Assembly: GCA_913054135.1 (NCBI GenBank)
Contig: CAJXJK010000016.1
Location: 1 to 64,000, forward strand
Length of the DNA stretch: 64,000 nucleotides
Direction: 5' to 3'
DNA from: an uncultured Flavobacteriales bacterium
GTDB taxonomy: Bacteria; Bacteroidota; Bacteroidia; Flavobacteriales_D; Crocinitomicaceae
The notes under the pieces were generated by a model. It did not search any database. It was not told where the DNA came from and worked only from the letters and a program-made list of their open reading frames with translations. Below, piece after piece: positions 1-64,000 of the stretch. Numbering within the stretch: position 1 is the stretch's first letter; each line of letters starts with the position of its first letter. The translations under genes were made by a program, and so were the position numbers.

Positions 1-112
1 TCCCAAATAGTGACGCCTTATATAATCATCACCCTAAATATTTAACTAACAATGAGTTTGAATAAGAACGCAAAAATCTATTCACCTGATCCGAATTCTA
101 GAATAAACTTCT

Positions 113-120
113 TATTTTTG
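113..120 (+). promoter_or_regulatory. Possible -7 promoter element of the superoxide dismutase gene
   Basis: TATTTTTG fits the Bacteroidota -7 consensus TAnnTTTG and lies 46 nt before the start codon. No convincing -33 TTTG is seen 19-21 nt upstream, so support is partial. The rest of positions 1-166 holds nothing else I can recognise. Confidence 0.35.
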
Positions 121-166
121 AGTAATTACAAAAAATCATTTTACTAACCATATAACACAAGATATA

Positions 167-772
167 ATGGCATTTGAATTACCAAATTTACCATATGCGC
201 ATGACGCATTAGAACCGCATATTGACAAGCAAACTATGGAGATTCACCATGGTAAGCATCATAACGGATACACAACAAAATTAAACGCAGCAATTGAAGG
301 TTCAGATTTAGCTGGAAAATCAATTGAAGATATTTTAGCAAACTGTGCTGATAACGCAGCAGTTAGAAATAACGGTGGAGGATTTTACAATCACTCTCTT
401 TTCTGGACAGTAATGTCACCAAATGGTGGTGGACAGCCTTCAGGAGAATTAGCAGATGCTATTAATGCAGCTTATGGCTCTTTTGAAGACTTTAAATCGG
501 CATTCTCAACTGCGGCAGGAACAAGGTTTGGTTCAGGTTGGGCTTGGCTTTGTGTTCACGCTGGAGGAAAAGTTGAAGTATGCTCTACTCCAAATCAAGA
601 CAATCCAATGATGAATGGAATTGGTTGTGGTGGAACGCCAATTTTAGGGTTAGATGTATGGGAACATGCTTACTACCTAAAATATCAAAACAGAAGACCA
701 GATTACGTTAGTGCATTTTTCAATGTGATCAACTGGGATGAAGTTTCAAGAAGATATTCTGCTGGTAAATAA
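167..772 (+). CDS. Superoxide dismutase, Fe/Mn family
   Basis: Converts superoxide to hydrogen peroxide and oxygen; no signal peptide, so cytosolic. The 201 aa length is normal for the family. The four metal ligands are in place by pattern: His27 (in MEIHHGKHH), His76 (in GFYNHSLFW), and Asp163 and His167 (in LDVWEHAYY). The ATG at 167 gives the usual N-terminus [15 protein letters not shown]. Metal preference (Fe, Mn or cambialistic) cannot be decided by eye, so sodA or sodB is not chosen. A strong intrinsic terminator follows directly, so this looks like a single-gene transcript. Confidence 0.97.
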
Positions 773-790
773 TTATCCAAATTAAAACTG

Positions 791-826
791 AAACCCATCT
801 TCTTTATGAGAGGATGGGTTTTTTTT
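791..826 (+). terminator. Intrinsic terminator after superoxide dismutase
   Basis: The stem AAACCCATC (791-799) pairs with GATGGGTTT (813-821), followed by a run of eight T (819-826). It ends only 13 nt before the next gene's GTG, so that gene needs its own promoter or read-through. Confidence 0.85.
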
Positions 827-839
827 GTATTTTTCAACA

Positions 840-1199
840 GTGAAAGTATTACCAATCATAATTTCTTGCATTTCAGTTCTATCACTTAGCTCATGTCTCA
901 AGGATAAGACTATCCCTTTAGGAGAATGCAATGTGGAGGTTTCTTATACAGTTGAAATTAGACCTATTATAGAAAACTCATGTAAAACTCAGGCAGGTCC
1001 ATCTACTGGATGTCATGATGCCTGGATTGATGATTACAGTCAAATCAATAGTCTCATAGCAAGCGGTTCTTGGGAAAACAGAGTGATTTCACTTAAAGAC
1101 ATGCCGGTCATTCCTAACACTTGGTCAATTGATTCTTTAACAACTGATGAAATCAAGACTATGCAATGCTGGATTGAGCAAGGTTATCCTGAAAACTAA
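840..1199 (+). CDS. Small lipoprotein with a cytochrome-c-like heme site
   Basis: About 119 aa. I place the start at GTG 840, giving MKVLPIIISCISVLSLSSC; an upstream TTG at 825 sits in the terminator T-run and is unlikely. The N-terminus is a lipoprotein signal ending in SLSSC. The mature part has 'SCKTQAGPSTGCHDAW', a Cys-x9-Cys-His arrangement, and later a 'MP' followed by a 'TTDEIKTMQCWIEQGYPEN' tail. In Bacteroidota cytochrome-like lipoproteins a CxxxxCH heme motif is followed by an axial-Met 'MP' and an 'I..WI..G.P.N' helix, so the fold fits but the heme loop is longer than usual. Whether heme is bound is inference. Confidence 0.6.
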   Translation: MKVLPIIISCISVLSLSSCLKDKTIPLGECNVEVSYTVEIRPIIENSCKTQAGPSTGCHDAWIDDYSQINSLIASGSWENRVISLKDMPVIPNTWSIDSLTTDEIKTMQCWIEQGYPEN

Positions 1200-1226
1200 A
1201 TCGGTTTCTCTTCTTTGGATTATTGC

Positions 1227-1234
1227 TAAATTTG
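1227..1234 (+). promoter_or_regulatory. Possible -7 promoter element of leuS
   Basis: TAAATTTG matches TAnnTTTG exactly, 25 nt before the leuS ATG and in the gap after the lipoprotein stop. The -33 region has only a weak TTT-rich match. Confidence 0.45.
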
Positions 1235-1259
1235 CGGCTTTATATCCAAGATCAAAAAA

Positions 1260-4031
1260 ATGGAATACGACTTTCGTCAAATTGAAGACAAGTGGCAAAA
1301 ATATTGGGCCGAAAACAAAACTTTCGCGGCTCAAGACAATTCAGACAAGCCAAAATACTACGGATTATCAATGTTTCCTTACCCTTCAGGGGCAGGATTA
1401 CATGTTGGCCATCCTTTAGGGTACATTGCTTCTTGCATCTATGCTCGATATAAAAAACTACAAGGTTATAATGTTTTGCATCCAATGGGCTACGATTCTT
1501 TTGGATTACCTGCTGAGCAGTATGCCATACAAACAGGGCAACATCCAGCAATTACAACAGCTGAAAATATTAAACGATACAGAGGTCAATTAGACAAAAT
1601 TGGGTTCTCTTTTGATTGGGATAGAGAAGTAAGAACATCAGAACCTGCTTATTACAAGTGGACACAATGGATTTTCAAACAGATTTACAATTCTTGGTAT
1701 AATCAAACATCTGATAAAGCTGAAAGCATTGATTCATTGATATCGATATTTGAAAAATCTGGAAATGCAGAAGTAAAGGCAGTTCACGATCATGAGACAG
1801 TTTTTACAGCAGAAGAATGGCAGGCATTTTCAGAAGAAGATAAACAGAAGACTTTAATGAATTATCGTCTTACCTTTTTGGCCGATTCTTGGGTTAATTG
1901 GTGTCCCGCTTTAGGAACTGTTTTAGCCAATGACGAAATTAAAGATGGTGTTTCTGAAAGAGGAGGCCATCCGGTAGAACAAAAGCTCATGAGACAGTGG
2001 AGTATGCGTATTACAGCATACGCAGAGCGTCTTATAAACGATTTAGAAACTGTAGACTGGAGTGACTCAATCAAAGAGCAACAAAGGAATTGGATAGGGA
2101 AATCGGTTGGTGCTTCGGTAAATTTTGCCTTGGAAGGAAATGAAGACACAATTGAAGTGTTTACGACACGTCCTGATACCATTTATGGCGTTTCATTTAT
2201 GGTTTTAGCACCTGAGCATGACTTAGTAGATTCAATCACAACTGATGAATTCAAAGAGGCAATTGCTGAATATAAAAAGCAAGCAAGCTTAAAAACTGAG
2301 CGAGATCGTCAAGCAGATGTAAAAAACATTACTGGCCAAAATACCGGCGCTTTTGCAATTCACCCTTTCACCGGTGAAAAAATACAAATATGGATTGCTG
2401 ATTACGTATTAGCGGGATATGGAACTGGAGCCGTAATGGCCGTGCCTTGTGGAGATCAAAGAGATTGGGATTTTGCCAAACATTTCAATATTGAGATAAA
2501 GAACATTTTCAAAGACACAGATATTTCAGAAGCCGCATTTACAGAAAAAGATGTTGTGATAGCTGATTCTGACTTTCTCACTGACCTGAAGGCTAAGAAA
2601 GCCATCAAACTAGCCATTTACGAAATAGAACAAAGAGGTTTAGGGAAAGGGCAAACTAACTATAGACTAAGAGACGCGGTATTTTCAAGACAAAGATTTT
2701 GGGGAGAACCATTTCCTATTTATTATAAAGGCGATACACCTTATGCTCTTGAAGACGCAAAACTACCAGTCACTTTACCTGAAGTTGATGCCTACTTGCC
2801 AACCGAAGATGGAGAACCTCCATTAGCTAGAGCAAACAAAGATGCTTGGAACGTTTCAGAAGGAGATAGAATGGAGTACAACACAATGCCTGGTTGGGCA
2901 GGGTCATCTTGGTACTTTTTAAGATACATGGATCCTAAAAACGAAGAAGCATTTGTCTCTAAAGAGAAAGCTGATTATTGGGGACAAGTTGATCTATATA
3001 TCGGAGGATCTGAGCATGCTACTGGTCACCTACTCTATTCTAGATTTTGGACAAAATTCTTGGCCGACATGGGCTATATCAACTTCAATGAGCCTTTCAA
3101 GAAGATGATTAACCAAGGAATGATTTTAGGAAGATCTAACTTTGTTTATAGAGATAAGGACTCGGGTAAATTTGTCTCATTTGATAAGCGAAAAGAGTTT
3201 AAAACTGCAAGATTGAATGTAGACATTAATCGAGTTGATAATGACAAATTAGATACTGAAGCATTTAAAAATTGGTTGCCAGAATTCGCTAATGCCGAGT
3301 TCATTTTAAATGACAATGGTGAATATATCTGCGGAAATGAAGTGGAGAAGATGTCAAAATCTAAGTACAATGTTCAGACACCAGATGAATTGGTAGAGAA
3401 ATTTGGAGCCGACACTCTAAGATGTTATGAGATGTTTCTTGGTCCTTTAGAACAAGCTAAACCTTGGGACACGAAAGGAATTAATGGCGTTCACAATTTC
3501 TTGAGAAAGCTTTGGAGATTATTTCATGATGAGAATAATAACTTTTTAGTTTCAAAAGGTGAGGCAGATAAAAAGTCGCTAAAGACGCTTCACAAGACAA
3601 TTAAAAAAATCAAAGAAGACTTAGACCGCTTTTCTTTCAACACTGCTGTTTCTAACTTCATGATTTGTGTGAATGAATTGGGCGAGCAAAACTGTAATAA
3701 TAGAGCAGTACTTAAAAAATTGGTAATTTTAGTTTCTGCTTACGCTCCTCATATTGCTGAAGAACTTTGGCAAAAGTTAGGTGAAACAGAAAGCGTTTCA
3801 TTCGCATCTTTTCCGACATTCAATCCTGATTTTTTAATTGAAGCAAATCACAAATATCCCGTTTCATTTAATGGTAAAATGAGGTTCTTATTGGAGCTAC
3901 CAGCAAATCTATCGAAAGATGATATCGAAAAAGAGGTGCTCGCAAACGAACAATCACAAAAGTATTTGGATGGCAAAGACCCTAAAAAAGTAATTGTTGT
4001 GCCAGGTAAGATTGTAAATATTGTAGTTTAA
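1260..4031 (+). CDS. leuS: Leucyl-tRNA synthetase
   Basis: Charges tRNA-Leu with leucine in the cytosol. It is a class I synthetase: the HIGH-type signature is HVGH at residues 48-51 after PYPSGAGL, and the KMSKS loop is at residues 697-701. The editing (CP1) domain lies between, with the 'TTRPDTIYG' and 'GTGAVMAVPCGDQRDWDF' signatures, and an anticodon-binding domain follows KMSKS. At 923 aa it is longer than the E. coli enzyme (about 860), with extra sequence around residues 145-190 ('WYNQTSDKAESIDSL') and around 620-690 before KMSKS; insertions of this kind are common in Bacteroidota LeuS. The ATG at 1260 gives the expected MEYDFRQIEDKWQKYW start. Confidence 0.98.
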   Translation: MEYDFRQIEDKWQKYWAENKTFAAQDNSDKPKYYGLSMFPYPSGAGLHVGHPLGYIASCIYARYKKLQGYNVLHPMGYDSFGLPAEQYAIQTGQHPAITTAENIKRYRGQLDKIGFSFDWDREVRTSEPAYYKWTQWIFKQIYNSWYNQTSDKAESIDSLISIFEKSGNAEVKAVHDHETVFTAEEWQAFSEEDKQKTLMNYRLTFLADSWVNWCPALGTVLANDEIKDGVSERGGHPVEQKLMRQWSMRITAYAERLINDLETVDWSDSIKEQQRNWIGKSVGASVNFALEGNEDTIEVFTTRPDTIYGVSFMVLAPEHDLVDSITTDEFKEAIAEYKKQASLKTERDRQADVKNITGQNTGAFAIHPFTGEKIQIWIADYVLAGYGTGAVMAVPCGDQRDWDFAKHFNIEIKNIFKDTDISEAAFTEKDVVIADSDFLTDLKAKKAIKLAIYEIEQRGLGKGQTNYRLRDAVFSRQRFWGEPFPIYYKGDTPYALEDAKLPVTLPEVDAYLPTEDGEPPLARANKDAWNVSEGDRMEYNTMPGWAGSSWYFLRYMDPKNEEAFVSKEKADYWGQVDLYIGGSEHATGHLLYSRFWTKFLADMGYINFNEPFKKMINQGMILGRSNFVYRDKDSGKFVSFDKRKEFKTARLNVDINRVDNDKLDTEAFKNWLPEFANAEFILNDNGEYICGNEVEKMSKSKYNVQTPDELVEKFGADTLRCYEMFLGPLEQAKPWDTKGINGVHNFLRKLWRLFHDENNNFLVSKGEADKKSLKTLHKTIKKIKEDLDRFSFNTAVSNFMICVNELGEQNCNNRAVLKKLVILVSAYAPHIAEELWQKLGETESVSFASFPTFNPDFLIEANHKYPVSFNGKMRFLLELPANLSKDDIEKEVLANEQSQKYLDGKDPKKVIVVPGKIVNIVV

Positions 4032-4151
4032 TTTCACCTCCTAAAATCGATTTAGAAGAGTAATTCTTATTCTTTCTAAAACTTTTATTTACAGTCAATT
4101 AAACCTTTTTGTAATTGTAAAGTCATAGTATTGAACGCAAAAATACACGCT

Positions 4152-5135
4152 ATGAAACGAAATCAATTAATTACGACAATTGCTGCAGCACTGCTGTGGT
4201 GCAATATTTCTGTTGCTCAAGAATCTGATTCTTTAGGAGTAATTGGAGATGACCTTGATCTTTACGCCGTATTAGATGCCTTTAAAGAGGCTGAATCTAT
4301 TGAAGCCTTTGAGAAAGAAATCAACAGTGAAGATTCAAAAATCAACAATCTAGATTTAGATGAAGATGGACAGACCGATTACATCTCTGTAACTGATGAA
4401 GGAGAAGATGATGCTCATGCTTTTATATTAAGCATTGATATGAGCGAAACAGAAACTCAAGATGTTGCAGTTATCGAATTAGAAAAGACTGAGGCCAATA
4501 CAGCCAGTATTCAAATCATTGGTGACGAAGAGATTTATGGGTCAGATTATATCATTGAACCTAAAAATCCAGATGAGCTGGACAAACGACTAATGAGACC
4601 TAACCTAATCATTGTGAATGTTTGGGGCTGGAGAGGAGTTAGATTTGTATATGCTCCTGGATACAAAAGATGGAGATCACCTTGGAGATATAATAATCAT
4701 CCTAGATGGTGGAGACCCTGGAAACCTGTAAGATGGGGAGTATATCATGGATGGCATGCAAAGCACAGAAGGTTTTATCATCCCGTTAAAACAAGAAGAT
4801 GTGTGCGAGCTCATGGCTTTTACGTGAAAAAGAGAAGAACGTGTGTAAGAATCAAAAAACATAAGCATCACCATTCTCATAAAAACCAAGGGAATCACAA
4901 TGGTCATAATCATGGAAACCATAACGGACACAATCACGGGAATCATAATGGGCACAACCATGGTCACAAAGATCAAAAAACCAATAATAACAATGGTCAA
5001 ATAAAATCGAATCCGAAACAAAACGGACAGGTGAAAAACAATCCAAACAAGAACAAACAGAAAAATAAAACAAAGAACCAAGGTTCCAAAAACAATAAAA
5101 ATTCTGGGAAATCGAAAGGTGGAAAAAGGAAATAA
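4152..5135 (+). CDS. Secreted Trp/Arg- and His/Asn/Gly-rich protein
   Basis: About 327 aa from ATG 4152, which gives the signal peptide MKRNQLITTIAAALLWCNISVAQ; an upstream TTG at 4131 is less likely. Three zones are visible. First is an acidic domain (about residues 20-140) with an EF-hand/dockerin-like loop 'DLDEDGQTDYI'. Second is a basic aromatic zone (about 160-240) rich in RW pairs such as 'RWWRPWKPVRW'. Third is a tail with three tandem 8-residue units GNHNGHNH, then a K/N/G/Q-rich end. The His-rich repeat could bind metal and the basic tail could bind polyanions; both are inference. I do not recognise a named function. A terminator follows. Confidence 0.75.
   Translation: MKRNQLITTIAAALLWCNISVAQESDSLGVIGDDLDLYAVLDAFKEAESIEAFEKEINSEDSKINNLDLDEDGQTDYISVTDEGEDDAHAFILSIDMSETETQDVAVIELEKTEANTASIQIIGDEEIYGSDYIIEPKNPDELDKRLMRPNLIIVNVWGWRGVRFVYAPGYKRWRSPWRYNNHPRWWRPWKPVRWGVYHGWHAKHRRFYHPVKTRRCVRAHGFYVKKRRTCVRIKKHKHHHSHKNQGNHNGHNHGNHNGHNHGNHNGHNHGHKDQKTNNNNGQIKSNPKQNGQVKNNPNKNKQKNKTKNQGSKNNKNSGKSKGGKRK
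4890..4961 (+). repeat. 24-bp tandem repeat, three units, encoding GNHNGHNH
   Basis: Three in-frame 24-nt units encode the same eight residues. The units differ at third codon positions (for example CAC/CAT and GGT/GGA/GGG), so the peptide is kept while the DNA has drifted. This suggests selection on the protein repeat rather than a fresh slippage event. Confidence 0.8.
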
Positions 5136-5157
5136 TTAACTGGCAATTAATTGGAAA

Positions 5158-5188
5158 AGGGTCTTGAGAAAATCGAGACCCTTTTTTT
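5158..5188 (+). terminator. Intrinsic terminator
   Basis: AGGGTCTTGA pairs with TCGAGACCCT around a short A-rich loop, with one mismatch, and is followed by seven T. It ends the 4152-5135 gene. Confidence 0.8.
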
Positions 5189-5383
5189 AATTAAAAAAAA
5201 TTGTCCCATACAATGTTGTGCTGTTATCATAACTGAAACCGGCTAATGAATGTCCCTTGCGACAATTCTAATCAAAAGAAGAAATTCAATACTGGAGTGA
5301 TAGTAATGGCATAATTCCTTCTTTCTTGGGATCAAACATATAATTCATTTCGTAGACTTTTCTAAGCACAAAAGCTATTCCAT

Positions 5384-5415
5384 AAAAAAGGCCTCAGTGA
5401 AACTGAAGCCTTTTT
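5384..5415 (-). terminator. Intrinsic terminator, minus strand (possibly bidirectional)
   Basis: GGCCTCAG (5390-5397) and CTGAAGCC (5403-5410) form a hairpin flanked by A-run and T-run on both sides. It lies just past the 3' end of the minus-strand gene at 5433. The stretch between this and the terminator at 5158-5188 holds no gene I can support. Confidence 0.75.
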
Positions 5416-5432
5416 ACTAATTCTTTTAGATA

Positions 5433-6989
5433 TTATCTTTTGATCAACTTTCCAGTATAAGAAACTCCGTCTACCATTACCGAATAAAAGTAGGCTCCTG
5501 AAGTGACTTCATGACCATTTTCATTGGTTCCGTCCCACTCTAGTTTGTAAGTTCCAGCCATCTGATTTTCTCTTGCAAGCTTGCGTGTTAATCTTCCTTG
5601 CATATCATATATGAATACACTTACAAAGGCCGATTTATCAAGCGCATAAACTATGCTTGTTGAATTCTCAAACGGATTTGGATAAGTCTGAATAAAGGTT
5701 TGTTCTTTTTCAATTCCGCCACTTGACAAGAACTCAGTGGTCAAACTATCTACATTGATAAACTCATCTCCCGTTTCATAAGCCATGTAATGGAAATATA
5801 TCAAGAACATCTCATCTGACGTATTTAATCCGGCTCCCACATCTAGCGGAGGATTATTAGGATTGTGTGGATTAGTAACTGTGTTATTATAAATACCTTT
5901 TCCATGAAGAGCAGTTCCAGCTGGAATCTTTTTCATGTATTCAAACCAGTAAAAATCTTGCCAATCAAAATCCCACTGTGGAATTCTAGAGAAGTTTAAG
6001 GTATCATCAAGAGGAGTAACACCATATGATTCAATATAATCACCTAATAAATGCATGTGTGGAAACACACTTAGCATAGTAACATCTGAAGTCACACTAT
6101 TATCAACAACCTCAACTGAATCAAAAGTTGCTGCCGGGATATTAAAACTCCAATCAGAAATAATCGGGTCACATGCAACAGGTCTGAAATTCACCACAGG
6201 ATCTTCATAGAAATAGAAGTTAACCTTTGTTTGATCAAACTCTCCATATGAACCTGCAGGATAGTGCATTGCTAATACAATGTCAGAACCGGCACTAATT
6301 GTCATTCCCGAAGAAAAATTAGCTGTAGCAGGAAAAATAGTAGGAGTTGCTCCTGGAGTATATCCTCCCATTAACTCAGCCGTAACAGGGCCTGCGCAGT
6401 CTCCACTTGTATCAGTTTGTGCCCAGCCAGTATCATCACTGTAAACTAAACAATGGTGTACAGTTTGTCTGTTACCAGGTATTACTTCAAAAGCTTTAAC
6501 TTTTCTTCCCTCTGTTAATCCAGATGGAATAGCGAAACAAACGTAATCATCAGAACTAGCGGTAGCCTTACTCATATAATTTGGTGCCGTCACTGTTAAA
6601 TCAGGTACACCTGATAATAATTGCTCATTTGCATAAACAGGTGCCGGAGGTGTTTGATTTGCATCACCTTCTAACATTCCATCACTGATCCAATCTAAAA
6701 TGATATCCTTCTCATTTTGTGATAAAATTCTCTCTTGAGAATAATGAGCGTAACTCGTATCAGCTGTCCAAGGAGGCATCACACCATTCTGAACATATGT
6801 TTGAATTAATGGTCCGTAATTTTGAGCTTCAGTGTAAGTCACCAGTGAGTTTGGTGCAATACCTTCTGAATTGTGACACTCAGTACAATTATTAAAAAAT
6901 ACCTGAGCGGCATCATTTGCCCACGTTACTTGAGCGAAATTATTCAACGAGAATACTATCGCCGAACATAGGAGTATAAGTCTTTTCAT
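5433..6989 (-). CDS. T9SS-exported copper monooxygenase-like protein with N-terminal heme c motif
   Basis: 518 aa with signal peptide MKRLILLCSAIVFSLNNFAQ. The N-terminal part has one c-type heme site CTECH (Cys35, Cys38, His39), then 'VMPPW' and 'EKDIILDWISDGM', as in a single-heme cytochrome domain. The middle resembles the copper type II ascorbate-dependent monooxygenase (PHM/DBH) fold: a His-His pair (178-179, in TVHHCLVYSD) and His-Met-His (311-313, in FPHMHLLGDY) are the expected copper ligands. The C-terminus (about 435-518) is a type IX sorting domain: 'TYPNPFENSTSIVYAL', then 'GTYKLEWDGTNENG', ending GKLIKR. It is likely secreted or surface-attached. The substrate is unknown, and the oxygenase activity is inferred from ligands only. 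Confidence 0.82.
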   Translation of the reverse strand: MKRLILLCSAIVFSLNNFAQVTWANDAAQVFFNNCTECHNSEGIAPNSLVTYTEAQNYGPLIQTYVQNGVMPPWTADTSYAHYSQERILSQNEKDIILDWISDGMLEGDANQTPPAPVYANEQLLSGVPDLTVTAPNYMSKATASSDDYVCFAIPSGLTEGRKVKAFEVIPGNRQTVHHCLVYSDDTGWAQTDTSGDCAGPVTAELMGGYTPGATPTIFPATANFSSGMTISAGSDIVLAMHYPAGSYGEFDQTKVNFYFYEDPVVNFRPVACDPIISDWSFNIPAATFDSVEVVDNSVTSDVTMLSVFPHMHLLGDYIESYGVTPLDDTLNFSRIPQWDFDWQDFYWFEYMKKIPAGTALHGKGIYNNTVTNPHNPNNPPLDVGAGLNTSDEMFLIYFHYMAYETGDEFINVDSLTTEFLSSGGIEKEQTFIQTYPNPFENSTSIVYALDKSAFVSVFIYDMQGRLTRKLARENQMAGTYKLEWDGTNENGHEVTSGAYFYSVMVDGVSYTGKLIKR

Positions 6990-7039
6990 CTTGGAAAATT
7001 TTGATTAAAGATAAGCGAAAAATACTAATAATCAAATGA

Positions 7040-8200
7040 TTATTGGCTTAACAAGGCATTGGCAAGTTGTCGGCATTTCGAATCAGTTTCAATTAATTGC
7101 TCAATTGAAGGAGATTTTAATTTCTCAAATTGATTAAAAACAGCTCTATTGATTTCGGCAATTCTTATAAAAGAAATCTTCCCATCAAGAAATGCTTGAA
7201 CAGAAACTTCATTTGCAGCATTCACTGCAGCACAGGCATTACCCCCAATTTCAAGGGCGTCATAGGCCAATTTCAAATTATCAAAAACTTCAAAATTTGC
7301 TGGCTCAAAATTTAGTGTTGCAAAGTTTTTGAAATCAAATCGTGGCCAATCAGTTTTTAATCTTTCAGGATAAGAAAGTGCGAATTGAATCGGCAATTTC
7401 ATATCAGGCAATCCCATTTGGGCCTTCATTGAACCATCTTCAAACTGAACTAAAGAATGAACGATTGATTCAGGATGAACTATAACTTCAATTTGATCAG
7501 GCTTTAAATCGAACAACCATTTGGCCTCTATCACCTCAAGACCTTTATTCATCATGCTTGCAGAATCAATGGTGATCTTATCTCCCATGGTCCAATTTGG
7601 ATGATTCAAAGCATCTTTTATGGTCACTTCTTCAAGTTGAGATTTGGTGTATCCTCTAAAAGGACCACCCGAAGCTGTTAGAATTACTTTTTCAATTTTG
7701 TTTTGAAATTCACCCATTAAACATTGAAAAATAGCAGAATGCTCTGAATCAACTGGGTAAATATTTACGCCCTTTTTTAAGGCGGCTTTCGTAATTATCT
7801 CTCCTGCTACAACCAGAGTTTCTTTATTGGCCAATGCAACATTTTTTCCCGCATCAATAGCTGCCAAAGTTGAATCTAGACCTGCATAACCTACAATAGC
7901 CGCAACAACTAGATCTATTTCATCCATCTGAACACAATCAGCCAGAGCTTTGTGACCAGCAAAGCATTTAATATCGTCTTTCCACAAAATATCTTCAACC
8001 CGTTTGTAATTATCCTCATTCGTGATCACGACCGTGTTAGGAGAGAACTTCTTTGATTGCTCAAGCAATAATTCATAATTATCATGAGCACTCAAAAGAG
8101 ATACTTCAAAAATATCAGAATGTGCGGCTATCACCTCAAGAACTTGCGTTCCAATTGAGCCTGTTGAACCTAAAACTGCTATTCTCTTTTTCTTTGACAT
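7040..8200 (-). CDS. dxr: 1-deoxy-D-xylulose 5-phosphate reductoisomerase
   Basis: Second step of the MEP isoprenoid pathway: DXP to 2-C-methyl-D-erythritol 4-phosphate with NADPH. The 386 aa length is typical. Visible signatures: NADPH loop 'VLGSTGSIGTQ' near the N-terminus, 'ALANKETLVVAG', metal/substrate site 'YPVDSEHSAIFQC', 'LTASGGPFRGY', 'NHPNWTMGDKITIDSASMMNKGLEVIEA' (split here as NHPNWTMG and MNKGLEVIEA) and 'HPESIVHS'. It is cytosolic. The ATG at 8200 lies only 5 nt from a TAACTTTG -7 element, so the transcript may have a very short leader. It makes the isoprenoid precursors that UbiA-type enzymes elsewhere in this window would use. Confidence 0.97.
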   Translation of the reverse strand: MSKKKRIAVLGSTGSIGTQVLEVIAAHSDIFEVSLLSAHDNYELLLEQSKKFSPNTVVITNEDNYKRVEDILWKDDIKCFAGHKALADCVQMDEIDLVVAAIVGYAGLDSTLAAIDAGKNVALANKETLVVAGEIITKAALKKGVNIYPVDSEHSAIFQCLMGEFQNKIEKVILTASGGPFRGYTKSQLEEVTIKDALNHPNWTMGDKITIDSASMMNKGLEVIEAKWLFDLKPDQIEVIVHPESIVHSLVQFEDGSMKAQMGLPDMKLPIQFALSYPERLKTDWPRFDFKNFATLNFEPANFEVFDNLKLAYDALEIGGNACAAVNAANEVSVQAFLDGKISFIRIAEINRAVFNQFEKLKSPSIEQLIETDSKCRQLANALLSQ

Positions 8201-8205
8201 CTCGG

Positions 8206-8213
8206 CAAAGTTA
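8206..8213 (-). promoter_or_regulatory. Possible -7 promoter element of dxr
   Basis: Read on the minus strand this is TAACTTTG, an exact TAnnTTTG match, 5 nt upstream of the dxr ATG. No clear -33 element was found, and the short spacing implies an almost leaderless mRNA if it is used. Confidence 0.4.
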
Positions 8214-8336
8214 CAATTTGATTGTTCAGGAAGGTTGAATTTAGATTGGAATTGAAGAAAGTTTTTTCGATCTCCTTATATTTATCTTTCACAGCTGTAA
8301 ACGATTTCTATATTTTCTTCGTTTGCTATAAAGAAT

Positions 8337-9347
8337 ATGAGAAAAATACTACCAATATTTTTATTACTCTTTTCATTTTTCCTCATTCAGGAAAGTTGGG
8401 GTCAAGCAGACACGGCAAAAATTGTAGTCGTTACAAAGCAGGATGGCGGTAAGTATACAGGGGTTTTACTCTCTGATGATGGTAGAGAAGTACTCATTGA
8501 TTCAAAAGAGGTGGGGAAAATTTACATCCCAAAACACCTTATCAAAACAATTAAAACTCTTGAGGAGGCTCAGCAAGATGACTTGCTCACAGATAAAAAA
8601 GAAGAGATTGAGATAAAAGAAGAAGAGATTGAAGAAGACCCCTTTGATGATGGCGAATTTGGTTATGATAATTTCACAAGCACAAAGTATATTCAATCAG
8701 ACAATGCAATGCCACTAAGACCAGGTGAAGCATTTTTAAAGTTCATGCCTATTGGCTTAGAAGTTCAAGTTCCATTAAAAACTAATTGGTCAATTGGTGC
8801 TTTGAGCACTTATGTTGGCGCCCCATTGGTTGTGAAATCCAAAATTTCTTTTCCTGTTTTTAAATCAAGTTATTTTTCATTGGATGCTGCTTATGGATCA
8901 ATGATGTTCGGAGGTTTATTTGATTCGGGAATCACTGAAGGAGGTGGATATTTTAATGCTGGGTTCACTTTTGGTGACCGCTCAAATAATTTCACTGCGA
9001 AAATTGGAGCCGGGTTAATTCATGAAGACAGATCTTTTTGGGAGTGGGATGAACTTACAGGCGAAATATTCATTGTAGAAGAGGGCATGCAATATGTTCC
9101 TTTGGGTATTGCATCATTCTCAGGTATGACGAGCATAAATAAAAGAACGCAATTTGTTTTTGATGTGATAGCGGCATTCGGAGGTTTCAATGGCAACTAT
9201 ATGACTGGTGCAGCCGCTATTAGATTTGGTCCTAAACCAAGACATAGATTTCAAACCGGACTTGCAATTATGGTTCAGGATGACTTCTTTGTTCCACTCC
9301 CTATTCCGACTCTTTCATACACATTTGTGTTTCCGTCTCTTAAGTAA
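8337..9347 (+). CDS. Secreted beta-rich protein, probably outer-membrane associated
   Basis: 336 aa with signal peptide MRKILPIFLLLFSFFLIQESWGQ. The first ~60 mature residues ('VTKQDGGKYTGVLLSDDGRE', 'IYIPKHLIKTI') resemble the small beta module seen in many Bacteroidota exported proteins that reads 'K.G..Y.G.....'. A Lys/Glu/Asp-rich linker follows ('KKEEIEIKEEEIEED'). The rest alternates hydrophobic and polar residues with Gly and aromatics and ends in 'TLSYTFVFPSL', with a terminal aromatic as in barrel proteins. A beta-barrel is inferred from pattern only; no specific function is recognised. Confidence 0.65.
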   Translation: MRKILPIFLLLFSFFLIQESWGQADTAKIVVVTKQDGGKYTGVLLSDDGREVLIDSKEVGKIYIPKHLIKTIKTLEEAQQDDLLTDKKEEIEIKEEEIEEDPFDDGEFGYDNFTSTKYIQSDNAMPLRPGEAFLKFMPIGLEVQVPLKTNWSIGALSTYVGAPLVVKSKISFPVFKSSYFSLDAAYGSMMFGGLFDSGITEGGGYFNAGFTFGDRSNNFTAKIGAGLIHEDRSFWEWDELTGEIFIVEEGMQYVPLGIASFSGMTSINKRTQFVFDVIAAFGGFNGNYMTGAAAIRFGPKPRHRFQTGLAIMVQDDFFVPLPIPTLSYTFVFPSLK

Positions 9348-9370
9348 TTCGCTATTTTTCTTGGGGATTA

Positions 9371-9401
9371 TTGTTTCTATTAAAAAAACTAGTTAAATTT
9401 G
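9371..9401 (+). promoter_or_regulatory. Promoter of tRNA-Leu, TTG-N20-TAAATTTG
   Basis: TTG at 9371-9373 and TAAATTTG at 9394-9401, spaced 20 nt, fit the Bacteroidota vegetative promoter (-33 TTTG / -7 TAnnTTTG). The tRNA starts about 69 nt downstream, leaving a 5' leader for processing. Confidence 0.65.
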
Positions 9402-9469
9402 CGCCCGCCTTACTGTGTAAGGTCCTCTGTTTTGAGGTGAGGATTAGAGAGCTAATCCAACAAATATTT

Positions 9470-9551
9470 GCGGATGTGGTGGAATTGGTAGACACGCTAG
9501 ACTTAGGATCTAGTGCCGCGAGGTGTAAGAGTTCGAGTCTCTTCATCCGCA
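9470..9551 (+). tRNA. tRNA-Leu (anticodon UAG)
   Basis: The acceptor GCGGATG (9470-9476) pairs with CATCCGC (9544-9550), and the discriminator is A9551. The anticodon stem CTAGA/TCTAG encloses the loop CTTAGGA with anticodon TAG at 9504-9506, reading CUA and other CUN codons. The T-arm is GAGTTCGAGTCTC-like and the long variable arm is as expected for a class II tRNA-Leu. CCA is not encoded. An intrinsic terminator follows at once. Confidence 0.97.
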
Positions 9552-9555
9552 CTTT

Positions 9556-9587
9556 AAAGGTCTCGGCTGAGCCGAGACCTTTTTTTA
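9556..9587 (+). terminator. Intrinsic terminator after tRNA-Leu
   Basis: AAAGGTCTCGGCT pairs with AGCCGAGACCTTT in a near-perfect palindrome, followed by T7. The 17-nt core TCTCGGCTGAGCCGAGA recurs exactly at 16077-16093 in the tRNA-Ser leader. Confidence 0.88.
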
Positions 9588-9608
9588 TTAAAATTAAATC
9601 TTATTCTA

Positions 9609-10946
9609 ATGAATGTAGTTGAGGAAAAAATTGATGATTTAAATGCTGTTTTAAGAGTGAAGATCACAGCTGATGATTATGCTGAGAAAGTTGATCAAAC
9701 TTTAAAAGATTATCGTAAACAAGCAAACATGCCTGGTTTCAGACCTGGTAAAACTCCAATGGGTCTTATCAAAAAGAAATACGGAAAAGCAGTTTTAGCT
9801 GAGGAGTTGAATAAGGCAGTGAACGAATCATTACACAACTTCATCACTTCAAATAACATTAATGTTCTTGGGAATCCGCTTCCTAAAGAAGACGAAGAAG
9901 TAAAAGGTGATTTCGAAAATCCAACAGATTTTGAATTTGCATATGAAATCGGGATTTCTCCTGAATTCAAATTGAGCTTAACTGAGAAAAGCAAGTTTGA
10001 TTACCTATCAGTTAAGATAGATGATGAAATGCTTGACAAAGAAGTTGACAATCTTGCAAGAAGATACGGAAGTCTTCACCCTGAAGAAGTTGTAGGTGAT
10101 AAGGATATGGTGATGGGTGAGTTTTCAGATACTGAAGGTGAATTAAAAAACAACTCAACAGTTTCAATGGAGTTCGTTGAGCACGCAGCTACCAAGAAAA
10201 AATTAGTTGGAGCTAAAGCTGGAGATGTTATCAAACTAGATCCTAGAAATGTTTCTAAAGGAGATAAAGACTTAGCAGCAATGTTAGGTGTTGGTGAAGA
10301 GTTTGTTGGAGATGTAGGAAAGAAATATGAGTTCACCATTTCTGAAATAAAAAGAATGGTACCTGCTGCTGTAGACCAAGCTTTATTTGACAAAATATTT
10401 GGTGAAGGAACTGTCAAATCAGAAAAAGAATTAAGAGCAAAAATTCAAGAAGATTTGACAAAAATGTTCGCTAATGATTCTGATAGATTATTTAATCAAG
10501 CAATCGTAGATGAGTTAGTGGAAAAAACTAAAATCAAATTCCCTGAGGCATTCTTAAAAAGATGGATTTTAGCATCTGCAAAAGAAGAAGTTACTCCTGA
10601 TCAAATTGATGCTGATTTTGAAAACTATAAGAAGAGTTTGACTTGGCAATTAATCCAAAACAAAATTATCAAAGAGAACGAAATCAAAGTTGAGCCAGAA
10701 GAAGCAGTGAATTATACAAAAGGTGTTTTGGTGAATCAATTTGCACAGTACGGAATGCCGGCTCCTGAAGAAGCTGAATTAGAGTCTCAAGCAAGAAATG
10801 TACTTGGGAATCAAGAAGAAGCAAATCGTATTTACGACAACCTTTACAATGAGAAAATCATGCTTTACTTTAAAAACACCGTAAAGCTGAATGAAAAAAC
10901 GCTTCCTTACGATAAGTTTGTTGAACAAGCTTACGCACAGAAGTAA
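9609..10946 (+). CDS. tig: Trigger factor (ribosome-associated chaperone/PPIase)
   Basis: Binds ribosomes and shields nascent chains. 445 aa, normal length. The N-terminal ribosome-binding domain carries the signature 'QANMPGFRPGKTPMGLIKKKYG' (shortened here to MPGFRPGKTPMGLIKKKYG), equivalent to the GFRxGKxP tail-binding loop. A degenerate FKBP-like middle domain (about 150-250: 'KLVGAKAGDVIKLD', 'VGDVGKKYEFTISEIKR') and a helical C-terminal arm follow. It precedes clpP and clpX in the same order as in many bacteria, though a terminator separates it from clpP. Confidence 0.95.
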   Translation: MNVVEEKIDDLNAVLRVKITADDYAEKVDQTLKDYRKQANMPGFRPGKTPMGLIKKKYGKAVLAEELNKAVNESLHNFITSNNINVLGNPLPKEDEEVKGDFENPTDFEFAYEIGISPEFKLSLTEKSKFDYLSVKIDDEMLDKEVDNLARRYGSLHPEEVVGDKDMVMGEFSDTEGELKNNSTVSMEFVEHAATKKKLVGAKAGDVIKLDPRNVSKGDKDLAAMLGVGEEFVGDVGKKYEFTISEIKRMVPAAVDQALFDKIFGEGTVKSEKELRAKIQEDLTKMFANDSDRLFNQAIVDELVEKTKIKFPEAFLKRWILASAKEEVTPDQIDADFENYKKSLTWQLIQNKIIKENEIKVEPEEAVNYTKGVLVNQFAQYGMPAPEEAELESQARNVLGNQEEANRIYDNLYNEKIMLYFKNTVKLNEKTLPYDKFVEQAYAQK

Positions 10947-10970
10947 GACTTTCTAAAATATTTGATTGAA

Positions 10971-11003
10971 AATAATACCTATCTTAGTAGGTATTATTTT
11001 TTT
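10971..11003 (+). terminator. Intrinsic terminator between tig and clpP
   Basis: AATAATACCTA (10971-10981) pairs perfectly with TAGGTATTATT (10988-10998) around TCTTAG, then a T-run. ClpP begins 20 nt further on, so clpPX must have its own promoter or partial read-through. Confidence 0.8.
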
Positions 11004-11023
11004 GCAATAAACTATTATAACAT

Positions 11024-11683
11024 ATGTTCAATAAAGACGAATTTAGAAAATATGCTACTAAGCATCACGGAATCAGCAGCACGGCTGTTGACGGATACAT
11101 CACATCATCAATGACACCTTATATCATTGAAGAAAGACAATTAAATGTTGCTCAAATGGATGTATTCTCTAGGTTGATGATGGATAGAATCATTTTCCTA
11201 GGAACTGGTATTGATGACCAAGTGGCGAATATCATTACAGCACAATTATTATTCTTAGAATCTGTTGATCCTAAGAAAGACATTCAAATTTATTTAAACT
11301 CACCAGGTGGTGGAGTATATGCAGGATTAGGTATCTATGATACTATGCAATACATCCAACCAGATGTAGCAACAATTTGTACAGGTATGGCGGCTTCAAT
11401 GGGAGCAGTTTTATTGTGTGCTGGAGCTGCAGGTAAAAGATCTGCTTTACCACATTCAAGAGTTATGATTCACCAACCATTGGGTGGTGCACAAGGTCAG
11501 GCTTCTGATATCGAAATTACGGCAAGAGAAATTCAAAAGTTGAAAAAAGAACTTTATGAAATCATCTCTCAGCACTCAGGTAAAGATTATGATACTGTTT
11601 GGGCTGACTCTGATAGAGATTATTGGATGATTGCTGAAGAAGCGAAAGCTTACGGAATGGTGGATGAAGTACTAGGGAAATAA
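11024..11683 (+). CDS. clpP: ATP-dependent Clp protease proteolytic subunit
   Basis: Serine peptidase core of ClpXP. 219 aa. Catalytic Ser125 lies in 'GMAASMGAVLL' and His150 in 'RVMIHQPLGG'; the oligomerisation and substrate groove signature 'IYLNSPGGGVYAGLGIYDTM' is present. The N-terminus is about 25 residues longer than the E. coli mature enzyme, which fits a propeptide, although its cleavage is inference. clpX follows 6 nt after the stop, so the two subunits are made together. Confidence 0.97.
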   Translation: MFNKDEFRKYATKHHGISSTAVDGYITSSMTPYIIEERQLNVAQMDVFSRLMMDRIIFLGTGIDDQVANIITAQLLFLESVDPKKDIQIYLNSPGGGVYAGLGIYDTMQYIQPDVATICTGMAASMGAVLLCAGAAGKRSALPHSRVMIHQPLGGAQGQASDIEITAREIQKLKKELYEIISQHSGKDYDTVWADSDRDYWMIAEEAKAYGMVDEVLGK

Positions 11684-11689
11684 TCCTGA

Positions 11690-12919
11690 ATGAGTAAAGA
11701 AGAAAACATAAATTGTTCGTTCTGCGGAAGATCTAAAAATGACGCCGGAATCTTAATAGCCGGTTTAACAGGTCACATTTGTTCATCATGTATTGAGCAA
11801 GCGCATTCAATTGTAGACGAGCAAAAAAAGCATGACTCAGGTTCGGACGTTAGTCATGATTTTAAACTGATGACACCTCAACAAATCAAAGATGATTTGG
11901 ATGAGTATGTGATTGGTCAAGATGATGCTAAAAGAGTTCTTTCGGTTGCAGTTTACAATCACTACAAGAGATTAACTTATGCCGAAGGAAATGAAGATTT
12001 AGAAATTGATAAGTCAAACTTAATTTTAGTTGGTAGAACTGGAACAGGTAAAACTTTACTTGCCAGAACCATTGCTAAATCATTGAACGTTCCTTTTTGT
12101 ATTGCTGATGCCACAGTTTTAACTGAGGCTGGATATGTAGGTGAAGATGTTGAATCAATCTTATCTCGCCTACTCCAAGCTGCTGATTACAATGTTGAAG
12201 CTGCTGAAAAAGGAATCGTCTTTATTGATGAGATTGATAAGATTGCCAGAAAGTCTGATAATCCTTCTATTACCAGAGATGTTTCAGGTGAAGGAGTGCA
12301 GCAAGCTATGTTAAAATTGCTTGAAGGTACTGAGGTTAATGTTCCGCCACAAGGTGGTAGAAAACACCCTGAGCAAAAAATGATAAAGGTGAATACCAAA
12401 AACATTTTGTTTGTTGCTGGTGGAGCCTTTGACGGAATTGAGCAAATCATTGGAAGAAGAATCAACACCAATATGATTGGGTTCTCTTCAAAAGATGAAA
12501 AATTAGATACAGATCACTTATTGCAATATGTGACACCTACAGACATCAAAGATTTCGGATTGATTCCTGAATTGATAGGAAGAATGCCCGTGCTGACTTA
12601 TTTGAATCCTTTAGATGAAAAGGCTTTAAGAAGAATATTAACTGAGCCAAAAAACTCTTTAATCAAACAATATGTTCATCTCTTTTCATTAGATGATGTT
12701 GAGTTAAAGCTAGATGCTGACACTCTTGATTTCATTGTTGAGAAAGCTCTTGAGTATAAACTTGGAGCAAGAGGTTTAAGGTCAATTTGCGAAGCAATCT
12801 TAAATGATGCCATGTTCGAATTACCTTCTCAAAAAGACACTACTGAACTACGAATTACTTTAGAATATGCAAGGTCAAAATTTGCGGGATCAAAATTGGC
12901 CAAATTAAAAATTGCTTAA
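11690..12919 (+). CDS. clpX: ATP-dependent Clp protease ATP-binding subunit ClpX
   Basis: AAA+ unfoldase that feeds ClpP. 409 aa. The N-terminal zinc-binding domain has Cys9-x2-Cys12 and Cys31-x2-Cys34. Walker A is GRTGTGKT at 115-122, Walker B '[13 protein letters not shown]', with '[13 protein letters not shown]' and the pore loop '[10 protein letters not shown]' as in known ClpX. The sensor-2 arginine motif '[10 protein letters not shown]' is near the C-terminus. It is downstream of clpP in one operon, and a further gene starts 1 nt after its stop. Confidence 0.97.
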
Positions 12920-12920
12920 A

Positions 12921-13886
12921 ATGGATAAAAACAAAATAGCAGTTGTTGATTACAATAACTACACATCTGGAGACCCAGAAAAAAGAAAAGACTTTATTAA
13001 AGAATTTGGTGACTCATTTTCAAACATGGGATTTGCCATTGTAAGAAATCACGGAGTTTCAGAAGAATTAAAAGCGAAGCTTTTCGAAGTTTCAAAAGCC
13101 TTTTTTGCGTTGCCTGATGATGTGAAGAAAAGTTATGAAGATGAGGCCAACCATGGTCAAAGAGGATATATTTCTAAAAACAAAGAATCGGCTAAAGGTA
13201 AAGATGTACCTGATTTGAAAGAGTTTTATCATGTCGGACAAACGGTTACTGATAATGACCCTATTCAAAGTGAATATCCTGACAACATTTGGCCTGATGT
13301 AATTGCAGAATTTGAGGCAGTTGGTCAAGAAGTTTATCAAACATTTGAAAATACAGGTAGAAACCTATTGAGAGCAACAGCTCTTTATCTTGGTTTAGAT
13401 GAAGAATATTTTGATAGTAGAATTCATAATGGTAACTCTATTTTAAGATTGTTACATTATTATCCTGTTCAAGATAAATCTCAAATTCCGGAGGGTGCAG
13501 TGAGAGCTGCAGCTCATGGCGACATTAATTTGATTACTCTGTTAATGGGAGGTTCTGCTGAAGGATTACAAGCTCAATCATTAGATGGGCAATGGATTCC
13601 AGTTAGTCCTGCTCATGATGAAATAGTTGTAAATATTGGCGACATGTTAGCTAGATTAACAAACAACAGATTTAGATCAACACAACATCAAGTAATCACA
13701 CCAAATGAGGAGTCTTGGACAAAACCAAGATATTCTACACCTTTCTTCTTACACCCAAGATCTGATATGGATTTGAGTTGTTTGCCTGATTGCGTAACTG
13801 CTGAGAACCCAAAAGAATATTCTGACATGACAGCAGGTGAATTCTTAACTGAAAGATTAATTGAATTAGGATTGAAAAAAGCCTAA
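12921..13886 (+). CDS. 2-oxoglutarate/Fe(II)-dependent oxygenase, isopenicillin N synthase-like
   Basis: 321 aa from ATG 12921, 1 nt after the clpX stop. The non-heme iron triad is visible: His199 and Asp201 in 'AAHGDINLITLL', and distal His256 in 'RSTQHQVITP'. Arg270-x-Ser272 (PRYSTPFF) is the 2-oxoglutarate-binding RxS pair. The N-terminal 'GFAIVRNHGV' is the usual DIOX_N signature. These features argue for a 2-oxoglutarate-using enzyme rather than a true isopenicillin N synthase. The substrate is unknown. The tight link to clpX suggests co-transcription, not a shared role. Confidence 0.88.
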   Translation: MDKNKIAVVDYNNYTSGDPEKRKDFIKEFGDSFSNMGFAIVRNHGVSEELKAKLFEVSKAFFALPDDVKKSYEDEANHGQRGYISKNKESAKGKDVPDLKEFYHVGQTVTDNDPIQSEYPDNIWPDVIAEFEAVGQEVYQTFENTGRNLLRATALYLGLDEEYFDSRIHNGNSILRLLHYYPVQDKSQIPEGAVRAAAHGDINLITLLMGGSAEGLQAQSLDGQWIPVSPAHDEIVVNIGDMLARLTNNRFRSTQHQVITPNEESWTKPRYSTPFFLHPRSDMDLSCLPDCVTAENPKEYSDMTAGEFLTERLIELGLKKA

Positions 13887-13903
13887 TCAAAACTTTATAA
13901 AAC

Positions 13904-13938
13904 AAAAAAGGCCGCTTCAAACGAAGCGGCCTTTTTTT
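13904..13938. terminator. Bidirectional terminator between convergent genes
   Basis: AAGGCCGCTTC and GAAGCGGCCTT form a perfect stem around AAAC, with an A-run on one side and a T-run on the other, so it works for both the 2-oxoglutarate oxygenase and the minus-strand gene at 13949. Confidence 0.88.
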
Positions 13939-13948
13939 ATTTCAATTC

Positions 13949-14623
13949 TTAGCTTTTAGTCTTAATACTACAGCCAATTGCCACCGTCTCAGTAACGCTA
14001 GGTTGCTCACCATTCAACAAGGCGTCAACAGCATCTTCTACATATTTGACAGTCACGTTTTCTGGTTCATTCGTGTTGTCGTCAATGGCACCAATGTAAG
14101 CAACTTGATTTCCTTCAGCAGTTTTTTCTAACACAAACACGTGAGGTGTTTTAGTCGCTCCATATTGAGGATAAATCTCTTGCCCATCATCAAACAGGTA
14201 TGGGAAGGTAAATCCTTTTTCTTCAGCTCTTACTTTCATTAACTCAAAACTATCATCTGCATTTTCTTCAGGATCATTTGGGTTAATCGCTATGACAGGA
14301 AAACCTTGTGCCTTATACTTCTCGTCTAAATCAATAATTCTATCTTCATAAGCCACAGAAAAAGGGCAATGATTACAGGTAAAAATTACGATATAACCTT
14401 TTGCCTCTTCATAATCAGCTAGTGATACCATTTGGTCATCTACATTCATCAAACTGAAATCAGTTGCCATATCACCTATAGCGTATCCTCCAGTTTCTGT
14501 TTCTTCAACCTCTGCTATTACTTCGGTAGAATCAACTTCTTCAGTTGTTGTCTCTTCTTGTGTTTCAGTTTCTTCTCCGCAAGCAAATAAGGCAAGGGGC
14601 AATAGATAAAATACTTTTTTCAT
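13949..14623 (-). CDS. Thioredoxin-fold lipoprotein (AhpC/TSA/redoxin type) with CNHC motif
   Basis: 224 aa. Lipoprotein signal MKKVFYLLPLALFAC with lipid Cys15, then a Thr/Glu-rich linker, then a redoxin domain from about residue 45: 'GDMATDFSLMNVDDQMVSL', active-site C83-N-H-C86 (FTCNHCPFS), 'FPYLFDDGQEIYPQYGATKT' and the cis-Pro 'TKTPHVFVL'. Proteins of this type are usually listed as thioredoxin family or 'redoxin' proteins. It is membrane-anchored, facing the periplasm, so a role in thiol redox control outside the cytosol is likely. It lies 2 nt after the end of a second thioredoxin-fold gene, so the two form an operon. Confidence 0.85.
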   Translation of the reverse strand: MKKVFYLLPLALFACGEETETQEETTTEEVDSTEVIAEVEETETGGYAIGDMATDFSLMNVDDQMVSLADYEEAKGYIVIFTCNHCPFSVAYEDRIIDLDEKYKAQGFPVIAINPNDPEENADDSFELMKVRAEEKGFTFPYLFDDGQEIYPQYGATKTPHVFVLEKTAEGNQVAYIGAIDDNTNEPENVTVKYVEDAVDALLNGEQPSVTETVAIGCSIKTKS

Positions 14624-14625
14624 TG

Positions 14626-15156
14626 TTATAGTTTAAATGAGTTTACTTCTTCTACTAGAACTTCAAAGGTAAACGATTGTTCATAAAAGGCCTTCGCATT
14701 GTTATTGTATATGATGGTCGCCGGCAATGCACCCGACCAGCTCTCGTCTACTTTTCTTATCCATTCATTGCTGTTTGGATCATCTAACAATATGACTTCA
14801 GATGCAATGTCATTTTCAATAATAAACGGAATCAAAGAAGACTCAACTTGTTTTACAAAATCAAGACTAATAAGCGTCACAGAAACATCTTCTCTTTCTT
14901 GATTCAACTTTTCAAAATACGGTAGTTCAGCCACGCAAGGAATACACCAAGTTGCCCAAAAGTTAACCACATTGATCTTATCGTTCTCTTTTTCTAAGAA
15001 AGGAACTATGTGATCGTAATCATAAACCTCAACTTCTATTCCTTGATCTTTAATAATACTTTTAGGCACCCTAACAAAATCTTCACTCTCATCTGCTGAA
15101 CTTTCTCCAACACAGGCAGTAAGCATAAACAAAATCAGGGCGGCAAAATATCTCAT
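14626..15156 (-). CDS. TlpA-like thioredoxin lipoprotein with WCIPC motif
   Basis: 176 aa from ATG 15156, chosen because it gives the lipoprotein signal MRYFAALILFMLTAC; a longer reading to 15204 would bury it. The thioredoxin fold has 'VVNFWATWCIPCVAELPYF' with active-site Cys71 and Cys74, and a cis-Pro region 'SGALPATIIYN'. The family reduces or resolves disulfides in periplasmic proteins, often for cytochrome c maturation; its partner here is unknown. It sits just upstream of the CNHC redoxin lipoprotein on the same strand, and both are anchored thiol proteins. Confidence 0.87.
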   Translation of the reverse strand: MRYFAALILFMLTACVGESSADESEDFVRVPKSIIKDQGIEVEVYDYDHIVPFLEKENDKINVVNFWATWCIPCVAELPYFEKLNQEREDVSVTLISLDFVKQVESSLIPFIIENDIASEVILLDDPNSNEWIRKVDESWSGALPATIIYNNNAKAFYEQSFTFEVLVEEVNSFKL

Positions 15157-15187
15157 AATAATCCGTAAAATACTGAAAATAGAGCAC

Positions 15188-15222
15188 AAAAAAAGGTCAT
15201 TCAATTACGAATGACCTTTTCA
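15188..15222 (-). terminator. Intrinsic terminator, minus strand
   Basis: AAAAGGTCATTC (15191-15202) pairs with GAATGACCTTTT (15209-15220), and the minus strand then reads a run of T. It ends the gene at 15239-15925 before the TlpA-like gene. Confidence 0.8.
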
Positions 15223-15238
15223 TTTAATCTTCTATTTA

Positions 15239-15925
15239 CTACTCAACGATTTGCACTGTAGCATTTGTTGGTCTGTATTTGTATCTAATTCTTCCACCTT
15301 CAGGTGTTCCTTGAGAAATATCAACTGCAGTTGATCTATCCATATAAACAGTTGAACTTCCAACAGCCAAGTTTGCCATTTCAGTTACTCCCATTACTAT
15401 GTCAGTTCCGCCTAGAGCATTAGAGTAGAATAAAGCATCTTCACCCCATGTCCAAGTTCCAACAAACAAGCTCACTTGTTGATCAGCTGCCAAGGCAGTT
15501 CCTGACCATGCAAAAGTTTGCGCGGCTGATTTATTAATTGTATCAAACCCTATTGGGAAAGCGATATTCTCACCTGCAGGAATTGTGTTTACATATGTGT
15601 CACCATCAGTATTTGTATAACTGAAAGTTCCTGTAGTAATATTTCCTGCATATTCTTTATGATGAGCATTATACCAAGGGTCCCATGGTAATGTGTCTCC
15701 TTCAAAAGATACATATGCATTTGTAGAATCAGATAATTCTAAAACAGTTCCTGTCGCTCCACCAAATCTATATTTGGCAACAACATGTGTTTTGTCTTCA
15801 TTTTGATTGTAGAAAACTTCATAATCAGCATAAATTTTTTGCTGATTTACGTCTGAAGAATCCTCTTTGGTACAAGAAGTAGTTAATGCACCAAGGGCTA
15901 AAGTTGCAATTAAAAGTTTTTTCAT
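15239..15925 (-). CDS. Lipoprotein of unknown function
   Basis: 228 aa from ATG 15925, giving the lipoprotein signal MKKLLIATLALGALTTSC. The mature part is low in charge and rich in Thr, Gly and aromatic residues ('VVAKYRFGGATGTVLELSD', 'TFAWSGTALAADQQVSLF'), typical of beta-sandwich exported proteins. I recognise no family. It has its own promoter-like element and terminator, so it is probably monocistronic. Confidence 0.6.
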   Translation of the reverse strand: MKKLLIATLALGALTTSCTKEDSSDVNQQKIYADYEVFYNQNEDKTHVVAKYRFGGATGTVLELSDSTNAYVSFEGDTLPWDPWYNAHHKEYAGNITTGTFSYTNTDGDTYVNTIPAGENIAFPIGFDTINKSAAQTFAWSGTALAADQQVSLFVGTWTWGEDALFYSNALGGTDIVMGVTEMANLAVGSSTVYMDRSTAVDISQGTPEGGRIRYKYRPTNATVQIVE

Positions 15926-15955
15926 CTTATTTAAAATTGGTTTTTTCTTACTTAA

Positions 15956-15963
15956 CAAACATA
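15956..15963 (-). promoter_or_regulatory. Possible -7 promoter element of the 15239-15925 lipoprotein
   Basis: The minus strand reads TATGTTTG, an exact TAnnTTTG match about 30 nt upstream of the start codon. The -33 box is not clear. Confidence 0.4.
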
Positions 15964-16045
15964 ACGCCAAAATATTAAATTGGTTTGGTTCTTCACCAGT
16001 TTAGAAGAATTCTAAGTGATTTAATAGCGAAACAACTTAAATAAC

Positions 16046-16053
16046 TAGCTTTG
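16046..16053 (+). promoter_or_regulatory. Possible -7 element of the tRNA-Ser transcript
   Basis: TAGCTTTG matches TAnnTTTG exactly. It lies 13 nt before the tRNA-like fragment at 16067 and 76 nt before the intact tRNA-Ser, so both would be on one transcript. Confidence 0.5.
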
Positions 16054-16066
16054 CGACTTCTTTAAC

Positions 16067-16120
16067 GGAGAGGTGATCTCGGCTGAGCCGAGAAACGCGC
16101 GGCCTCAATATAAAGCGTGC
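16067..16120 (+). pseudogene. Decayed tRNA-Ser-like 5' half in the tRNA-Ser leader
   Basis: Four blocks of the intact tRNA-Ser downstream recur here in the same order: GGAGAGGTG (16067-16075), GGCTGA (16081-16086), ACGCGC and AAGCGTG. In the tRNA these are the acceptor 5' strand, the D-loop region, and the two sides of the anticodon stem. The spacer sequences differ and the T-arm and 3' acceptor strand are missing. A 17-nt palindrome (TCTCGGCTGAGCCGAGA, 16077-16093) occupies the D-arm region. The likeliest reading is a degenerate tandem copy; a chance or structural-leader origin is possible. Confidence 0.5.
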
Positions 16121-16129
16121 AATTATTAA

Positions 16130-16216
16130 GGAGAGGTGGCAGAGTGGCTGAACGCGCACGCTTGGAAAGCGTGTTCACGAGAGATCGTGACGGGGGTTCG
16201 AATCCCCCTCTCTCCG
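16130..16216 (+). tRNA. tRNA-Ser (anticodon GGA)
   Basis: The acceptor GGAGAGG (16130-16136) pairs with TCTCTCC (16209-16215) with one G-T, discriminator G16216. The anticodon stem CACGC/GCGTG holds the loop TTGGAAA, anticodon GGA, reading UCC and UCU. There is a long variable arm (class II), and the T-arm is GGGGG TTCGAAT CCCCC. The 87-nt length is right for tRNA-Ser. CCA is not encoded. Confidence 0.97.
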
Positions 16217-16385
16217 CAATTTATTTCAAAAAAAATACAGATTAGAATTGAAAACAATTGAGCTTGCTCAAAATTGTTTGAAAGATTAAGATGTGACGAA
16301 CACAGTGAGTTTGAAATAATATTGGTCAAGGTTCACCCCAAAGGGATCATGAAATAACCCACACTGACCGCAATAAATCCTTAGC

Positions 16386-16419
16386 AAAAAAAAAGGCCGA
16401 TACTATAATAGTACCGGCC
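16386..16419 (-). terminator. Intrinsic terminator, minus strand
   Basis: GGCCGATACTA and TAGTACCGGCC form a long hairpin (16395-16419). On the minus strand it is followed by nine T. It ends the two-gene lipoprotein operon 17314-16471. Confidence 0.85.
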
Positions 16420-16470
16420 CATCAGTAAACCAAATAAAAAGGAAATTAGAGTTTTTCCATGGGTCCACTT

Positions 16471-16923
16471 TTATTGAAATGAGTAATCTCCTGTTCCACT
16501 AAAATTAGTAAGCGTAACAGTTGCCGTCCATGTGCCAGTGGCTCCGGCAGAACTTGTGCCAGAATCATCTTGACCACCTGAACCAGCAGTTAAAGTGTTG
16601 TTTATAACCTCAGCTCCATTGGCATCAGTTACAGTTAAATTAAAACTTCCAGATGTAGCGTCCTGAGCCATATCCCAACCAAGAGTTGCAGAATTTTGCG
16701 TGAATGTTGTGGATGAGTTTGCAGTACCACCAGAACCAGTAATATCACCAGATGTGCCAGTTCCATTCATGTTAATAACAGGATAAGTACAACTCTCGTC
16801 ATCTTTCTCTGCTTCTGCATTATAGTTATTCGCGTTTACATCAATGCAGCCTTCTTTTTTGCATGAGGTCATTAATAACGCAGAAAAGGCTAAAATTCCA
16901 ATTGTTAGTGTTCTTAATTTCAT
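16471..16923 (-). CDS. Small Ser/Thr/Gly-rich lipoprotein with a 'GCxDxxAxNYxxxAxxDDxSC' module
   Basis: 150 aa; signal MKLRTLTIGILAFSALLMTSC. Directly after the lipid Cys is 'GCIDVNANNYNAEAEKDDES' followed by Cys, a variant of the short Cys-bounded module ('GCTDPxAxNYxPxAxxDDGSC') common in Bacteroidota exported proteins. The rest is a Gly/Thr/Ser-rich beta-type domain ('GGTANSSTTFTQNSATLGWD'). Function unknown. It lies 31 nt downstream of the lipocalin-like lipoprotein at 16955-17314 on the same strand, with no terminator between, so it probably shares the ECF-type promoter at 17336-17364. Confidence 0.7.
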   Translation of the reverse strand: MKLRTLTIGILAFSALLMTSCKKEGCIDVNANNYNAEAEKDDESCTYPVINMNGTGTSGDITGSGGTANSSTTFTQNSATLGWDMAQDATSGSFNLTVTDANGAEVINNTLTAGSGGQDDSGTSSAGATGTWTATVTLTNFSGTGDYSFQ

Positions 16924-16954
16924 ATCGATATCTTTTTTATTTATTTGGAATTAA

Positions 16955-17314
16955 TTATTGTAATCTTTCAAGTTGTATGTTCTCCTCAGTGGGCAACTCC
17001 AACTCCATTTCATTCTTCTTTAATTTGATGACATTGTATGTATCAACTGAACCATCTGTTTCTGTGATAATCAATTTCTTTTTGCCATCACCCCAGGCCC
17101 ATGTACCCTTAATTGAATTATTTTCAAGGTAATTTCCATCCTTAGAATATTCCCATACTTCACCTGCATAATCAGAGGTAACATTTGTACCGTCTTCTAA
17201 ATCTGTTGCACTACTAATTGTCCACTGATCGCGAGTTAAATTTGCTTTTTTACAACTTGACGTTGTCACTGCGGCTCCGGCAATGATCAACATCCCTAAT
17301 GAGAATCTTTTCAT
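16955..17314 (-). CDS. Lipocalin-like lipoprotein
   Basis: 119 aa; signal MKRFSLGMLIIAGAAVTTSSC. The mature part follows the short lipocalin-like pattern of Bacteroidota lipoproteins: 'RDQWTISSATDLEDGTNV', 'VWEYSKDGNYLEN', 'KGTWAWGDGKKKLIITETDG', 'NVIKLKKNEMELELP'. The same layout (W-x-I start, 'G.Y', 'GTW...D....I', 'I.KL.K.EM') is seen in the lipoprotein at 21825-22271. A specific ligand is not known. The gene has the motif TTCCAACC-N15-TCGGCT just upstream and so appears to be part of the local ECF regulon. Confidence 0.72.
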   Translation of the reverse strand: MKRFSLGMLIIAGAAVTTSSCKKANLTRDQWTISSATDLEDGTNVTSDYAGEVWEYSKDGNYLENNSIKGTWAWGDGKKKLIITETDGSVDTYNVIKLKKNEMELELPTEENIQLERLQ

Positions 17315-17335
17315 AATGTTTGTCTTTTGATAATA

Positions 17336-17364
17336 AGCCGAACTAAAAGATGGAAAGGTTGGAA
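17336..17364 (-). promoter_or_regulatory. Putative ECF sigma promoter P1 (TTCCAACC-N15-TCGGCT)
   Basis: On the minus strand, TTCCAACC (17364-17357) is followed after exactly 15 nt by TCGGCT (17341-17336), 21 nt upstream of the lipoprotein ATG at 17314. The layout is that of an ECF promoter with an AAC-containing -35 box and a CG-containing -10 box. Three more copies with the same spacing lie at 20027-20055, 20071-20099 and 22300-22328. Confidence 0.72.
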
Positions 17365-17382
17365 AATAAAGAATATATTTTC

Positions 17383-18771
17383 TTAGAATTTGTATCCAAA
17401 TCTAAAATACACGCCAGTTGTGTAGGTTTTAGATCGGTTCAAGAAAGAAGATTGATTTCCTTCTGGATTAAATAGATTGTTTAACCCTATACTAGAATGT
17501 AATCCCGAGCCAAGAATAAATTGATTAAACTCTTTATGAAATCCTAAATTAAGTTGGACACCATAATCAATCTTTTTAAATGGTTCACTTACCTCAATTT
17601 CTAATTCATCCACAAATTCTCTTTCATTTTTCAGAACGGAAGCAAATCCTCCAATTGATGCATTGATATAATTACCGCTACACTTTTCACCCAATCTGAA
17701 ACTTTTGCCATAAGACGCATTAAATTTAAAGTAATCAAGAACAACCAAATTGGTCACATTTAAAAACCCTAAATAGGTTTGAACAGATCGTTTCACACGA
17801 GAATTCACATACATCTCTGAATTAATGAAAGTATTGTTTTTCAAATACCTTTGACCAAACAATCCGTAATTAAATGATAATACAAAGTTGTTTTTTACCA
17901 ATGAAGTTTTTGAAAATCCTTCACGTGAAGTGGCGTCAGACAAAAAACTATTATCTAATGAACTCACTACTCCACCCACCCATTTCTTCGATTTTATAAA
18001 GCAAGCCTCTTCTTTCTTTTCAATCTTAATAAGCGGTGAAAGATCACTGTTGAATGACTGGTCCAATTTACTTATGACCGAGGAATCAATTCTCTCTATA
18101 TCTGTCAAAATTTCGCCATTTGATAAATTCGCTGCTGGATTCAACGTTTTGTCAATTCTAATCTCTCCATTTGATGTTTGCGAATGAGAGAATTGATTAT
18201 TTGAATTCTGAACAGATGCTATCCCATCATTTGGAATATGGTTTTGCACAACAGAATTAGTCGTATAAGTTTCAAGATTAGCTGTCGATCCGTCTGCGAT
18301 AACGTGAGTGGATTCATTCAAGTCAGAATTGTCATTTTCTTCTAACTCTTGTTCATGAGCAGTTTGATTAGCTGAGTTTGCAAATGCATGCAATTCTTCT
18401 TGGCCGCTAGATTGCTTAATTCCAGAATCGGCATTATAATTCGGTATCAACAAACCCGACAGAAGTATTAAAAGGGCAATTCCAGCCGCATTCCACCATA
18501 TGAAAGCAATTAGTTTTTTTCTTTTCAGTTTAAGCTGAATTCGTGACCACACTGTGTCAATGTCTAGCTCTTCCTGTATACCAACCCATCCACCAACAGG
18601 GAACTCTTCAGGAATGTCATTAAATGCGGTAACAATTTGTTGGTCAAGGCCACCGGCCTGATTTAATTTTTGCTCAATATTGTTCCAATTGCCAAAATCA
18701 AAATTGTCATTATCAGAGTCAAAACCATCTCTGATTAAATCATCTATATTTTTATATGAATCAGCTGCCAC
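17383..18771 (-). CDS. Putative anti-sigma factor with one transmembrane segment and a C-terminal beta-rich domain
   Basis: 462 aa from GTG 18771, overlapping the sigma factor's stop by 11 nt, so translation is coupled. Residues 1-80 are a cytosolic Asp/Asn/Trp-rich region; 'KLIAFIWWNAAGIALLILLSG' (about 86-109; written here without its last residues) is a single membrane span preceded by KLKRKK. A polar Ser/Asn-rich linker and a beta-rich C-terminal domain ending in 'TTGVYFRFGYKF' follow, which resembles an outer-membrane beta-barrel-type repeat. By position it should hold the ECF sigma factor at the membrane. A short N-terminal sigma-binding region fused to a large periplasmic barrel-like domain is a Bacteroidota arrangement. 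Sigma binding is inferred from context. Confidence 0.72.
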   Translation of the reverse strand: MAADSYKNIDDLIRDGFDSDNDNFDFGNWNNIEQKLNQAGGLDQQIVTAFNDIPEEFPVGGWVGIQEELDIDTVWSRIQLKLKRKKLIAFIWWNAAGIALLILLSGLLIPNYNADSGIKQSSGQEELHAFANSANQTAHEQELEENDNSDLNESTHVIADGSTANLETYTTNSVVQNHIPNDGIASVQNSNNQFSHSQTSNGEIRIDKTLNPAANLSNGEILTDIERIDSSVISKLDQSFNSDLSPLIKIEKKEEACFIKSKKWVGGVVSSLDNSFLSDATSREGFSKTSLVKNNFVLSFNYGLFGQRYLKNNTFINSEMYVNSRVKRSVQTYLGFLNVTNLVVLDYFKFNASYGKSFRLGEKCSGNYINASIGGFASVLKNEREFVDELEIEVSEPFKKIDYGVQLNLGFHKEFNQFILGSGLHSSIGLNNLFNPEGNQSSFLNRSKTYTTGVYFRFGYKF

Positions 18772-19321
18772 CTAAAGATGATTTAATTAAAGTTCTGGCC
18801 CTATTCAATTGAGATTTAGATGTGCCCACTGAAATTTCTAAATATTCTGCAATTTCTTTATGAGTTAAACCTTCAATTACATACAGTTTTAAAATCAAAC
18901 CAGCTTTGCCAGGCAAGTTGTTAACCACTTCTCTTATTTTATTGGATGAAGACAACTCTTCTTCAAATTCAAACTCCACAGCCTCAGTGTGAGATTCAGT
19001 ATCCAATTGTGAAATCACTTCTTCGTATCGACTCTTCTTTCTTAATGCATCAATAGTTTTGAAAATGATAATTCTGCGCACCCATCCTTCTAAAGAGCCT
19101 TCAAATCTGAAATTTTCTAATTTCCTGAAAACTTCAATGAAGCCCTCTTGTAAGAAATCCATAGCCTCATCATTGTCTTGAGAATAGGTTTTGCAAACAT
19201 GAAACATTTTTTTAGCATACTTTCTATATAGAGCTTCCTGATAAGTTCGATCGTCTTCTATGCATTTCTGTATTAGAATTTTCTCATCAATTAGGTCGAT
19301 ATTTGAAAGGATGTCACTCAC
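18761..19321 (-). CDS. ECF-family RNA polymerase sigma factor
   Basis: 186 aa from GTG 19321; the stop of the preceding lipoprotein and this start overlap as TAGTG. Region 2 shows 'YQEALYRKYAKKMFHVCKTY' and 'EAMDFLQEGFIEVFRKL', then 'FEGSLEGWVRRIIIFKTID'. Region 4 shows 'LPGKAGLILKLYVIEGLTHK' and 'EIAEYLEISVGTSKSQLNRA' (helix-turn-helix) near the C-terminus. It directs polymerase to alternative promoters. It is the second gene of the operon lipoprotein-sigma-anti-sigma, itself preceded by a promoter motif that recurs at three neighbouring genes, so autoregulation is likely. Confidence 0.93.
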   Translation of the reverse strand: MSDILSNIDLIDEKILIQKCIEDDRTYQEALYRKYAKKMFHVCKTYSQDNDEAMDFLQEGFIEVFRKLENFRFEGSLEGWVRRIIIFKTIDALRKKSRYEEVISQLDTESHTEAVEFEFEEELSSSNKIREVVNNLPGKAGLILKLYVIEGLTHKEIAEYLEISVGTSKSQLNRARTLIKSSLGGS

Positions 19322-20010
19322 TAATTACTAAAAGTTGATTCGGTTTGTTCATCTACCCTATCTGCCACATTATCGTAAATAGTTTCATTGTTCTCTTCAT
19401 TAATGAGGATTGTCATTGTTCCTTGAACGTTAGATAAATTAGCATTACTCCATGCATTGTTTGTAATAACATCAAACCAATAAATAGGGTCAAAAACAAT
19501 AAAATTCGTGGCAGGTGTATCTTTATCTAGCATTATAATTGGATCACCACTATCTGCTTCACCGCTAACAGCAAATGTCTCGCTTGACATGAATTGAAAA
19601 ATGATTGGGAAGGCTTGACTTGATTGATTGGTGTATGTACCACTTACTTCAATAGTTGGTTCATCATTCCCCTCGTGGGTATCAAACTCTATCTCTAAAG
19701 AAGTATAATTTCCTTGGGGAATCTCTTGCGATAAGTCACTGATTTCAAGTGTAGGACTAAAATTAATAACTTTTCCTCCTGGAAATTCAGACTCTAAATT
19801 TACCGGCCCTCCTTCTTGGCGAATACCTGAAACCTCGTAACTAGCAAGTCTGATATATCCTTGATCAAAAACCAAATGACCTTCATTGCTTGTGGCCCTA
19901 TTGATATCCATTTTGACCGAAACATCAGTAGGTTTTTTAAGCTGATTCTTTTTACAAGAATTCAATCCAATCAAAATGCTCAGTAATCCTATGTAATACA
20001 AGTTTTTCAT
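19321..20010 (-). CDS. Lipoprotein, DUF4382-like, first gene of the sigma operon
   Basis: 229 aa; signal MKNLYYIGLLSILIGLNSC, then KKN. Mature features: 'HLVFDQGYIRLASYEVSGIR', 'LEISDLSQEIPQGNYTSLEI', 'FPIIFQFMSSETFAVSG', and a C-terminal 'NNETIYDNVADRVDEQTEST'. The 'I..G.YTSLEIE' segment and overall pattern recall DUF4382-type lipoproteins, but I am not certain. Its stop overlaps the sigma factor start (TAGTG), so it is the leader gene of the ECF operon. It could be a sensor or an output protein of the envelope response. Confidence 0.7.
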   Translation of the reverse strand: MKNLYYIGLLSILIGLNSCKKNQLKKPTDVSVKMDINRATSNEGHLVFDQGYIRLASYEVSGIRQEGGPVNLESEFPGGKVINFSPTLEISDLSQEIPQGNYTSLEIEFDTHEGNDEPTIEVSGTYTNQSSQAFPIIFQFMSSETFAVSGEADSGDPIIMLDKDTPATNFIVFDPIYWFDVITNNAWSNANLSNVQGTMTILINEENNETIYDNVADRVDEQTESTFSN

Positions 20011-20026
20011 ACTTCTTTCAATTAAT

Positions 20027-20055
20027 AGTCGAGTCTAAGTTAAGGAGGGTTGGAA
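20027..20055 (-). promoter_or_regulatory. Putative ECF sigma promoter P2, autoregulatory
   Basis: On the minus strand TTCCAACC (20055-20048), then 15 nt, then TCGACT (20032-20027), 16 nt upstream of the lipoprotein-sigma-anti-sigma operon's first ATG at 20010. It is divergent to P3; the two -35 boxes form an inverted repeat (GGTTGGAAAA 20048-20057 and TTTTCCAACC 20069-20078). Confidence 0.76.
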
Positions 20056-20070
20056 AAAAAACAATGGATT

Positions 20071-20099
20071 TTCCAACCTGTCAATCAAATCTCTCGACT
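20071..20099 (+). promoter_or_regulatory. Putative ECF sigma promoter P3 for the DUF2490-like gene
   Basis: TTCCAACC (20071-20078), 15 nt, TCGACT (20094-20099). Only 8 nt separate the -10 box from the ATG at 20108, so the mRNA would be leaderless or nearly so. It is divergent to P2. Confidence 0.74.
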
Positions 20100-20107
20100 T
20101 TAGGGAA

Positions 20108-20788
20108 ATGATCTATCTGAAAAAATCTTTGCTAATTTGCTTTCTTTTTGTCCTAAGTTGGAATATCAATGCTCAAATCCCGCATGATGTTGAAGCTTGG
20201 GTAGGGTCCAATTTAAAGTTTAAATTAAATAAAAAGGTTAGTTTAAACATTAGCCCTGAAATCAGATTTGATAATGACATCTCTACTAGAAAATCAGTTT
20301 TTACTGATTTAGAGCTAAAACTAAAACTGTCAAAATACTGGGCCTTGAAATGGGGTTTCAGATTCGCTCAACGTCCTAATAACGGGATTAAACTTAGGGG
20401 TAATTTTGACATCCTCTTCAGTGTGAAGAAGAAGAAAAAAAAGCTCTCATTCAGAAATCGATTGAGAAGTCAATTCGGGTATGCCATTCAAACGGGAAAG
20501 AATGAAGTTTTTATCAGAGATCAGGTTTTATTTAAGTACAACCTTTCCAAATTAGTAGATCCTTACGCAGGAGGCGAGATTTTTTTTAAAACTAAAAGTC
20601 TGGAATTTAGACAGTTCAGGTTATTGGCTGGATTAGACTGGAAACTTACTAACTGGTGGGATGTAAGTACATTTTATATTTATGAAAGAGAAATTTTTAA
20701 TTCAAATCCCAGCGCTTCAAATATTATTGGATTCAGTTCAACTTTCAAATTGAAGAAGAAAAAGCAAAAGTCACATTCTAGTTTATAA
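20108..20788 (+). CDS. DUF2490-like outer-membrane protein
   Basis: 226 aa with signal peptide MIYLKKSLLICFLFVLSWNINAQ. The pattern 'DVEAWVGSNLKFKLNKKVSL', 'YWALKWGFRFAQRP', 'LSFRNRLRSQFGYA', 'FRQFRLLAGLDWKLTNWWDV', 'FYIYEREI' matches the DUF2490 family: antiparallel strands with 'R.R.R' in the middle. A small outer-membrane beta-barrel is likely; the ending is polar (KKKKQKSHSSL), so a C-terminal aromatic is not seen. It is transcribed from a putative ECF promoter shared, back to back, with the sigma operon, so it is likely an output of that sigma factor. Confidence 0.75.
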   Translation: MIYLKKSLLICFLFVLSWNINAQIPHDVEAWVGSNLKFKLNKKVSLNISPEIRFDNDISTRKSVFTDLELKLKLSKYWALKWGFRFAQRPNNGIKLRGNFDILFSVKKKKKKLSFRNRLRSQFGYAIQTGKNEVFIRDQVLFKYNLSKLVDPYAGGEIFFKTKSLEFRQFRLLAGLDWKLTNWWDVSTFYIYEREIFNSNPSASNIIGFSSTFKLKKKKQKSHSSL

Positions 20789-20817
20789 AAAGCCAGCTCA
20801 AGAACGGACTGGCTTTA
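20789..20817 (+). terminator. Weak terminator-like hairpin
   Basis: AAAGCCAG (20789-20796) pairs with CTGGCTTT (20809-20816) just after the DUF2490-like stop codon. The T-run is short, so termination strength is uncertain. Confidence 0.5.
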
Positions 20818-20895
20818 TAAGTTTATTTACCTGCGAAATTAGAGAATGACTTATTTAAATGTTCAAACATCTATCAGTTGTTTAAAAGACAAATA

Positions 20896-21771
20896 TCATT
20901 TTCTTGTCGGCTCAATATGGATTAGAACATTATAGATTTGAGGAAATTCTCTGATTAGATGATCCTTTAGATTATGTGAAATTGTGTGTCCTTCATGTAC
21001 TGGAATATCTCTTTTTACGATTACATGTAAGTCAATGATGTATTTCATTCCTATTTTACGAATGAAGCACTTCTCTGTATCAACAACACCTTTAACCTCA
21101 TTGGAACTTTCTCTTATTTTTTTTTCAAAATCGTGATAAGTATGCTCATCCATTATTTCACCTAGAGCAGGTCTAAATATTTTGTATGCGTTGAAAACAA
21201 TTAAGGATGAAGAAGCCAATGCTGCAATGTCATCTGCGATTTCAAAACCTTCTCCAAAAATTAAAGCAATACTTATACCGACAGCAGCAAAAGCAGATGT
21301 AATAGCGTCAGACCTATGATGCCATGCTTCAGCTTTTAGGGCAGTGCTTTCGGTTTCTTGACTTTTCTTAATGGTATATCTAAATAGAACTTCCTTGATC
21401 AATATGATCGCAAATAAGACTATCAGAGTATATTTCTTTGGTAAGGGATGAGGTGTTTGAATGTTCTCTAAAGCTTGCCACGAAATCGTAACAGCCGCAG
21501 TAATTAAGAATGCAACAACCACAAAAGTGATAAGGGCTTCTGCTCTTCCGTGACCATACGGATGGTTTTCATCTGCCGGTTTGGCTGCGTACTTTATGCC
21601 AAACAAAACTAATATTGAAGCAAAGATATCAGTAGTAGATTCAATGGCATCTGCAATAAGTGCATATGAATGACCGAAGAATCCGGTTAGGAATTTCACA
21701 ACAGCCAAAATGATACTACCGAAAATTCCTAAGATTACTGGCTTGGTGGTATTTTTAGTTGTATTCTCCAA
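20896..21771 (-). CDS. Cation diffusion facilitator family transporter
   Basis: 291 aa, beginning at TTG 21771 (no early Met exists before the first span). Six membrane spans and a C-terminal cytosolic domain. Metal-site motifs: 'HSYALIADAIESTTDIFASI' (TM2), 'HPYGHGRAEALITFVV' after it, and 'KAEAWHHRSDAI' (TM5), as in CDF exporters of Zn/Fe/Co/Ni. The cytosolic domain has the usual 'DLHVIVKRDIPVHEGHTISH' pattern. It uses proton antiport to export divalent cations. It is separated from the lipocalin-like gene upstream by a terminator. Confidence 0.93.
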   Translation of the reverse strand: MENTTKNTTKPVILGIFGSIILAVVKFLTGFFGHSYALIADAIESTTDIFASILVLFGIKYAAKPADENHPYGHGRAEALITFVVVAFLITAAVTISWQALENIQTPHPLPKKYTLIVLFAIILIKEVLFRYTIKKSQETESTALKAEAWHHRSDAITSAFAAVGISIALIFGEGFEIADDIAALASSSLIVFNAYKIFRPALGEIMDEHTYHDFEKKIRESSNEVKGVVDTEKCFIRKIGMKYIIDLHVIVKRDIPVHEGHTISHNLKDHLIREFPQIYNVLIHIEPTRK

Positions 21772-21773
21772 AA

Positions 21774-21803
21774 CAAAAAAAAGGGATCGCAGAACGATCC
21801 CTC
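21774..21803 (-). terminator. Intrinsic terminator, minus strand
   Basis: GGGATCG and CGATCCC (21783-21801) form a hairpin followed on the minus strand by T8. It ends the lipocalin-like lipoprotein gene and overlaps the TTG start region of the CDF gene. Confidence 0.82.
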
Positions 21804-21824
21804 AAATTTATTACCTTATTTCTA

Positions 21825-22271
21825 TTATTTAGGTATCATATGAAATTCATGCAGGTTTCCTCCGTTTTCGAATGAATACCACATTTCATCTTTATCTAAT
21901 TTGATAATATCATAATCAGAGGTTGAAACGGTTGAAGTTTGTTCAGTTAACTCATAACTACCGGTACCCGAAATGTTGATTCTGTCTTTGTCATCAACTA
22001 GAGACCAAGTACCTGTTTCGGATTTGAGATCTCCACTTTCATCATTGAATGTTCTAGTGTAGGTACCTCCATCACTAAATGTTTCTTCATAATTAGTGAT
22101 TAATAATTGGCTAGTGGCATCAGTACCGTCAAAGAAATACTTATCGATTTTCCATGTGTTTTGAATGTTCTTTTCAGCTTTGGCTTTTGATCCTCCATTG
22201 TCATATTTCTTGCATGAAATTGCTAGAACTCCTATAAGAGCGACTAAGGTAAATTTGATTGTAGTTTTCAT
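21825..22271 (-). CDS. Lipocalin-like lipoprotein, second copy type
   Basis: 148 aa; signal MKTTIKFTLVALIGVLAISC followed by KKYDNGGSK. The lipocalin-like pattern is clear: 'NTWKIDKYFFDGTDAT', 'TFSDGGTYTRTF', 'ETGTWSLVDDKDRINISG', 'YDIIKLDKDEMWYSF'. It has the same architecture as the 16955-17314 protein but little exact identity, so it is a paralogous family member rather than a recent copy. It is preceded by the same TTCCAACC-N15-TCGACT motif (22300-22328), linking both to the ECF regulon. Confidence 0.75.
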   Translation of the reverse strand: MKTTIKFTLVALIGVLAISCKKYDNGGSKAKAEKNIQNTWKIDKYFFDGTDATSQLLITNYEETFSDGGTYTRTFNDESGDLKSETGTWSLVDDKDRINISGTGSYELTEQTSTVSTSDYDIIKLDKDEMWYSFENGGNLHEFHMIPK

Positions 22272-22299
22272 AAAATTATTTTTTTAGTTATCATCTAAA

Positions 22300-22328
22300 A
22301 GTCGAATACAAATTTGGTAAGGTTGGAA
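22300..22328 (-). promoter_or_regulatory. Putative ECF sigma promoter P4
   Basis: On the minus strand TTCCAACC (22328-22321), 15 nt, TCGACT (22305-22300), 28 nt upstream of the ATG at 22271. Sequence and spacing match P1-P3. Confidence 0.72.
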
Positions 22329-22460
22329 TAGTATAAACTGATTTTGATCAGTTCGAGTACTGACAAAAATCAGTTTATAGGGGTGATACTGACTAAAGAG
22401 CGCCCATTGACGGAGATATGTCATGAATTGAATGATAAAAACAGCCTAACTTCGCAGATT

Positions 22461-23354
22461 ATGAGAAAATCATTTTATGCTATACTCGCGATATTTATAA
22501 TTTTCGGCCTTAGTTGTGAATCAAACAATAATGATATCTACCTTCCGTCAAACCTTGAGCTGTTCAATGAATATTGGTATGATGGACAAGCAGAAATAAG
22601 TAGCTATGAATTGAAACAAGCAAGATATGGTGAAATACGAGAAGGAAATGCAGTTATGATTTTCGTAACTGAGCCCTTTTCAAAAAAATTCCATACCAAA
22701 GCAGATACTGAGCAAGATGACAACATCACGGTGATGAAGCTTAATTTTACCAAGAACTTTGTTACCGGAATTTACCCTTATTCAATCATGACGAGCGTGT
22801 TCTACCCCGTTAATGAGTCTAATCACGCCATTAAATTGACAAGCAGTGCGCAAGAGTGGTGTGGTCAAATCTTTATGGAATTGAAAAGAGATAGCGATTA
22901 TGACGTTAACGTGAGTTCTTATTTTGAAGGTGAATCAGAAGAACACCATCATGAGTATATAACTACGCTTGAAGATGAGATTTGGACAATGATTAGAGTT
23001 CGACCTGATGAATTACCAGAAGGGGAACAGAATATCATACCAAGTTTTAGTTATCTGAGCTTAGCACACAAGAAAGTGGATTCATACAAATGTTCTTGTG
23101 CCAAGAAGGTAGAAGAAGACACCACAATTTATTCTATCTCATACCCAGAATTAGAAAGGGATCTTGAAATCTATTACCAGACAGGTTTCCCACATAAAAT
23201 TTTGAAATGGAAAGAAGTGTATCCTTGTGGCTCTTGTGAATCAAAAGAAAGATTGGAATCGACTGGAGTACTCAGGGAAACTATGAAGATTGACTATTGG
23301 AATAAGAATTCTAAAGCGGATACTGTTTCGAGATTTCAATTAGGGTTGCATTAA
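22461..23354 (+). CDS. Lipoprotein of a Bacteroidota family sometimes misnamed 'septum formation inhibitor Maf'
   Basis: 297 aa from ATG 22461 (MRKSFYAILAIFIIFGLSC, a lipoprotein signal); the open frame extends upstream to 22344 but that part is not signal-like. Mature features: 'FNEYWYDGQAEISSYELKQA', 'YGEIREGNAVMIFVTEPFSK', 'VMKLNFTKNFVTGIYPYSIM', 'AQEWCGQIFMEL', 'DEIWTMIRVRPDELP', 'GSCESK'. From memory, this family is listed in databases as 'septum formation inhibitor Maf', but it has no Maf nucleotide-pyrophosphatase motifs and is an exported lipoprotein. The true role is unknown. Confidence 0.75.
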   Translation: MRKSFYAILAIFIIFGLSCESNNNDIYLPSNLELFNEYWYDGQAEISSYELKQARYGEIREGNAVMIFVTEPFSKKFHTKADTEQDDNITVMKLNFTKNFVTGIYPYSIMTSVFYPVNESNHAIKLTSSAQEWCGQIFMELKRDSDYDVNVSSYFEGESEEHHHEYITTLEDEIWTMIRVRPDELPEGEQNIIPSFSYLSLAHKKVDSYKCSCAKKVEEDTTIYSISYPELERDLEIYYQTGFPHKILKWKEVYPCGSCESKERLESTGVLRETMKIDYWNKNSKADTVSRFQLGLH

Positions 23355-23582
23355 TTATTAGGATAAAAACCATCCATCTCCTTAATCATTTTAGACCATC
23401 ATCATTACTTCAGGACTTCTCACGTATTTTATCTGCTTGTTATATTACTTCGAAAAATTATAAAACAAACGTTTTCTAAAATTTCTACGTTTTTATAATT
23501 GAGTCATAGGGGTTCCTATTTTGATATTCGACTTAGAAGTAGAAAGTGATCTTGAACAATCATAAACTAAATACTTATAAGC

Positions 23583-23816
23583 ATGAAATGGAAAAGAATT
23601 GAGAATAAACTCGTTAAAACGTACCTATTAGAAAAAAATTCTGAGATTTCAGATCGAATTCAAGCGCTAATATTAATTGCGGACGCACACAAAAAGTCGC
23701 CCGTTTTTCAATTAGAAAACAATCAAATAAGATTTGAATTGCAATCAAAAAAAATAAGGGCCGTATCAAAAAGTGACTTTAAAATGGCCAGAATTATCGA
23801 TCAACTATTCGGTTAA
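23583..23816 (+). CDS. Small protein resembling pterin-4a-carbinolamine dehydratase, catalytic His lost
   Basis: 77 aa, cytosolic. The layout follows the PCD/DCoH family: 'MKWKRIENKLVKTYLLE' (family: W......L.R.F.F), a helix 'RIQALILIADAHKKSP' (family: ..VA..AE...HHP), a strand 'QLENNQIRFELQSK' (family: V.I.L.TH) and the end 'KSDFKMARIIDQL' (family: D..LA..ID.L). The HHP catalytic motif is replaced by KKSP, and the T/D after the strand is absent. It is therefore probably not an active dehydratase, unless the alignment is wrong. It stands alone without an operon partner. Confidence 0.5.
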   Translation: MKWKRIENKLVKTYLLEKNSEISDRIQALILIADAHKKSPVFQLENNQIRFELQSKKIRAVSKSDFKMARIIDQLFG

Positions 23817-23885
23817 AATTGCTCATTTCCTGAGGTTATGAAATCGATTGAATGAATCTTCTTATCTTGAAGGTATGTGACAAAC

Positions 23886-23993
23886 ATGATTAAATCAATC
23901 TTATGTTTTGTTGCAATTTTGCTGCCATGCTCAAACAACGGTAATAGCGAAATAAAAAGTCATTCAACACATTTGAGATTGTCGATAAAGTAA
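23886..23993 (+). pseudogene. Short lipoprotein-like ORF, possibly a truncated gene
   Basis: 35 codons from ATG 23886 to TAA 23991-23993. It begins MIKSILCFVAILLPCSNNGN, which looks like a lipoprotein signal ending 'LLPC' with a short mature tail ('SEIKSHSTHLRLSIK'). It overlaps the 3' end of the minus-strand gene at 23960 by 34 nt. It may be a decayed lipoprotein gene truncated where the neighbouring gene was placed, or a chance ORF. Confidence 0.3.
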
Positions 23994-24529
23994 TTTGGAT
24001 TGCTTAATTTAATATCCACGAAAAACTTGGAGCCGGTAATCTTAACCTTGTCAAGTGGGCTTCTACGTAAGCGAATAATGTCCGATTTATTAAGATTGAA
24101 ATACATTACAGCTCCCTCGGCACAATCAATTTCTCCCGTGTTGGACAGTATTATTATTTCACGGTTTTTAAGCTTAAAGGTAATTTTAGATTCTGATGTG
24201 GCGCAACCTAAATATCCTGAAAATGTCGCCATTATGGATACTTTGTTTTTTATTTTTCTGAGCTCGACATCTAATGATGAATAATTGAGCTTGCCAAGGC
24301 TTTGAAGCTCGGTGTGCTTAATTTTAACCCCCGTCAAAGAGTCAATCTCATACTTTGAAAATGTGCAATCTGAATCCTCACTTAACTTTGCTTCAGTTTT
24401 GTCTGCATATCTCCAGCTACCATTTGGGCCAAGTAATACTCTTTTGCCTCCATCTGTAGTCGCCTTGATATCCTGAGAAAAAGAGAAGGTCGAGCATATT
24501 AAGGTCATTAGAATTATTGTAGATTTCAT
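23960..24529 (-). CDS. Secreted protein of unknown function
   Basis: 189 aa from ATG 24529, giving the signal MKSTIILMTLICSTFSFSQ. The first mature residues 'DIKATTDGGKRVLLGPNGSW' followed by RYAD resemble the 'A.T.DGK.VLL..DGTW.Y' segment found at the front of several Bacteroidota exported proteins. The remainder is beta-type with three Cys ('GYLGCATSESKITFKLKNRE', 'GEIDCAEGAV', 'IDNLKCVE'). No specific function recognised. Its 3' end overlaps the short ORF at 23886 on the other strand. Confidence 0.65.
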   Translation of the reverse strand: MKSTIILMTLICSTFSFSQDIKATTDGGKRVLLGPNGSWRYADKTEAKLSEDSDCTFSKYEIDSLTGVKIKHTELQSLGKLNYSSLDVELRKIKNKVSIMATFSGYLGCATSESKITFKLKNREIIILSNTGEIDCAEGAVMYFNLNKSDIIRLRRSPLDKVKITGSKFFVDIKLSNPNYFIDNLKCVE

Positions 24530-24670
24530 AACACAACTTTGCAATAAAACTATGACAATTTTTTAGACCTACTTAATTGAATTTCACCAGCTAAATCTTT
24601 TAGTTGCGAAATTCGCAAAAAAAGTTGGAATCTTTACAACAATTGAAGCACATCTCGAGTACAAACTATG

Positions 24671-25447
24671 CTAAAGTTCAACTTTGTGCAAGCACAAACC
24701 TGAACTGGGAGCTATATTCTTCACTTGTTCACCTTCGGGATTTGAAAGCGACTCTTTAAAATCATCAAGTGACCAAGATCCGTCCCCCACATTAACAAGC
24801 GCACCCATCATTAATCTTACTTGGTAAGTTAAAAACCCTTTTGATCGCACCTTAAAAACAAAAGACTCTTCAGGCACAAACTGTGCATTTAATCTATCAT
24901 TTTTAACTATTTCAGAAAGTAGAATTTCTCTCTCAAATTCGGTGTTCTGAGAAGGATTACTTGCATATCTTTTGAAATTGTGAGTGCCTTCGAATAGCCT
25001 TGCAGCTTCTTTCATTAAATCAATATTCAATGGATCACGATAGTTCGTAATAAATGGAGCGTTATACGGATGTGTTTTTGGCTCTGATGAAAATGAGTAG
25101 TGATACTCTTTCGTTTTTGAATGCTGAATGATATTGAAATCAGACCCAATTTCTTTCACAGAATTCGCCTTAATATCGGCTGGTAGGTTCTTGTTCAATT
25201 CAAAAAGTAAATTGGCGGTATCTAACTCTTCAAAAGTAAATAATTCTAAAACGAAATCATCTGCCGATACTTTTGCATCTGTTCTACCGCATCCTAAGGT
25301 CTTGAAATTTTCATGTTTAAAGATGAACTTGAATGTTTTATCCATCATTCCTTGAACACTTTTTAAGCCGGGCTGTGGCTGCCATCCATGAAAACGGAAT
25401 CCTAAAAATTCAATTCTAATTAAATAAAAGTGAGTCCAGTTCGCCAT
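24671..25447 (-). CDS. truA: tRNA pseudouridine synthase TruA-like
   Basis: 258 aa. Converts U38-U40 in the anticodon arm of tRNAs to pseudouridine. The catalytic Asp is in 'LGCGRTDAKVSADD' (family: GRTDxGVHA), so the usual 'GVHA' is changed to 'KVSA'. Other motifs: 'FHGWQPQPGLKSVQG' (family: GFQxQ), 'FLTYQVRLMMGALVNVGDGS' (family: FLxxQVRxxxGxLxxVGxG) and 'APSSGLCLHKVEL' (family: APAxGLxLxxV). It is a diverged member, so it could act on another site. It starts 3 nt after the SDR gene's stop (same strand), so the two share an operon. Confidence 0.88.
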   Translation of the reverse strand: MANWTHFYLIRIEFLGFRFHGWQPQPGLKSVQGMMDKTFKFIFKHENFKTLGCGRTDAKVSADDFVLELFTFEELDTANLLFELNKNLPADIKANSVKEIGSDFNIIQHSKTKEYHYSFSSEPKTHPYNAPFITNYRDPLNIDLMKEAARLFEGTHNFKRYASNPSQNTEFEREILLSEIVKNDRLNAQFVPEESFVFKVRSKGFLTYQVRLMMGALVNVGDGSWSLDDFKESLSNPEGEQVKNIAPSSGLCLHKVEL

Positions 25448-25450
25448 GCT

Positions 25451-26986
25451 TTACCAGTCAATTGGACGATAATCTTTCAAGAATTTACCGCACCAATGTT
25501 TCCCTGAATTTATTCCGTCAAAAAGTGGATCCATGACTCTTGCCGCTCCGTCTACGATATCTAAAGGAGGTTGAAAATCATGTTCTTCTTGCTTTTTCTT
25601 CGACAGTTCAACAGGATCTTCGTCTGTTACCCATCCAGTATCAACAGCATTCATAAACACACCATCTTTCGCGAATTCTGCGGCTGATGTATGCGTTAGC
25701 ATATTAAGAGCTGCCTTTGCCATATTGGTGTGTGGATGCCTTGCAATTTTATGAAACCTATGAAATTTACCTTCCATTGCCGACACATTAATAATGTGCT
25801 TTTGTCCTGTATTTTCTTTTCTCATTAAGTTAGAGAGACGATTACATAAAACAAATGGAGCTATTGCATTCACCAATTGAACTTCAATCATTTCTGGGGT
25901 TTCAATCTCCCCTAATTTCAATCTCCAGCTATTCGTTTTTCTAAGATCTACTTGCTGCAAATCTGCATCCAACTTGCCTTCAGGAAAAACTTCTTCTACT
26001 TTCAAAGAGCTATCAAAACTATAAGGTATTTGAGATAATCTTGCCGAAGCTCTCAAACCAACACCTGGTTCTATTCCATGCCAACTAACAGCTAATTGAT
26101 TGTTCTCACTCACAACTGCCGAAGCCTTTTCAATGTCTTCAATACACTGATTATGATCTTTCAATAAATCTTGAGCGTAAGGAGGTAATGACTCTAAAGG
26201 CAATTCTTCTTTATCCATTAAATGTTGAAAGAAACCGGCTGGCCTTCTTACCGTTTGAGCAGCATTATTAATCAATATGTCTAATCGATCATATTTCTTT
26301 TCAATAAAGTCACAAAACAATTCAACACTAGGGATATGTCTTAAGTCTAAACCATGAATATGAAGTCTATGCCCCCAATCGGTAAAATCTTCTTCTTTTG
26401 AAAAACGCAAGGCCGAATCAACTGGGAATCTAGTTGTAGCAACCACCGTAGCACCTGCCTTTAAGAGCATCAAGGTAATGTGATATCCAATCTTCAATCG
26501 AGAACCTGTCACCACCGCTACTTGGCCTTTTAAATCAGCTGTTTGAAATCTTTTAGCGTAATTAAAATCGGCACATTCAGTGCACATGGTATCGTAAAAG
26601 TGATGTAGCTTGGTGAAAACAGCCTTGCATACATAGCAGTTTCTCGGTGATTCTAATTCAGGAGTCTCAACCTCTTTTGGAAGATCTAAAAACTTAGGAG
26701 CAACAAAAATTGCATCTTCTCTGGCTGATCTAATTCCGGTTTTTTTTCGCGCGTGTTTATCGCGCTCAATCATCTTTCTTTTAGCAGCTTTTTTGGCGTT
26801 CTTTCTTCTGTTATCAAACTCTTCTTTACTTGGTCTTGAAAGTAATCCAGCCGCCTTCATTAAAGCCACTCTCTGCTCTTCAGGTAAATCAAAAAGTTGA
26901 TTGGTGTCATTCAAAAGACTATTCAATACTGATATAGCTTTATCAATATCTTCTGAAGATGATTTCTGTTCCTTCTCCTCTTTCAT
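25451..26986 (-). CDS. SDR-fold protein with an N-terminal four-Cys zinc-ribbon-like motif
   Basis: 511 aa, about twice the usual SDR length. Residues 1-100 are helical and basic ([20 protein letters not shown]). A Cys117-x2-Cys120 and Cys135-x2-Cys138 pair ('NCYVCKAV', 'MCTECADF') suggests a zinc ribbon. From about 153 there is a Rossmann SDR core: '[14 protein letters not shown]' (160-167 region), '[15 protein letters not shown]', '[10 protein letters not shown]' (Ser402). The catalytic Tyr seems to be Thr420 in '[12 protein letters not shown]', with Lys424 kept, and the Ser-Lys gap is about 5 residues longer than usual. Reductase activity is therefore doubtful, or uses other residues. It is in an operon with truA. 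It could act on RNA or protein; unknown. Confidence 0.72.
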
Positions 26987-27014
26987 GGATTAATTTGAGA
27001 GGCAAAGATAATAC

Positions 27015-27608
27015 TTAAAGTCTTATTCCGAGAGAGACTTGAGGTAACAACAAAAATTTCTTGAGTGCCTCAGGGCGTAGGGCATCTGAAGTCTTTTTTC
27101 CGGCATAAAAAACGGTTCTGAGCTGAGGATTCACATAAAGCATTTGTTTGAAATAATAAATTTCATATCCAATATATGGAGTGATCACAAATGTTGTTAA
27201 TCTCAATTTTTCAGCAAAAGAAGGTTGCTCGATATCAAAATACTCCCATCCGCCAATGAATCCGACATAAGGATTACTTTCAAACTTCTTAAAGACTGGA
27301 ATTTTATATCTAGCCATAAGCGCGGCCTGAAAGCCTAACCTTGCTTTGGAGGTGTCACTGTTCCCAACATTATCAAACATGTTTGGCCTTGTGAAATCAG
27401 GAATATCGAGTGATGCTCCAAAAAGTCCGATACTGAAATTATTATCTTCGGTTAAGGCATACAAAACACTACCTGCAAACCCTTTATAAATAAAGCTCGC
27501 CGGTTCAATTTCAATTCTGAAGTTTCGGTCTTTGACTTCATCATCTTGAGAAAAAGAAAGTGTAGTAAGAACGGATAAGCTGATTAAAAGTGAAATCTTT
27601 AATTTCAT
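27015..27608 (-). CDS. Exported protein, likely small outer-membrane barrel
   Basis: 197 aa with signal peptide MKLKISLLISLSVLTTLSFSQ. Repeating amphipathic strands ('FRIEIEPASFIYKGFAGSVL', 'FQAALMARYKIPVFKKFE', 'LTTFVITPYIGYEIYYFK') and a C-terminal 'LPQVSLGIRL' are typical of small Bacteroidota outer-membrane proteins. No named function is recognised. It sits between the 95-aa membrane gene and the SDR gene on the minus strand. Confidence 0.6.
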   Translation of the reverse strand: MKLKISLLISLSVLTTLSFSQDDEVKDRNFRIEIEPASFIYKGFAGSVLYALTEDNNFSIGLFGASLDIPDFTRPNMFDNVGNSDTSKARLGFQAALMARYKIPVFKKFESNPYVGFIGGWEYFDIEQPSFAEKLRLTTFVITPYIGYEIYYFKQMLYVNPQLRTVFYAGKKTSDALRPEALKKFLLLPQVSLGIRL

Positions 27609-27652
27609 GACCTGTGGTTTAGTATAAGACTAAAGTACTCATTACAATTTAC

Positions 27653-27940
27653 TTAAGATAAAAAAACTATACTGACAATTGTCACAATAGTTGCAGTAAC
27701 ACCAAAGAAAACAAGTTGTCTTCTTTTTCTTACTCTTAAATCATCTTGGATTTGACTCACAACTAAGGCAAGTTCTTCTTCAGGCAAATCTGGATTATGA
27801 ATGGCCTCAGTTCTTTTAATATCATATTCAACTGATTTCCTTGGTCTCTTAGAGCGCAAAGCATTTCTATTGCTTTCAGCTCTTGCAAAAGAATCTTTTA
27901 TGACGCTCTTTACTTTTAATATTTCAGAATTCTCACTCAT
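27653..27940 (-). CDS. Small protein with C-terminal membrane anchor
   Basis: 95 aa. The N-terminal 70 residues are charged and basic ('ESNRNALRSKRPRKSVEYDI'), and the C-terminal 'LVFFGVTATIVTIVSIVFLS' is a single membrane span preceded by RVRKRRQ. It resembles a tail-anchored cytosolic protein. No family is recognised. Confidence 0.6.
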   Translation of the reverse strand: MSENSEILKVKSVIKDSFARAESNRNALRSKRPRKSVEYDIKRTEAIHNPDLPEEELALVVSQIQDDLRVRKRRQLVFFGVTATIVTIVSIVFLS

Positions 27941-27991
27941 TCATATCAATTTACGAAAATTATAGGTCATTTCATAATTCGAAAATGAGCT

Positions 27992-27999
27992 TATCTTTG
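27992..27999 (+). promoter_or_regulatory. Possible -7 promoter element of the kinase-like gene
   Basis: TATCTTTG matches TAnnTTTG exactly and ends 6 nt before the ATG at 28006, implying a near-leaderless mRNA. No -33 TTTG was found. Confidence 0.4.
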
Positions 28000-28005
28000 G
28001 GATGA

Positions 28006-29631
28006 ATGCCGAGAATACATTTCTTCATACTTTATATGTCACTTTCATTTGTTTCAATTGGGCAAATTGAAAGAGGTGATTTGCGCATTCAAGAACACCC
28101 TGCCGAAGTCAAAAAACTAATGGATGGGGATAAAATTGATTTGTTTGAAGTTAGAAGGACAACCAATTTTTTGACCAATTTCGACATAACAGAGTACCAA
28201 GACTTAGCACTTTCTAAACGTAAAAAAGCCTTTGTTCGGCACATTAAACACATCAGTGAAAAACTTGAATGGGCACATTTAAATGATGAAAAGGTAAACT
28301 CAGAATTAATTGAATTAATGTATGAACTGGTATTCTTTGAAAAGAGTATGAAAGAAGATGCCGTACTTAACTCATTAGATCCAAAATCATGGAAAGTAAA
28401 GTCGGCCATGTTTAAAAGTGTTCATAGAAGCAGAAGGATTTTTAAATACAGACCAAACCATATTGCAAACATGGAGCCTCAAGAAAGTCCTTTCTACCAT
28501 CATGTTCCTGCAAAAAACAAAACATTTGATAAACTGGCAAAGAGTAAAAAAATCAAGGCCAAAAAGCGCATGGTCATTTTGTTTAAAGGACTTTCTTATT
28601 CGGGGTCTGCTCCAAAAATAAAAGGTCTTGATCTTGATTATGATAACGAATGGTCCCTGAAATGGGGAGATGAGGTTCACACAGATGTCTTTGGATCAAG
28701 AATCTTCGCAGCCATGGGATATGATGTTGATCATCCCTACTATTATGGAAAAGATAAATTGACTTTAGTTTTTGATGGTTCTAGGTCGGTTAAAAATGTT
28801 GATCAATTGGTTGATAGTGTACTGCTCACTTTCAAGGTGGACCTTGAACCATTTATCTCTTCATTCGGAGAGGTAAGCGATAGCATGGCTTTAGAACATA
28901 AAAAACTGGCGCCCTATGTTGGGATGCAATATGTCAGATTTTTGAAGTGCGCGATTGAAGGTCGACCTGATAGAGTAAAAAGAATTGGCCCCACAATGCC
29001 TAATGATGATATGAATGTTGACCGCTTAGAACTGAGAGGAGCCCTGTTATTACATGCCTTCATTGGCAATTGGGACACTAGAGTAGAAAACACGTGTTTA
29101 ACAACAGTTCATGACGGTAACTACAATTATAGAATGTCAGCCAAATTCTCAGATCTAGGTACAAGTATGGGTGTAAAAATGTCTTCAATTCCGCCCGACT
29201 TCAAAGTGGGCTTAGTGAATCAATTGCCTTGGGAAGTCTTTAAAATAAAAGAAGACAAGATTAAAATGAAGCATGAGATAAATTCTATTCTAACACCTTA
29301 TGAAGAGGCTTCATATCACGACCTATATTGGATGGCCCAAAAAATTGAAAGTATTGATTCGGTTGAACTTCAAAAGATGATAAACGAAGCCTCATGGCCC
29401 GAACCGATCTCGGTTTTATTCTTTCAAAAAATGGCTTCAAGAAGAGCGAACATTCTAGCCGCATTTGAGATTGCAGATACGCATCCAATAACTTTTGACA
29501 AAGAGATTTCGGTGGCAGAAGACGGCGAAATTATTGTTGAATACGGAAAATTAGTTGTCGATTATAAACGTGACGAAAACCCTGAAAGTTTTCTAAGAAA
29601 AAAAGGGAGGACAAGAAATTATGGCAATTAA
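28006..29631 (+). CDS. Secreted protein with a divergent protein-kinase-like fold (CotH/HipA/FAM20 type)
   Basis: 541 aa with signal peptide MPRIHFFILYMSLSFVSIGQ. Residues 180-400 resemble an atypical kinase: a beta-3-type Lys219 ('EWSLKWGDEVH'), Glu223 in the same segment, a catalytic loop 'IGNWDTRVENT' (Asp357, Asn362, i.e. D-x4-N), and a metal-binding 'KFSDLGTSMG' (Asp383-Leu-Gly). The same D-x4-N plus DxG pairing marks CotH and HipA kinases. It overlaps the next gene, a secreted CYTH-like protein, by 11 nt. The substrate is unknown; it would act in the periplasm or on the surface. The kinase call is by motif only. Confidence 0.6.
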   Translation: MPRIHFFILYMSLSFVSIGQIERGDLRIQEHPAEVKKLMDGDKIDLFEVRRTTNFLTNFDITEYQDLALSKRKKAFVRHIKHISEKLEWAHLNDEKVNSELIELMYELVFFEKSMKEDAVLNSLDPKSWKVKSAMFKSVHRSRRIFKYRPNHIANMEPQESPFYHHVPAKNKTFDKLAKSKKIKAKKRMVILFKGLSYSGSAPKIKGLDLDYDNEWSLKWGDEVHTDVFGSRIFAAMGYDVDHPYYYGKDKLTLVFDGSRSVKNVDQLVDSVLLTFKVDLEPFISSFGEVSDSMALEHKKLAPYVGMQYVRFLKCAIEGRPDRVKRIGPTMPNDDMNVDRLELRGALLLHAFIGNWDTRVENTCLTTVHDGNYNYRMSAKFSDLGTSMGVKMSSIPPDFKVGLVNQLPWEVFKIKEDKIKMKHEINSILTPYEEASYHDLYWMAQKIESIDSVELQKMINEASWPEPISVLFFQKMASRRANILAAFEIADTHPITFDKEISVAEDGEIIVEYGKLVVDYKRDENPESFLRKKGRTRNYGN

Positions 29632-30577
29632 AAAGCTACTAAATATCGTCCTTATCTGTTGCACATTGAATGCTATTGGCCAAACTGAGATTCAACACAA
29701 ATATGATATAAAAAAGGCATCTGAATTTTCGAAGTTTTTGAGGAACTCTGAAAGTATTGATAAGTTCAAAACACACTTTCACTCAGAGTTAACCTATTAC
29801 GACTTATACTTTGATACTCCTGATTTACTCCTCTTTCACAGCAGTCTTTCACTGCGAATGAGAAAGAAAGAAGATGGTGAAGGTGGTTACGCTTACGTGT
29901 TTCAATTAAAATCAGAAATGACATTTGCACAAAAGGCACGAATGGAAGTTGAAGAGAGAGAATTAGACTTTTATCAACTTAAAATTGATAAGAAGACGAC
30001 TCATCTTGCAGCACTTTTAGATGAGCTCTTCAAAGCTTTTGAAAACAACGGCAATAAGGAGGATTATTTAGTTTATGAAAAGTTCACATCAACTATCTCC
30101 TCTTGGATTGTTTTAAAAGCTCAAGCACCAATCACGCCTTTTCAAAAGCTTCATTTTCTGAATCCCGAAGTGTTTTCATTTCACACCATAAGTACAATCA
30201 AACCACAAATGATTGGGAAGTCAATTCGTAAACGAAGTCATATTTACTTAAGTGCGCAAGACGCCAAAATATCGAATGCTAACTCTACTCAAAATGACCT
30301 AGAAAAAGATAGACCACAGTTCTTCATTGATAATCCTGATAAAATATGGATTCTAGAATCATCTCTTGACTCTGCAGTTTTTTACCCTCTATTTGAAACC
30401 GATCACACCCAAAGTGAAATCATAGAATATGAAGTAGAAAACAAGATTTCTAACATTGACTTGGGCAAAAAGTTAATACAAGAATACGAAGACCAACTTG
30501 ATTCAAAATTTGGCTTGAAATCAACAATAGATTCAAAATACGCCCGAAGTAAAAATCACTTCATCCCGTCTGAATGA
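29621..30577 (+). CDS. Secreted CYTH/VTC-like protein
   Basis: 318 aa with signal peptide MAIKKLLNIVLICCTLNAIGQ. The mature N-terminus has 'EIQHKYDI' (residues 23-30), close to the CYTH/VTC start ExExK (with Gln for the second Glu). It is followed by 'YYDLYFDTPDLLLFHSSLSL', 'RMRKK' and 'YAYVFQLKSE', the usual 'T.YFDTPD..L......R.R' and 'LE.K' strands of the triphosphate tunnel fold. Cytosolic members bind triphosphate or polyphosphate, or polymerise it (VTC); an exported one is unusual. It overlaps the kinase-like gene upstream and the alcohol dehydrogenase downstream (ATGA), so the three are coupled. Confidence 0.6.
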   Translation: MAIKKLLNIVLICCTLNAIGQTEIQHKYDIKKASEFSKFLRNSESIDKFKTHFHSELTYYDLYFDTPDLLLFHSSLSLRMRKKEDGEGGYAYVFQLKSEMTFAQKARMEVEERELDFYQLKIDKKTTHLAALLDELFKAFENNGNKEDYLVYEKFTSTISSWIVLKAQAPITPFQKLHFLNPEVFSFHTISTIKPQMIGKSIRKRSHIYLSAQDAKISNANSTQNDLEKDRPQFFIDNPDKIWILESSLDSAVFYPLFETDHTQSEIIEYEVENKISNIDLGKKLIQEYEDQLDSKFGLKSTIDSKYARSKNHFIPSE

Positions 30578-31581
30578 AAGCGCTTTGCTTAAAATCATAT
30601 GCCAAAGATTTACAGAAAAGTCTTGAGATCAAAGATCACAAACTTGAACCTCTTAAAGGTGATGAAGTACTAATTGACATCTATGTTGCCGGCTTAAATC
30701 CTGTTGACTATAAAATTGTTCATGGAGCGGCCAGGCTATTCAATAATCCTCCTAAACCATTTCCTATTGGATTTGATCTTTCAGGAAAAATAGCCGCAGT
30801 TGGTTCTGAAGTGAAAGGTTTTGAAGTTGGAGATGAAGTCTATGCTAAATTACCCTGGTCACATGTAGGATCAGTCGCAGAACAGGCTAAATGCCCTGAA
30901 GACATGTGTTCATTGAAACCGAAAAACACCACTTATATCGAAGCCGCTGGACTACCTCTCGTAGCCTGCACAGTGATAGATTCATTTAACATAATGAAAA
31001 TCAAAAAAGACACAAAAATTCTAATCCATGCTGGTGCGGGAGGTATTGGAACTTTTGCAATTCAATATGCCAAACATCTGGGAGCTACGGTTTACACAAC
31101 TTGCAGTACTTCTAAGGTTGAATTCCTCAATCAGCTCGGAGCCGATTACGTGATTGACTACACTACAGATGATTACAAAAAATCTCTCTCTGAGATTGAT
31201 ATTGTTTACGATACCCTTGGTGGAAAATTCACCAAAGAAGCCACGCAGTTTGTGAAAAAAGGAGGGCAAATCATTTCAATAGTTGGTTATTACGATAACG
31301 CTACATTAAAGGAAATAGGAATCAATCCTGTCATTCGATTCTTCAACTATTTTAGAGGATTACCATTACTGAATGCTTGTAGTAAAAAGAATATTTTTTA
31401 CAAGCACGTTTGGAGCTTTCCGAACCAAATGAAGCTAAACGAAACTCGTAAATTGATAGAAAAAGAGGTTATCAAACCAACCACTGATAGCGTTTTTGAA
31501 TTTGAAAATTCGATAGCTGCTCTTGAATATGTCGCCACAAATAGAGCAAAAGGAAAAGTCCTAATTGAAATTCACAAATAG
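30574..31581 (+). CDS. Zinc-independent MDR oxidoreductase (quinone reductase/enoyl reductase-like)
   Basis: 335 aa. The MDR family core shows 'GDEVLIDIYVAGLNPVDYKI', 'PFPIGFDLSGKIAAVGSEVK', 'AAGLPLVACTVIDSF', the NADPH-binding 'ILIHAGAGGIGTFAIQYAKH', and 'GADYVIDYTTDDY'. The catalytic zinc Cys/His residues of alcohol dehydrogenases are absent, so a quinone or enoyl reductase role is likely. Its ATG overlaps the previous stop as ATGA. It stands just before the polyketide-like cluster and could serve as an extra reductase there, but the 73-nt gap to the FabZ-like gene leaves that open. Confidence 0.85.
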   Translation: MKALCLKSYAKDLQKSLEIKDHKLEPLKGDEVLIDIYVAGLNPVDYKIVHGAARLFNNPPKPFPIGFDLSGKIAAVGSEVKGFEVGDEVYAKLPWSHVGSVAEQAKCPEDMCSLKPKNTTYIEAAGLPLVACTVIDSFNIMKIKKDTKILIHAGAGGIGTFAIQYAKHLGATVYTTCSTSKVEFLNQLGADYVIDYTTDDYKKSLSEIDIVYDTLGGKFTKEATQFVKKGGQIISIVGYYDNATLKEIGINPVIRFFNYFRGLPLLNACSKKNIFYKHVWSFPNQMKLNETRKLIEKEVIKPTTDSVFEFENSIAALEYVATNRAKGKVLIEIHK

Positions 31582-31654
31582 GGTATTGAGTTCTCGAAAT
31601 CCGCAATTTACCTTAAGGATTATTGGTTACCTTTAACAAAACACAAGGTTCAAA

Positions 31655-32125
31655 ATGAGATTTTTTCTAATTGATAAGGTAAAAGAAATTAAGCATGGCA
31701 AATCTGCCATTGGCGTGAAGTGTTGGAGTTTAGACAATGAAATTTTCCAAGACCACTTTCCTGGATTTCCTGTTGTACCAGGAATAATGCTCACTGAATC
31801 AATGGCCCAACTTTCTGGAATTCTTTTAGAAGAAAGTTACTACGAACAATATCCACAAACCTCCAAAGTTTATCCAGTTTTAAGCATTATTCAAAAAGCA
31901 AAATTTAAAACTTTTGTTCAGCCCGGTGATCAATGTATCATTCATTCTGAAATTATTTCGCTTGACAATAATAGAGGGAATGTTGAAGTCAAGACTTTAG
32001 TAGATGATGAGATTGTTTGTACGGCCACTTTATCGTTCATGATAGGACTTCAAAGTGATATGAAAGACAACCCGCATATTGGCCGAATGGATGAATATTT
32101 TCATAACATAATGCCAAAAAAATAG
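31655..32125 (+). CDS. FabZ-like 3-hydroxyacyl-ACP dehydratase
   Basis: 156 aa, a single hot-dog domain. Catalytic His34 ('DHFPGFPVVPG') and Glu48 ('MLTESMAQLSG') keep the His-to-Glu spacing of FabZ (14 residues). It removes water from 3-hydroxyacyl-ACP to make the trans-2-enoyl chain. It opens the compact cluster 31655-38901; a KS-beta-like gene begins 4 nt after its stop. The sequence after residue 130 is short and differs from FabZ, suggesting a specialised substrate. Confidence 0.9.
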   Translation: MRFFLIDKVKEIKHGKSAIGVKCWSLDNEIFQDHFPGFPVVPGIMLTESMAQLSGILLEESYYEQYPQTSKVYPVLSIIQKAKFKTFVQPGDQCIIHSEIISLDNNRGNVEVKTLVDDEIVCTATLSFMIGLQSDMKDNPHIGRMDEYFHNIMPKK

Positions 32126-32129
32126 TTTC

Positions 32130-33074
32130 ATGCCCTGTTTCGTTAAGGCAATAAAAGTAGATTATTCTACAAATTTTGAAGAGCGAAATGTTCTTGAAAA
32201 TGGTATGCCTTATACTTCTGGTTCGTTAGAAATTGACACTTCATCTGAATATTATCCAGGCAGAAGTGACCTAAAAATAATGCGATCGGATACTATTTCT
32301 GCTGTTAAAAACACCTGTGAATTATTGTCTCATTTACCAGAAGAAAAGAGAGAGAAACTGAACTTATATGTTGCTTCGGGCGTTTTTATTGAAAACGTTG
32401 AAAGCCACATGGGGCATTTGCTTAGAGCATTTGAAAACATCCGAGACACCAAAGATGAAAGTGAGAAATTAAAAAAACTATATCGCGCTTCACCTCCGCT
32501 ACTTGCATTACAAACATTAACCAATTCAACTATGTCTTTCGTTGCTCAGTACTCTGGAGTGAAGGGAGACAATGCGACTTACGGCAATACGTCAAAATCG
32601 GGATTTACAGCAATTGAATCTGCTTGTAAAAAGGTAATTTATGACCGAGAAGATTCATTGGCAGTAGCTTCTAACACAGCAGGTGACTATTCATATATGG
32701 TTCATTCTTCTGTAATCGGAGCCAAAGATGGATGGAAAGAATCTGCGAGCAGTTCAGCCATATTACTTGATAGCAATAAAGAGAATAGTTTGTGCGAAAT
32801 AACTACAACAGTGAACTTTGAGAACATTAAAGAATGTGACGCACTCTTTATCAGTGGATCTTTCAACCAAGAAGATGAAGTTGAGCTCAAAAAGGAATTT
32901 TCAAATCAAAAGACCTTCTCAATTTTTGATTTATTCGGAAATTTGGGTCCCGTTAATCTCTTCGCTTCGATTGAAAAAGGAATAGAATTACTCGATCAAG
33001 GAAAAAAGTCAATTGCAATATTAGATCGAGATATTTACGGCAAATTGTCCATCATAAAAATTCAGAAATCATGA
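32130..33074 (+). CDS. Beta-ketoacyl synthase-like protein lacking the active-site Cys (KS-beta/chain-length-factor type)
   Basis: 314 aa, shorter than a full KS (about 410). Thiolase-fold N-terminal half: 'LNLYVASGVFIENVESHMGH', 'SPPLLALQTLTNSTMSFVAQ', then 'YGNTSKSGFTAIESACKKVI', where the family has T-A-C-S-S-S. The position of the catalytic Cys reads Lys156. The histidines of the catalytic triad are also not visible. Such inactive partners pair with a KS-alpha to set chain length in type II polyketide synthases. The stop overlaps the KS-alpha start (ATGA), so the two are translated together and probably form a heterodimer. Alternatives: an inactive or regulatory KS. Confidence 0.7.
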   Translation: MPCFVKAIKVDYSTNFEERNVLENGMPYTSGSLEIDTSSEYYPGRSDLKIMRSDTISAVKNTCELLSHLPEEKREKLNLYVASGVFIENVESHMGHLLRAFENIRDTKDESEKLKKLYRASPPLLALQTLTNSTMSFVAQYSGVKGDNATYGNTSKSGFTAIESACKKVIYDREDSLAVASNTAGDYSYMVHSSVIGAKDGWKESASSSAILLDSNKENSLCEITTTVNFENIKECDALFISGSFNQEDEVELKKEFSNQKTFSIFDLFGNLGPVNLFASIEKGIELLDQGKKSIAILDRDIYGKLSIIKIQKS

Positions 33075-34351
33075 CAAAAAAGAAAGCGTTTGTCATAGAT
33101 CACGAGCTACTGAGTCCTCTGTCAATAGGGAAAGAAAACATTATTCCTGCTTTAAGAGAGAATAAGATATCAGATGGCCCAATTGAAGGATTTTCAACTG
33201 ATGGCTTACCGTTTCAGAACGGAGCTGAGATAAGAACTGCGCTCACAGAATACTACCAAAATGAATCAGACGCTATAAAAAAGCTTTGTGGTGTAGATCG
33301 AAAATTTGAACTTATGGCGGCAACGATGGGGCTGTACCAATCTAGGCTACAAAAGCTATTGCCTAATCTGACCCCAGAAAGAACAGGAGTAATTTTAGGC
33401 CTTGGTGCCGAACATATGCCCTTAAAAGATTACGAATCAGAGATGATTGGTTTCATTGAACAAAAGCAAAATGCCGTTTGTGAACTCATTGCACATCTCA
33501 ATTCTAATGGAACTGAATACAGTCATTTGGCAAGTCCATATGATATTTATGCCAACTATTTGGCCAAAAAATTTAATGCAAAAGCATTTCAACATACGAT
33601 CCTAACGGCTTGCGTTTCTTCTACTCAAGCAATTGCTCAGGCCTATGACGCAATCTCTCGAAATGAAGCAGATGTAGTGATTGCTGGTGGAGTTGATTCA
33701 ATAATAAATTTGGTGGCACTCATCTCATTTGGGAAACTAGGCGTTATTGCTGAAACCACTGAGGATGTTATGTGTAAACCATTTGATACAAATCGAAAAG
33801 GAACCACTGCAGGAGAAGCGGCAGGCCTTGCTATTATTGCAAGTGAAAAGTTTGTCAAAGAAAATAATCTTACACCCATTGCCCAGCTATTGGGATACGG
33901 AAATACACTGGATGCTTTCAAAATTACTGCTCCTGACCCATCAGCCGACGGAATGAAAAGAGCAATTAAATCTGCAATTAACAAGAGTGAAGTTGAAACA
34001 CAGCAGTTTGATTACTACTATGCCCACGGGACCGGAACTAGACAAAATGATGCTACAGAGCTAAAAGCCTTTAAAGAAGCTTTTGAAAACCACGCCAATA
34101 AAGTGCCAATATCCACAACAAAAGATAGACACGGACATGCAATTGCCGCGGCAGGAATTCAAGAATTCTCTTTGCTTTTAGAAATGATGAAACACGATTT
34201 TATTCCGTCAAATTTGAATATTGAAAACCCAATTGATAAAGACTTACATTTGGTGAAATCAAATCTCAATCAAAGAATCAATTATGCCCTGACTGCGAAT
34301 TTCGCTTTTGGAGGAATCAATACAGTATTGGCCGTTAAGAATGAAAAATAA
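33071..34351 (+). CDS. Beta-ketoacyl-ACP synthase (KS-alpha type)
   Basis: 426 aa, condenses acyl and malonyl units. Catalytic residues: Cys181 in 'ILTACVSSTQAIAQAYDAIS', His319 in 'YYYAHGTGTRQNDATE', Lys351 and His356 in 'STTKDRHGHAIAAAG' (K-x4-H, as in KS I/II). The nucleophile loop 'TACVSSTQA' and the 'FGKLGVIAE' region are normal for FabF types. The short distance to KS-beta (ATGA overlap) and to the ketoreductase (1-nt overlap) shows tight co-expression. Which acyl starter it uses is unknown. Confidence 0.93.
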   Translation: MTKKKAFVIDHELLSPLSIGKENIIPALRENKISDGPIEGFSTDGLPFQNGAEIRTALTEYYQNESDAIKKLCGVDRKFELMAATMGLYQSRLQKLLPNLTPERTGVILGLGAEHMPLKDYESEMIGFIEQKQNAVCELIAHLNSNGTEYSHLASPYDIYANYLAKKFNAKAFQHTILTACVSSTQAIAQAYDAISRNEADVVIAGGVDSIINLVALISFGKLGVIAETTEDVMCKPFDTNRKGTTAGEAAGLAIIASEKFVKENNLTPIAQLLGYGNTLDAFKITAPDPSADGMKRAIKSAINKSEVETQQFDYYYAHGTGTRQNDATELKAFKEAFENHANKVPISTTKDRHGHAIAAAGIQEFSLLLEMMKHDFIPSNLNIENPIDKDLHLVKSNLNQRINYALTANFAFGGINTVLAVKNEK

Positions 34352-35088
34352 TGGATTTAAAACTACAAGATAAAATAGTACTAATAACCGGAGCTACTGG
34401 CGGCATTGGACGTCAAATTGCAGAGGACTTTGAGAAAGAAGGCGCTAAAGTATTGGTGGTTTATAGGAATCTTCAAAAGTTTGAAAAACTCACAGAAGCG
34501 AATCCCACCATTACAGGATATCATTGTGACTTATTAAAGACTGACGACATAAAGAAAATGATCAAATTGATCGTTGAAGATCATAAACGCATTGACATTT
34601 TAGTGAATTGTGCAGGCGCAGTTGTTGAAGCGCCCTTTGCAATTGTAGATGAAGATCAGATTGAAAAAATGCTTGATATTAATTTGAAATCTGTGATGTA
34701 CTTGACAAAAGCTATACTCAAACCAATGGTGCTTCAAAAAGAGGGATCAATAGTTAATGTGTCATCTATAACGGCTCAAAAAGGTGGTAGGGGAATTGTG
34801 GCATACGCTTCGGCTAAAGCCGGCCTAGACGCATTCACAAGGAGCTTAGCAATAGAGATGGGAAGAAAGAATATCAGAATTAATGGCGTGAGACCTGGAG
34901 CCATTTCAACTGATATGAGTAAAACTTTAAAAGAACGGGCTGAAAATTATATTGCAGAAGCTACGATTTTAGGTAGATTTGGCAACCCAAAAGAAGTATC
35001 AAAGGGAGTTTTATTTTTAGCTTCAAACGAAACTGCTTCTTTTATTACCGGCACCACTTTGAATATTGATGGTGGATTTATGTTGTAA
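34351..35088 (+). CDS. 3-oxoacyl-ACP reductase (FabG-like SDR)
   Basis: 245 aa, typical of FabG. NADP(H) site 'LITGATGGIGRQIAEDFEKE', 'ILVNCAGAVVEAPF', catalytic 'IVNVSSITAQKG' and 'AYASAKAGLDAFTRSLAIEM' with Tyr and Lys of the S-Y-K triad in place. The proofreading 'GRFGNPKEVSKGVLFLAS' and the ending 'GTTLNIDGGFML' are standard. It reduces beta-keto groups made by the KS pair. Its ATG shares one base with the KS-alpha stop (TAATG). Confidence 0.92.
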   Translation: MDLKLQDKIVLITGATGGIGRQIAEDFEKEGAKVLVVYRNLQKFEKLTEANPTITGYHCDLLKTDDIKKMIKLIVEDHKRIDILVNCAGAVVEAPFAIVDEDQIEKMLDINLKSVMYLTKAILKPMVLQKEGSIVNVSSITAQKGGRGIVAYASAKAGLDAFTRSLAIEMGRKNIRINGVRPGAISTDMSKTLKERAENYIAEATILGRFGNPKEVSKGVLFLASNETASFITGTTLNIDGGFML

Positions 35089-35096
35089 TCGATTTT

Positions 35097-35501
35097 ATGC
35101 AATTAGAAGAAGTACTTGAGAATGTTAAAACTGTGATAGATAATTCTATCGGATTTCCTGCAAAGGATATTGAGTTGGAGCAGACATTATTTGACGAGTT
35201 AGGAATAGATTCTATTGATTTAGTTGACATCCTATTTGAACTTGAACATTTATACGGAATTGAACTCAAGATTTCAGATATTGAATCACAAGCGAGAGAA
35301 AGATTGGGTGATCAACCTTATGAAATTGACGGCGTAATTACTCCTGAAGGATTAAAAGTCATTTCAGAATTTATGACCGAAGTAAATCCTGAAAAATTTG
35401 TTGAGGGATTAACAGTACATCAATTGGTACAACTCTTTACAGTGCACTCCCTCTGTAAAATTGTACTTTACAGAATAGACGAAGAAGCTAACAAAACATA
35501 A
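35097..35501 (+). CDS. Acyl carrier protein with C-terminal extension
   Basis: 134 aa. The ACP helix-II motif 'LFDELGIDSIDLVDILFELE' contains the Ser39 that carries 4'-phosphopantetheine. The core (about residues 1-60) is followed by ~70 extra residues ('RERLGDQPYEIDGVITPEGL', 'EFMTEVNPEKFVEGLTVHQL') that go beyond a normal ACP. A C-terminal helical extension of this type is also found in some specialised ACPs. It is the likely carrier for the chain built by the neighbouring KS, KR and DH. It is 8 nt after the reductase gene. Confidence 0.88.
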   Translation: MQLEEVLENVKTVIDNSIGFPAKDIELEQTLFDELGIDSIDLVDILFELEHLYGIELKISDIESQARERLGDQPYEIDGVITPEGLKVISEFMTEVNPEKFVEGLTVHQLVQLFTVHSLCKIVLYRIDEEANKT

Positions 35502-35502
35502 A

Positions 35503-36543
35503 ATGAAAATACTTCTTATTGGGGCATATGGTTATACTGGAAGATTAATCAGTGCTGTATTCCAAAAAGAAAATATCTCTTTTGACATTTGTGGAAGAAA
35601 TGCGAGTGATCTATCAGAAGTTCAAGATCAATTAAGTCTTGTAAACCAGGCTTTCGTTCTTGATGTTTCTGACTCCAGTCAATTAAGCCAAATCATGCCT
35701 TATGACGTAATCGTGAACTGTGCAGGACCATTCACTGAAGAATCATCAGAATTAGTCAATTACATAGCTATTCAAAAAAACAAAACGTACATTGATATTA
35801 CAGGCGAAGTCGGATTCGTTAATGACTCTTATTTGAAAAACAATATAATCGCCACAGAGAATAAAACAAGAATAATTCACTCTTGTGCGTTTGAATCTTT
35901 GATTTCAACCTTAGGATTACGCATACTTTCTGAAGGTGGAAAGTCTTTCAAATCAATTAAAACGTACTATCATTTTAGTAAGAGCAGACCTTCACCCGGA
36001 ACACGTATCACAATGAAAATGAGCAAGTACCGTAAGATTAATTGTGTGCTTAATGGAAAGTGGACACCTTACTCAACTAATAGTGTAGTTTTTAATACAG
36101 GTTTATCCGCCGTTCCCTACCCAATGCCTGAAATGGCATTTTGGAATTGGTCAAAATCAGCTCTTGACATATCAACTCATCTACTCCTAACAAAGGATGA
36201 AGCGCTTTTCACGAACATGAAATCTGAAGACGAAAGTCAGGCATTCTCTGAACTTGAAAAACTCAGAGCACGAAAAAAAGCAGGCCCAACATCCGAAGAA
36301 AGAGAGCTTCAAGAATGCATCTTATATATTGATGGAACTAACACAGAAAAGAGAACTTATCGGGCAATGATTAGTGGCAAAGATATGTATCAAGTAACTG
36401 CTAATTGTGTACTCACCGCTATCAAAGAACTTCAAAATAATGACAGTCACTTCGGAGTGATCAATCCGGCAGATTTATTTGATAGCAAAGAATCTAGAAC
36501 TTTAAGCAATTTAGAATTTAAGATATCAATAAATGAAATCTAA
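35503..36543 (+). CDS. Saccharopine dehydrogenase-like oxidoreductase (possible trans-acting enoyl reductase)
   Basis: 346 aa. N-terminal Rossmann 'ILLIGAYGYTGRLISAVFQK' and 'NCAGPFTEESSELVNYIAIQ', typical of the saccharopine-dehydrogenase NADP-binding family. In several polyketide clusters, members of this family act as trans-acting enoyl reductases or in late tailoring. Here it follows the ACP by 1 nt and overlaps the flavin enzyme by 11 nt, so it may supply the reduction of enoyl-ACP that is otherwise missing within the core cluster. Direct substrate evidence is lacking. Confidence 0.78.
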   Translation: MKILLIGAYGYTGRLISAVFQKENISFDICGRNASDLSEVQDQLSLVNQAFVLDVSDSSQLSQIMPYDVIVNCAGPFTEESSELVNYIAIQKNKTYIDITGEVGFVNDSYLKNNIIATENKTRIIHSCAFESLISTLGLRILSEGGKSFKSIKTYYHFSKSRPSPGTRITMKMSKYRKINCVLNGKWTPYSTNSVVFNTGLSAVPYPMPEMAFWNWSKSALDISTHLLLTKDEALFTNMKSEDESQAFSELEKLRARKKAGPTSEERELQECILYIDGTNTEKRTYRAMISGKDMYQVTANCVLTAIKELQNNDSHFGVINPADLFDSKESRTLSNLEFKISINEI

Positions 36544-38008
36544 GTCATTCGATATCATAATCTTAGGAGGTGGAGTAGGAAGTACACTTTTAAGTATCTC
36601 TTTGCTCAAAAAATCTCCAAAATTTAAAATCCTAATCATTGAAAAAGCGGCTGAATTTCCAAACAAACTAGGAGAATCAACTTCTGATATTACGGCACTT
36701 TTTCTCAGACGTTTGGGTATTGATCACATTTTAAAAGATCATGTCAAAAAAACAGGACTTCGGTTTTTGTACAATGAAACTAATGGAGATAATCTAAATG
36801 ATGTTTCCGAGTTTTCGAGTCCTACTTTTCCAGGGCCGAACAATGGATTTCAATTCAATAGAAAAGTTCTTGATGAACAGTTAATTCAAGAAGCAGAAAA
36901 GTTAGGAGCAACAATTATGCGCCCTGCTGAAATTGAATCTCATGACTTCAAACCTTACCATGTTAAGCTGAAAATAAAAACACAATCCTCTGTTGAAGAG
37001 GTAGAGTCAAAGTGGTTTGTTGACGCATCAGGACGCTCAAGATTTATTCATAATGCACTTCAATGGGATGATGTAAAAACAGTACTGAGCACCTCTGCTA
37101 TTTACGCTCACTTCTCGAATTCGGCTGAGGTTTCAGATTGGAACATACCAGAACATCAATATTGGACAGATTATGCTGTAGGCCATGGCTCTGAGAGCAC
37201 GATTCATTTCATGAAAGATTTTGGTTGGTGGTGGCTCATCAAAATAGATGATGAAAAGTACAGTATTGGCTTTGTTTATGACAATGAAGACTTAAGTATT
37301 GAAAATCCTAAAGAATACTTTTTAGAGCAAATTAAAACTGACCATCAACTCAGTTCAATAGTTGGTAAAGCGAAACATTCTGAGCCTATTCTGATTAAAG
37401 ATGTGCCATACCAAACAAAGGATTTTGTAAAGGACGGCATCATTTTACTTGGAGATAGTGCAGCTTTTGTAGACCCAATGGTTAGCCCAGGAATTGAGAT
37501 GATTTGTCAACAAATTGCAAATCTGAAAGATTTGCTTTACACAGATGTCATTGAGCAAAAACCACAGCCTAAAAAGTGGAGTAAATACAATAAAAGATTC
37601 TCAAAGGGTTACGCCGATCGCATGGAGATTTATAAAAAGGGCTATAATTATATGGGTTCGTATGAACTCCATTCAAATTGGTTGCAGGCCGGACTCTTTG
37701 CTTATTTCGGTTTGTTCGTATTCTCGGCGTACATGACTAGAAATAGAATTAAAAAGCCTCTCACCATTAACTTCATTGATAGAATTGGATTTAACTTTTT
37801 CATTTGGCGTTTGAACAAAATTAAGCGCAAAAGAATGAAACAAAATAGGTTGTCAAATCACAAACCTTCGGCCGTAACTTATTCGGGTTTCTCATACCCA
37901 AAAGGAATGCTTATTTATGGTATTCCCCTCAAAATGTTTTTCAAATTCATTGGTAGATATTTAAAATTAGAAGCCAAAGAATTCAAATTCTTATTCAAAA
38001 AAAAGTGA
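36533..38008 (+). CDS. Flavin-dependent monooxygenase of the halogenase/geranylgeranyl-reductase type
   Basis: 491 aa. FAD motif 'IIILGGGVGSTLLSISLLKK', then 'GESTSDITALFLRRLGI', 'KKTGLRF' (Lys73 matches the catalytic Lys region of FAD halogenases), 'VDASGRSRFIHN' and 'ILLGDSAAFVDPMVSPGIEM'. The halogenase signature WxWxIP appears as Trp232-Trp-Trp-Leu-Ile236-Lys, so Pro is replaced by Lys. It may be a halogenase or an oxygenase that modifies the ACP-bound product. C-terminal basic helical segments (KIKRKRMKQNRLS) are unusual. It overlaps the hydrolase start (GTGA). Confidence 0.82.
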   Translation: MKSKSFDIIILGGGVGSTLLSISLLKKSPKFKILIIEKAAEFPNKLGESTSDITALFLRRLGIDHILKDHVKKTGLRFLYNETNGDNLNDVSEFSSPTFPGPNNGFQFNRKVLDEQLIQEAEKLGATIMRPAEIESHDFKPYHVKLKIKTQSSVEEVESKWFVDASGRSRFIHNALQWDDVKTVLSTSAIYAHFSNSAEVSDWNIPEHQYWTDYAVGHGSESTIHFMKDFGWWWLIKIDDEKYSIGFVYDNEDLSIENPKEYFLEQIKTDHQLSSIVGKAKHSEPILIKDVPYQTKDFVKDGIILLGDSAAFVDPMVSPGIEMICQQIANLKDLLYTDVIEQKPQPKKWSKYNKRFSKGYADRMEIYKKGYNYMGSYELHSNWLQAGLFAYFGLFVFSAYMTRNRIKKPLTINFIDRIGFNFFIWRLNKIKRKRMKQNRLSNHKPSAVTYSGFSYPKGMLIYGIPLKMFFKFIGRYLKLEAKEFKFLFKKK

Positions 38009-38901
38009 GTAAGCTCTTGAACATATTTACTTCATTTTTTTGGGTCAAACTGTATGTTGATCTCAAATACAAATGGCGTGGTTTAAAACTTTACACCATA
38101 GAAACTGATGAGTTCACCATAAAATATTGGGACAATAAGAGCGACCAAGAGCCTCTACTGTTAATTCAAGCTTTTGCAGCCGAAGCTCATTATAGTTGGC
38201 ACTTTCAAATTGGTGCTCTACACAAAAAATTTCGTCTTATTGTACCCAACTTCATCTATTTTGGAGGCAGTGAAAAAAAAGGAAAGAAGTCATTCTCTAT
38301 TGATGAGCAATTAAAGGCCGTTGAGCAACTTATAGAGCAACTTGAAATTGATAGGCTACTAATTTGCGGCGCATCTTATGGAGGGGTTATAGGAACAGAA
38401 TACACGCACAGACATCCTGAAAAAGTAAAAAAATTAGTGCTCACAAATAGTCCTCTAAAATACAATGCTGAGAGCGACCTAAAAAAGATATTGAGTGAGT
38501 TTAAAATGGAAACCAAAGGTGAACTATTGGTTCCTTCTAACCATAAAGAACTTCACGCTCTATTTGGTATTTCCTATTTTAAGAAGCCTCGGGTACCAGC
38601 ATTCTTGTTCAAGTCCATTTATAAAAATCTGTATCAAAACTTAGATAACAAAAGGGCCTTAGTAAACGAATCTACCAAAGAATTGAAGCGTTTAGAGAAT
38701 AGAGAATATAAGTTTGATCTTCCTACCCTACTCATTTGGGGTGAACAAGACAGAATTTGTCCCTTATACATTGGTGAGCAATTAACCGAACACTTTCAAC
38801 CTCATGCTGAATTGAAAGTTATTCCTAAAACCGCTCACATGCCCAATTATGAAAAGGCCAAAAAGTACAACAAGATATTAATTGAGTTTTTAAAGAGGTA
38901 A
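38005..38901 (+). CDS. Alpha/beta hydrolase
   Basis: 298 aa from GTG 38005 (GTGA overlap with the flavin enzyme). The nucleophile elbow is 'LLICGASYGGVIGTEYTHRH' (G-x-S-x-G with Ser), the acid lies in 'LLIWGEQDRICPLYIG', and the His in 'PKTAHMPNYEKAKKYN'. The usual oxyanion region is 'LIQAFAAEAHYSWHF'. No signal peptide. It probably releases or edits the acyl chain (thioesterase-like) at the end of the cluster, but hydrolysis of another ester is possible. Confidence 0.85.
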   Translation: MSKLLNIFTSFFWVKLYVDLKYKWRGLKLYTIETDEFTIKYWDNKSDQEPLLLIQAFAAEAHYSWHFQIGALHKKFRLIVPNFIYFGGSEKKGKKSFSIDEQLKAVEQLIEQLEIDRLLICGASYGGVIGTEYTHRHPEKVKKLVLTNSPLKYNAESDLKKILSEFKMETKGELLVPSNHKELHALFGISYFKKPRVPAFLFKSIYKNLYQNLDNKRALVNESTKELKRLENREYKFDLPTLLIWGEQDRICPLYIGEQLTEHFQPHAELKVIPKTAHMPNYEKAKKYNKILIEFLKR

Positions 38902-39393
38902 TCACCTTCTCCACTCTACAAATGAAACGTAAGCCATTACGACCAATAGTATGGCTCCCCAAATATAAAGCACTACTGGTAGCGTTTCAATGCCGTCATA
39001 CGAAGCGAAGAAACCCCATAAAAACATGGCTCCAGCCTTTGTTAAAACAGAAATCCACATGACTAAGTGTAGACGTGACTCATGTGGGGTACACCTATCA
39101 GCATGATATTTTAGTTCATCAATAAACTCATGAACCAAACGAGTAATGAAAGAGGCAATGAATATTGGCAGCATGGCTATCGGATACCAATACATTGCAA
39201 CCAAGGACATCTCCATTATCATTGAAGCGACTAAGATATTTCTATGCGTCTGAAACTCTTGATCAGTGATATCTTTCTCAGCCAGTTTTTTGTGGGTCAT
39301 TGCATCCCAAGACCAAGCTATGGTAAATAGCGTAGCCGAACCCAAAATTAGAAGAGCCCACATTGCAGGTGATGTATTGCCCAGGCTATCCAT
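38902..39393 (-). CDS. Four-helix membrane protein with a His/Glu-rich loop
   Basis: 163 aa. Four hydrophobic spans (about 11-30, 50-75, 108-128, 135-158). The loop between spans 2 and 3 has 'HEFIDELKYHADRCTPHESR', followed by LHLVMW: several His/Glu/Asp residues close to the membrane, which could bind metal. No family is recognised. It is convergent with the cluster, and overlaps the UbiA gene's 3' end by 8 nt on the minus strand, so it is co-transcribed with UbiA. Confidence 0.6.
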   Translation of the reverse strand: MDSLGNTSPAMWALLILGSATLFTIAWSWDAMTHKKLAEKDITDQEFQTHRNILVASMIMEMSLVAMYWYPIAMLPIFIASFITRLVHEFIDELKYHADRCTPHESRLHLVMWISVLTKAGAMFLWGFFASYDGIETLPVVLYIWGAILLVVMAYVSFVEWRR

Positions 39394-40228
39394 ACAAACT
39401 AAATACTAACATGACTAGAAATATGAGAACACAGCACATTAAGTTGAATGTCTGACTCCAAAATTTTACGTTTTTTCCTTTCAGCAAAAACATAAGGTTG
39501 ATGGTTCGATAAGCAAAAACGACAAATAAGTAAACACTGATATGAGCAAAACGCGGCTCAAGAAAAAAGGGCATGATAGATAAGGCATTTATCAGCATCA
39601 TGATATGAATAGAGTTCTTTTCACCAACCACGACAGGTAAACTCTTGACTCCCAACTCAGCATCTTTTTTCACATCAGGCAAATCTCTCACAACAGACCC
39701 AATAACAACCTGAAAAGAGACAAATGCAAACAAGACAATGACGTTTTCATTAAGGCCGTCTCCAGCTCCTATTAGCACCAACGAACCCCAAACTAAACCA
39801 ATGAGTAAATTCTTAACTATGAAGACATTCTTTAATCTCAATTGCTTACCGTTCATATTTAATGACAAAGAATAAGCCGTACCTATTACGGCACCTATAG
39901 CCAATATCATTAAAGTGAATTTGGTGAGCCATAAAAATGAAAGAGGAATCAAGACAAAGAAAAATAGTGCCCCAACAAACTGATGCAATCTATTGCTAAA
40001 AAAGGATGTTAAATTGAACTTTAAACCTTCGTTTTGGTCAATTGAATCGTTCAATCTATAAACCAAAAAGACGCCAACAATATTGATAGCAGTTAATAAA
40101 GAAGCGGCGTTCCAATCTTGCTCAGAGCTAATCACAAAACCTGAAAACAAAAGGCCAGTGGCCGCTAAAAAGAATAAGGCAAGATTCTTAAACTTTGTGT
40201 CTTCTTGATATTTGGGTTTCGGACTCAT
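39386..40228 (-). CDS. UbiA family prenyltransferase-like membrane protein
   Basis: 280 aa from ATG 40228; a longer reading from TTG 40258 adds only ten residues. Multi-span membrane protein with the two Asp-rich UbiA motifs: 'YRLNDSIDQNEG' (family: NDxxDxxxD) and 'RDLPDVKKDAELGVKSLPVV' (family: DxxxDxxxG). The UbiA family transfers prenyl groups to aromatic acceptors. By position it may act on the product of the KS cluster at 31655-38901, though it is on the opposite strand. It is the upstream gene of the 38902-39393 membrane protein. Confidence 0.82.
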   Translation of the reverse strand: MSPKPKYQEDTKFKNLALFFLAATGLLFSGFVISSEQDWNAASLLTAINIVGVFLVYRLNDSIDQNEGLKFNLTSFFSNRLHQFVGALFFFVLIPLSFLWLTKFTLMILAIGAVIGTAYSLSLNMNGKQLRLKNVFIVKNLLIGLVWGSLVLIGAGDGLNENVIVLFAFVSFQVVIGSVVRDLPDVKKDAELGVKSLPVVVGEKNSIHIMMLINALSIMPFFLEPRFAHISVYLFVVFAYRTINLMFLLKGKNVKFWSQTFNLMCCVLIFLVMLVFSLYG

Positions 40229-40276
40229 TCTTTTGTGAAAATCGGCATTAATTTTCAATTAATCAGAATTTAACAC

Positions 40277-40314
40277 AAAAAAGCCCCTCCCAATTGGTAA
40301 CAGGGAGAGGCTTT
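40277..40314 (-). terminator. Intrinsic terminator, minus strand
   Basis: AGCCCCTCCC (40282-40291) pairs with GGGAGAGGCT (40303-40312), followed on the minus strand by a T-run. It ends the OmpA-family gene. Confidence 0.82.
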
Positions 40315-40337
40315 GATTTTTGGTTTGTTGTTGCTCT

Positions 40338-41303
40338 TTAATTAGCAGAGATTAGTTCAAATAACTTGCTCAAATCTGGTGCTATAATAATTTCAATTCT
40401 TCTGTTTTTAGCCTTGTCGTTAGGATCTACAGGATGGTATTCTGAACGCCCTGCAGCTGTAATTTGCATAGGATCCATTTCACTATTGGCTAACATGATT
40501 TTAACTACTGATGTCGCTCTTAATACACTTAATTCCCAGTTGTCTTGCGGATGTGATGAAGAATTCATTGCGTCTGAATCAGTGTGACCTTCAACAATAA
40601 TGTCTACATCTTTTTGTGTTTCTAATACTTTTGATAAATCAATCAATGCCGATTTCCCGTCAGGATTCACATTCGTTTTTCCTGATGCAAAAAGCAATTT
40701 CGCCTCCATAGAAATGTAAATTTTTCCATCTCTTTCTTCAACCGTAATCCCTTTGTCTTTAAAGCCAATTAGAGCTTCAGCTATTTTTGCTCTTAACTGC
40801 TCAACTGCTAATTCTTGTTCTTTGATTATTGTTTCAAGCTCTGCAATTCGAGCTTCTTTTTCAACCAATACTTTCTCTCTTTGATTCAGCTCTTTCTCTA
40901 AAGCGTTCAGTCTATCTTCTTTCTTTTGAAGCTCAACCCTCGTCTTTTCTAAATCATTAATCAACTTAGCCGTTTCAACCGAACCGTTTGATAAAACTTT
41001 GGCGTACTTTTTCTCTAGAGCCTCATTGGTTTGAGAAACTCTGTCGTACTCGGCTGATAATTTATTAAACTCAGATTTTGTGCTTTCATTTTCAGCTCTC
41101 AATTTCACAGCCTCCTTTTCTAACACATCCGTGTGAGACTTAAGTTCAGCTAATTTATTCTCAGCATCCAAGGCTTTGGTTTTGAAACCAGCATCCTCTT
41201 CTTGGCATTTTTTATAGTTCGCCTCTAAATCTTGATATTTCTTCAGTGGCACACACGAAGTGAAAATTAATAGTGCCGATATGTAAAATAAGTGCTTCAT
41301 CAT
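40338..41303 (-). CDS. OmpA-family lipoprotein with long coiled coil
   Basis: 321 aa; lipoprotein signal MMKHLFYISALLIFTSC. Residues ~20-190 are a heptad-like coiled coil ('KYQDLEANYKKCQEED', 'LEKELNQREKVLVEKEARIA'). The C-terminal OmpA domain (about 200-310) has the peptidoglycan-binding signature 'VEGHTDSDAMNSSSHPQDN', 'NWELSVLRATSVVKIML' and 'AAGRSEYHPVDPNDKAKNRR'. It anchors the outer membrane to peptidoglycan. Single gene with its own terminator. Confidence 0.93.
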   Translation of the reverse strand: MMKHLFYISALLIFTSCVPLKKYQDLEANYKKCQEEDAGFKTKALDAENKLAELKSHTDVLEKEAVKLRAENESTKSEFNKLSAEYDRVSQTNEALEKKYAKVLSNGSVETAKLINDLEKTRVELQKKEDRLNALEKELNQREKVLVEKEARIAELETIIKEQELAVEQLRAKIAEALIGFKDKGITVEERDGKIYISMEAKLLFASGKTNVNPDGKSALIDLSKVLETQKDVDIIVEGHTDSDAMNSSSHPQDNWELSVLRATSVVKIMLANSEMDPMQITAAGRSEYHPVDPNDKAKNRRIEIIIAPDLSKLFELISAN

Positions 41304-41382
41304 TCTGTCTCAATCATACAAATATCAACAGAAAATGCTCGTGAGAACAGGCCTAGCCCGTGTAGTTATGAACAGCAATTTT

Positions 41383-42720
41383 TTAATTCGCCTTCACGAA
41401 TTTGCCCGATTCTAAGAGCTCTCCGTCTGAATTATAAATGCCAAATGAATAGGCACCAGCACTCAATGTAAGCGGAATGTTCATCCAATTAATTAAAGAT
41501 TCTTGAAAATAAACGCGAGAACCATCCAAAGCAAAAACAGAAAATTTGAGGCCAGTTTCATCAAAATATTCTTTTGGCAATATCCGTGAATCAGCATCTA
41601 TGAAAGGGTTTGATGTCACGACTGTTGCATCCACATCACTTTCTAAAATATCAATAGGTACACTAAAAAGAAAGATTCCATTTTGCCTATCAGCTATTAA
41701 CACTTGATTTTGATCTTCAATCAAACTAACTCCCCAAGCTCCGTTTTGGGTATAGCTAGTTTCTTGATGAAAAGTGTCATAAAAACCAATTTCCTTAATC
41801 GGTTTTTGACTGATGTCAAACATTCTAAATCCTAAATTATAATAGGAAACAAATGCCGTATTATCTAAAAGTATCACATTATGAGGCGTATAATTTTCAT
41901 ACTCAGAAGGCGCAAATAACTCATCAATTTGAATAGTTGCTAAGTCAGAAATCTCGCACAACTTAACCTTTGTCCCTATATCTTCATCAATAAAACTGTA
42001 GTATTCTCTTGAAGGTGACATCCAACCCGAATGATTATATCCTTGATTTGCATAAAAGTCTAAAACGCCCAATTGAATTGGCATTGATCCTGAAAAATCA
42101 TACACATGTAAACCTTCAGCCCCACAATTCAAAAATGCCGTGTCGTTTGAAACATAGGCATCATGTACATAATTAACATTGTTAAAGTCATGTATTAATG
42201 TTGGATTTGCAGGAGCAGAAATATCAAGAACTTTCATACCTAAGTCATTAGCTCCGCAGGCATATAATTTGGCTTTATCCTCATCAATGAATATGTTATG
42301 GCATATGGTGAAAAAAGCGTTTGAATCATAAACTTTGGGCAATGAATCAGGCAAATATTGAGTATCAAAAATTTGCAATGTTGATGTGCCCTCATCACAA
42401 ACCGAATACAGGTAGTTTTCATAGGTTTTCATATCTCTATGTACCACAGTGTATCCGCCAAAAGCACCTGCTTGTTCAGCAACCTTGATCAATTTTTCAT
42501 CCTGTACTAACAAAACAACTGTACCTTCTGTAGTCCCCACTGCCACATAGTCTTGGCCATTTGACTCAAAGGCCCATAAATCAGAATAGCGGTGATCTTC
42601 AACACCAAGAAATATGCTTGTATCGTTCCAAACGTCTAATAACTCCACATTTTTACTTTCCTGATTCCAAGCGAATTGGGAAACAAAAGCAACAATCAAT
42701 ATGTGAAATACGTTCTTCAT
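41383..42720 (-). CDS. Choice-of-anchor B/LVIVD-repeat exported protein, T9SS-like C-terminus
   Basis: 445 aa with signal MKNVFHILIVAFVSQFAWNQ. A beta-propeller of LVIVD-type repeats: 'YLYSVCDEGTSTLQIFDTQY', 'LYACGANDLGMKVLDISAPA', 'TAFLNCGAEGLHVYDFSG', 'AFVSYYNLGFRMFDIS'. This matches the 'choice-of-anchor B' family. The C-terminus 'LTLSAGAYSFGIYNSDGELL' ending ESGKFVKAN resembles a type IX sorting domain in reduced form. It is probably exported to the surface. Ligand unknown. Confidence 0.75.
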   Translation of the reverse strand: MKNVFHILIVAFVSQFAWNQESKNVELLDVWNDTSIFLGVEDHRYSDLWAFESNGQDYVAVGTTEGTVVLLVQDEKLIKVAEQAGAFGGYTVVHRDMKTYENYLYSVCDEGTSTLQIFDTQYLPDSLPKVYDSNAFFTICHNIFIDEDKAKLYACGANDLGMKVLDISAPANPTLIHDFNNVNYVHDAYVSNDTAFLNCGAEGLHVYDFSGSMPIQLGVLDFYANQGYNHSGWMSPSREYYSFIDEDIGTKVKLCEISDLATIQIDELFAPSEYENYTPHNVILLDNTAFVSYYNLGFRMFDISQKPIKEIGFYDTFHQETSYTQNGAWGVSLIEDQNQVLIADRQNGIFLFSVPIDILESDVDATVVTSNPFIDADSRILPKEYFDETGLKFSVFALDGSRVYFQESLINWMNIPLTLSAGAYSFGIYNSDGELLESGKFVKAN

Positions 42721-42859
42721 TTTACTAAGAGCAAATGCTAATTAAGAGTAAAGGTCGATAAAAAAAGGCACTTAATTTTAGTTAAAAGCCCATTCATTGA
42801 TTGAGATGTTTAAAAGATTTAGGCAAATTCGATTATCTTAGCAAATCTGTTTGAGCAGG

Positions 42860-43567
42860 ATGAAGAATTTAGTAATTATACCAACATATAACGAAAAAGA
42901 GAACGTTGAGAAAATGATTCACAAAGTGATGTCATTAGATATCAATATTCACTGTTTGATTGTTGAAGATAATTCACCTGATGGTACGGCTGCAATTGTA
43001 AAATCTTTGATGGATCAATATCCTGAAAAATTACACATGGAAGAACGTCAAGGAAAACTAGGCTTAGGAACTGCTTATTTGCATGGATTCAGATGGGGAT
43101 TAGAAAGAGGATATGAATATATCTGTGAAATGGATTGCGATTTCTCGCATAACCCTGATGATTTAGCAAGATTAATCAAAGCTTGTACTGACGGAGCTGA
43201 TTTAGCTATTGGTTCTCGTTATTGCAAAGGCGGAAAAGTATCTAACTGGCCTTGGTCAAGACTAATGCTTTCTTACTTCGCCTCTTGGTATGTGAGAATG
43301 ATATTATGGATTGGTATCAAAGACACAACTGCTGGTTTCAAATGTTACCATCATACCGTTTTAGAAAAAATCAACTTTGACGCCGTTACTTTTAAAGGTT
43401 ATGCCTTTCAAATTTGCATGAAATACGCCGCCAAAAAACACGGATTCAAAATAGTCGAAGTTCCAATCACTTTCATTGATAGAGAATTCGGTACATCTAA
43501 AATGAGCACAGGCATTTTCAAAGAAGCCATTTTTGGTGTTTGGAAAATGAGAAGGTTGAAGTTGTAA
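42860..43567 (+). CDS. Polyprenol monophosphomannose synthase (GT2)
   Basis: 235 aa from ATG 42860 (an upstream TTG at 42851 is less likely). GT2 family, dolichyl/polyprenyl-phosphate mannose synthase type: 'VIIPTYNEKENVEKMIHKVM', 'IVEDNSPDGTAAIVKSLM', 'LGTAYLHGFRWGLERGYEYI', the metal/sugar site 'EMDCDFSHNPDDL', 'IGSRYCKGG' and 'DTTAGFKCYH'. It transfers mannose from GDP-mannose to undecaprenyl phosphate. No membrane span, so it is the cytosolic single-domain type. Confidence 0.93.
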   Translation: MKNLVIIPTYNEKENVEKMIHKVMSLDINIHCLIVEDNSPDGTAAIVKSLMDQYPEKLHMEERQGKLGLGTAYLHGFRWGLERGYEYICEMDCDFSHNPDDLARLIKACTDGADLAIGSRYCKGGKVSNWPWSRLMLSYFASWYVRMILWIGIKDTTAGFKCYHHTVLEKINFDAVTFKGYAFQICMKYAAKKHGFKIVEVPITFIDREFGTSKMSTGIFKEAIFGVWKMRRLKL

Positions 43568-43626
43568 TCGCTTTGCTGTCTTACAGAATTTAAGGGGCAT
43601 TTTTTCAATCTTGTGATGACAATTTT

Positions 43627-43648
43627 CGTCTGAGCTTGTCGAAGACTA
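43627..43648. repeat. Possible REP-like element (TGAGCTTGTCGAAG core)
   Basis: GTCT ... AGAC flank the core TGAGCTTGTCGAAG. This core (reverse CTTCGACAAGCTCA) is one I recall as a short interspersed repeat in many bacterial genomes. Only one copy is visible in this window, so it rests on memory. Confidence 0.35.
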
Positions 43649-43750
43649 AGCCATTCAGATACCCAGACCTCAGCGACCGACCCTCAATAATTTATGCTTC
43701 AATTCACGAATTAATCCAATTCCAATTATCTTTACAAAAAACACCTTATC

Positions 43751-45085
43751 ATGGCCAAAATCCTTTTAAAAAACGCAACAATTATTAACGAAGGCAAACG
43801 ATTTGAATCTGATTTGCTAATCAATAATGATAGAATAGAAAAAATTGCTTCTTCTATCACAGATGATCAAGCTGAAGTGATTGATTTAAAAGGAAAATGG
43901 TTGATTCCGGGGATGATTGATGATCAAGTTCACTTCAGAGAGCCTGGTTTAACGCATAAGGCCAACATCATGACTGAGTCAAGAGCTGCAGTTGCTGGTG
44001 GAATCACCTCTTTTATGGAGATGCCGAACACTAAGCCAAATGCTTTGACACAAGAACTGTTGCAGGACAAATATGACATTGCAGCAAAATCTTCAATTGC
44101 GAATTACTCCTTTTTTATGGGAGCATCTAATGATAACACTGAAGAAGTATTGAAAACAGATCGTACTCAAGTATGTGGTGTTAAAATATTTATGGGATCA
44201 TCAACTGGTAACATGTTGGTTGACAATGAAACTACCCTTTCAAACATCTTTTCTAATTGTGAAATGCTAATTGCAACACATTGTGAAGATGAAGCTACGG
44301 TAAGAGCTAATATGGAAAAATTCAGAGCTCAGTACGGCGAAGAAGTTCCGATTAAATATCACCCAATTATTAGAAGTGAAGAGGCATGTTATTTATCATC
44401 TTCTTTAGCTGTAGGATTGGCCAAAAAATATGATGCTCGATTACACATCTTGCATATATCAACTGCGAAAGAATTAGAACTTTTTAGAAATGATATTCCG
44501 CTTGCTGAGAAAAGAATTACCGCCGAAGCCTGTGTTCACCATTTATGGTTTTCGGATGAGCAATATGATGAAAAGGGAACTTATATTAAATGGAACCCAG
44601 CAGTAAAAACGGCGGTTGACAGAGATGCGATTTGGGAAGCGGTTAATGACAACAGAATTGACGTTTTCGCAACAGATCACGCACCTCATACTATTGAAGA
44701 AAAAGAAAATACTTATTTCAAAGCTCCATCTGGTGGACCTTTGGTTCAGCATGCAATCTTAGCTTATCTGCAAAAAGCTAAAGAAGGAAAAATCACTGTA
44801 GAAAGAGCAGTAGAGAAAATGTCACATGCGGTAGCTGAATGCTTTCACATTGATAACAGAGGATACATTAGAGAAGGATACTTCGCCGATTTAGTGGTAG
44901 TCGACCCTAACAAACCTTATGGTGTAGAGAAATCAAACATTTTATATAAGTGCGGATGGTCACCTTTTGAAGGCTATACTTTTGACCACTCAATTGATAC
45001 AACTTTCGTAAATGGTAATATCGTTTACACTGATGGTAAAGTCATTGAGGGCAATACTGGTTCAAGAATGACGTTTCACGGATAG
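43751..45085 (+). CDS. pyrC: Dihydroorotase, class I type
   Basis: 444 aa amidohydrolase of de novo pyrimidine synthesis (N-carbamoyl-aspartate to dihydroorotate). Signatures: 'WLIPGMIDDQVHFREPGLTH', 'AAVAGGITSFMEMPNTKPNA', 'CGVKIFMGSSTGNMLV', 'IATHCEDEATV', 'LHILHIST', 'VFATDHAPHT'. The first metal-binding His of the usual HxH is Gln59 (D57-D58-Q-V-H61). From memory this DDQVHFREPG form is common in Bacteroidota, so it need not mean loss of activity. A DUF4296 lipoprotein gene follows directly. Confidence 0.9.
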   Translation: MAKILLKNATIINEGKRFESDLLINNDRIEKIASSITDDQAEVIDLKGKWLIPGMIDDQVHFREPGLTHKANIMTESRAAVAGGITSFMEMPNTKPNALTQELLQDKYDIAAKSSIANYSFFMGASNDNTEEVLKTDRTQVCGVKIFMGSSTGNMLVDNETTLSNIFSNCEMLIATHCEDEATVRANMEKFRAQYGEEVPIKYHPIIRSEEACYLSSSLAVGLAKKYDARLHILHISTAKELELFRNDIPLAEKRITAEACVHHLWFSDEQYDEKGTYIKWNPAVKTAVDRDAIWEAVNDNRIDVFATDHAPHTIEEKENTYFKAPSGGPLVQHAILAYLQKAKEGKITVERAVEKMSHAVAECFHIDNRGYIREGYFADLVVVDPNKPYGVEKSNILYKCGWSPFEGYTFDHSIDTTFVNGNIVYTDGKVIEGNTGSRMTFHG

Positions 45086-45451
45086 TTGAAAAAGATTGGC
45101 ACCATATTAATAGGATTAAGTCTTTTAGCATGCTCTGAAGAAAAGGAAGTGATGCCTGCACCTGATAATTTGATTTCAGAGGCAGCAATGATTCCACTCA
45201 TCATAGATTTACAGATGCTAGAGTCACATTATCAAAGAATGTATTCTCGCCCTGATGTGTTTAAAGACGCATTAGATTCAGCTAGTAACATTGTGTTTGA
45301 AGATCAATCAGTAAGTCGTAAGCAATTTGAAGAGAGTTATGACTACTACGCTTCACAACCAGAGGTGCTTTTCACTATATATGAAGCTACACTTGACACA
45401 TTGAACCAAAGAGTCTCAGACCGTCAACAACAGCCCATTACACAACAATAA
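45086..45451 (+). CDS. DUF4296-type lipoprotein
   Basis: 121 aa from TTG 45086, the base after the dihydroorotase stop. Lipoprotein signal KKIGTILIGLSLLAC, then 'MPAPDNLISEAAMIPLIIDL', 'QMLESHYQRMYSRPD', 'FEESYDYYASQPEVLFTIYE', which fit DUF4296, a Bacteroidota lipoprotein domain of unknown function. The direct adjacency to pyrC suggests shared transcription. Confidence 0.75.
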   Translation: MKKIGTILIGLSLLACSEEKEVMPAPDNLISEAAMIPLIIDLQMLESHYQRMYSRPDVFKDALDSASNIVFEDQSVSRKQFEESYDYYASQPEVLFTIYEATLDTLNQRVSDRQQQPITQQ

Positions 45452-45472
45452 ATCACAAAATATTCAAGGCAT

Positions 45473-45511
45473 AAAAAAACCCTGTCTTGGCTTAGCCAAG
45501 ACAGGGTTTTT
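45473..45511. terminator. Bidirectional terminator
   Basis: CCCTGTCTTGGCT pairs with AGCCAAGACAGGG, with an A-run before and a T-run after; it serves both the DUF4296 gene and the minus-strand gene at 45531. The core CTTGGCTTAGCCAAG is close in layout to the CTCGGCTGAGCCGAG hairpin near the tRNAs. Confidence 0.9.
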
Positions 45512-45530
45512 AAATAGTATTAAACTCTAA

Positions 45531-47369
45531 TTAGTTCTTGATGAATTTCTTCACTTGAGTTCCGTCTTCGTTAACCATTTCAACAAAGTAAACACCAGTG
45601 TTCATTCCGTCTAAAGAGATAGATAAGTTCTTGTCTCCTTGAATCATTCCTAAGTTCATTGTTCTAACAATTTTTCCAGAGATATCAAGTACATTGATAA
45701 CTGTTTGCTCAGAGCTAGTTAATGAGATAGAAACTTTGATTTCTTCGTTAGCTGGGTTAGGGAAGATAGAAAATCTGTCTTCAGCAATTTCAGCATCAAT
45801 TGAAGTATAATCTTGCATCATGATTCTTACGATTGGAGCAGAAGGATCAGTTAAAGAAACTACAGCTTGAGTTTCATCAGTTCCGGCAACAGAACCTTGA
45901 GACACTCTTCCAGCCATTTCCCATCCTGGGCTTTCAGCACCACCGAAGTGACCTGCAACTGCAAGAATTTGATCTCCAGCAACAACTGGAATCGCATCAA
46001 TGAATAATGTAATCATTTGACCTTCATCAGAAACTGTAGTTAAGTACTCATCAGTTTCATCTTCAAATACGTAAGCTGTACCATCAGATTTCAAGATTTG
46101 ATAAGAGATTAATTTATCAGTTACAACAACATTGTCGTCTAATTGTGCTTTGATTGCACCAATTGTACCATCAGCAGTAATTAAGAAAACGTTTCCAATT
46201 GAAGCAGCTCCGTCATTATTATTAGCCCAGTTATAAAATGCAGATTGCGGCGTACCGTAATCAGCAGCATATTCATACTCAGTTAACTCAAAGTAATCAT
46301 CTTCCATATTATCATTGGCAGTTGCATCATCTGTTTCAGTTTGATTTACAGTAATACTTACCGTATAGTTTCCTAAAGTAGTTGGTGTTATACCAGTATT
46401 TGTCCAAATCGTGTCATTTTGACCATTTGATAAAGAAGCAATTGTTGCAGTCGAAGTTCCTGAACCTAATGAAGTCATTGAAGGATCAAAAATTTCCCAA
46501 TCTAATGCGATATTCGTTTGGTCAGCAAATCCGATATTTTTAACATCAGCACCAATCACAAACTCAGTAGCCTGTGCTTGAGGAACTTTCGAATACATGA
46601 TTGAATTAACTAAGTCACCTCTGAATACTGTAGAAACAGTCATATCATTTTGAGGAAGCTCAGCAATACAAACGTTATCAAGTTGCCATCCATACGCCCA
46701 TTGTCCACGCCATCTAAATCTAATTTGAATTTGCGTATAATCAACCACATAAGGAGCTATGTTTAAAGAAACCAATTCAGGATTCGGTCTACCTTGTCTT
46801 CCTACTCCGTCAGAAACGATTATCTCATCCCAGGTTGCTCCTGCATCATCAGAAATACCAACAAATAGAGTGTCAAACTCAGGACCTCCACCACCTTGGC
46901 CCTCCCACTCAGCAAAGAATTGTTCGAATTCTAATTTCAATGGTAAAGTAGTAGTAAAAGAAGAAACATCAATATTAGCTGAAGTTAGAGTAGCATCTTC
47001 ATTTTGTCCTGAAGAACCATCAGAATCTGAATCTAACAATACCCAATTAGTTGGTGTTGATGATAAAAGTGTTGGGATTTCAAAAGTGGAACCAGCATCA
47101 TTTGCAGGACCAACATTTGAAATTTCAAAACCAACAGAACCATTTTGAATAGCCGCTGTCCAAGTTCCAAACCCAGCATCAAAATCCTCAGTATAATAAG
47201 CTGCTCTATCTTGAGTTTGATCCACATCTCTCATGTCAGTGAAAGTGATTGCGTTTGGAGCATGCTTTTGTGCATGTCCTGTAGAATACTGGGAATTAGC
47301 ATATGGTGCCTGAGCAAAAGTTGCTCCAGTAGCCAACATAGCCCCTAGTAAAAAGTAGATTTTTTTCAT
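45531..47369 (-). CDS. Large exported T9SS cargo protein with a MAM/jelly-roll-like domain
   Basis: 612 aa from ATG 47369, giving the signal MKKIYFLLGAMLATGATFAQ. The N-terminal half shows 'YYTEDFDAGFGTWTAAIQNG' and 'LDNVCIAELPQND', the choice-of-anchor J/MAM-like beta sandwich of Bacteroidota secreted proteins. The middle has CARDB-like Ig strands. The C-terminus is a complete type IX sorting domain: 'FSIFPNPANEEIKVSISLTS', 'NVLDISGKIVRTMNLG', 'MNTGVYFVEMVNEDGTQV', ending KKFIKN. It is secreted or surface-attached. Substrate unknown. Confidence 0.85.
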   Translation of the reverse strand: MKKIYFLLGAMLATGATFAQAPYANSQYSTGHAQKHAPNAITFTDMRDVDQTQDRAAYYTEDFDAGFGTWTAAIQNGSVGFEISNVGPANDAGSTFEIPTLLSSTPTNWVLLDSDSDGSSGQNEDATLTSANIDVSSFTTTLPLKLEFEQFFAEWEGQGGGGPEFDTLFVGISDDAGATWDEIIVSDGVGRQGRPNPELVSLNIAPYVVDYTQIQIRFRWRGQWAYGWQLDNVCIAELPQNDMTVSTVFRGDLVNSIMYSKVPQAQATEFVIGADVKNIGFADQTNIALDWEIFDPSMTSLGSGTSTATIASLSNGQNDTIWTNTGITPTTLGNYTVSITVNQTETDDATANDNMEDDYFELTEYEYAADYGTPQSAFYNWANNNDGAASIGNVFLITADGTIGAIKAQLDDNVVVTDKLISYQILKSDGTAYVFEDETDEYLTTVSDEGQMITLFIDAIPVVAGDQILAVAGHFGGAESPGWEMAGRVSQGSVAGTDETQAVVSLTDPSAPIVRIMMQDYTSIDAEIAEDRFSIFPNPANEEIKVSISLTSSEQTVINVLDISGKIVRTMNLGMIQGDKNLSISLDGMNTGVYFVEMVNEDGTQVKKFIKN

Positions 47370-47459
47370 AATTATGATCTTAAATTTTGCGTAAATGTAA
47401 ATAATTAAATGTTTAAAGTCTAACAAATTAGACGGCTAAGCTTGTAATCTTATACAAGT

Positions 47460-50327
47460 CTATACCGCTTCTTCAATATAAGCTTCAATGGGTAAGCATG
47501 CGCAAACTAAGTTCCTGTCTCCGTATGCGTTATCAACTCTTCTTACTGGAACCCAGTATTTATTGGCTCTTAAATAAGAAACCGGATAAGCGGCCTGTGT
47601 TCTTGAATAAGGCATATTCCATTCGTCTGCAGTCAATATATCAGCAGTGTGAGGTGCATTTTTCAATAAATTATTATCCTGGTCTAAACCTTGAGTTTCT
47701 ATGTCATTAATTTCTTGTCTAATGCTTTTCATTGCCTCAACGAATCTATCTAACTCAGCTTTATCTTCTGATTCAGTTGGTTCAATCATCAATGTTCCTG
47801 CAACTGGGAATGAAACCGTTGGTGCGTGGAAATTGTAATCAATCAATCTCTTAGCAATATCTGCCACTTCAACTCCTGCAGTCTTTTTGAAATCTCTACA
47901 GTCAACAATCATTTCGTGCGCTACTGTTCCATTTTCTCCCATGTAAAGAGGATCAAAATGACCGTCTAATTGAGTTCTTAAGTAGTTCGCATTCAAGATT
48001 GCAATTTCAGTAGATTCTTTTAATCCGTTTGCTCCTAACATTTTGATGTATCCGTAAGAAATAAGCAAGATTAAACCTGAGCCATAAGGCGCAGCTGAAA
48101 TAGCATTAATTGCATTTTCACCACCAACTCCATCAACGTGAGGATTACCTGGTAAGAAAGGGACTAAATGTTTAACAACACCAATTGGTCCCATACCTGG
48201 TCCGCCACCTCCGTGAGGAATAGCGAAAGTTTTATGTAAATTCAAGTGGCAAACGTCCGCTCCAATATTTCCAGGATTTGTTAATCCTACCTGGGCGTTC
48301 ATGTTTGCTCCGTCCATATAAACTTGACCACCATTATCGTGAATGATGGTGGTAATTTCAATAATCGCAGATTCATAAACTCCGTGAGTTGATGGATATG
48401 TAATCATCAATGCTGACAAATTCTCTTTATGCTCTTCAGCTTTTGCTTTTAAATCGGCAACATCCACATTTCCGTTTTCATCACATTTTGTAACCACCAC
48501 TTTCATTCCGGCCATCACCGCTGAAGCAGGATTAGTACCGTGTGCAGAACTTGGAATTAAGCAAATATTTCTGTGATGATCTCCTCTTGATTCATGATAA
48601 GCTTTGATAACCATTAATCCAGCATACTCACCTTGAGCTCCAGAATTTGGTTGTAAAGACATACCGTCAAAACCTGTGATTTCGCAAAGATCATTTTCTA
48701 ATTCTTTGAAAATCTCTTCGTATCCGGCCCATTGATTAATTGGCGCGAATGGATGAATGTTCGCGAATTCAGGCCATGAAAGTGGCATCAATTCAGAAGC
48801 CGCATTCAATTTCATTGTACATGATCCTAAAGAAATCATTGAGTGAACTAAAGATAAATCTTTGTTTTCAAGACTTTTTAAGTAACGCATCATCTGTGTC
48901 TCAGAGTGATGAGTATTAAATACTGGATGAGAAAGAATGTCGTCTTTTCTATGAATATCCGCATCAATAGGACATTTTTCAGATGACCAATCTCCGTTTG
49001 CTACATTAACAGTATCTTTTCCTGCTGCAGTTGCGAATGCATTAATCACGGCAGCAATTTCAATTGAAGTGTGAGATTCATCCAAAGAGATTGAAACAAA
49101 CTCATCAGTATAATTAAGGTTTACTCCATACTCTTGAGCTGCAGCTTTAACCACTGAATTATCTCCTTTAATTGATACAGTATCAAAAAATTGTGAGTTC
49201 ATTGATTCGTAACCAAGTGCCTTTAAGTTCTTTTCTACGAACAATGCCTTTTGATGAATATCAACTGCAATTTTCTTTAACGCTTTTGGTCCGTGATAAA
49301 CAGCATAAGAACCTGCCATCACTGCCAAGAGTGCTTGAGCCGTGCAAATATTTGAAGTTGCTTTGTCTCTTTTAATATGTTGCTCTCTAGTTTGAAGAGC
49401 CATTCTTAGTGCATAATTACCATCTACATCTTTCGATACTCCGATAATTCTACCCGGTAAATTTCTTTTGTAATCTTCTTTTGTAGCAAAAAAGGCAGCA
49501 TGTGGTCCACCTAATCCCATTGGCACTCCAAATCTTTGCGAGTTGCCATAAACAGCATCAGCTTGCCATTGACCAGCACCTTTTAATAGAATGAGTGACA
49601 TCAAGTCAGTACCAACTCCCACTTTCATTCCTTGCTCATGTGAAGCAGAAATAAATCCTTCAAGATTTGTGACTTTACCTGTTTTATCAGGGAATTGAAC
49701 AATTGCACCAAAGTAATCAGCCGAAGGTGTGAACGAATCTAGCGATCCAACCTCAACATCAATTCCCATACTTTTTGCTCTACCCAAAACCACATCAATT
49801 GTTTGATCAAAGCAATGGTCAGCAACAAAGAATTTATTGATTTCAGCTTTCTTCTGATCTCTTGATCTAGAATTATAAAACATAATCATGGCCTCTGCGG
49901 CAGCTGTTCCTTCATCCAAAAGAGAAGCATTTGCCATCTCCATTGAAGTTAAATCCATTACCATTGTTTGAAAGTTCAACAAGGCTTCTAATCTTCCTTG
50001 AGAAATTTCAGCTTGATAAGGTGTATATGCGGTATACCAACCCGGATTCTCAAAAATATTTCTCAAGTTCACCGAAGGAACAATCGTTCCGTAGTATCCT
50101 TGACCAATAAAATTGTGATTCAAAGTATTTTTAGAAGCCTTTTCTTTTAAGGCTAAAAGATATTCTTGTTCAGTCTGAGCTGGTGCCAAATTTAAGGGCT
50201 GAGCCAATCTAATTTGGTTCGGAACTGTTTTGTTGATTAGTTCATCAATTGATGAAACTCCAACAGCAGCTAGCATCTCCTTTTTCTCTTCAGAGTTGGT
50301 TCCTATGTGTCTGTCTTTAAAAATCAT
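47460..50327 (-). CDS. gcvP: Glycine dehydrogenase (decarboxylating), P protein
   Basis: 955 aa from ATG 50327 (MIFKDRHIGTNSEEKKEML; the frame extends to 50354 but this start gives the usual N-terminus). PLP enzyme of the glycine cleavage system: it decarboxylates glycine and passes the aminomethyl group to the H protein. PLP Lys699 in 'LHKTFAIPHGGGGPGMGPIG'. Other signatures: 'YTAYTPYQAEISQGRLEALL', 'LPGRIIGVSKDVDG', 'SCTMKLNAASELMP', 'SLQPNSGAQGEYAGLM', 'IPSSAHGTNPASAVMAGM'. Other gcv genes are not in the window. Confidence 0.97.
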   Translation of the reverse strand: MIFKDRHIGTNSEEKKEMLAAVGVSSIDELINKTVPNQIRLAQPLNLAPAQTEQEYLLALKEKASKNTLNHNFIGQGYYGTIVPSVNLRNIFENPGWYTAYTPYQAEISQGRLEALLNFQTMVMDLTSMEMANASLLDEGTAAAEAMIMFYNSRSRDQKKAEINKFFVADHCFDQTIDVVLGRAKSMGIDVEVGSLDSFTPSADYFGAIVQFPDKTGKVTNLEGFISASHEQGMKVGVGTDLMSLILLKGAGQWQADAVYGNSQRFGVPMGLGGPHAAFFATKEDYKRNLPGRIIGVSKDVDGNYALRMALQTREQHIKRDKATSNICTAQALLAVMAGSYAVYHGPKALKKIAVDIHQKALFVEKNLKALGYESMNSQFFDTVSIKGDNSVVKAAAQEYGVNLNYTDEFVSISLDESHTSIEIAAVINAFATAAGKDTVNVANGDWSSEKCPIDADIHRKDDILSHPVFNTHHSETQMMRYLKSLENKDLSLVHSMISLGSCTMKLNAASELMPLSWPEFANIHPFAPINQWAGYEEIFKELENDLCEITGFDGMSLQPNSGAQGEYAGLMVIKAYHESRGDHHRNICLIPSSAHGTNPASAVMAGMKVVVTKCDENGNVDVADLKAKAEEHKENLSALMITYPSTHGVYESAIIEITTIIHDNGGQVYMDGANMNAQVGLTNPGNIGADVCHLNLHKTFAIPHGGGGPGMGPIGVVKHLVPFLPGNPHVDGVGGENAINAISAAPYGSGLILLISYGYIKMLGANGLKESTEIAILNANYLRTQLDGHFDPLYMGENGTVAHEMIVDCRDFKKTAGVEVADIAKRLIDYNFHAPTVSFPVAGTLMIEPTESEDKAELDRFVEAMKSIRQEINDIETQGLDQDNNLLKNAPHTADILTADEWNMPYSRTQAAYPVSYLRANKYWVPVRRVDNAYGDRNLVCACLPIEAYIEEAV

Positions 50328-50373
50328 ATTTCTTGAGTACTGAAAGTTAAACAACCCCCATTTTTAGGGCTTA

Positions 50374-50381
50374 CAAATATA
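50374..50381 (-). promoter_or_regulatory. Possible -7 promoter element of gcvP
   Basis: The minus strand reads TATATTTG, an exact TAnnTTTG match, 46 nt upstream of the ATG at 50327. The -33 box is not clear. Confidence 0.4.
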
Positions 50382-50532
50382 AACAAGATGGACATAATTA
50401 AGTTTGTTCAGATTGAGAAAGTTCTTAGAATTGTTAGATATTATTTGAATCTCAACAAAACAGCAGGATTTTATAACACATAAATCAGTGATGTGGTAAT
50501 TTTTCACGAACTTTAGGTAAAATTTAGCACTA

Positions 50533-51213
50533 ATGAAATATTTGATTCTTGCACTCTGCTCTATCTCTTCACTGGCTTATGGCCAATCAACAAAAGATTC
50601 AATTTTGATGTTGAATGGTAAAGTTTACAAAGGTGAAGTCATTGGATTAGAAGAAGGACATTCTGACTCAGTTTTGACTTTTACAGATGAAAAAGGTGAA
50701 AAATCAAGCTTTGAAACCTACCGAATATTTTCGTACACAAGCAAGGGTCTCAATAATGTCATTTATAGACCTGACGAATTCAAGGGAAACTTTTTGGGCG
50801 TAACCGAGACCAAGGCTGTGACTTACGGCAGTTTTGATGCGCGTCACACTTTCAAACCTCATTTTGTTTTTTGGAGTAGCTATGCACTGGGTTTAGGCGC
50901 TTCGCTATCTGACACATACCTAACAAAGAAAGAGGCTGAAAACCCAAACAATGTTTCTGTTTTAGAACCTGGATTTTTTAAAAGAGACCCAACTTGGTTC
51001 CCATTCTTGGTTCCGGTTGTACTAACAGTTACTTGGGCACTTCCATCTTTTAAATTGAAACATAAAAAAGTGATTCACAAAGAGTATTACAAGAACGCTA
51101 ACTACTACAGAGGATACCAAAGAATAGCCAAGCAAAAAAGAATCTTTGCCGCATTGATCGGAAGCTTTTCAGGCATTGCAACAGGAATGGTGACCCATTA
51201 TATTGCGCAATAG
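50533..51213 (+). CDS. Exported protein with N-terminal beta module and C-terminal hydrophobic segments
   Basis: 226 aa with signal MKYLILALCSISSLAYGQ. The N-terminal 'ILMLNGKVYKGEVIGLEEGH' recalls the K-G-x-Y-x-G beta module also present in the protein at 8337-9347. Residues 110-175 are hydrophobic ('FVFWSSYALGLGASLSD', 'FPFLVPVVLTVTWALPSF'), and 'FAALIGSFSGIATGMVTHYI' near the end may be a span. Function unknown. The next gene, UbiA-like, starts 1 nt after the stop. Confidence 0.6.
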   Translation: MKYLILALCSISSLAYGQSTKDSILMLNGKVYKGEVIGLEEGHSDSVLTFTDEKGEKSSFETYRIFSYTSKGLNNVIYRPDEFKGNFLGVTETKAVTYGSFDARHTFKPHFVFWSSYALGLGASLSDTYLTKKEAENPNNVSVLEPGFFKRDPTWFPFLVPVVLTVTWALPSFKLKHKKVIHKEYYKNANYYRGYQRIAKQKRIFAALIGSFSGIATGMVTHYIAQ

Positions 51214-51214
51214 C

Positions 51215-52039
51215 ATGCGTAAGGCGATAGAATTTATTGTTTACTCAAACATTTGGATTAGTGCAGGAGCCGCAGGCTTTGGCACACTCTATTATTTTCT
51301 AAATGAGAAAGAATTAAACAAAGAGTTAATCGCTTTCTTGTTTTGTTCTACCCTTCTTACCTACACATTTCAACGTTTTGAAAAACTGCGCAAAAAGGAG
51401 CGAATTTCGGGCCCTAGAATGGAGTGGATGATTGCGAATAGCGTTCTTGTTTATATTCTAATGGGATTAACTTTTGTGGGGACAATCTATTTCGCGCTTT
51501 ACTTCTCTTTTGAATCAATCTCCCTTCTTTTTTGCTTAGGTCCCATCTCATTTTTGTATGCCTTCAAGCTTAAGTTTAGAGGTACACCTACAAATTTGAG
51601 AGATATCCCTTTTATTAAAATTGTTTTAATTGGTGTTGTTTGGGCAATCAGTTGTTACCTCATTCCTTTTATTGAGGATGGACAAAGCAACTATGATTTC
51701 TTGATTCCGTCAATTGCTTTTTTCACTTATATAATTGGTATTACAATTCCTTTTGACATCAGGGATATGGAGGTTGATGAAAAGAGCAAAAAGACGATTC
51801 CACAAATTTTTGGTGAATCATTTTCAAGATTCATTGCGGCACTTCTTATCGCGATAAGCGCTTGCTTACTTATTTATCAATTTGAAGAGCAGTGGATTGA
51901 AATCGCCGTTACTCACACTATTTCAATCACTGTAGTAATGGGAGCCTCTGCCAAAAGAGATGAACTTTTCTTTTCTTTTTTGGTGGATGGACTTTTGGTG
52001 TTGTTTCCTTTAACTTTTTACCTTTTAAAAAGTTTATAG
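51215..52039 (+). CDS. UbiA-like membrane protein of a Bacteroidota family
   Basis: 274 aa from ATG 51215 (an earlier TTG at 51203 is less likely). Eight or so hydrophobic spans. The second Asp-rich UbiA motif is seen as 'FDIRDMEVDEKSKKTIPQIF', while the first is replaced by 'TLLTYTFQRFEKLRKKERIS'. It is therefore a divergent UbiA member that may lack the first metal site. Its 3' end overlaps the convergent gene at 52018 by 22 nt. Confidence 0.65.
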   Translation: MRKAIEFIVYSNIWISAGAAGFGTLYYFLNEKELNKELIAFLFCSTLLTYTFQRFEKLRKKERISGPRMEWMIANSVLVYILMGLTFVGTIYFALYFSFESISLLFCLGPISFLYAFKLKFRGTPTNLRDIPFIKIVLIGVVWAISCYLIPFIEDGQSNYDFLIPSIAFFTYIIGITIPFDIRDMEVDEKSKKTIPQIFGESFSRFIAALLIAISACLLIYQFEEQWIEIAVTHTISITVVMGASAKRDELFFSFLVDGLLVLFPLTFYLLKSL

Positions 52040-53826
52040 CCAATTGAGAAATAGGCCGAAGAGCTATTGAAAAGTAAGAAATCATCCATAGGTTTTGTAG
52101 AAAAATGAAGACCTAAACCAATGGTATATCTTTCAATATTTGCATCAACTCCCAAACTTACAACCGGATAAACAGCTTGCGTATTCAAGCCGTTTCCTTG
52201 GCCTGGACCAGTGTATTCAGTATCAAATTTATCTAAAAACTCACCTGGTGCTTCGTGCAAATTCACATCCATTTCACCTTCATAAAGGTCAATGTAATCA
52301 AGATTTGCTCCTCTATAAATAGCATCAAAATCATTGTAAACACCCAGCTCATTGATTCCTGGCGGATGACCATCTTTTGCAAGATTGACGTACAATAATC
52401 CTGACATTCCGACATCAGCACTCAGGGCTAATGAGAACAAATCTCTATCAATCACTTTGTATGTAGCCCCGACACTAATGTCAAGTACATTAATTACTTT
52501 TCTATAAACTGCTGATCTTAATCTAGGTGTACCAGGCTCTACGGCGTAAGATCTTACACCTAATGAGTCGGTCAAAATTGTTGCTTTGAGCTCATTCGTT
52601 TGAACATCAACTTCCATTTTTGATCCTCCCAGTTGTCCTCTAATTCCAATTCTCTTTGTGAGGTAGATATTTAAAATTCCAGATATTCTTGCTCCCCAAT
52701 CAATACGTTTAATGTCACCTAGAGTAATCATTTCAACATTGACGGCATCTTGAAAAGTTCCACCTGAAGAATATAAACCAGAGTCTCTTTTAATAACTGA
52801 AAGTTGATTCATAGGATCATTGAAATAAGTGCCCATATCATTAAAAACACGTCTGTCATACCTAATTCCTATATCAAACCTTTCTTTCTTTTTCTTGATA
52901 TTTGAAATGACCACATCATCTTCTGATACTTCATCCTTTTTAATTCTTCTACCAATATCCATTGAGAACAAATTCGCCGACAATGAGAACCCATAAGTTC
53001 TAATGATATCAAATGGTGTGGCATTATTGGTATACACAACCTCTGGCCCCACGGCTTGCGGAAAGAATGTGTAGGTAACACCTGTTTGTACATAAGCAGA
53101 CGCTCTAAATCTGTAGAACTCAAGTCCGGCTTGAAAGTTAAAATAAGTTGATCGCTCAGCATATTTATCTAAAGCTCTGTCAACTGAAGATAAATCTTGA
53201 ATGAAGTCTCGAGAATAGTCTAGATAATTATAGAGGTGTTTACCGTACTTAAGCTTCACTGTTGTTCCTATTGCTACAAATGCCTTCACACTTTTATGAG
53301 GAAAGAATCGCATCCCGAAATTAGCAGTGTATGAAAGAAGTTTAAACTCTTCAACAGTTCTTAAACTTGCTTGCTCAGAGCTTTTAGCATTATCAATATA
53401 TCTGATGTAATCAACTGTATCTGCAGTAAAACCAGTCGAAGCAGCATTCGTTTGAAACTCATCAAAAGTGCCATATTCATCTCTAAAATAACTGTCGGTA
53501 TAATTTGAAACGCCCCACATTTGAAGCTTGTTCACGCTATTTGAAAGCTTCAAATCGGCGAACCATCTTTTTCTCAAATTGAATCTTAAGTAAAGTGGAA
53601 CCTCAACATGATTGTCCATGGTGAATTTGAAAAAGTAGGTGTTGATGGTATCTCCTCCAATATCTAGCACACCCAGAGCTCTGTTCGTTTCGGAATAAAT
53701 ATCAGACTCAGCAAAAGTCTCTACGTTATTATAGTTTTGATTCACTTCAATTCCAAAATCAACTGACTGTGAAAGACCACTTACTGGAAAGAAAAACAAG
53801 GACGAATAAATTAATAATTTCATCAT
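52018..53826 (-). CDS. Large outer-membrane-type protein coupled to the WD40-caspase
   Basis: 602 aa with signal MMKLLIYSSLFFFPVSGLSQ. Repeated amphipathic strands ('YLRFNLRKRWFADLKLS', 'TANFGMRFFPHKSVKAFVAI', 'IGLGLHFSTKPMDDFLLF') and the end 'SAYFSIGYKLFKR' suit an outer-membrane beta-barrel. No TonB box or plug is visible. Its ATG overlaps the stop of the caspase gene (ATGA, 53823-53826), so both are translated from one mRNA, with the caspase gene first. Function unknown. Confidence 0.68.
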   Translation of the reverse strand: MMKLLIYSSLFFFPVSGLSQSVDFGIEVNQNYNNVETFAESDIYSETNRALGVLDIGGDTINTYFFKFTMDNHVEVPLYLRFNLRKRWFADLKLSNSVNKLQMWGVSNYTDSYFRDEYGTFDEFQTNAASTGFTADTVDYIRYIDNAKSSEQASLRTVEEFKLLSYTANFGMRFFPHKSVKAFVAIGTTVKLKYGKHLYNYLDYSRDFIQDLSSVDRALDKYAERSTYFNFQAGLEFYRFRASAYVQTGVTYTFFPQAVGPEVVYTNNATPFDIIRTYGFSLSANLFSMDIGRRIKKDEVSEDDVVISNIKKKKERFDIGIRYDRRVFNDMGTYFNDPMNQLSVIKRDSGLYSSGGTFQDAVNVEMITLGDIKRIDWGARISGILNIYLTKRIGIRGQLGGSKMEVDVQTNELKATILTDSLGVRSYAVEPGTPRLRSAVYRKVINVLDISVGATYKVIDRDLFSLALSADVGMSGLLYVNLAKDGHPPGINELGVYNDFDAIYRGANLDYIDLYEGEMDVNLHEAPGEFLDKFDTEYTGPGQGNGLNTQAVYPVVSLGVDANIERYTIGLGLHFSTKPMDDFLLFNSSSAYFSIGYKLFKR

Positions 53827-56789
53827 TTTTTAGATATAATAAAGTCGTAATTAAGGTTCTCCACTCTCGAGGTAGGTGTTTGTTTACCTGCCGTTTTTTT
53901 GCTTACACCCTCTTGAACATATGATTGCAATTCACTAATTGTAATTGATTTGTCTTTGTTCTTGTCGGCATTTTTAAACATCATTCCTTGCAATAAAGTA
54001 TAAGTAAAAACACCATTTTTCCATTCATCACCTTCAATGGCATATTCAGCACCTCCCGAACTTGAAATTACCGTTGCACCATTATTTAATCTCATATCAG
54101 CAAACAAGGCTCTTGACAATTCAAAAGAGTTAATGTCATCTAAGTTTTCAATCGTTCTTCCAGCCCTTCTAAAAATCAATTCAGTTTGATTTTCTTCGTC
54201 ATCAGTCACGAATGTCTCAATGACTTCATCTTTGTCAATTTCTCCACTATGACAGGCATCTATGAACATCAGCTTTTTTCTACTTTTTGTGTTTTCAAGG
54301 ATATCATCAAAGGCAGAAAATGGAATTCCTTTTTTAGAAGGATCAGTAAAATCCATGTCATATGGAGCAAAAAAGTAATCAAGATTGTCATCAAGAACCC
54401 CATGACCAGCTACAAACAGAACAACCACATCATCTTCTCCTGCCTCAGCCATAAAATCCTTAGCATCTAGAATTGATTGTTTCGTTACTAAGGAATCTAC
54501 CATAAGATGTCGCTTCTTGACACGATATTTCGTGAACATTGGAAACATCATGGCCATGTCTTGCGCATCTTTAGCAGCATAACTTAGATTATAATTAGAC
54601 TGCTTGTATTTAGACACGCCAATGGAAAGAAGGAACAAACGACTTTTCTTAGTAGCCTGAGGTGCCTCAAACTTATAGGTCTGTTTTAATGAAGACGTGT
54701 TTTGATCATTGGTCACGTAAACTTGCACCACATTAGTTTCAGGATTTAAATTCAATTTGACTTCTTCTTCATATTTCTTGCCGGAAATACGTTTGCCGTA
54801 CCTACCAAACTCGGGCACTCCGTTCACTGTTACATGCAATCTAGACAATTCATTTTTTGGGTCATGACATTTCAACTGTAATGTTAGTTCATTTTCGTTC
54901 AACGCAGTATTAATGTTGTTTTCAACCTCCACTTTCGGAATGTGTTTACTCACTTTTACATCTGCCTCAGTGATACCCAATTTCTCTAATCGTTTATTGT
55001 AAGCCCGCAAGAAAGCCTCCTCATAAAACTCATCAAAATAAGGTAGGTTTTGAATAACCATGTCTGGTCGATTGTATTTTAAATCAAACTGTTCAAAAGA
55101 GAATATTTTGTTTTCAATACTAAAGCCAATATAATTCAATGCGTTCTTAGATGAGAAGTAATATCCATCAGGATTCACATAAACGAATTGACCATCACCA
55201 AAAGCACCAAAGACAGTCATCAATTCACCATTTGAAACATCCCAAAATCGAATCATTCCATCCCAAGAGGCGGTAGCGAGAAAGCCGTATTTGTCATTAT
55301 ACTCAACCACTGTTAACTTATCTGAATGTTCGGTTTCAAACTTAAAAGAACTGCCATCACTTAGGTTTTCAACTGTTATTCCTGTTCCGGTAATGAATGC
55401 ATTTTGATTCAATGAATCAGAATGGTCGCTATCTGAGAAGATGTCTTGAAAATAATCTTTGTCATGATAGATCCCAAGCTTCAAATCAGCAATATAACTT
55501 TGACTTTTTGGGCTAAGATTTTGTTTCTTGTTTAGCTCTAAATAGTTGCCTTCAAAGGTCCACTTAACATCATATTCTTCTAACTTATCATAGACTCCTT
55601 CATGATCTAACTGAGATTGTTTATACATCACCTCTAGGTTCGCATAGTCTTCTTCAAAATCAATAATTCGACTTACAGAGAAAGATCCTACCTTGGTCAA
55701 TATTTCTGAATTTAATCTCAACTTGTTTACGATTGTTTGGTTTGAAACCAAATCAGTTTTTCGTAATGAACCATCTTCGTATGCAATTAAAATTTCACGA
55801 CCATTTTCTGAAAATTGCATATCGTTAATTTGATTAACCAAACCTTTCATTACCTTGATTACACGCAATTCTTCCAGATCCCAAATCACAACAGATTTGG
55901 ATTGACCCGCTACAGCTAAATATCGCTCATCATGAGAAAGATCAATTGAATTGATTTTGAAGAACTTGCCTTTAAGCACATTGACCTGATACCATTTCCG
56001 CTTCTTCAAAACTCTGACATTCCCATAATCATCAGCCAAATAAACAAAGTTGGAATCACTGGCAACATCATTTACGGTATTCAACATCCAGTCGGTAGAT
56101 CGACTTTTCTTCTTTCCCGTTTTGTAATTGTACGATATAGATATACCAACATTAGTAGAGAACAAAACTGAATTTTGAGGCTCATTGAAAGAGGCGCTTA
56201 TTATCGGATGTGTAAATTTCTTTAGGAGTGTTCCTGACTTCAAATCCATAAAGTATCCAACAAACTCATCAGCCCCACCCGCAATTAATAAGCTATCATT
56301 CTTTGAAATCTCAACGGTTGAAAAGAATTTTCTTGGTTTAATTGAAAGCACTTCAAACTCAAGCGTTTTGTGATCATAAATTCGAACATCATCACCAGCC
56401 AAAACAACTTTATCTCCAACTTCATTGAATTTCACATCACGTACTGCGTATGGTAAGTGAAACTCGTTTATCAAATCACCAGTTAGATAATTCCATATTT
56501 TAACCGAACTATCTAATGAGCTACTGATTAAGAGTTCATTATCAGGATGAAACGACAAGGCCGTAACTGTCTTTTTGTGACCCAATAAAACTTTGAATTG
56601 TTTTGATGTTTGAAAATCCCAAATAACAATCTTATGATCTTTACCTGCTGAAGCTACAAAATCATCAAACGGACTAAACACCACATCTGTGATTCCGGCT
56701 GAATGACCAGTTTGAACGGTGAGCTCAACTTTTTGGGCGTATATAACACCAAAGCAAAAAAGAAATGTACCAAAAATCAGAGCTTTCAT
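53823..56789 (-). CDS. Exported WD40-repeat protein with C-terminal caspase-like peptidase domain
   Basis: 988 aa from ATG 56789 (GTG 56792 is the alternative). Signal MKALIFGTFLFCFGVIYAQ. Residues ~25-330 are a WD40 propeller ('HSAGITDVVFSPFDDFVASA', 'KIVIWDF', 'SSVKIWNYLTG', 'SVVIWDLEEL'), with more WD-like strands at ~490-545 ('FLATASWDGMIRFWDVSNGE'). A linker with an Ig-like strand set precedes the caspase (peptidase C14) domain at ~725-985: 'LFLLSIGVSKYKQSNYNLSY', catalytic His796 in 'VVLFVAGHGVLDDNLDYFFA', Cys846 in 'KLMFIDACHSGEIDKDE' (spacing 50). Both catalytic residues are intact, so it should be active. Export makes it unusual. It is followed by a barrel-like gene (ATGA). Confidence 0.85.
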   Translation of the reverse strand: MKALIFGTFLFCFGVIYAQKVELTVQTGHSAGITDVVFSPFDDFVASAGKDHKIVIWDFQTSKQFKVLLGHKKTVTALSFHPDNELLISSSLDSSVKIWNYLTGDLINEFHLPYAVRDVKFNEVGDKVVLAGDDVRIYDHKTLEFEVLSIKPRKFFSTVEISKNDSLLIAGGADEFVGYFMDLKSGTLLKKFTHPIISASFNEPQNSVLFSTNVGISISYNYKTGKKKSRSTDWMLNTVNDVASDSNFVYLADDYGNVRVLKKRKWYQVNVLKGKFFKINSIDLSHDERYLAVAGQSKSVVIWDLEELRVIKVMKGLVNQINDMQFSENGREILIAYEDGSLRKTDLVSNQTIVNKLRLNSEILTKVGSFSVSRIIDFEEDYANLEVMYKQSQLDHEGVYDKLEEYDVKWTFEGNYLELNKKQNLSPKSQSYIADLKLGIYHDKDYFQDIFSDSDHSDSLNQNAFITGTGITVENLSDGSSFKFETEHSDKLTVVEYNDKYGFLATASWDGMIRFWDVSNGELMTVFGAFGDGQFVYVNPDGYYFSSKNALNYIGFSIENKIFSFEQFDLKYNRPDMVIQNLPYFDEFYEEAFLRAYNKRLEKLGITEADVKVSKHIPKVEVENNINTALNENELTLQLKCHDPKNELSRLHVTVNGVPEFGRYGKRISGKKYEEEVKLNLNPETNVVQVYVTNDQNTSSLKQTYKFEAPQATKKSRLFLLSIGVSKYKQSNYNLSYAAKDAQDMAMMFPMFTKYRVKKRHLMVDSLVTKQSILDAKDFMAEAGEDDVVVLFVAGHGVLDDNLDYFFAPYDMDFTDPSKKGIPFSAFDDILENTKSRKKLMFIDACHSGEIDKDEVIETFVTDDEENQTELIFRRAGRTIENLDDINSFELSRALFADMRLNNGATVISSSGGAEYAIEGDEWKNGVFTYTLLQGMMFKNADKNKDKSITISELQSYVQEGVSKKTAGKQTPTSRVENLNYDFIISKK

Positions 56790-56859
56790 CACCTATCAAT
56801 TGTAGCTAAAGATAGGAAAACGAATTTTGATAACAAGATAAGTGCTTGAATATCTGATT

Positions 56860-58158
56860 CTAGCCTTCGAACACCACAGTTAGAGCCTTACAGAATTTAT
56901 CGGCCACTTCATCCAAAATTTCAGAAGTATGCGCTTTTGAAACAAAGCCAACTTCATAACCTGAAGGACCTAAATAAACTCCCTCATCTAATAAAATGGC
57001 GTAGAGTCTCTTGAAATCATTCATTGATTCGGCTCTAATTTCATCAGCCGATCTAATTGCATCAGCTTTGCTAAATGCTAACCAAAAAATTGAGCCAATT
57101 GTAAACATTTCAAACTCGTAATTCTTGCTTTGAGAAAAAACATTGATTTTATTAACTAATTTTTTAGTTCTTTCTTCTTGGTCTTGATAGAAACCTTCTT
57201 TCAAACACTCACTCAATTGAGCTATTCCTGCCGACATAGCAACCGGATTACCCGATAATGTACCAGCTTGATAAACATCTCCTAAGGGTGAAATATGTGA
57301 CATGATCTCATCCGAAGCACCATAAGCACCAACCGGTAAACCTCCTCCAATAATCTTACCGTAAGTCACCAAGTCTGGTTTGATTCCATAAAGTTCAGCT
57401 GCACCTGCAAAAGCAACTCTAAACCCAGAAATTACCTCATCAAAAAACAATAAAATGCCGTTTTCATTACAAATCTCTCTTAAGAATTCTAGATAGGATT
57501 TCTCTTGTAGTAAAAGACCATTATTGGCTGGAATTGGTTCAATAACAATACAAGCAATTTCACTTCCGTGATCAGCAATTGCTTTTTTAACGGCATCTCT
57601 ATCATTCAACGGTAAGACGATCGTTTCATTTGAAAACACTTCAGGAACACCCGCCGAAGAAGAAGTCCCAAATGTTGCCAAACCTGAGCCTGCTTTAACC
57701 AAAAGTGAATCATAGTGTCCGTGGTAACAACCATCAAACTTTACGATTTTATCTCTACCTGTGTATCCTCTTGCTAATCTGATCGCCGACATTACGGCCT
57801 CAGTCCCGGAACTAACGAATCTGATTTTATCTACAAAAGGATTATTCTTCACAATGAGGTCACCCAGCTCGTTCTCTAATTTTGTTGGCGCACCAAATGA
57901 AGTTCCGTTTTGAAGCGTTTCCTCAATTTTAGTTCTAACCGAAGGATGATTATGTCCTAAAATTAGCGGACCCCAGCTACAGCAAAAGTCAATAAATTCG
58001 TTGTCATCCTCATCCCAAATTCTAGGGCCATCTCCTTTTTTCATAAAAAGCGGAACGCCATCTACTGATTTAAAAGCCCTTACCGGTGAATTCACTCCCC
58101 CTGGGAAAAGCGTTTTTGCAGTTTCAAATAAACTCTCAGAATTTTTTCTTGACAACAT
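56860..58158 (-). CDS. hemL: Glutamate-1-semialdehyde 2,1-aminomutase
   Basis: 432 aa PLP enzyme that turns glutamate-1-semialdehyde into 5-aminolevulinate for heme. PLP Lys268 in 'VTYGKIIGGGLPVGAYGASD'. Other signatures: 'LFPGGVNSPVRAFKSVDGVP', 'FIDFCCSWGPLILGHNHPSV', 'RFVSSGTEAVMSAIRLARGY', 'VKFDGCYHGHYDSLLVKAGS', 'LLFFDEVISGFRV'. It marks the C5 heme route. Its upstream region is shared, divergently, with kynU. Confidence 0.97.
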   Translation of the reverse strand: MLSRKNSESLFETAKTLFPGGVNSPVRAFKSVDGVPLFMKKGDGPRIWDEDDNEFIDFCCSWGPLILGHNHPSVRTKIEETLQNGTSFGAPTKLENELGDLIVKNNPFVDKIRFVSSGTEAVMSAIRLARGYTGRDKIVKFDGCYHGHYDSLLVKAGSGLATFGTSSSAGVPEVFSNETIVLPLNDRDAVKKAIADHGSEIACIVIEPIPANNGLLLQEKSYLEFLREICNENGILLFFDEVISGFRVAFAGAAELYGIKPDLVTYGKIIGGGLPVGAYGASDEIMSHISPLGDVYQAGTLSGNPVAMSAGIAQLSECLKEGFYQDQEERTKKLVNKINVFSQSKNYEFEMFTIGSIFWLAFSKADAIRSADEIRAESMNDFKRLYAILLDEGVYLGPSGYEVGFVSKAHTSEILDEVADKFCKALTVVFEG

Positions 58159-58178
58159 AGGTTTTGTTTGATTGTTCG

Positions 58179-58235
58179 TATCTTTGGGTTCTAGCCTACA
58201 AAATTAACGCTTTCCCTGGGGAAAGGTTTTTTTTA
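58179..58235 (+). promoter_or_regulatory. Possible kynU promoter with leader hairpin (attenuator-like)
   Basis: TATCTTTG (58179-58186) matches TAnnTTTG. It is followed about 24 nt later by a short hairpin CTTTCC (58210-58215)/GGAAAG (58220-58225) and T8 (58227-58234), all ahead of kynU at 58281. If that promoter is used, a terminator-like structure lies in the leader. The stem is only 6 bp. Near-direct repeats AGCCTACAAAATTAA and GGCTTACAAAATTGA flank it. Confidence 0.3.
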
Positions 58236-58280
58236 GGCTTACAAAATTGAAAATTTATTGACTTAAAGTTCATAGAACTC

Positions 58281-59567
58281 ATGACCATGACTGCTAATAA
58301 AAATTCACTCGAATACGCTCAAGAGCTAGATCAACAAGATAGTTTATCACATTATAGAGAGCGCTTTTTTATTCCCAAAGTAAATGGTGAAGAAGCGGTT
58401 TATTTTACAGGGAATTCCTTGGGTCTTCAACCTAAATCTGTCAAAGATTATATTCAAAGTGAACTAGATGATTGGGCACAATATGGAGTAGAAGGTCATT
58501 TTGAAGCAAAAAAACCTTGGTTCGCCTATCATGAATTTCTAACTCCTAAAATTGCAAAGATAGTTGGAGCCAAAGAATCAGAAGTTGTAGTAACGCACAG
58601 CCTTACTACAAACCTTCATTTAATGATGGTTTCATTTTATCGACCTACAGAGAGTAGATATAAAATTATTTGTGAGAAGAAGGCCTTCCCTTCAGATCAA
58701 TACGCATTAGAGTCTCAAGTGAAGTTTCATGGAAGAACAGTTGAAGACGCAATAATAGAAGTTGGACCGAGAGAGGGAGAACATACAATTAATCATGACG
58801 ACATCATTCAAGCCATTGAAGATGCTGGAGACAGTTTAGCAATGGTGATGATTGGAGGCGTGAATTACTACTCTGGTCAGTTATTTGACATGAAATCAAT
58901 TACTACAAAAGCGCATGAAGTTGGTGCCACATGTGGATTTGATTTAGCACATGCTGCAGGAAATGTGATTCTGAACTTACATGATTGGGGAGTTGATTTT
59001 GCCGCTTGGTGTTCTTATAAATATTTAAACTCTAGCCCTGGAGGAGTATCTGGTTTGTTCGTTCATGAAAGACATGAATTCAACCAAGATTTACCGCGCT
59101 TTGCAGGTTGGTGGGGATATGACAAAGAAACAAGATTTCAAATGGAACCTGGATTTGTACCCATGAAGGGTGCAGAAGGATGGCAATTATCTAATGCTCC
59201 GGTTTTGGGTATGGCCGCTCATTTAGCAGCTCTTGATATTTTTGACGAGGTGGGTATGACCGCCTTAAGAGCAAAAAGTGATCAACTAACGGCATATTTA
59301 GAAGATTTGATAAATGATATTTCAGAAAGAAAAGGTCACTTGTGTCAATTTGAAATTATCACTCCAAAAAGCCAAAATGAAAGAGGGGCACAATTGTCTA
59401 TTTTAGCTCATGGTAAAGGAAAAACAATGTTTGATGCACTAACTAAAAAAGGAGTAATCGCAGATTGGCGTGAACCTAACGTGATTAGAATTGCACCAGT
59501 GCCATTGTACAATTCTTTTGAAGATATTTTCAGATTCGCTAAATACCTTGAAGAGTCAATTTCTTAA
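58281..59567 (+). CDS. kynU: Kynureninase
   Basis: 428 aa PLP enzyme: kynurenine to anthranilate, or 3-hydroxykynurenine to 3-hydroxyanthranilate. PLP Lys247 in 'WCSYKYLNSSPGGVSGLFVH'. Other signatures: 'YFTGNSLGLQPKSVKDYIQS', 'THSLTTNLHLMMVSFYRPT', 'GATCGFDLAHAAGNVILNLH', 'RFAGWWGYDKETRFQMEPGF'. It is the first gene of the operon with the 71-aa membrane protein and kmo, so 3-hydroxykynurenine is a likely substrate. Confidence 0.96.
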   Translation: MTMTANKNSLEYAQELDQQDSLSHYRERFFIPKVNGEEAVYFTGNSLGLQPKSVKDYIQSELDDWAQYGVEGHFEAKKPWFAYHEFLTPKIAKIVGAKESEVVVTHSLTTNLHLMMVSFYRPTESRYKIICEKKAFPSDQYALESQVKFHGRTVEDAIIEVGPREGEHTINHDDIIQAIEDAGDSLAMVMIGGVNYYSGQLFDMKSITTKAHEVGATCGFDLAHAAGNVILNLHDWGVDFAAWCSYKYLNSSPGGVSGLFVHERHEFNQDLPRFAGWWGYDKETRFQMEPGFVPMKGAEGWQLSNAPVLGMAAHLAALDIFDEVGMTALRAKSDQLTAYLEDLINDISERKGHLCQFEIITPKSQNERGAQLSILAHGKGKTMFDALTKKGVIADWREPNVIRIAPVPLYNSFEDIFRFAKYLEESIS

Positions 59568-59592
59568 ACTTTAATTTGAATCACTTGTTCTA

Positions 59593-59808
59593 ATGGAACC
59601 AACTTACAACCCAGAATTCTTTGTTGAGCATGTTAGTGGACATGCCGTACAAGGTTACTTCGTTATCAAATTAATGATGCAAGTGTTGGCGGTTTTAGTT
59701 GTTGGAATGATTTTATGGCGAATTGGATCGGCTTTTAGTCGAAAGAAAAAACCAGGACGACAAAATATGTTTAACGAATCAAGCTTTAATAGCTGGAAAC
59801 GTAGATAA
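59593..59808 (+). CDS. Small single-span membrane protein between kynU and kmo
   Basis: 71 aa. 'MEPTYNPEFFVEHVSGHAVQ' is followed by a span 'VLAVLVVGMILWRIGSAF' and a basic tail 'RKKKPGRQNMFNESS'. It lies 26 nt after kynU and 1 nt before kmo, in frame and in phase with the operon. No family is recognised. It could anchor or assist Kmo, which in other organisms is membrane-associated. That is inference. Confidence 0.6.
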   Translation: MEPTYNPEFFVEHVSGHAVQGYFVIKLMMQVLAVLVVGMILWRIGSAFSRKKKPGRQNMFNESSFNSWKRR

Positions 59809-59809
59809 A

Positions 59810-61153
59810 ATGGAAAAAAAAGCAATTATTGTAGGCGCAGGATTAGTAGGCTCACTTTGGGCTGTATTCTTAGCTAAGGCCGGTTATAAAGTAGTTATTT
59901 ATGAGCGCAGATCTGACATTAGAAAAGCCGAAATCTCGGCAGGTAAATCAATCAACTTAGCCCTTTCAACAAGAGGTTGGACTGCACTAAAAGCAGCCGG
60001 GGTTGATAAATTGGTTGAAGACATTGCGATTCCTATGTACGGGAGAATAATGCATGACCTTGATGGTAATGAAACTGAACAGGCATATGGTAAAGATGGC
60101 CAAGCCATCTACTCTATTTCAAGAGGAGATTTGAATGCCCGAATGATGGATATTGCCGAAGATGCAGGTAATGCAAAGATTCATTACAATCAAAAATGTA
60201 TTGATGTAGATTTAGAAGCAGGCATCATAACTCTTGAAAGTTATGAAACAGGAGAAGTAACGACTGACCAAGGAGATGTTGTTTTCGCTTGTGATGGTGC
60301 TTTCTCAGCGGTAAGATATAATGGTTTGCAAAAGCTTGACCGTTTTGATTACATGCAAGATTATATTGATGACGGCTACAGGGAATTATTGCTTCCCGCG
60401 AATGAAGATGGCTCATATAAAATGGATAAAAACGCCCTTCACATATGGCCAAGAGGAAGATTCATGTTAATCGCACTAGCGAATGATGACGGATCATTTA
60501 CTTGTACTTTATTCATGCCATTTGAAGGAGAGAATTCATTTGAAGCTTTGAAAACTGATGCTGATGTAGACAAATTTTTCAAGGAAACTTTCCCTGACTT
60601 TTATGAAATGTTCCCAGGACTTATCGACAGCTGGCATGGGCATCCATTATCATCTTTAGCAATTATCAGATGCTACCCTTGGACCAAAGGGAAAATTGCG
60701 CTAATGGGTGATGCTGCTCACGCAACCGTTCCTTTTTATGGACAGGGCATGAACTCTGGTTTTGAAGATTGTTCAGTAATGAACGATTTAATGCACAAGC
60801 ACAATGAAGATTGGGAGAAAGTCTTTGAAGAATACCAAGATTTAAGAAAACCTGATGGTGATGCTGTTCAAGACTTATCAGTTCATAATTACTATGTAAT
60901 GAGAGATTTTGTAGGCGACCCTACATTTTTACTACAGAAAAAAATTGAAAAACGGTTCTCAGATTTGTACCCAGATAAGTGGATGCCGTTATACAGCCAA
61001 GTATCATTCTCAAATATCAGATATTCTGAAGCCTGGGCAACTGGTATGAAGCAAGATGAAATCATGAAAACGGTAATGGATCGCCCTGATATCAATGATG
61101 TTTGGGATTCTAAAGAAATTGAAGTTAATATCTTGAATTTACTCGAAGCCTAA
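59810..61153 (+). CDS. kmo: Kynurenine 3-monooxygenase
   Basis: 447 aa from ATG 59810, giving MEKKAIIVGAGLVGSLWAVF; an upstream TTG-started frame at 59723 overlaps the small membrane gene and is not used. FAD site 'AIIVGAGLVGSLWAVFLAKA' at the N-terminus, 'GKSINLALSTRGW', 'SISRGDLNARMMDIAEDAGN', 'ALMGDAAHATVPFYGQGMNS' (FAD phosphate/ribose site). It hydroxylates kynurenine with NADPH and O2. It follows kynU in the operon; tryptophan would enter via upstream enzymes not in the window. Confidence 0.95.
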   Translation: MEKKAIIVGAGLVGSLWAVFLAKAGYKVVIYERRSDIRKAEISAGKSINLALSTRGWTALKAAGVDKLVEDIAIPMYGRIMHDLDGNETEQAYGKDGQAIYSISRGDLNARMMDIAEDAGNAKIHYNQKCIDVDLEAGIITLESYETGEVTTDQGDVVFACDGAFSAVRYNGLQKLDRFDYMQDYIDDGYRELLLPANEDGSYKMDKNALHIWPRGRFMLIALANDDGSFTCTLFMPFEGENSFEALKTDADVDKFFKETFPDFYEMFPGLIDSWHGHPLSSLAIIRCYPWTKGKIALMGDAAHATVPFYGQGMNSGFEDCSVMNDLMHKHNEDWEKVFEEYQDLRKPDGDAVQDLSVHNYYVMRDFVGDPTFLLQKKIEKRFSDLYPDKWMPLYSQVSFSNIRYSEAWATGMKQDEIMKTVMDRPDINDVWDSKEIEVNILNLLEA

Positions 61154-61189
61154 AATTTCGTAACTTGCCATTAACAAACCAATTACGTT

Positions 61190-62011
61190 ATGAAAAAAGC
61201 CGCAGTTCTCTTTTTCGCAATATTCATTTGCTCGCAATCTTTCGCTCAATGGAAAGGTGCTGACAACCAAAGAAAAGGTAGTCCCTTTTCAGATAAAAGA
61301 AACTGGGGAGAATCTATTTGGAGCCCGAACGCTAGTCATTATAGAGGATTCGGATGGCATATAAATCCAGGAGTAACTTACATGGTAGGAAATTCAGCTG
61401 CCGACGAAAGTGATGCTTATAATTTGACCCCTTCAGGTTTACCAGGTTATTATCTTGAGGCTGGAATGGAGCATTTATTCAAAAAACAAGGAAAAGTATT
61501 TCATTATTTTGATTGGGGATTGGGATTGAAGCATTTCGGAGGTCAAGAAAAATTAGACATTGGCGGAACTGTCGCAAGAGGGCAATTCAATTTCGGAAAT
61601 GTATTCGCTCGAGCTTCTATTCATAACGTAGCACAACTATCATTGCACAACTTCATTGATAACGCAATCGGTTTCAATGTTGATTACAGAATTTACGGAG
61701 GTAAAGAAGATGGTGATTATACGCCACCTGCAGGTTATGATAACCAAAGTAAATTAGTTGCTCAATTGCACTACACCTTAGGATGGGGAATAAAAGTTAG
61801 AGATGGCTTTTTTATTGTTCCTCAAATTCAAACACCTATACTCACTGCTTTTAATTGGAACGGATTTAACCCAAGTCACAAATGGTTTAATAGTAGATAT
61901 CAGCCAACAATATTTACGATCAAGATTGGATGGTTATTCCCTAAAAAAGGATGTAATGTTCCGGATGATCCAATGCAAAAAGATGCTAATGACCGTTTTG
62001 AAAACGGCTAA
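61190..62011 (+). CDS. Exported outer-membrane-type protein
   Basis: 273 aa with signal MKKAAVLFFAIFICSQSFAQ. Aromatic-rich strands ('FGWHINPGVTYMVGNSAA', 'YFDWGLGLKHFGGQ', 'LHYTLGWGIKVRDGFFIVPQ', 'TIFTIKIGWLFPKKG') suggest a beta-barrel, ending in a short polar tail. No family recognised. It lies 36 nt after kmo, without a clear terminator, so it could be read with it. Confidence 0.6.
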   Translation: MKKAAVLFFAIFICSQSFAQWKGADNQRKGSPFSDKRNWGESIWSPNASHYRGFGWHINPGVTYMVGNSAADESDAYNLTPSGLPGYYLEAGMEHLFKKQGKVFHYFDWGLGLKHFGGQEKLDIGGTVARGQFNFGNVFARASIHNVAQLSLHNFIDNAIGFNVDYRIYGGKEDGDYTPPAGYDNQSKLVAQLHYTLGWGIKVRDGFFIVPQIQTPILTAFNWNGFNPSHKWFNSRYQPTIFTIKIGWLFPKKGCNVPDDPMQKDANDRFENG

Positions 62012-62027
62012 GTAAAAATCAATTACT

Positions 62028-62059
62028 AAAAAAACCCCGACACTCGATAGAGGTCAGGG
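62028..62059 (-). terminator. Intrinsic terminator, minus strand
   Basis: CCCCGAC (62035-62041) and GTCAGGG (62053-62059) pair (one G-T), followed on the minus strand by T7. It ends the TonB-like gene. Confidence 0.65.
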
Positions 62060-62088
62060 ATCAGATTGTTTAATGTTTTATTTAATTC

Positions 62089-62793
62089 TTAGTGAAGAAC
62101 GTAGTTAATTGGGATTGTGTATCTCACACGAACCTTTTTACCAGCTTGCTCTCCAGCTTTCCACTTTGGCATTTTACTTACAACTCTCATTGACTCTTGC
62201 GTTAGCAATTCATGAGGTGATTGTAATCCTGTCACCTGGCAAATTGAACCGTCAGTGTTTACAACAAATTGTACGTAAGACAATCCTTGTATACCCATAT
62301 CAGCACATAATTCAGGATATTGGATGTTAGAAGATAACCAAGCCATCATTGCAGCCTCTCCACCAGGAAACTCAGGATTTTCATCCACCCAGTCAAGAAC
62401 TTCTCCGTCATCTGGCCCTTCAATTCCCATTCCTATTTCTCCGAAAGGATCAAAAGGACCTTCGTTCATAACGATTAATCCGTTATCAACAAATTGGGTG
62501 TTACCCGGGATTATTTTGTTGTCAATTCTGAAAGAATCAACTTGACTAAGATCAACAATAGGAGTTGTTTCAACTTCTTGTTGTTCTTCTTTTTCTATCA
62601 TTTCTTCATTGATTTCATCTTGAAGAACTGTTACACCTCCTTCGTCATCAAAGGCATATGTGTATTGGTCAGCCTGAACAGTTGTATATTCAAAGGCAGC
62701 CAACACTAGTGAACCAGTCACTAGTAATCCGATTTGAAAAAAAGCGAAACGTTTTCTCTCCAAGTTTGCTTTTTTATTCTTTTTTGCGATCAT
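62089..62793 (-). CDS. TonB-family energy transducer-like protein
   Basis: 234 aa. N-terminal 'FAFFQIGLLVTGSLVLAAFE' is one membrane span, followed by an acidic stretch ('DEINEEMIEKEEQQEVETTP'). The C-terminal TonB domain (about 140-234) reads 'NPEFPGGEAAMMAWLSSNIQ', 'YPELCADMGIQGLSYVQFVV', 'SMRVVSKMPKWKAGEQAGKK', ending 'RVRYTIPINYVLH'. The usual Pro-rich linker is weak. It is typical of Bacteroidota TonB homologues that pass energy to outer-membrane receptors. Confidence 0.88.
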   Translation of the reverse strand: MIAKKNKKANLERKRFAFFQIGLLVTGSLVLAAFEYTTVQADQYTYAFDDEGGVTVLQDEINEEMIEKEEQQEVETTPIVDLSQVDSFRIDNKIIPGNTQFVDNGLIVMNEGPFDPFGEIGMGIEGPDDGEVLDWVDENPEFPGGEAAMMAWLSSNIQYPELCADMGIQGLSYVQFVVNTDGSICQVTGLQSPHELLTQESMRVVSKMPKWKAGEQAGKKVRVRYTIPINYVLH

Positions 62794-62931
62794 AATATTT
62801 AGTTTTTGTTAAACAATCTGCTGAAGAAATTGCAACAGTTATGCCAAAATCATAAACACCTGACTTTCTGCGTGTTAAAAAGTTGTTAATGTTATTTTTT
62901 TGTTAAAGAGATAGGTCGGATTAAACCTTTT

Positions 62932-63372
62932 TTAGACTTTTTCGCCTGTTCTCATCACGAAAGAAATTCCGTTCCCTGCTAAAACAAGAAGGCCAAGACA
63001 AATCCAAACAAAGCCCCACTGCGAGAAGTCGAAGAATACCGAATTTGAAAGTGTAAGAACATCTACCACCAAGATGATGAGTAATGCAATCATCAATGAA
63101 ACGGCAATGTTTTTGACTTTTTTCATAGCTGCCTTTTTGAAAATCACAATTTCAAAGATTAACATTCCCAATAGAAAAGGTAATGTAATCATGGCTGCAT
63201 AATATGATAAGGCAGGAACATCAGCCACATCTGAATAATAAAGTTTATCTACTTCATTGAGCTCAGTTATCAAGTAATTCTCATTCGCATTGAAAATTTT
63301 GATTCCAAAAAAGATCGAAACCAAGCATGTTAAAAATGCGAGAGCCATTATTATGAGGTGGTGTTTTCTCAT
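62932..63372 (-). CDS. Small membrane protein, four spans
   Basis: 146 aa from ATG 63372. Hydrophobic spans: 'HLIIMALAFLTCLVSIFFGI', 'YAAMITLPFLLGMLIFEIVI', 'IAVSLMIALLIILVVDVLTL', 'GFVWICLGLLVLAGNGISFV'. No family recognised. It is divergent from the RidA gene, with TAnnTTTG matches in both directions in the 53-nt gap. Confidence 0.6.
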   Translation of the reverse strand: MRKHHLIIMALAFLTCLVSIFFGIKIFNANENYLITELNEVDKLYYSDVADVPALSYYAAMITLPFLLGMLIFEIVIFKKAAMKKVKNIAVSLMIALLIILVVDVLTLSNSVFFDFSQWGFVWICLGLLVLAGNGISFVMRTGEKV

Positions 63373-63378
63373 GAAGAA

Positions 63379-63386
63379 CAAATATA
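63379..63386 (-). promoter_or_regulatory. Possible -7 promoter element of the 62932-63372 gene
   Basis: The minus strand reads TATATTTG, an exact TAnnTTTG match, 6 nt upstream of the ATG at 63372. Confidence 0.4.
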
Positions 63387-63402
63387 GCCAATTGCAAATG
63401 AT

Positions 63403-63410
63403 TATATTTG
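63403..63410 (+). promoter_or_regulatory. Possible -7 promoter element of the RidA gene
   Basis: TATATTTG matches TAnnTTTG exactly, 15 nt before the ATG at 63426. It lies in the divergent region shared with the membrane gene at 62932. Confidence 0.42.
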
Positions 63411-63425
63411 CAGAAAAATTGCATC

Positions 63426-63854
63426 ATGTCAGAGAAAATAAATGCTGAAAATGCCCCAAAGCCTGTAGGACTATATCCTCATGCTAGAAAAGTGGGTGAT
63501 TTATTGTTCTTATCTGGTGTAGGACCAAGAGTTGCGGGATCAGATTCTAATGACTCAAATGTTCCTGGATTAGAATTAGACCACAATGGAAACTTCAAAG
63601 CTTTTGATTTTGAAGCACAATGTCGTCAAGTATTTGATAATGTAAATGCTGTTCTTGAAGCTTCAGGTTCGTCATGGGACAAACTAGTTGATGTGACCGT
63701 ATTTTTAGTAAATATGAAACGTGACTTTCACGTCTATAATAAAGTATACGCAGAGTATTTTAAAGACAATCAGCCTTGTAGAACAACTGTTGAAATTAGC
63801 AGTTTACCTACGCCAATTGCGATTGAATTAAAATGCATTGCTACAATAGATTAA
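63426..63854 (+). CDS. RidA family protein, possibly 2-aminomuconate deaminase
   Basis: 142 aa from ATG 63426 (MSEKINAENAPKPVGLYPHA). RidA fold: 'APKPVGLYPHARKVGDLLFL', 'SGVGPRVAGSDSNDSNVPGL', 'VFDNVNAVLEASGSSWDKLV', 'RTTVEISSLPTPIAIELKCI'. The Arg of the RidA site is in 'PCRTTVEI'. The form with an inserted 'GVGPRVAGS' loop resembles the 2-aminomuconate deaminase of the kynurenine/3-hydroxyanthranilate route. Given kynU and kmo 2-5 kb upstream, this role is plausible; a general imine deaminase is the alternative. Confidence 0.82.
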   Translation: MSEKINAENAPKPVGLYPHARKVGDLLFLSGVGPRVAGSDSNDSNVPGLELDHNGNFKAFDFEAQCRQVFDNVNAVLEASGSSWDKLVDVTVFLVNMKRDFHVYNKVYAEYFKDNQPCRTTVEISSLPTPIAIELKCIATID

Positions 63855-63863
63855 ACAAAAACA

Positions 63864-64000
63864 ATGATTGGATTAATAATTAAACTCGCTCTTTCTTTAG
63901 GGTCAATCGGATTCACTGCCTGGCTTTTTGCTACAGGATCTTGGGGATGGGGAATCGTTTTCATTTTCGTGACAGCAGTAGTTGTCTTATCAATTTTTAG
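63864..64000 (+). CDS. Partial membrane protein, cut by the window end
   Basis: Open frame from ATG 63864 to the window edge (at least 45 aa). It is hydrophobic: 'MIGLIIKLALSLGSIGFTAW', 'LFATGSWGWGIVFIFVTAVV'. It begins 10 nt after the RidA stop, so it is probably in the same operon. The remainder lies outside the window. Confidence 0.55.
   Translation, partial: MIGLIIKLALSLGSIGFTAWLFATGSWGWGIVFIFVTAVVVLSIF

Follow-up and report, generated by a model that had tools for sequence, protein, structure and literature searches.

A candidate natural recoding of ECF sigma promoters in a flavobacterial clade with a predicted dual-membrane-spanning anti-sigma factor

What can a short two-box motif, repeated around the gene of an ECF sigma factor, reveal about the promoter choice of that factor? 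Our comparison points to a natural recoding of ECF promoters in one flavobacterial clade, in which Asn was replaced by Phe or Tyr at the residue that would melt and read the first unpaired base of the -10 box, while the promoters of a small regulon, comprising an autoregulatory promoter and orthologous targets, went from T to a purine. This change would insulate the circuit from a sister system of the Dma (dual membrane-spanning anti-sigma) type in the same genome, and in another clade the -35 box appears to have shifted similarly. We favor this reading with some reserve. The narrower claim, that the four copies of the motif serve as promoters recognized by the ECF sigma factor whose gene lies in their midst, is, judged from sequence, very probable. 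It was sequence comparison that brought out the apparent pairing of a purine with this natural replacement of Asn by Phe or Tyr. Coevolution of a sigma factor with its promoters can be tested on this natural example, where one residue is set against one base and a sister system within the same cell serves as internal control.

Results

In the window, the stretch of 64,000 nucleotides analyzed here, a pattern search for TTCCAACC-N15-TCGRCT returned four sites without mismatch (Table 1), with the spacing, coordinates and strands given in the first-pass annotation; 100 dinucleotide shuffles of the window contained none. The copies share the two boxes only, the 15-nt spacer differing in sequence in every one. 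Each had been described as lying 8-28 nt from a start codon, and indeed 21, 16, 8 and 28 nt separate TCGRCT from the ATG at the sites 17336, 20027, 20071 and 22300, respectively; with its promoter 8 nt from the ATG, the DUF2490 gene is therefore predicted to yield a nearly leaderless mRNA. In the whole genome (4,051,874 bases) the exact matches are the window's four alone, where a first-order model with the window's composition predicts 0.03, and a reversed-pattern control gave none; copies at random places away from gene starts are thus not seen. A relaxed search added one match with one mismatch and 31 with two. Among the 26 of these 32 that were inspected, 24 lie inside stop-free frames of at least 129 codons, and such sites were not accepted as targets; the sole one-mismatch site (C15:75449) falls within a 424-codon stop-free frame, and a genome-wide expansion of the regulon was rejected. 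The set defined by the exact motif is local, with four sites spanning 5 kb, and not genome-wide. A scan of the region for sigma-70-type promoters was uninformative (31 found, 34.6 expected).

Table 1. Predicted promoters, genes and terminator-like hairpins of the sigma locus (positions in the window)
Feature	Position	Strand	Details
Terminator-like hairpin	16394..16420	-	would close the 17364 transcript; consensus match only
Small lipoprotein, 150 aa	16471..16923	-	probably on one transcript with lipoprotein A
Lipocalin-like lipoprotein A, 119 aa	16955..17314	-	predicted target; sub-cut-off Lipocalin_4 match
Predicted ECF promoter before lipocalin-like gene A	17336..17364	-	-35 TTCCAACC 17357-17364; -10 TCGGCT 17336-17341
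Predicted dual-membrane-spanning anti-sigma, 462 aa	17383..18771	-	structure prediction
ECF sigma factor, 186 aa	18761..19321	-	GTG start; region 2 W80, I84, F87; region 4 helix GTSKSQLNRAR
Leading lipoprotein, 229 aa	19321..20010	-	first gene of sigma operon; beta-rich fold predicted with high confidence, mean pLDDT 93.4
Predicted autoregulatory ECF promoter, lipoprotein-sigma-anti-sigma operon	20027..20055	-	-35 20048-20055; -10 TCGACT 20027-20032
Predicted ECF promoter, DUF2490 gene	20071..20099	+	-35 20071-20078; -10 TCGACT 20094-20099
DUF2490 protein, 226 aa	20108..20788	+	predicted target; Pfam match
CDF cation transporter gene	20896-21771		
Terminator-like hairpin	21781..21803	-	after lipoprotein B, before CDF gene; consensus match only
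Lipocalin-like lipoprotein B, 148 aa	21825..22271	-	predicted target; sub-cut-off Lipocalin_4 match
Predicted ECF promoter, lipocalin-like gene B	22300..22328	-	-35 22321-22328; -10 TCGACT 22300-22305

The earlier gene assignments hold by Pfam for the ECF sigma factor (PF04542 and PF08281) and for the divergent DUF2490 gene (PF10677; E 6e-19, 68.8 bits against a gathering cut-off of 29.8). The two lipoproteins score 17.8 and 19.4 bits with Lipocalin_4 (PF13648), below its gathering cut-off of 22.4, and both are therefore called lipocalin-like only. Lipoprotein A is 72% identical to the gene that follows an equivalent site in the related genome G001, and the small lipoprotein behind it is 30% identical to the gene at the same place there. 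The leading lipoprotein of the sigma operon matched no Pfam or NCBIfam family above cut-off and gave no Foldseek match at E 0.001; its best structural matches are MbnP (Z 8.5) and, next, Bacteroides fimbrillin-type adhesins (Z 7-8), and because these structure-comparison scores are middling it was assigned to no family.

The sigma gene overlaps that of the anti-sigma factor, in which Pfam and NCBIfam found nothing above cut-off. The structural model of the anti-sigma factor comprises helices at residues 9-107, including one membrane helix, a segment without structure at 108-263 and an eight-strand barrel at 264-461. The N-terminal helices (9-68) are predicted with low confidence; the helix at 71-107 (mean pLDDT 59-81) contains one hydrophobic stretch, which visual inspection located at the corresponding position of the 21 rows aligned; residues 111-256 (pLDDT below 50) fit a long disordered tether; and most blocks of the eight long strands exceed a pLDDT of 90. 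Foldseek matched the barrel to OprG, OmpW and OmpA (E-values between 8e-7 and 4e-6, target-based TM-scores of 0.3-0.5), and none of the 50 matches listed bears the name Dma. With a single transmembrane helix, a long disordered tether and a C-terminal beta-barrel, all by prediction, the anti-sigma factor is modeled as spanning the envelope and being built like members of the Dma family.

Does the motif belong to this sigma factor? Exact sites in 99 related genomes number four in G000, three in G002 and two each in G001 and G043, the genomes with a sigma identity of 68-99%, and all 11 lie at the sigma locus; four other genomes have one exact match each. Among 399 genomes of the order, with the best eight sigma candidates per genome scored, six encode a sigma factor at least 60% identical, and all six carry the motif at its locus. 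A further 19 have one exact match each, 17 of these in stop-free frames of at least 162 codons; the stray matches in G036 and G322 are alike and lie 26 nt before an ATG, yet within a 347-codon frame. G003, whose closest sigma relative is only 52% identical, has no exact site. The motif precedes the sigma operon in other species too, and sites 3' of the anti-sigma gene recur in G001, G002, G043, L126 and G129.

The wider sigma family extends this picture. T.CAAC[CT]-N15/16-C..C[TA] stands 600-1000 nt before the sigma gene in 33 of 38 family loci (missing in L128, L130, L138, L147 and L153) versus one of 19 other ECF loci, at a distance equivalent to that of the predicted autoregulatory promoter in the window; L139, with its short upstream sequence and a site at -756, was excluded from this count. 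Family loci L124-L157 contain 54 copies of TTCCAACC, 36 with C[AG][TAG]CT at +15/16, and an ATG frame lies at most 90 nt from 31 of these 36 two-box sites; the 19 other ECF loci contain four copies, none with a -10 box. When the -35 box was permuted 200 times, sites with a -10 box averaged 0.26; two permutations, TCCAACCT and CCAACCTT, scored 19 and 12, being shifted copies of the same box, and the rest scored at most 2. Across 39 loci, 13 of 68 occurrences of TTCCAACC have no C..C[TA] at +15/16 and were left uncounted. One of them, in L089 near an Asn sigma, has CGACA at +14. The CATCT form is far less specific in whole genomes, with matches in 36 of 99.

The third base of C..C[TA] varies with the residue at W+7 in sigma region 2. 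All 37 readable sites have T where this residue is Asn or His, and 17 of 18 sites from seven loci have a purine where it is Phe or Tyr (A 11, G 6, T 1), the sole exception being L127 with CTTCT; eight of the 39 sigma loci have no readable TTCCAACC site for this count, several having TTACAACC or TTCCAACT. W+7 aligns without gaps with an Asn of solved ECF factors. In Mycobacterium tuberculosis sigma-H, according to PMC6411747, this Asn (N88, or W81+7) hydrogen-bonds the equivalent -10 base, an equivalence that we infer by lining up CG-T-C with the G-T-T of sigma-H. Among 69 further ECF loci, the 54 parsed (15 were not) have Asn in 52 cases, His in two and Phe or Tyr in none. The switch to Phe/Tyr forms one clade (support 100/99) and has one evolutionary origin, on which the residue-base association therefore rests, although it recurs at 18 sites in seven loci.

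In orthologous targets the -10 box takes the form that goes with the genome's own sigma factor: lipoprotein B (60% identity) and the DUF2490 gene (33%) have CGACT in the window and CATCT in G039. The genome's own paralogue, on contig C9, has kept the Asn and uses CATCT as its -10 box, with TTACAACC as the -35 box before its operon and TTCCAACC at a second site; as these -35 boxes are near-identical to those of the window but the -10 box is CATCT, the two systems would be insulated chiefly by the latter. The last base of the -35 box changes along with sigma region 4, as the -10 base does with region 2, and in another family clade a Lys in the region-4 helix pairs with a final T instead of C. 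The proposed pairing of this ECF sigma factor with these promoters is thereby supported by comparison, the motif tracking the sigma gene and the -10 box changing with the sigma residue.

Discussion

How might such a circuit work? Region 4 of the sigma factor, with its helix GTSKSQLNRAR, would bind TTCCAACC, and region 2 would melt and read CGRCT, Phe87, an Asn in other ECF factors, accommodating a purine in place of T. The anti-sigma factor, a predicted Dma-type protein, would hold the sigma factor at the inner membrane, with its barrel in the outer membrane, so that a disturbance of the outer membrane would release the sigma factor. Once free, it would turn on its own operon, the DUF2490 gene and the lipocalin-like envelope genes, and would also raise its own inhibitor, closing the loop. 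An "envelope response" is suggested by where the products are predicted to reside. As expected of ECF promoters, two boxes at fixed spacing stand just upstream of the predicted targets, the sigma factor's own operon included. Sigma-E/RseA circuits likewise combine a membrane-bound anti-sigma factor, autoregulation, envelope targets and a two-box promoter whose -35 box includes AAC; their regulon is genome-wide, whereas here four promoters lie within 5 kb, and RseA is not known to have an outer-membrane barrel, unlike the anti-sigma factor predicted here.

The closest likeness by architecture is to the recently discovered Dma family, known from the Dma1-Das1 and Dma2-Das2 systems of Bacteroides thetaiotaomicron. 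In these, according to PMC13088901, the ECF sigma gene adjoins the anti-sigma gene as it does here, and the anti-sigma factor consists of an N-terminal sigma-binding part, one membrane helix, a long disordered tether and a C-terminal barrel, the last three of which are predicted here in the same order behind N-terminal helices that may bind the sigma factor. Deletion of dma2 places the operon and adjacent genes among the most induced, the pattern that a local autoregulated regulon would predict (PMC13088901). The present operon, however, opens with a different sort of lipoprotein, as far as the Bacteroides operons are described, and we predict DUF2490 and lipocalin-like genes as its targets rather than PULs or nigD1. 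A Dma gene is expected beside that of a cognate ECF21 sigma factor; the adjoining factor here is an ECF sigma by PF04542 and PF08281. We define a promoter motif; the main text of PMC13088901, by contrast, never uses the word "motif", and a search of open-licence papers found no promoter motif for the Dma family. T.CAAC[CT]-N15/16-C..C[TA] at sigma loci could provide a readable signature for finding Dma-type targets in Bacteroidota by sequence.

Could the motif be something other than the promoter of this sigma factor? An operator for another transcription factor would account for the divergent pair at 20027-20099, which forms an inverted repeat around GGTTGGAA...TTCCAACC, and G001 and G002 encode an apparent small winged-helix protein of 90-93 aa after the anti-sigma gene, the one in G001 giving no Pfam match. 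However, the remaining two copies stand alone, each pointing at its gene, the spacing is equal in all four, the motif accompanies the sigma gene in different genomes with its -10 base and last -35 base varying with regions 2 and 4, and in the window lipoprotein A follows the anti-sigma gene, with no winged-helix-like small protein there; we regard an operator as very improbable. Nor is it at all likely that the motif belongs to another ECF sigma factor of the genome, with the neighboring one a mere target. Counting this one, the genome does hold seven sigma matches with E no higher than 1e-20, and ECF regulons can overlap, according to PMC9723704, but motif presence tracks this sigma factor, failing in G003 with its 52% relative, and the paralogue's own operon has CATCT. 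Four copies within 5 kb might suggest that the motif recurs by chance or belongs to a mobile repeat, a reading of negligible probability given that the boxes alone are shared, the spacers all differ and equivalent positions are occupied in other species.

More weight attaches to the possibility that these are ECF promoters in which the purine at the third -10 base reflects neutral drift, unread by residue 87. The switch arose once, L127 is an exception, and A and G are both in use, all of which would fit drift. Against it stand the counts of T with every Asn/His sigma site and of a purine with all Phe/Tyr sites but one, the equivalence of the varying base to that contacted by this very residue in sigma-H, and the lack of Phe or Tyr in the 54 parsed further ECF loci; drift is accordingly the less likely explanation, though one to be reckoned with, and we prefer a recoding read by the residue.

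Such a recoding accords with the finding that position-specific residue-base pairs set ECF promoter choice (Todor et al., 2020, PNAS, as described in PMC11588781 and PMC8103513), residue-base pairing being what we propose for our locus as well. In Flavobacterium psychrophilum, PMC9723704 describes the SM6 class of ECF-type promoters, whose starts were measured, whose -10 region contains CGT and whose targets include an ECF/anti-sigma operon. After CG, SM6 has T but the clade of the window has A or G; Asn/His family loci have CGT or CAT, and the window's predicted promoters, with CGA or CGG, are not filed as members of the CGT-type class. No mention of the motif was found in the accessible parts of open-licence papers on Bacteroidetes or flavobacterial ECF promoters, ECF21 or barrel anti-sigma factors. 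At the gathering threshold, Rfam gave no match in three paralogue loci searched and identified two tRNAs in the window.

Four exact sites at one sigma locus

The first-pass annotation had reported four copies of TTCCAACC-N15-TCGRCT close to start codons (8-28 nt), and all four are found where it placed them, 21, 16, 8 and 28 nt before ATGs (sites 1 to 4). No exact copy beyond these occurs in the 4.05 Mb genome; the chance expectation for the exact motif is 0.03 in a first-order model. A sharp gap separates the four exact sites from weaker ones, one with one mismatch and 31 with two mismatches. The weaker sites were rejected as candidates, 24 of the 26 examined lying inside stop-free frames of at least 129 codons.

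The lipoprotein-sigma-anti-sigma order likewise stands: on the minus strand, the gene for a lipoprotein is followed by that for an ECF sigma (PF04542, PF08281) and then by an anti-sigma-like gene, neighbours overlapping at their ends. The nearest named relatives of the sigma belong to the Crocinitomicaceae and other Flavobacteriales. No Pfam model scores above cut-off for the family of the leading lipoprotein, members of which are the first gene of the operon in many sigma loci of the family; its predicted structure (pLDDT 93) has no more than middling counterparts, in MbnP and Bacteroides fimbrillin-type adhesins. Just upstream of the lipoprotein B promoter lies an inverted repeat with 21-nt arms, 90% complementary, and a 6-nt loop.

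Features of the sigma loci (window positions unless a contig or locus is named)
Feature	Position	Strand	Context
Terminator-like hairpin	16420-16394	-	After 150-aa lipoprotein gene
Site 1	17336-17364	-	Precedes lipocalin-like lipoprotein A, then 150-aa lipoprotein (minus strand); downstream of anti-sigma-like gene
Leading lipoprotein	19321-20010	-	Behind site 2 (20027-20055, -)
DUF2490 gene			Divergent from sigma operon; preceded by site 3 (20071-20099, +)
Hairpin	21803-21781		After lipoprotein B, ahead of cation transporter gene
Lipocalin-like lipoprotein B			Preceded by site 4 (22300-22328, -)
Inverted repeat	22332-22379		Upstream of lipoprotein B promoter
Stretch of ~200 nt	L088:6270-6515 (contig C9 about 12270-12514)	+	After CATCT promoter
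Copies of this stretch	L089:6030-6270; L085:1655-1850
Promoter-like site	Contig C8 about 1439-1467 (L021)		Before another ECF sigma gene
Protein of 90-93 aa (G002, G001)	L081:8718-8999, L082:9297-9569		After anti-sigma gene

The motif follows the sigma across genomes

A search of 99 related genomes places the exact motif at the sigma locus of G000 (four copies), G002 (three), G001 and G043 (two each); these are the ones whose sigma is 68-99% identical. Four further genomes of the 99 hold a single exact match each, and the reversed motif pattern, searched as a control, matches none. Order-wide (399 genomes), all six genomes with a sigma at least 60% identical carry the motif at the sigma locus. 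Nineteen others have one exact match each, 17 of them inside stop-free frames of at least 162 codons; the reversed control matches 12 of the 399. Two of these 19 stray matches, in G036 and G322, are alike, with an ATG 26 nt on, inside a 347-codon frame.

A scan of named genomes yielded 80 sigma loci. Among the best 34 (L124-L157), 32 show an ORF that ends at the sigma start and 28 one of at least 350 aa directly behind sigma; the alignment with the anti-sigma of the window covered 20 of these 28. Counted over -3.5 to +4.5 kb around sigma, the 34 loci contain TTCCAACC 54 times; C[AG][TAG]CT follows at 15 or 16 nt in 36 cases, and 31 of these two-box sites have an ATG-started frame within 90 nt. 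Nineteen more distant ECF loci contain TTCCAACC four times, never with C[AG][TAG]CT. Counting the window and the own-genome paralogue, 33 of 38 family loci have T.CAAC[CT]-N15/16-C..C[TA] between -1000 and -600 of sigma, versus 1 of 19. In whole genomes the CATCT form is unspecific (present in 36 of 99), and statements on it therefore rest on sites at sigma loci. In two Aureispira relatives, TTCCAACC-N16-CGTCT lies inside the anti-sigma gene (L134 +1355, L137 +1334 from the sigma start).

A probably recoded -10 box and its matching sigma residue

Across family loci the -35 box is nearly identical, and the -10 box differs. Its third base, counted without presupposing it (C..C[TA] at +15 or +16), was readable in 55 of 68 TTCCAACC occurrences, in 31 of 39 loci. 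Where the residue seven positions after the region-2 tryptophan is Asn or His, this base is T in 37 of 37 sites; where it is Phe or Tyr, as in the window's sigma, it is A in 11, G in six and T in one. If only the upstream promoter is counted, the base is A in 7 of 7 (F/Y sigmas) and T in 26 of 26 (the others). Downstream of the anti-sigma gene, the nine F/Y-clade sites have G six times, A twice and T once; this A upstream versus mostly G downstream is perhaps a conserved difference in strength.

The F/Y sigmas form one clade (support 100/99) nested among Asn-bearing ones, hence one origin of the switch; 69 further ECF loci, 54 parsed at this residue, gave 52 Asn, two His and no Phe or Tyr. In orthologous targets the -10 form fits the own sigma: lipoprotein B (60% identity) and DUF2490 (33% identity) have CGACT in the window and CATCT in genome G039, and a small lipoprotein (64% identity) has CGACT in G129 and CATCT in G039. 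Among the matches listed with an alignment, the position pairs without gaps with an Asn of solved ECF factors. This Asn, N88 in Mycobacterium tuberculosis sigma-H, hydrogen-bonds a T in the open complex described in PMC6411747 and acts as a DNA-opening wedge, and the authors suggest there that the position may contribute to specificity; the bonded T would correspond to the base changed here.

A second shift concerns the -35 box. In all 3 loci whose region-4 helix carries Lys (GTSKSQFKRAR) the box ends in T, and in all 30 whose helix carries Asn, His or Ser it ends in C; the three Lys loci again form one clade in the same tree.

Other sigma systems in the genome and its relatives

Contig C9 of the same genome carries a second lipoprotein-sigma set with an anti-sigma resembling Dma, the dual membrane-spanning family described in Bacteroides thetaiotaomicron. 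Its sigma is 49% identical to the window's by alignment (51% by genome search), and its operon is preceded by TTACAACC-N16-CATCT. Thus, the two systems would be separated chiefly by the -10 box, changes in which may cause their insulation.

A CATCT-type promoter of the C9 system points towards the 3' end of its anti-sigma gene. The ~200-nt stretch behind it ends in a terminator, shows no common reading frame across L088, L089 and L085, and is partly conserved, in the same position, across three genomes of the genus. Its fold is better than that of shuffled sequences (z -2.8), Rfam gives no match at the gathering threshold, and the stretch is a candidate sigma-dependent small RNA. A search of 59 genomes gives a clear copy in G001 (E 2e-11); that of G003 (E 0.002) is no better than chance matches elsewhere and rests on position.

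On contig C8 of the window's genome, TTCCAACC-N16-CGTTT stands 118 nt before a further ECF sigma gene, whose region-4 helix reads GTSKWHLSNAR. An apparent terminator hairpin lies between site and gene, and the site possibly drives a short transcript of its own. Where the window carries lipoprotein A, G001 and G002 instead encode, behind a motif copy of its own, what looks like a small protein of the winged-helix kind (no Pfam match for the G001 copy).

Discussion

How might such a locus operate? The four-site finding is real and its interpretation as ECF promoters is supported. The analysis shows the gene order, the motif, its conservation and the covariation; sigma binding, the signal, release and the roles of the targets are inferred. 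In the most likely mechanism, a protein ending in an outer-membrane barrel would keep the sigma at the inner membrane with its other end. A disturbed outer membrane, or disturbed assembly of barrels, would set the sigma free to transcribe its own operon, inhibitor included, together with three envelope transcripts.

In the AlphaFold model (21-row alignment), the anti-sigma begins with helices, one of them a membrane helix, continues without structure over 108-263 and ends in an eight-strand barrel (264-461) that resembles OprG, OmpW, OmpA and the like among small outer-membrane barrels; this predicted layout is the architecture in four parts that PMC13088901 describes for the Dma family. According to the same source, deletion of the Dma2 anti-sigma places genes in or adjoining its operon among the most induced, as a local set under autoregulation would lead one to expect. 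Systems of this kind are already known. What looks new is the apparently recoded -10 box, together with the sigma residue that matches it, and the promoter signature for a Dma-type sigma family; the word "motif" is absent from the main text of PMC13088901.

Provided that sigma-H numbering holds, 5' leaders of about 14, 9, 1 and 21 nt are predicted. For Flavobacterium psychrophilum, PMC9723704 gives a median 5' leader of 24 nt, with 5.5% of the mRNAs examined leaderless.
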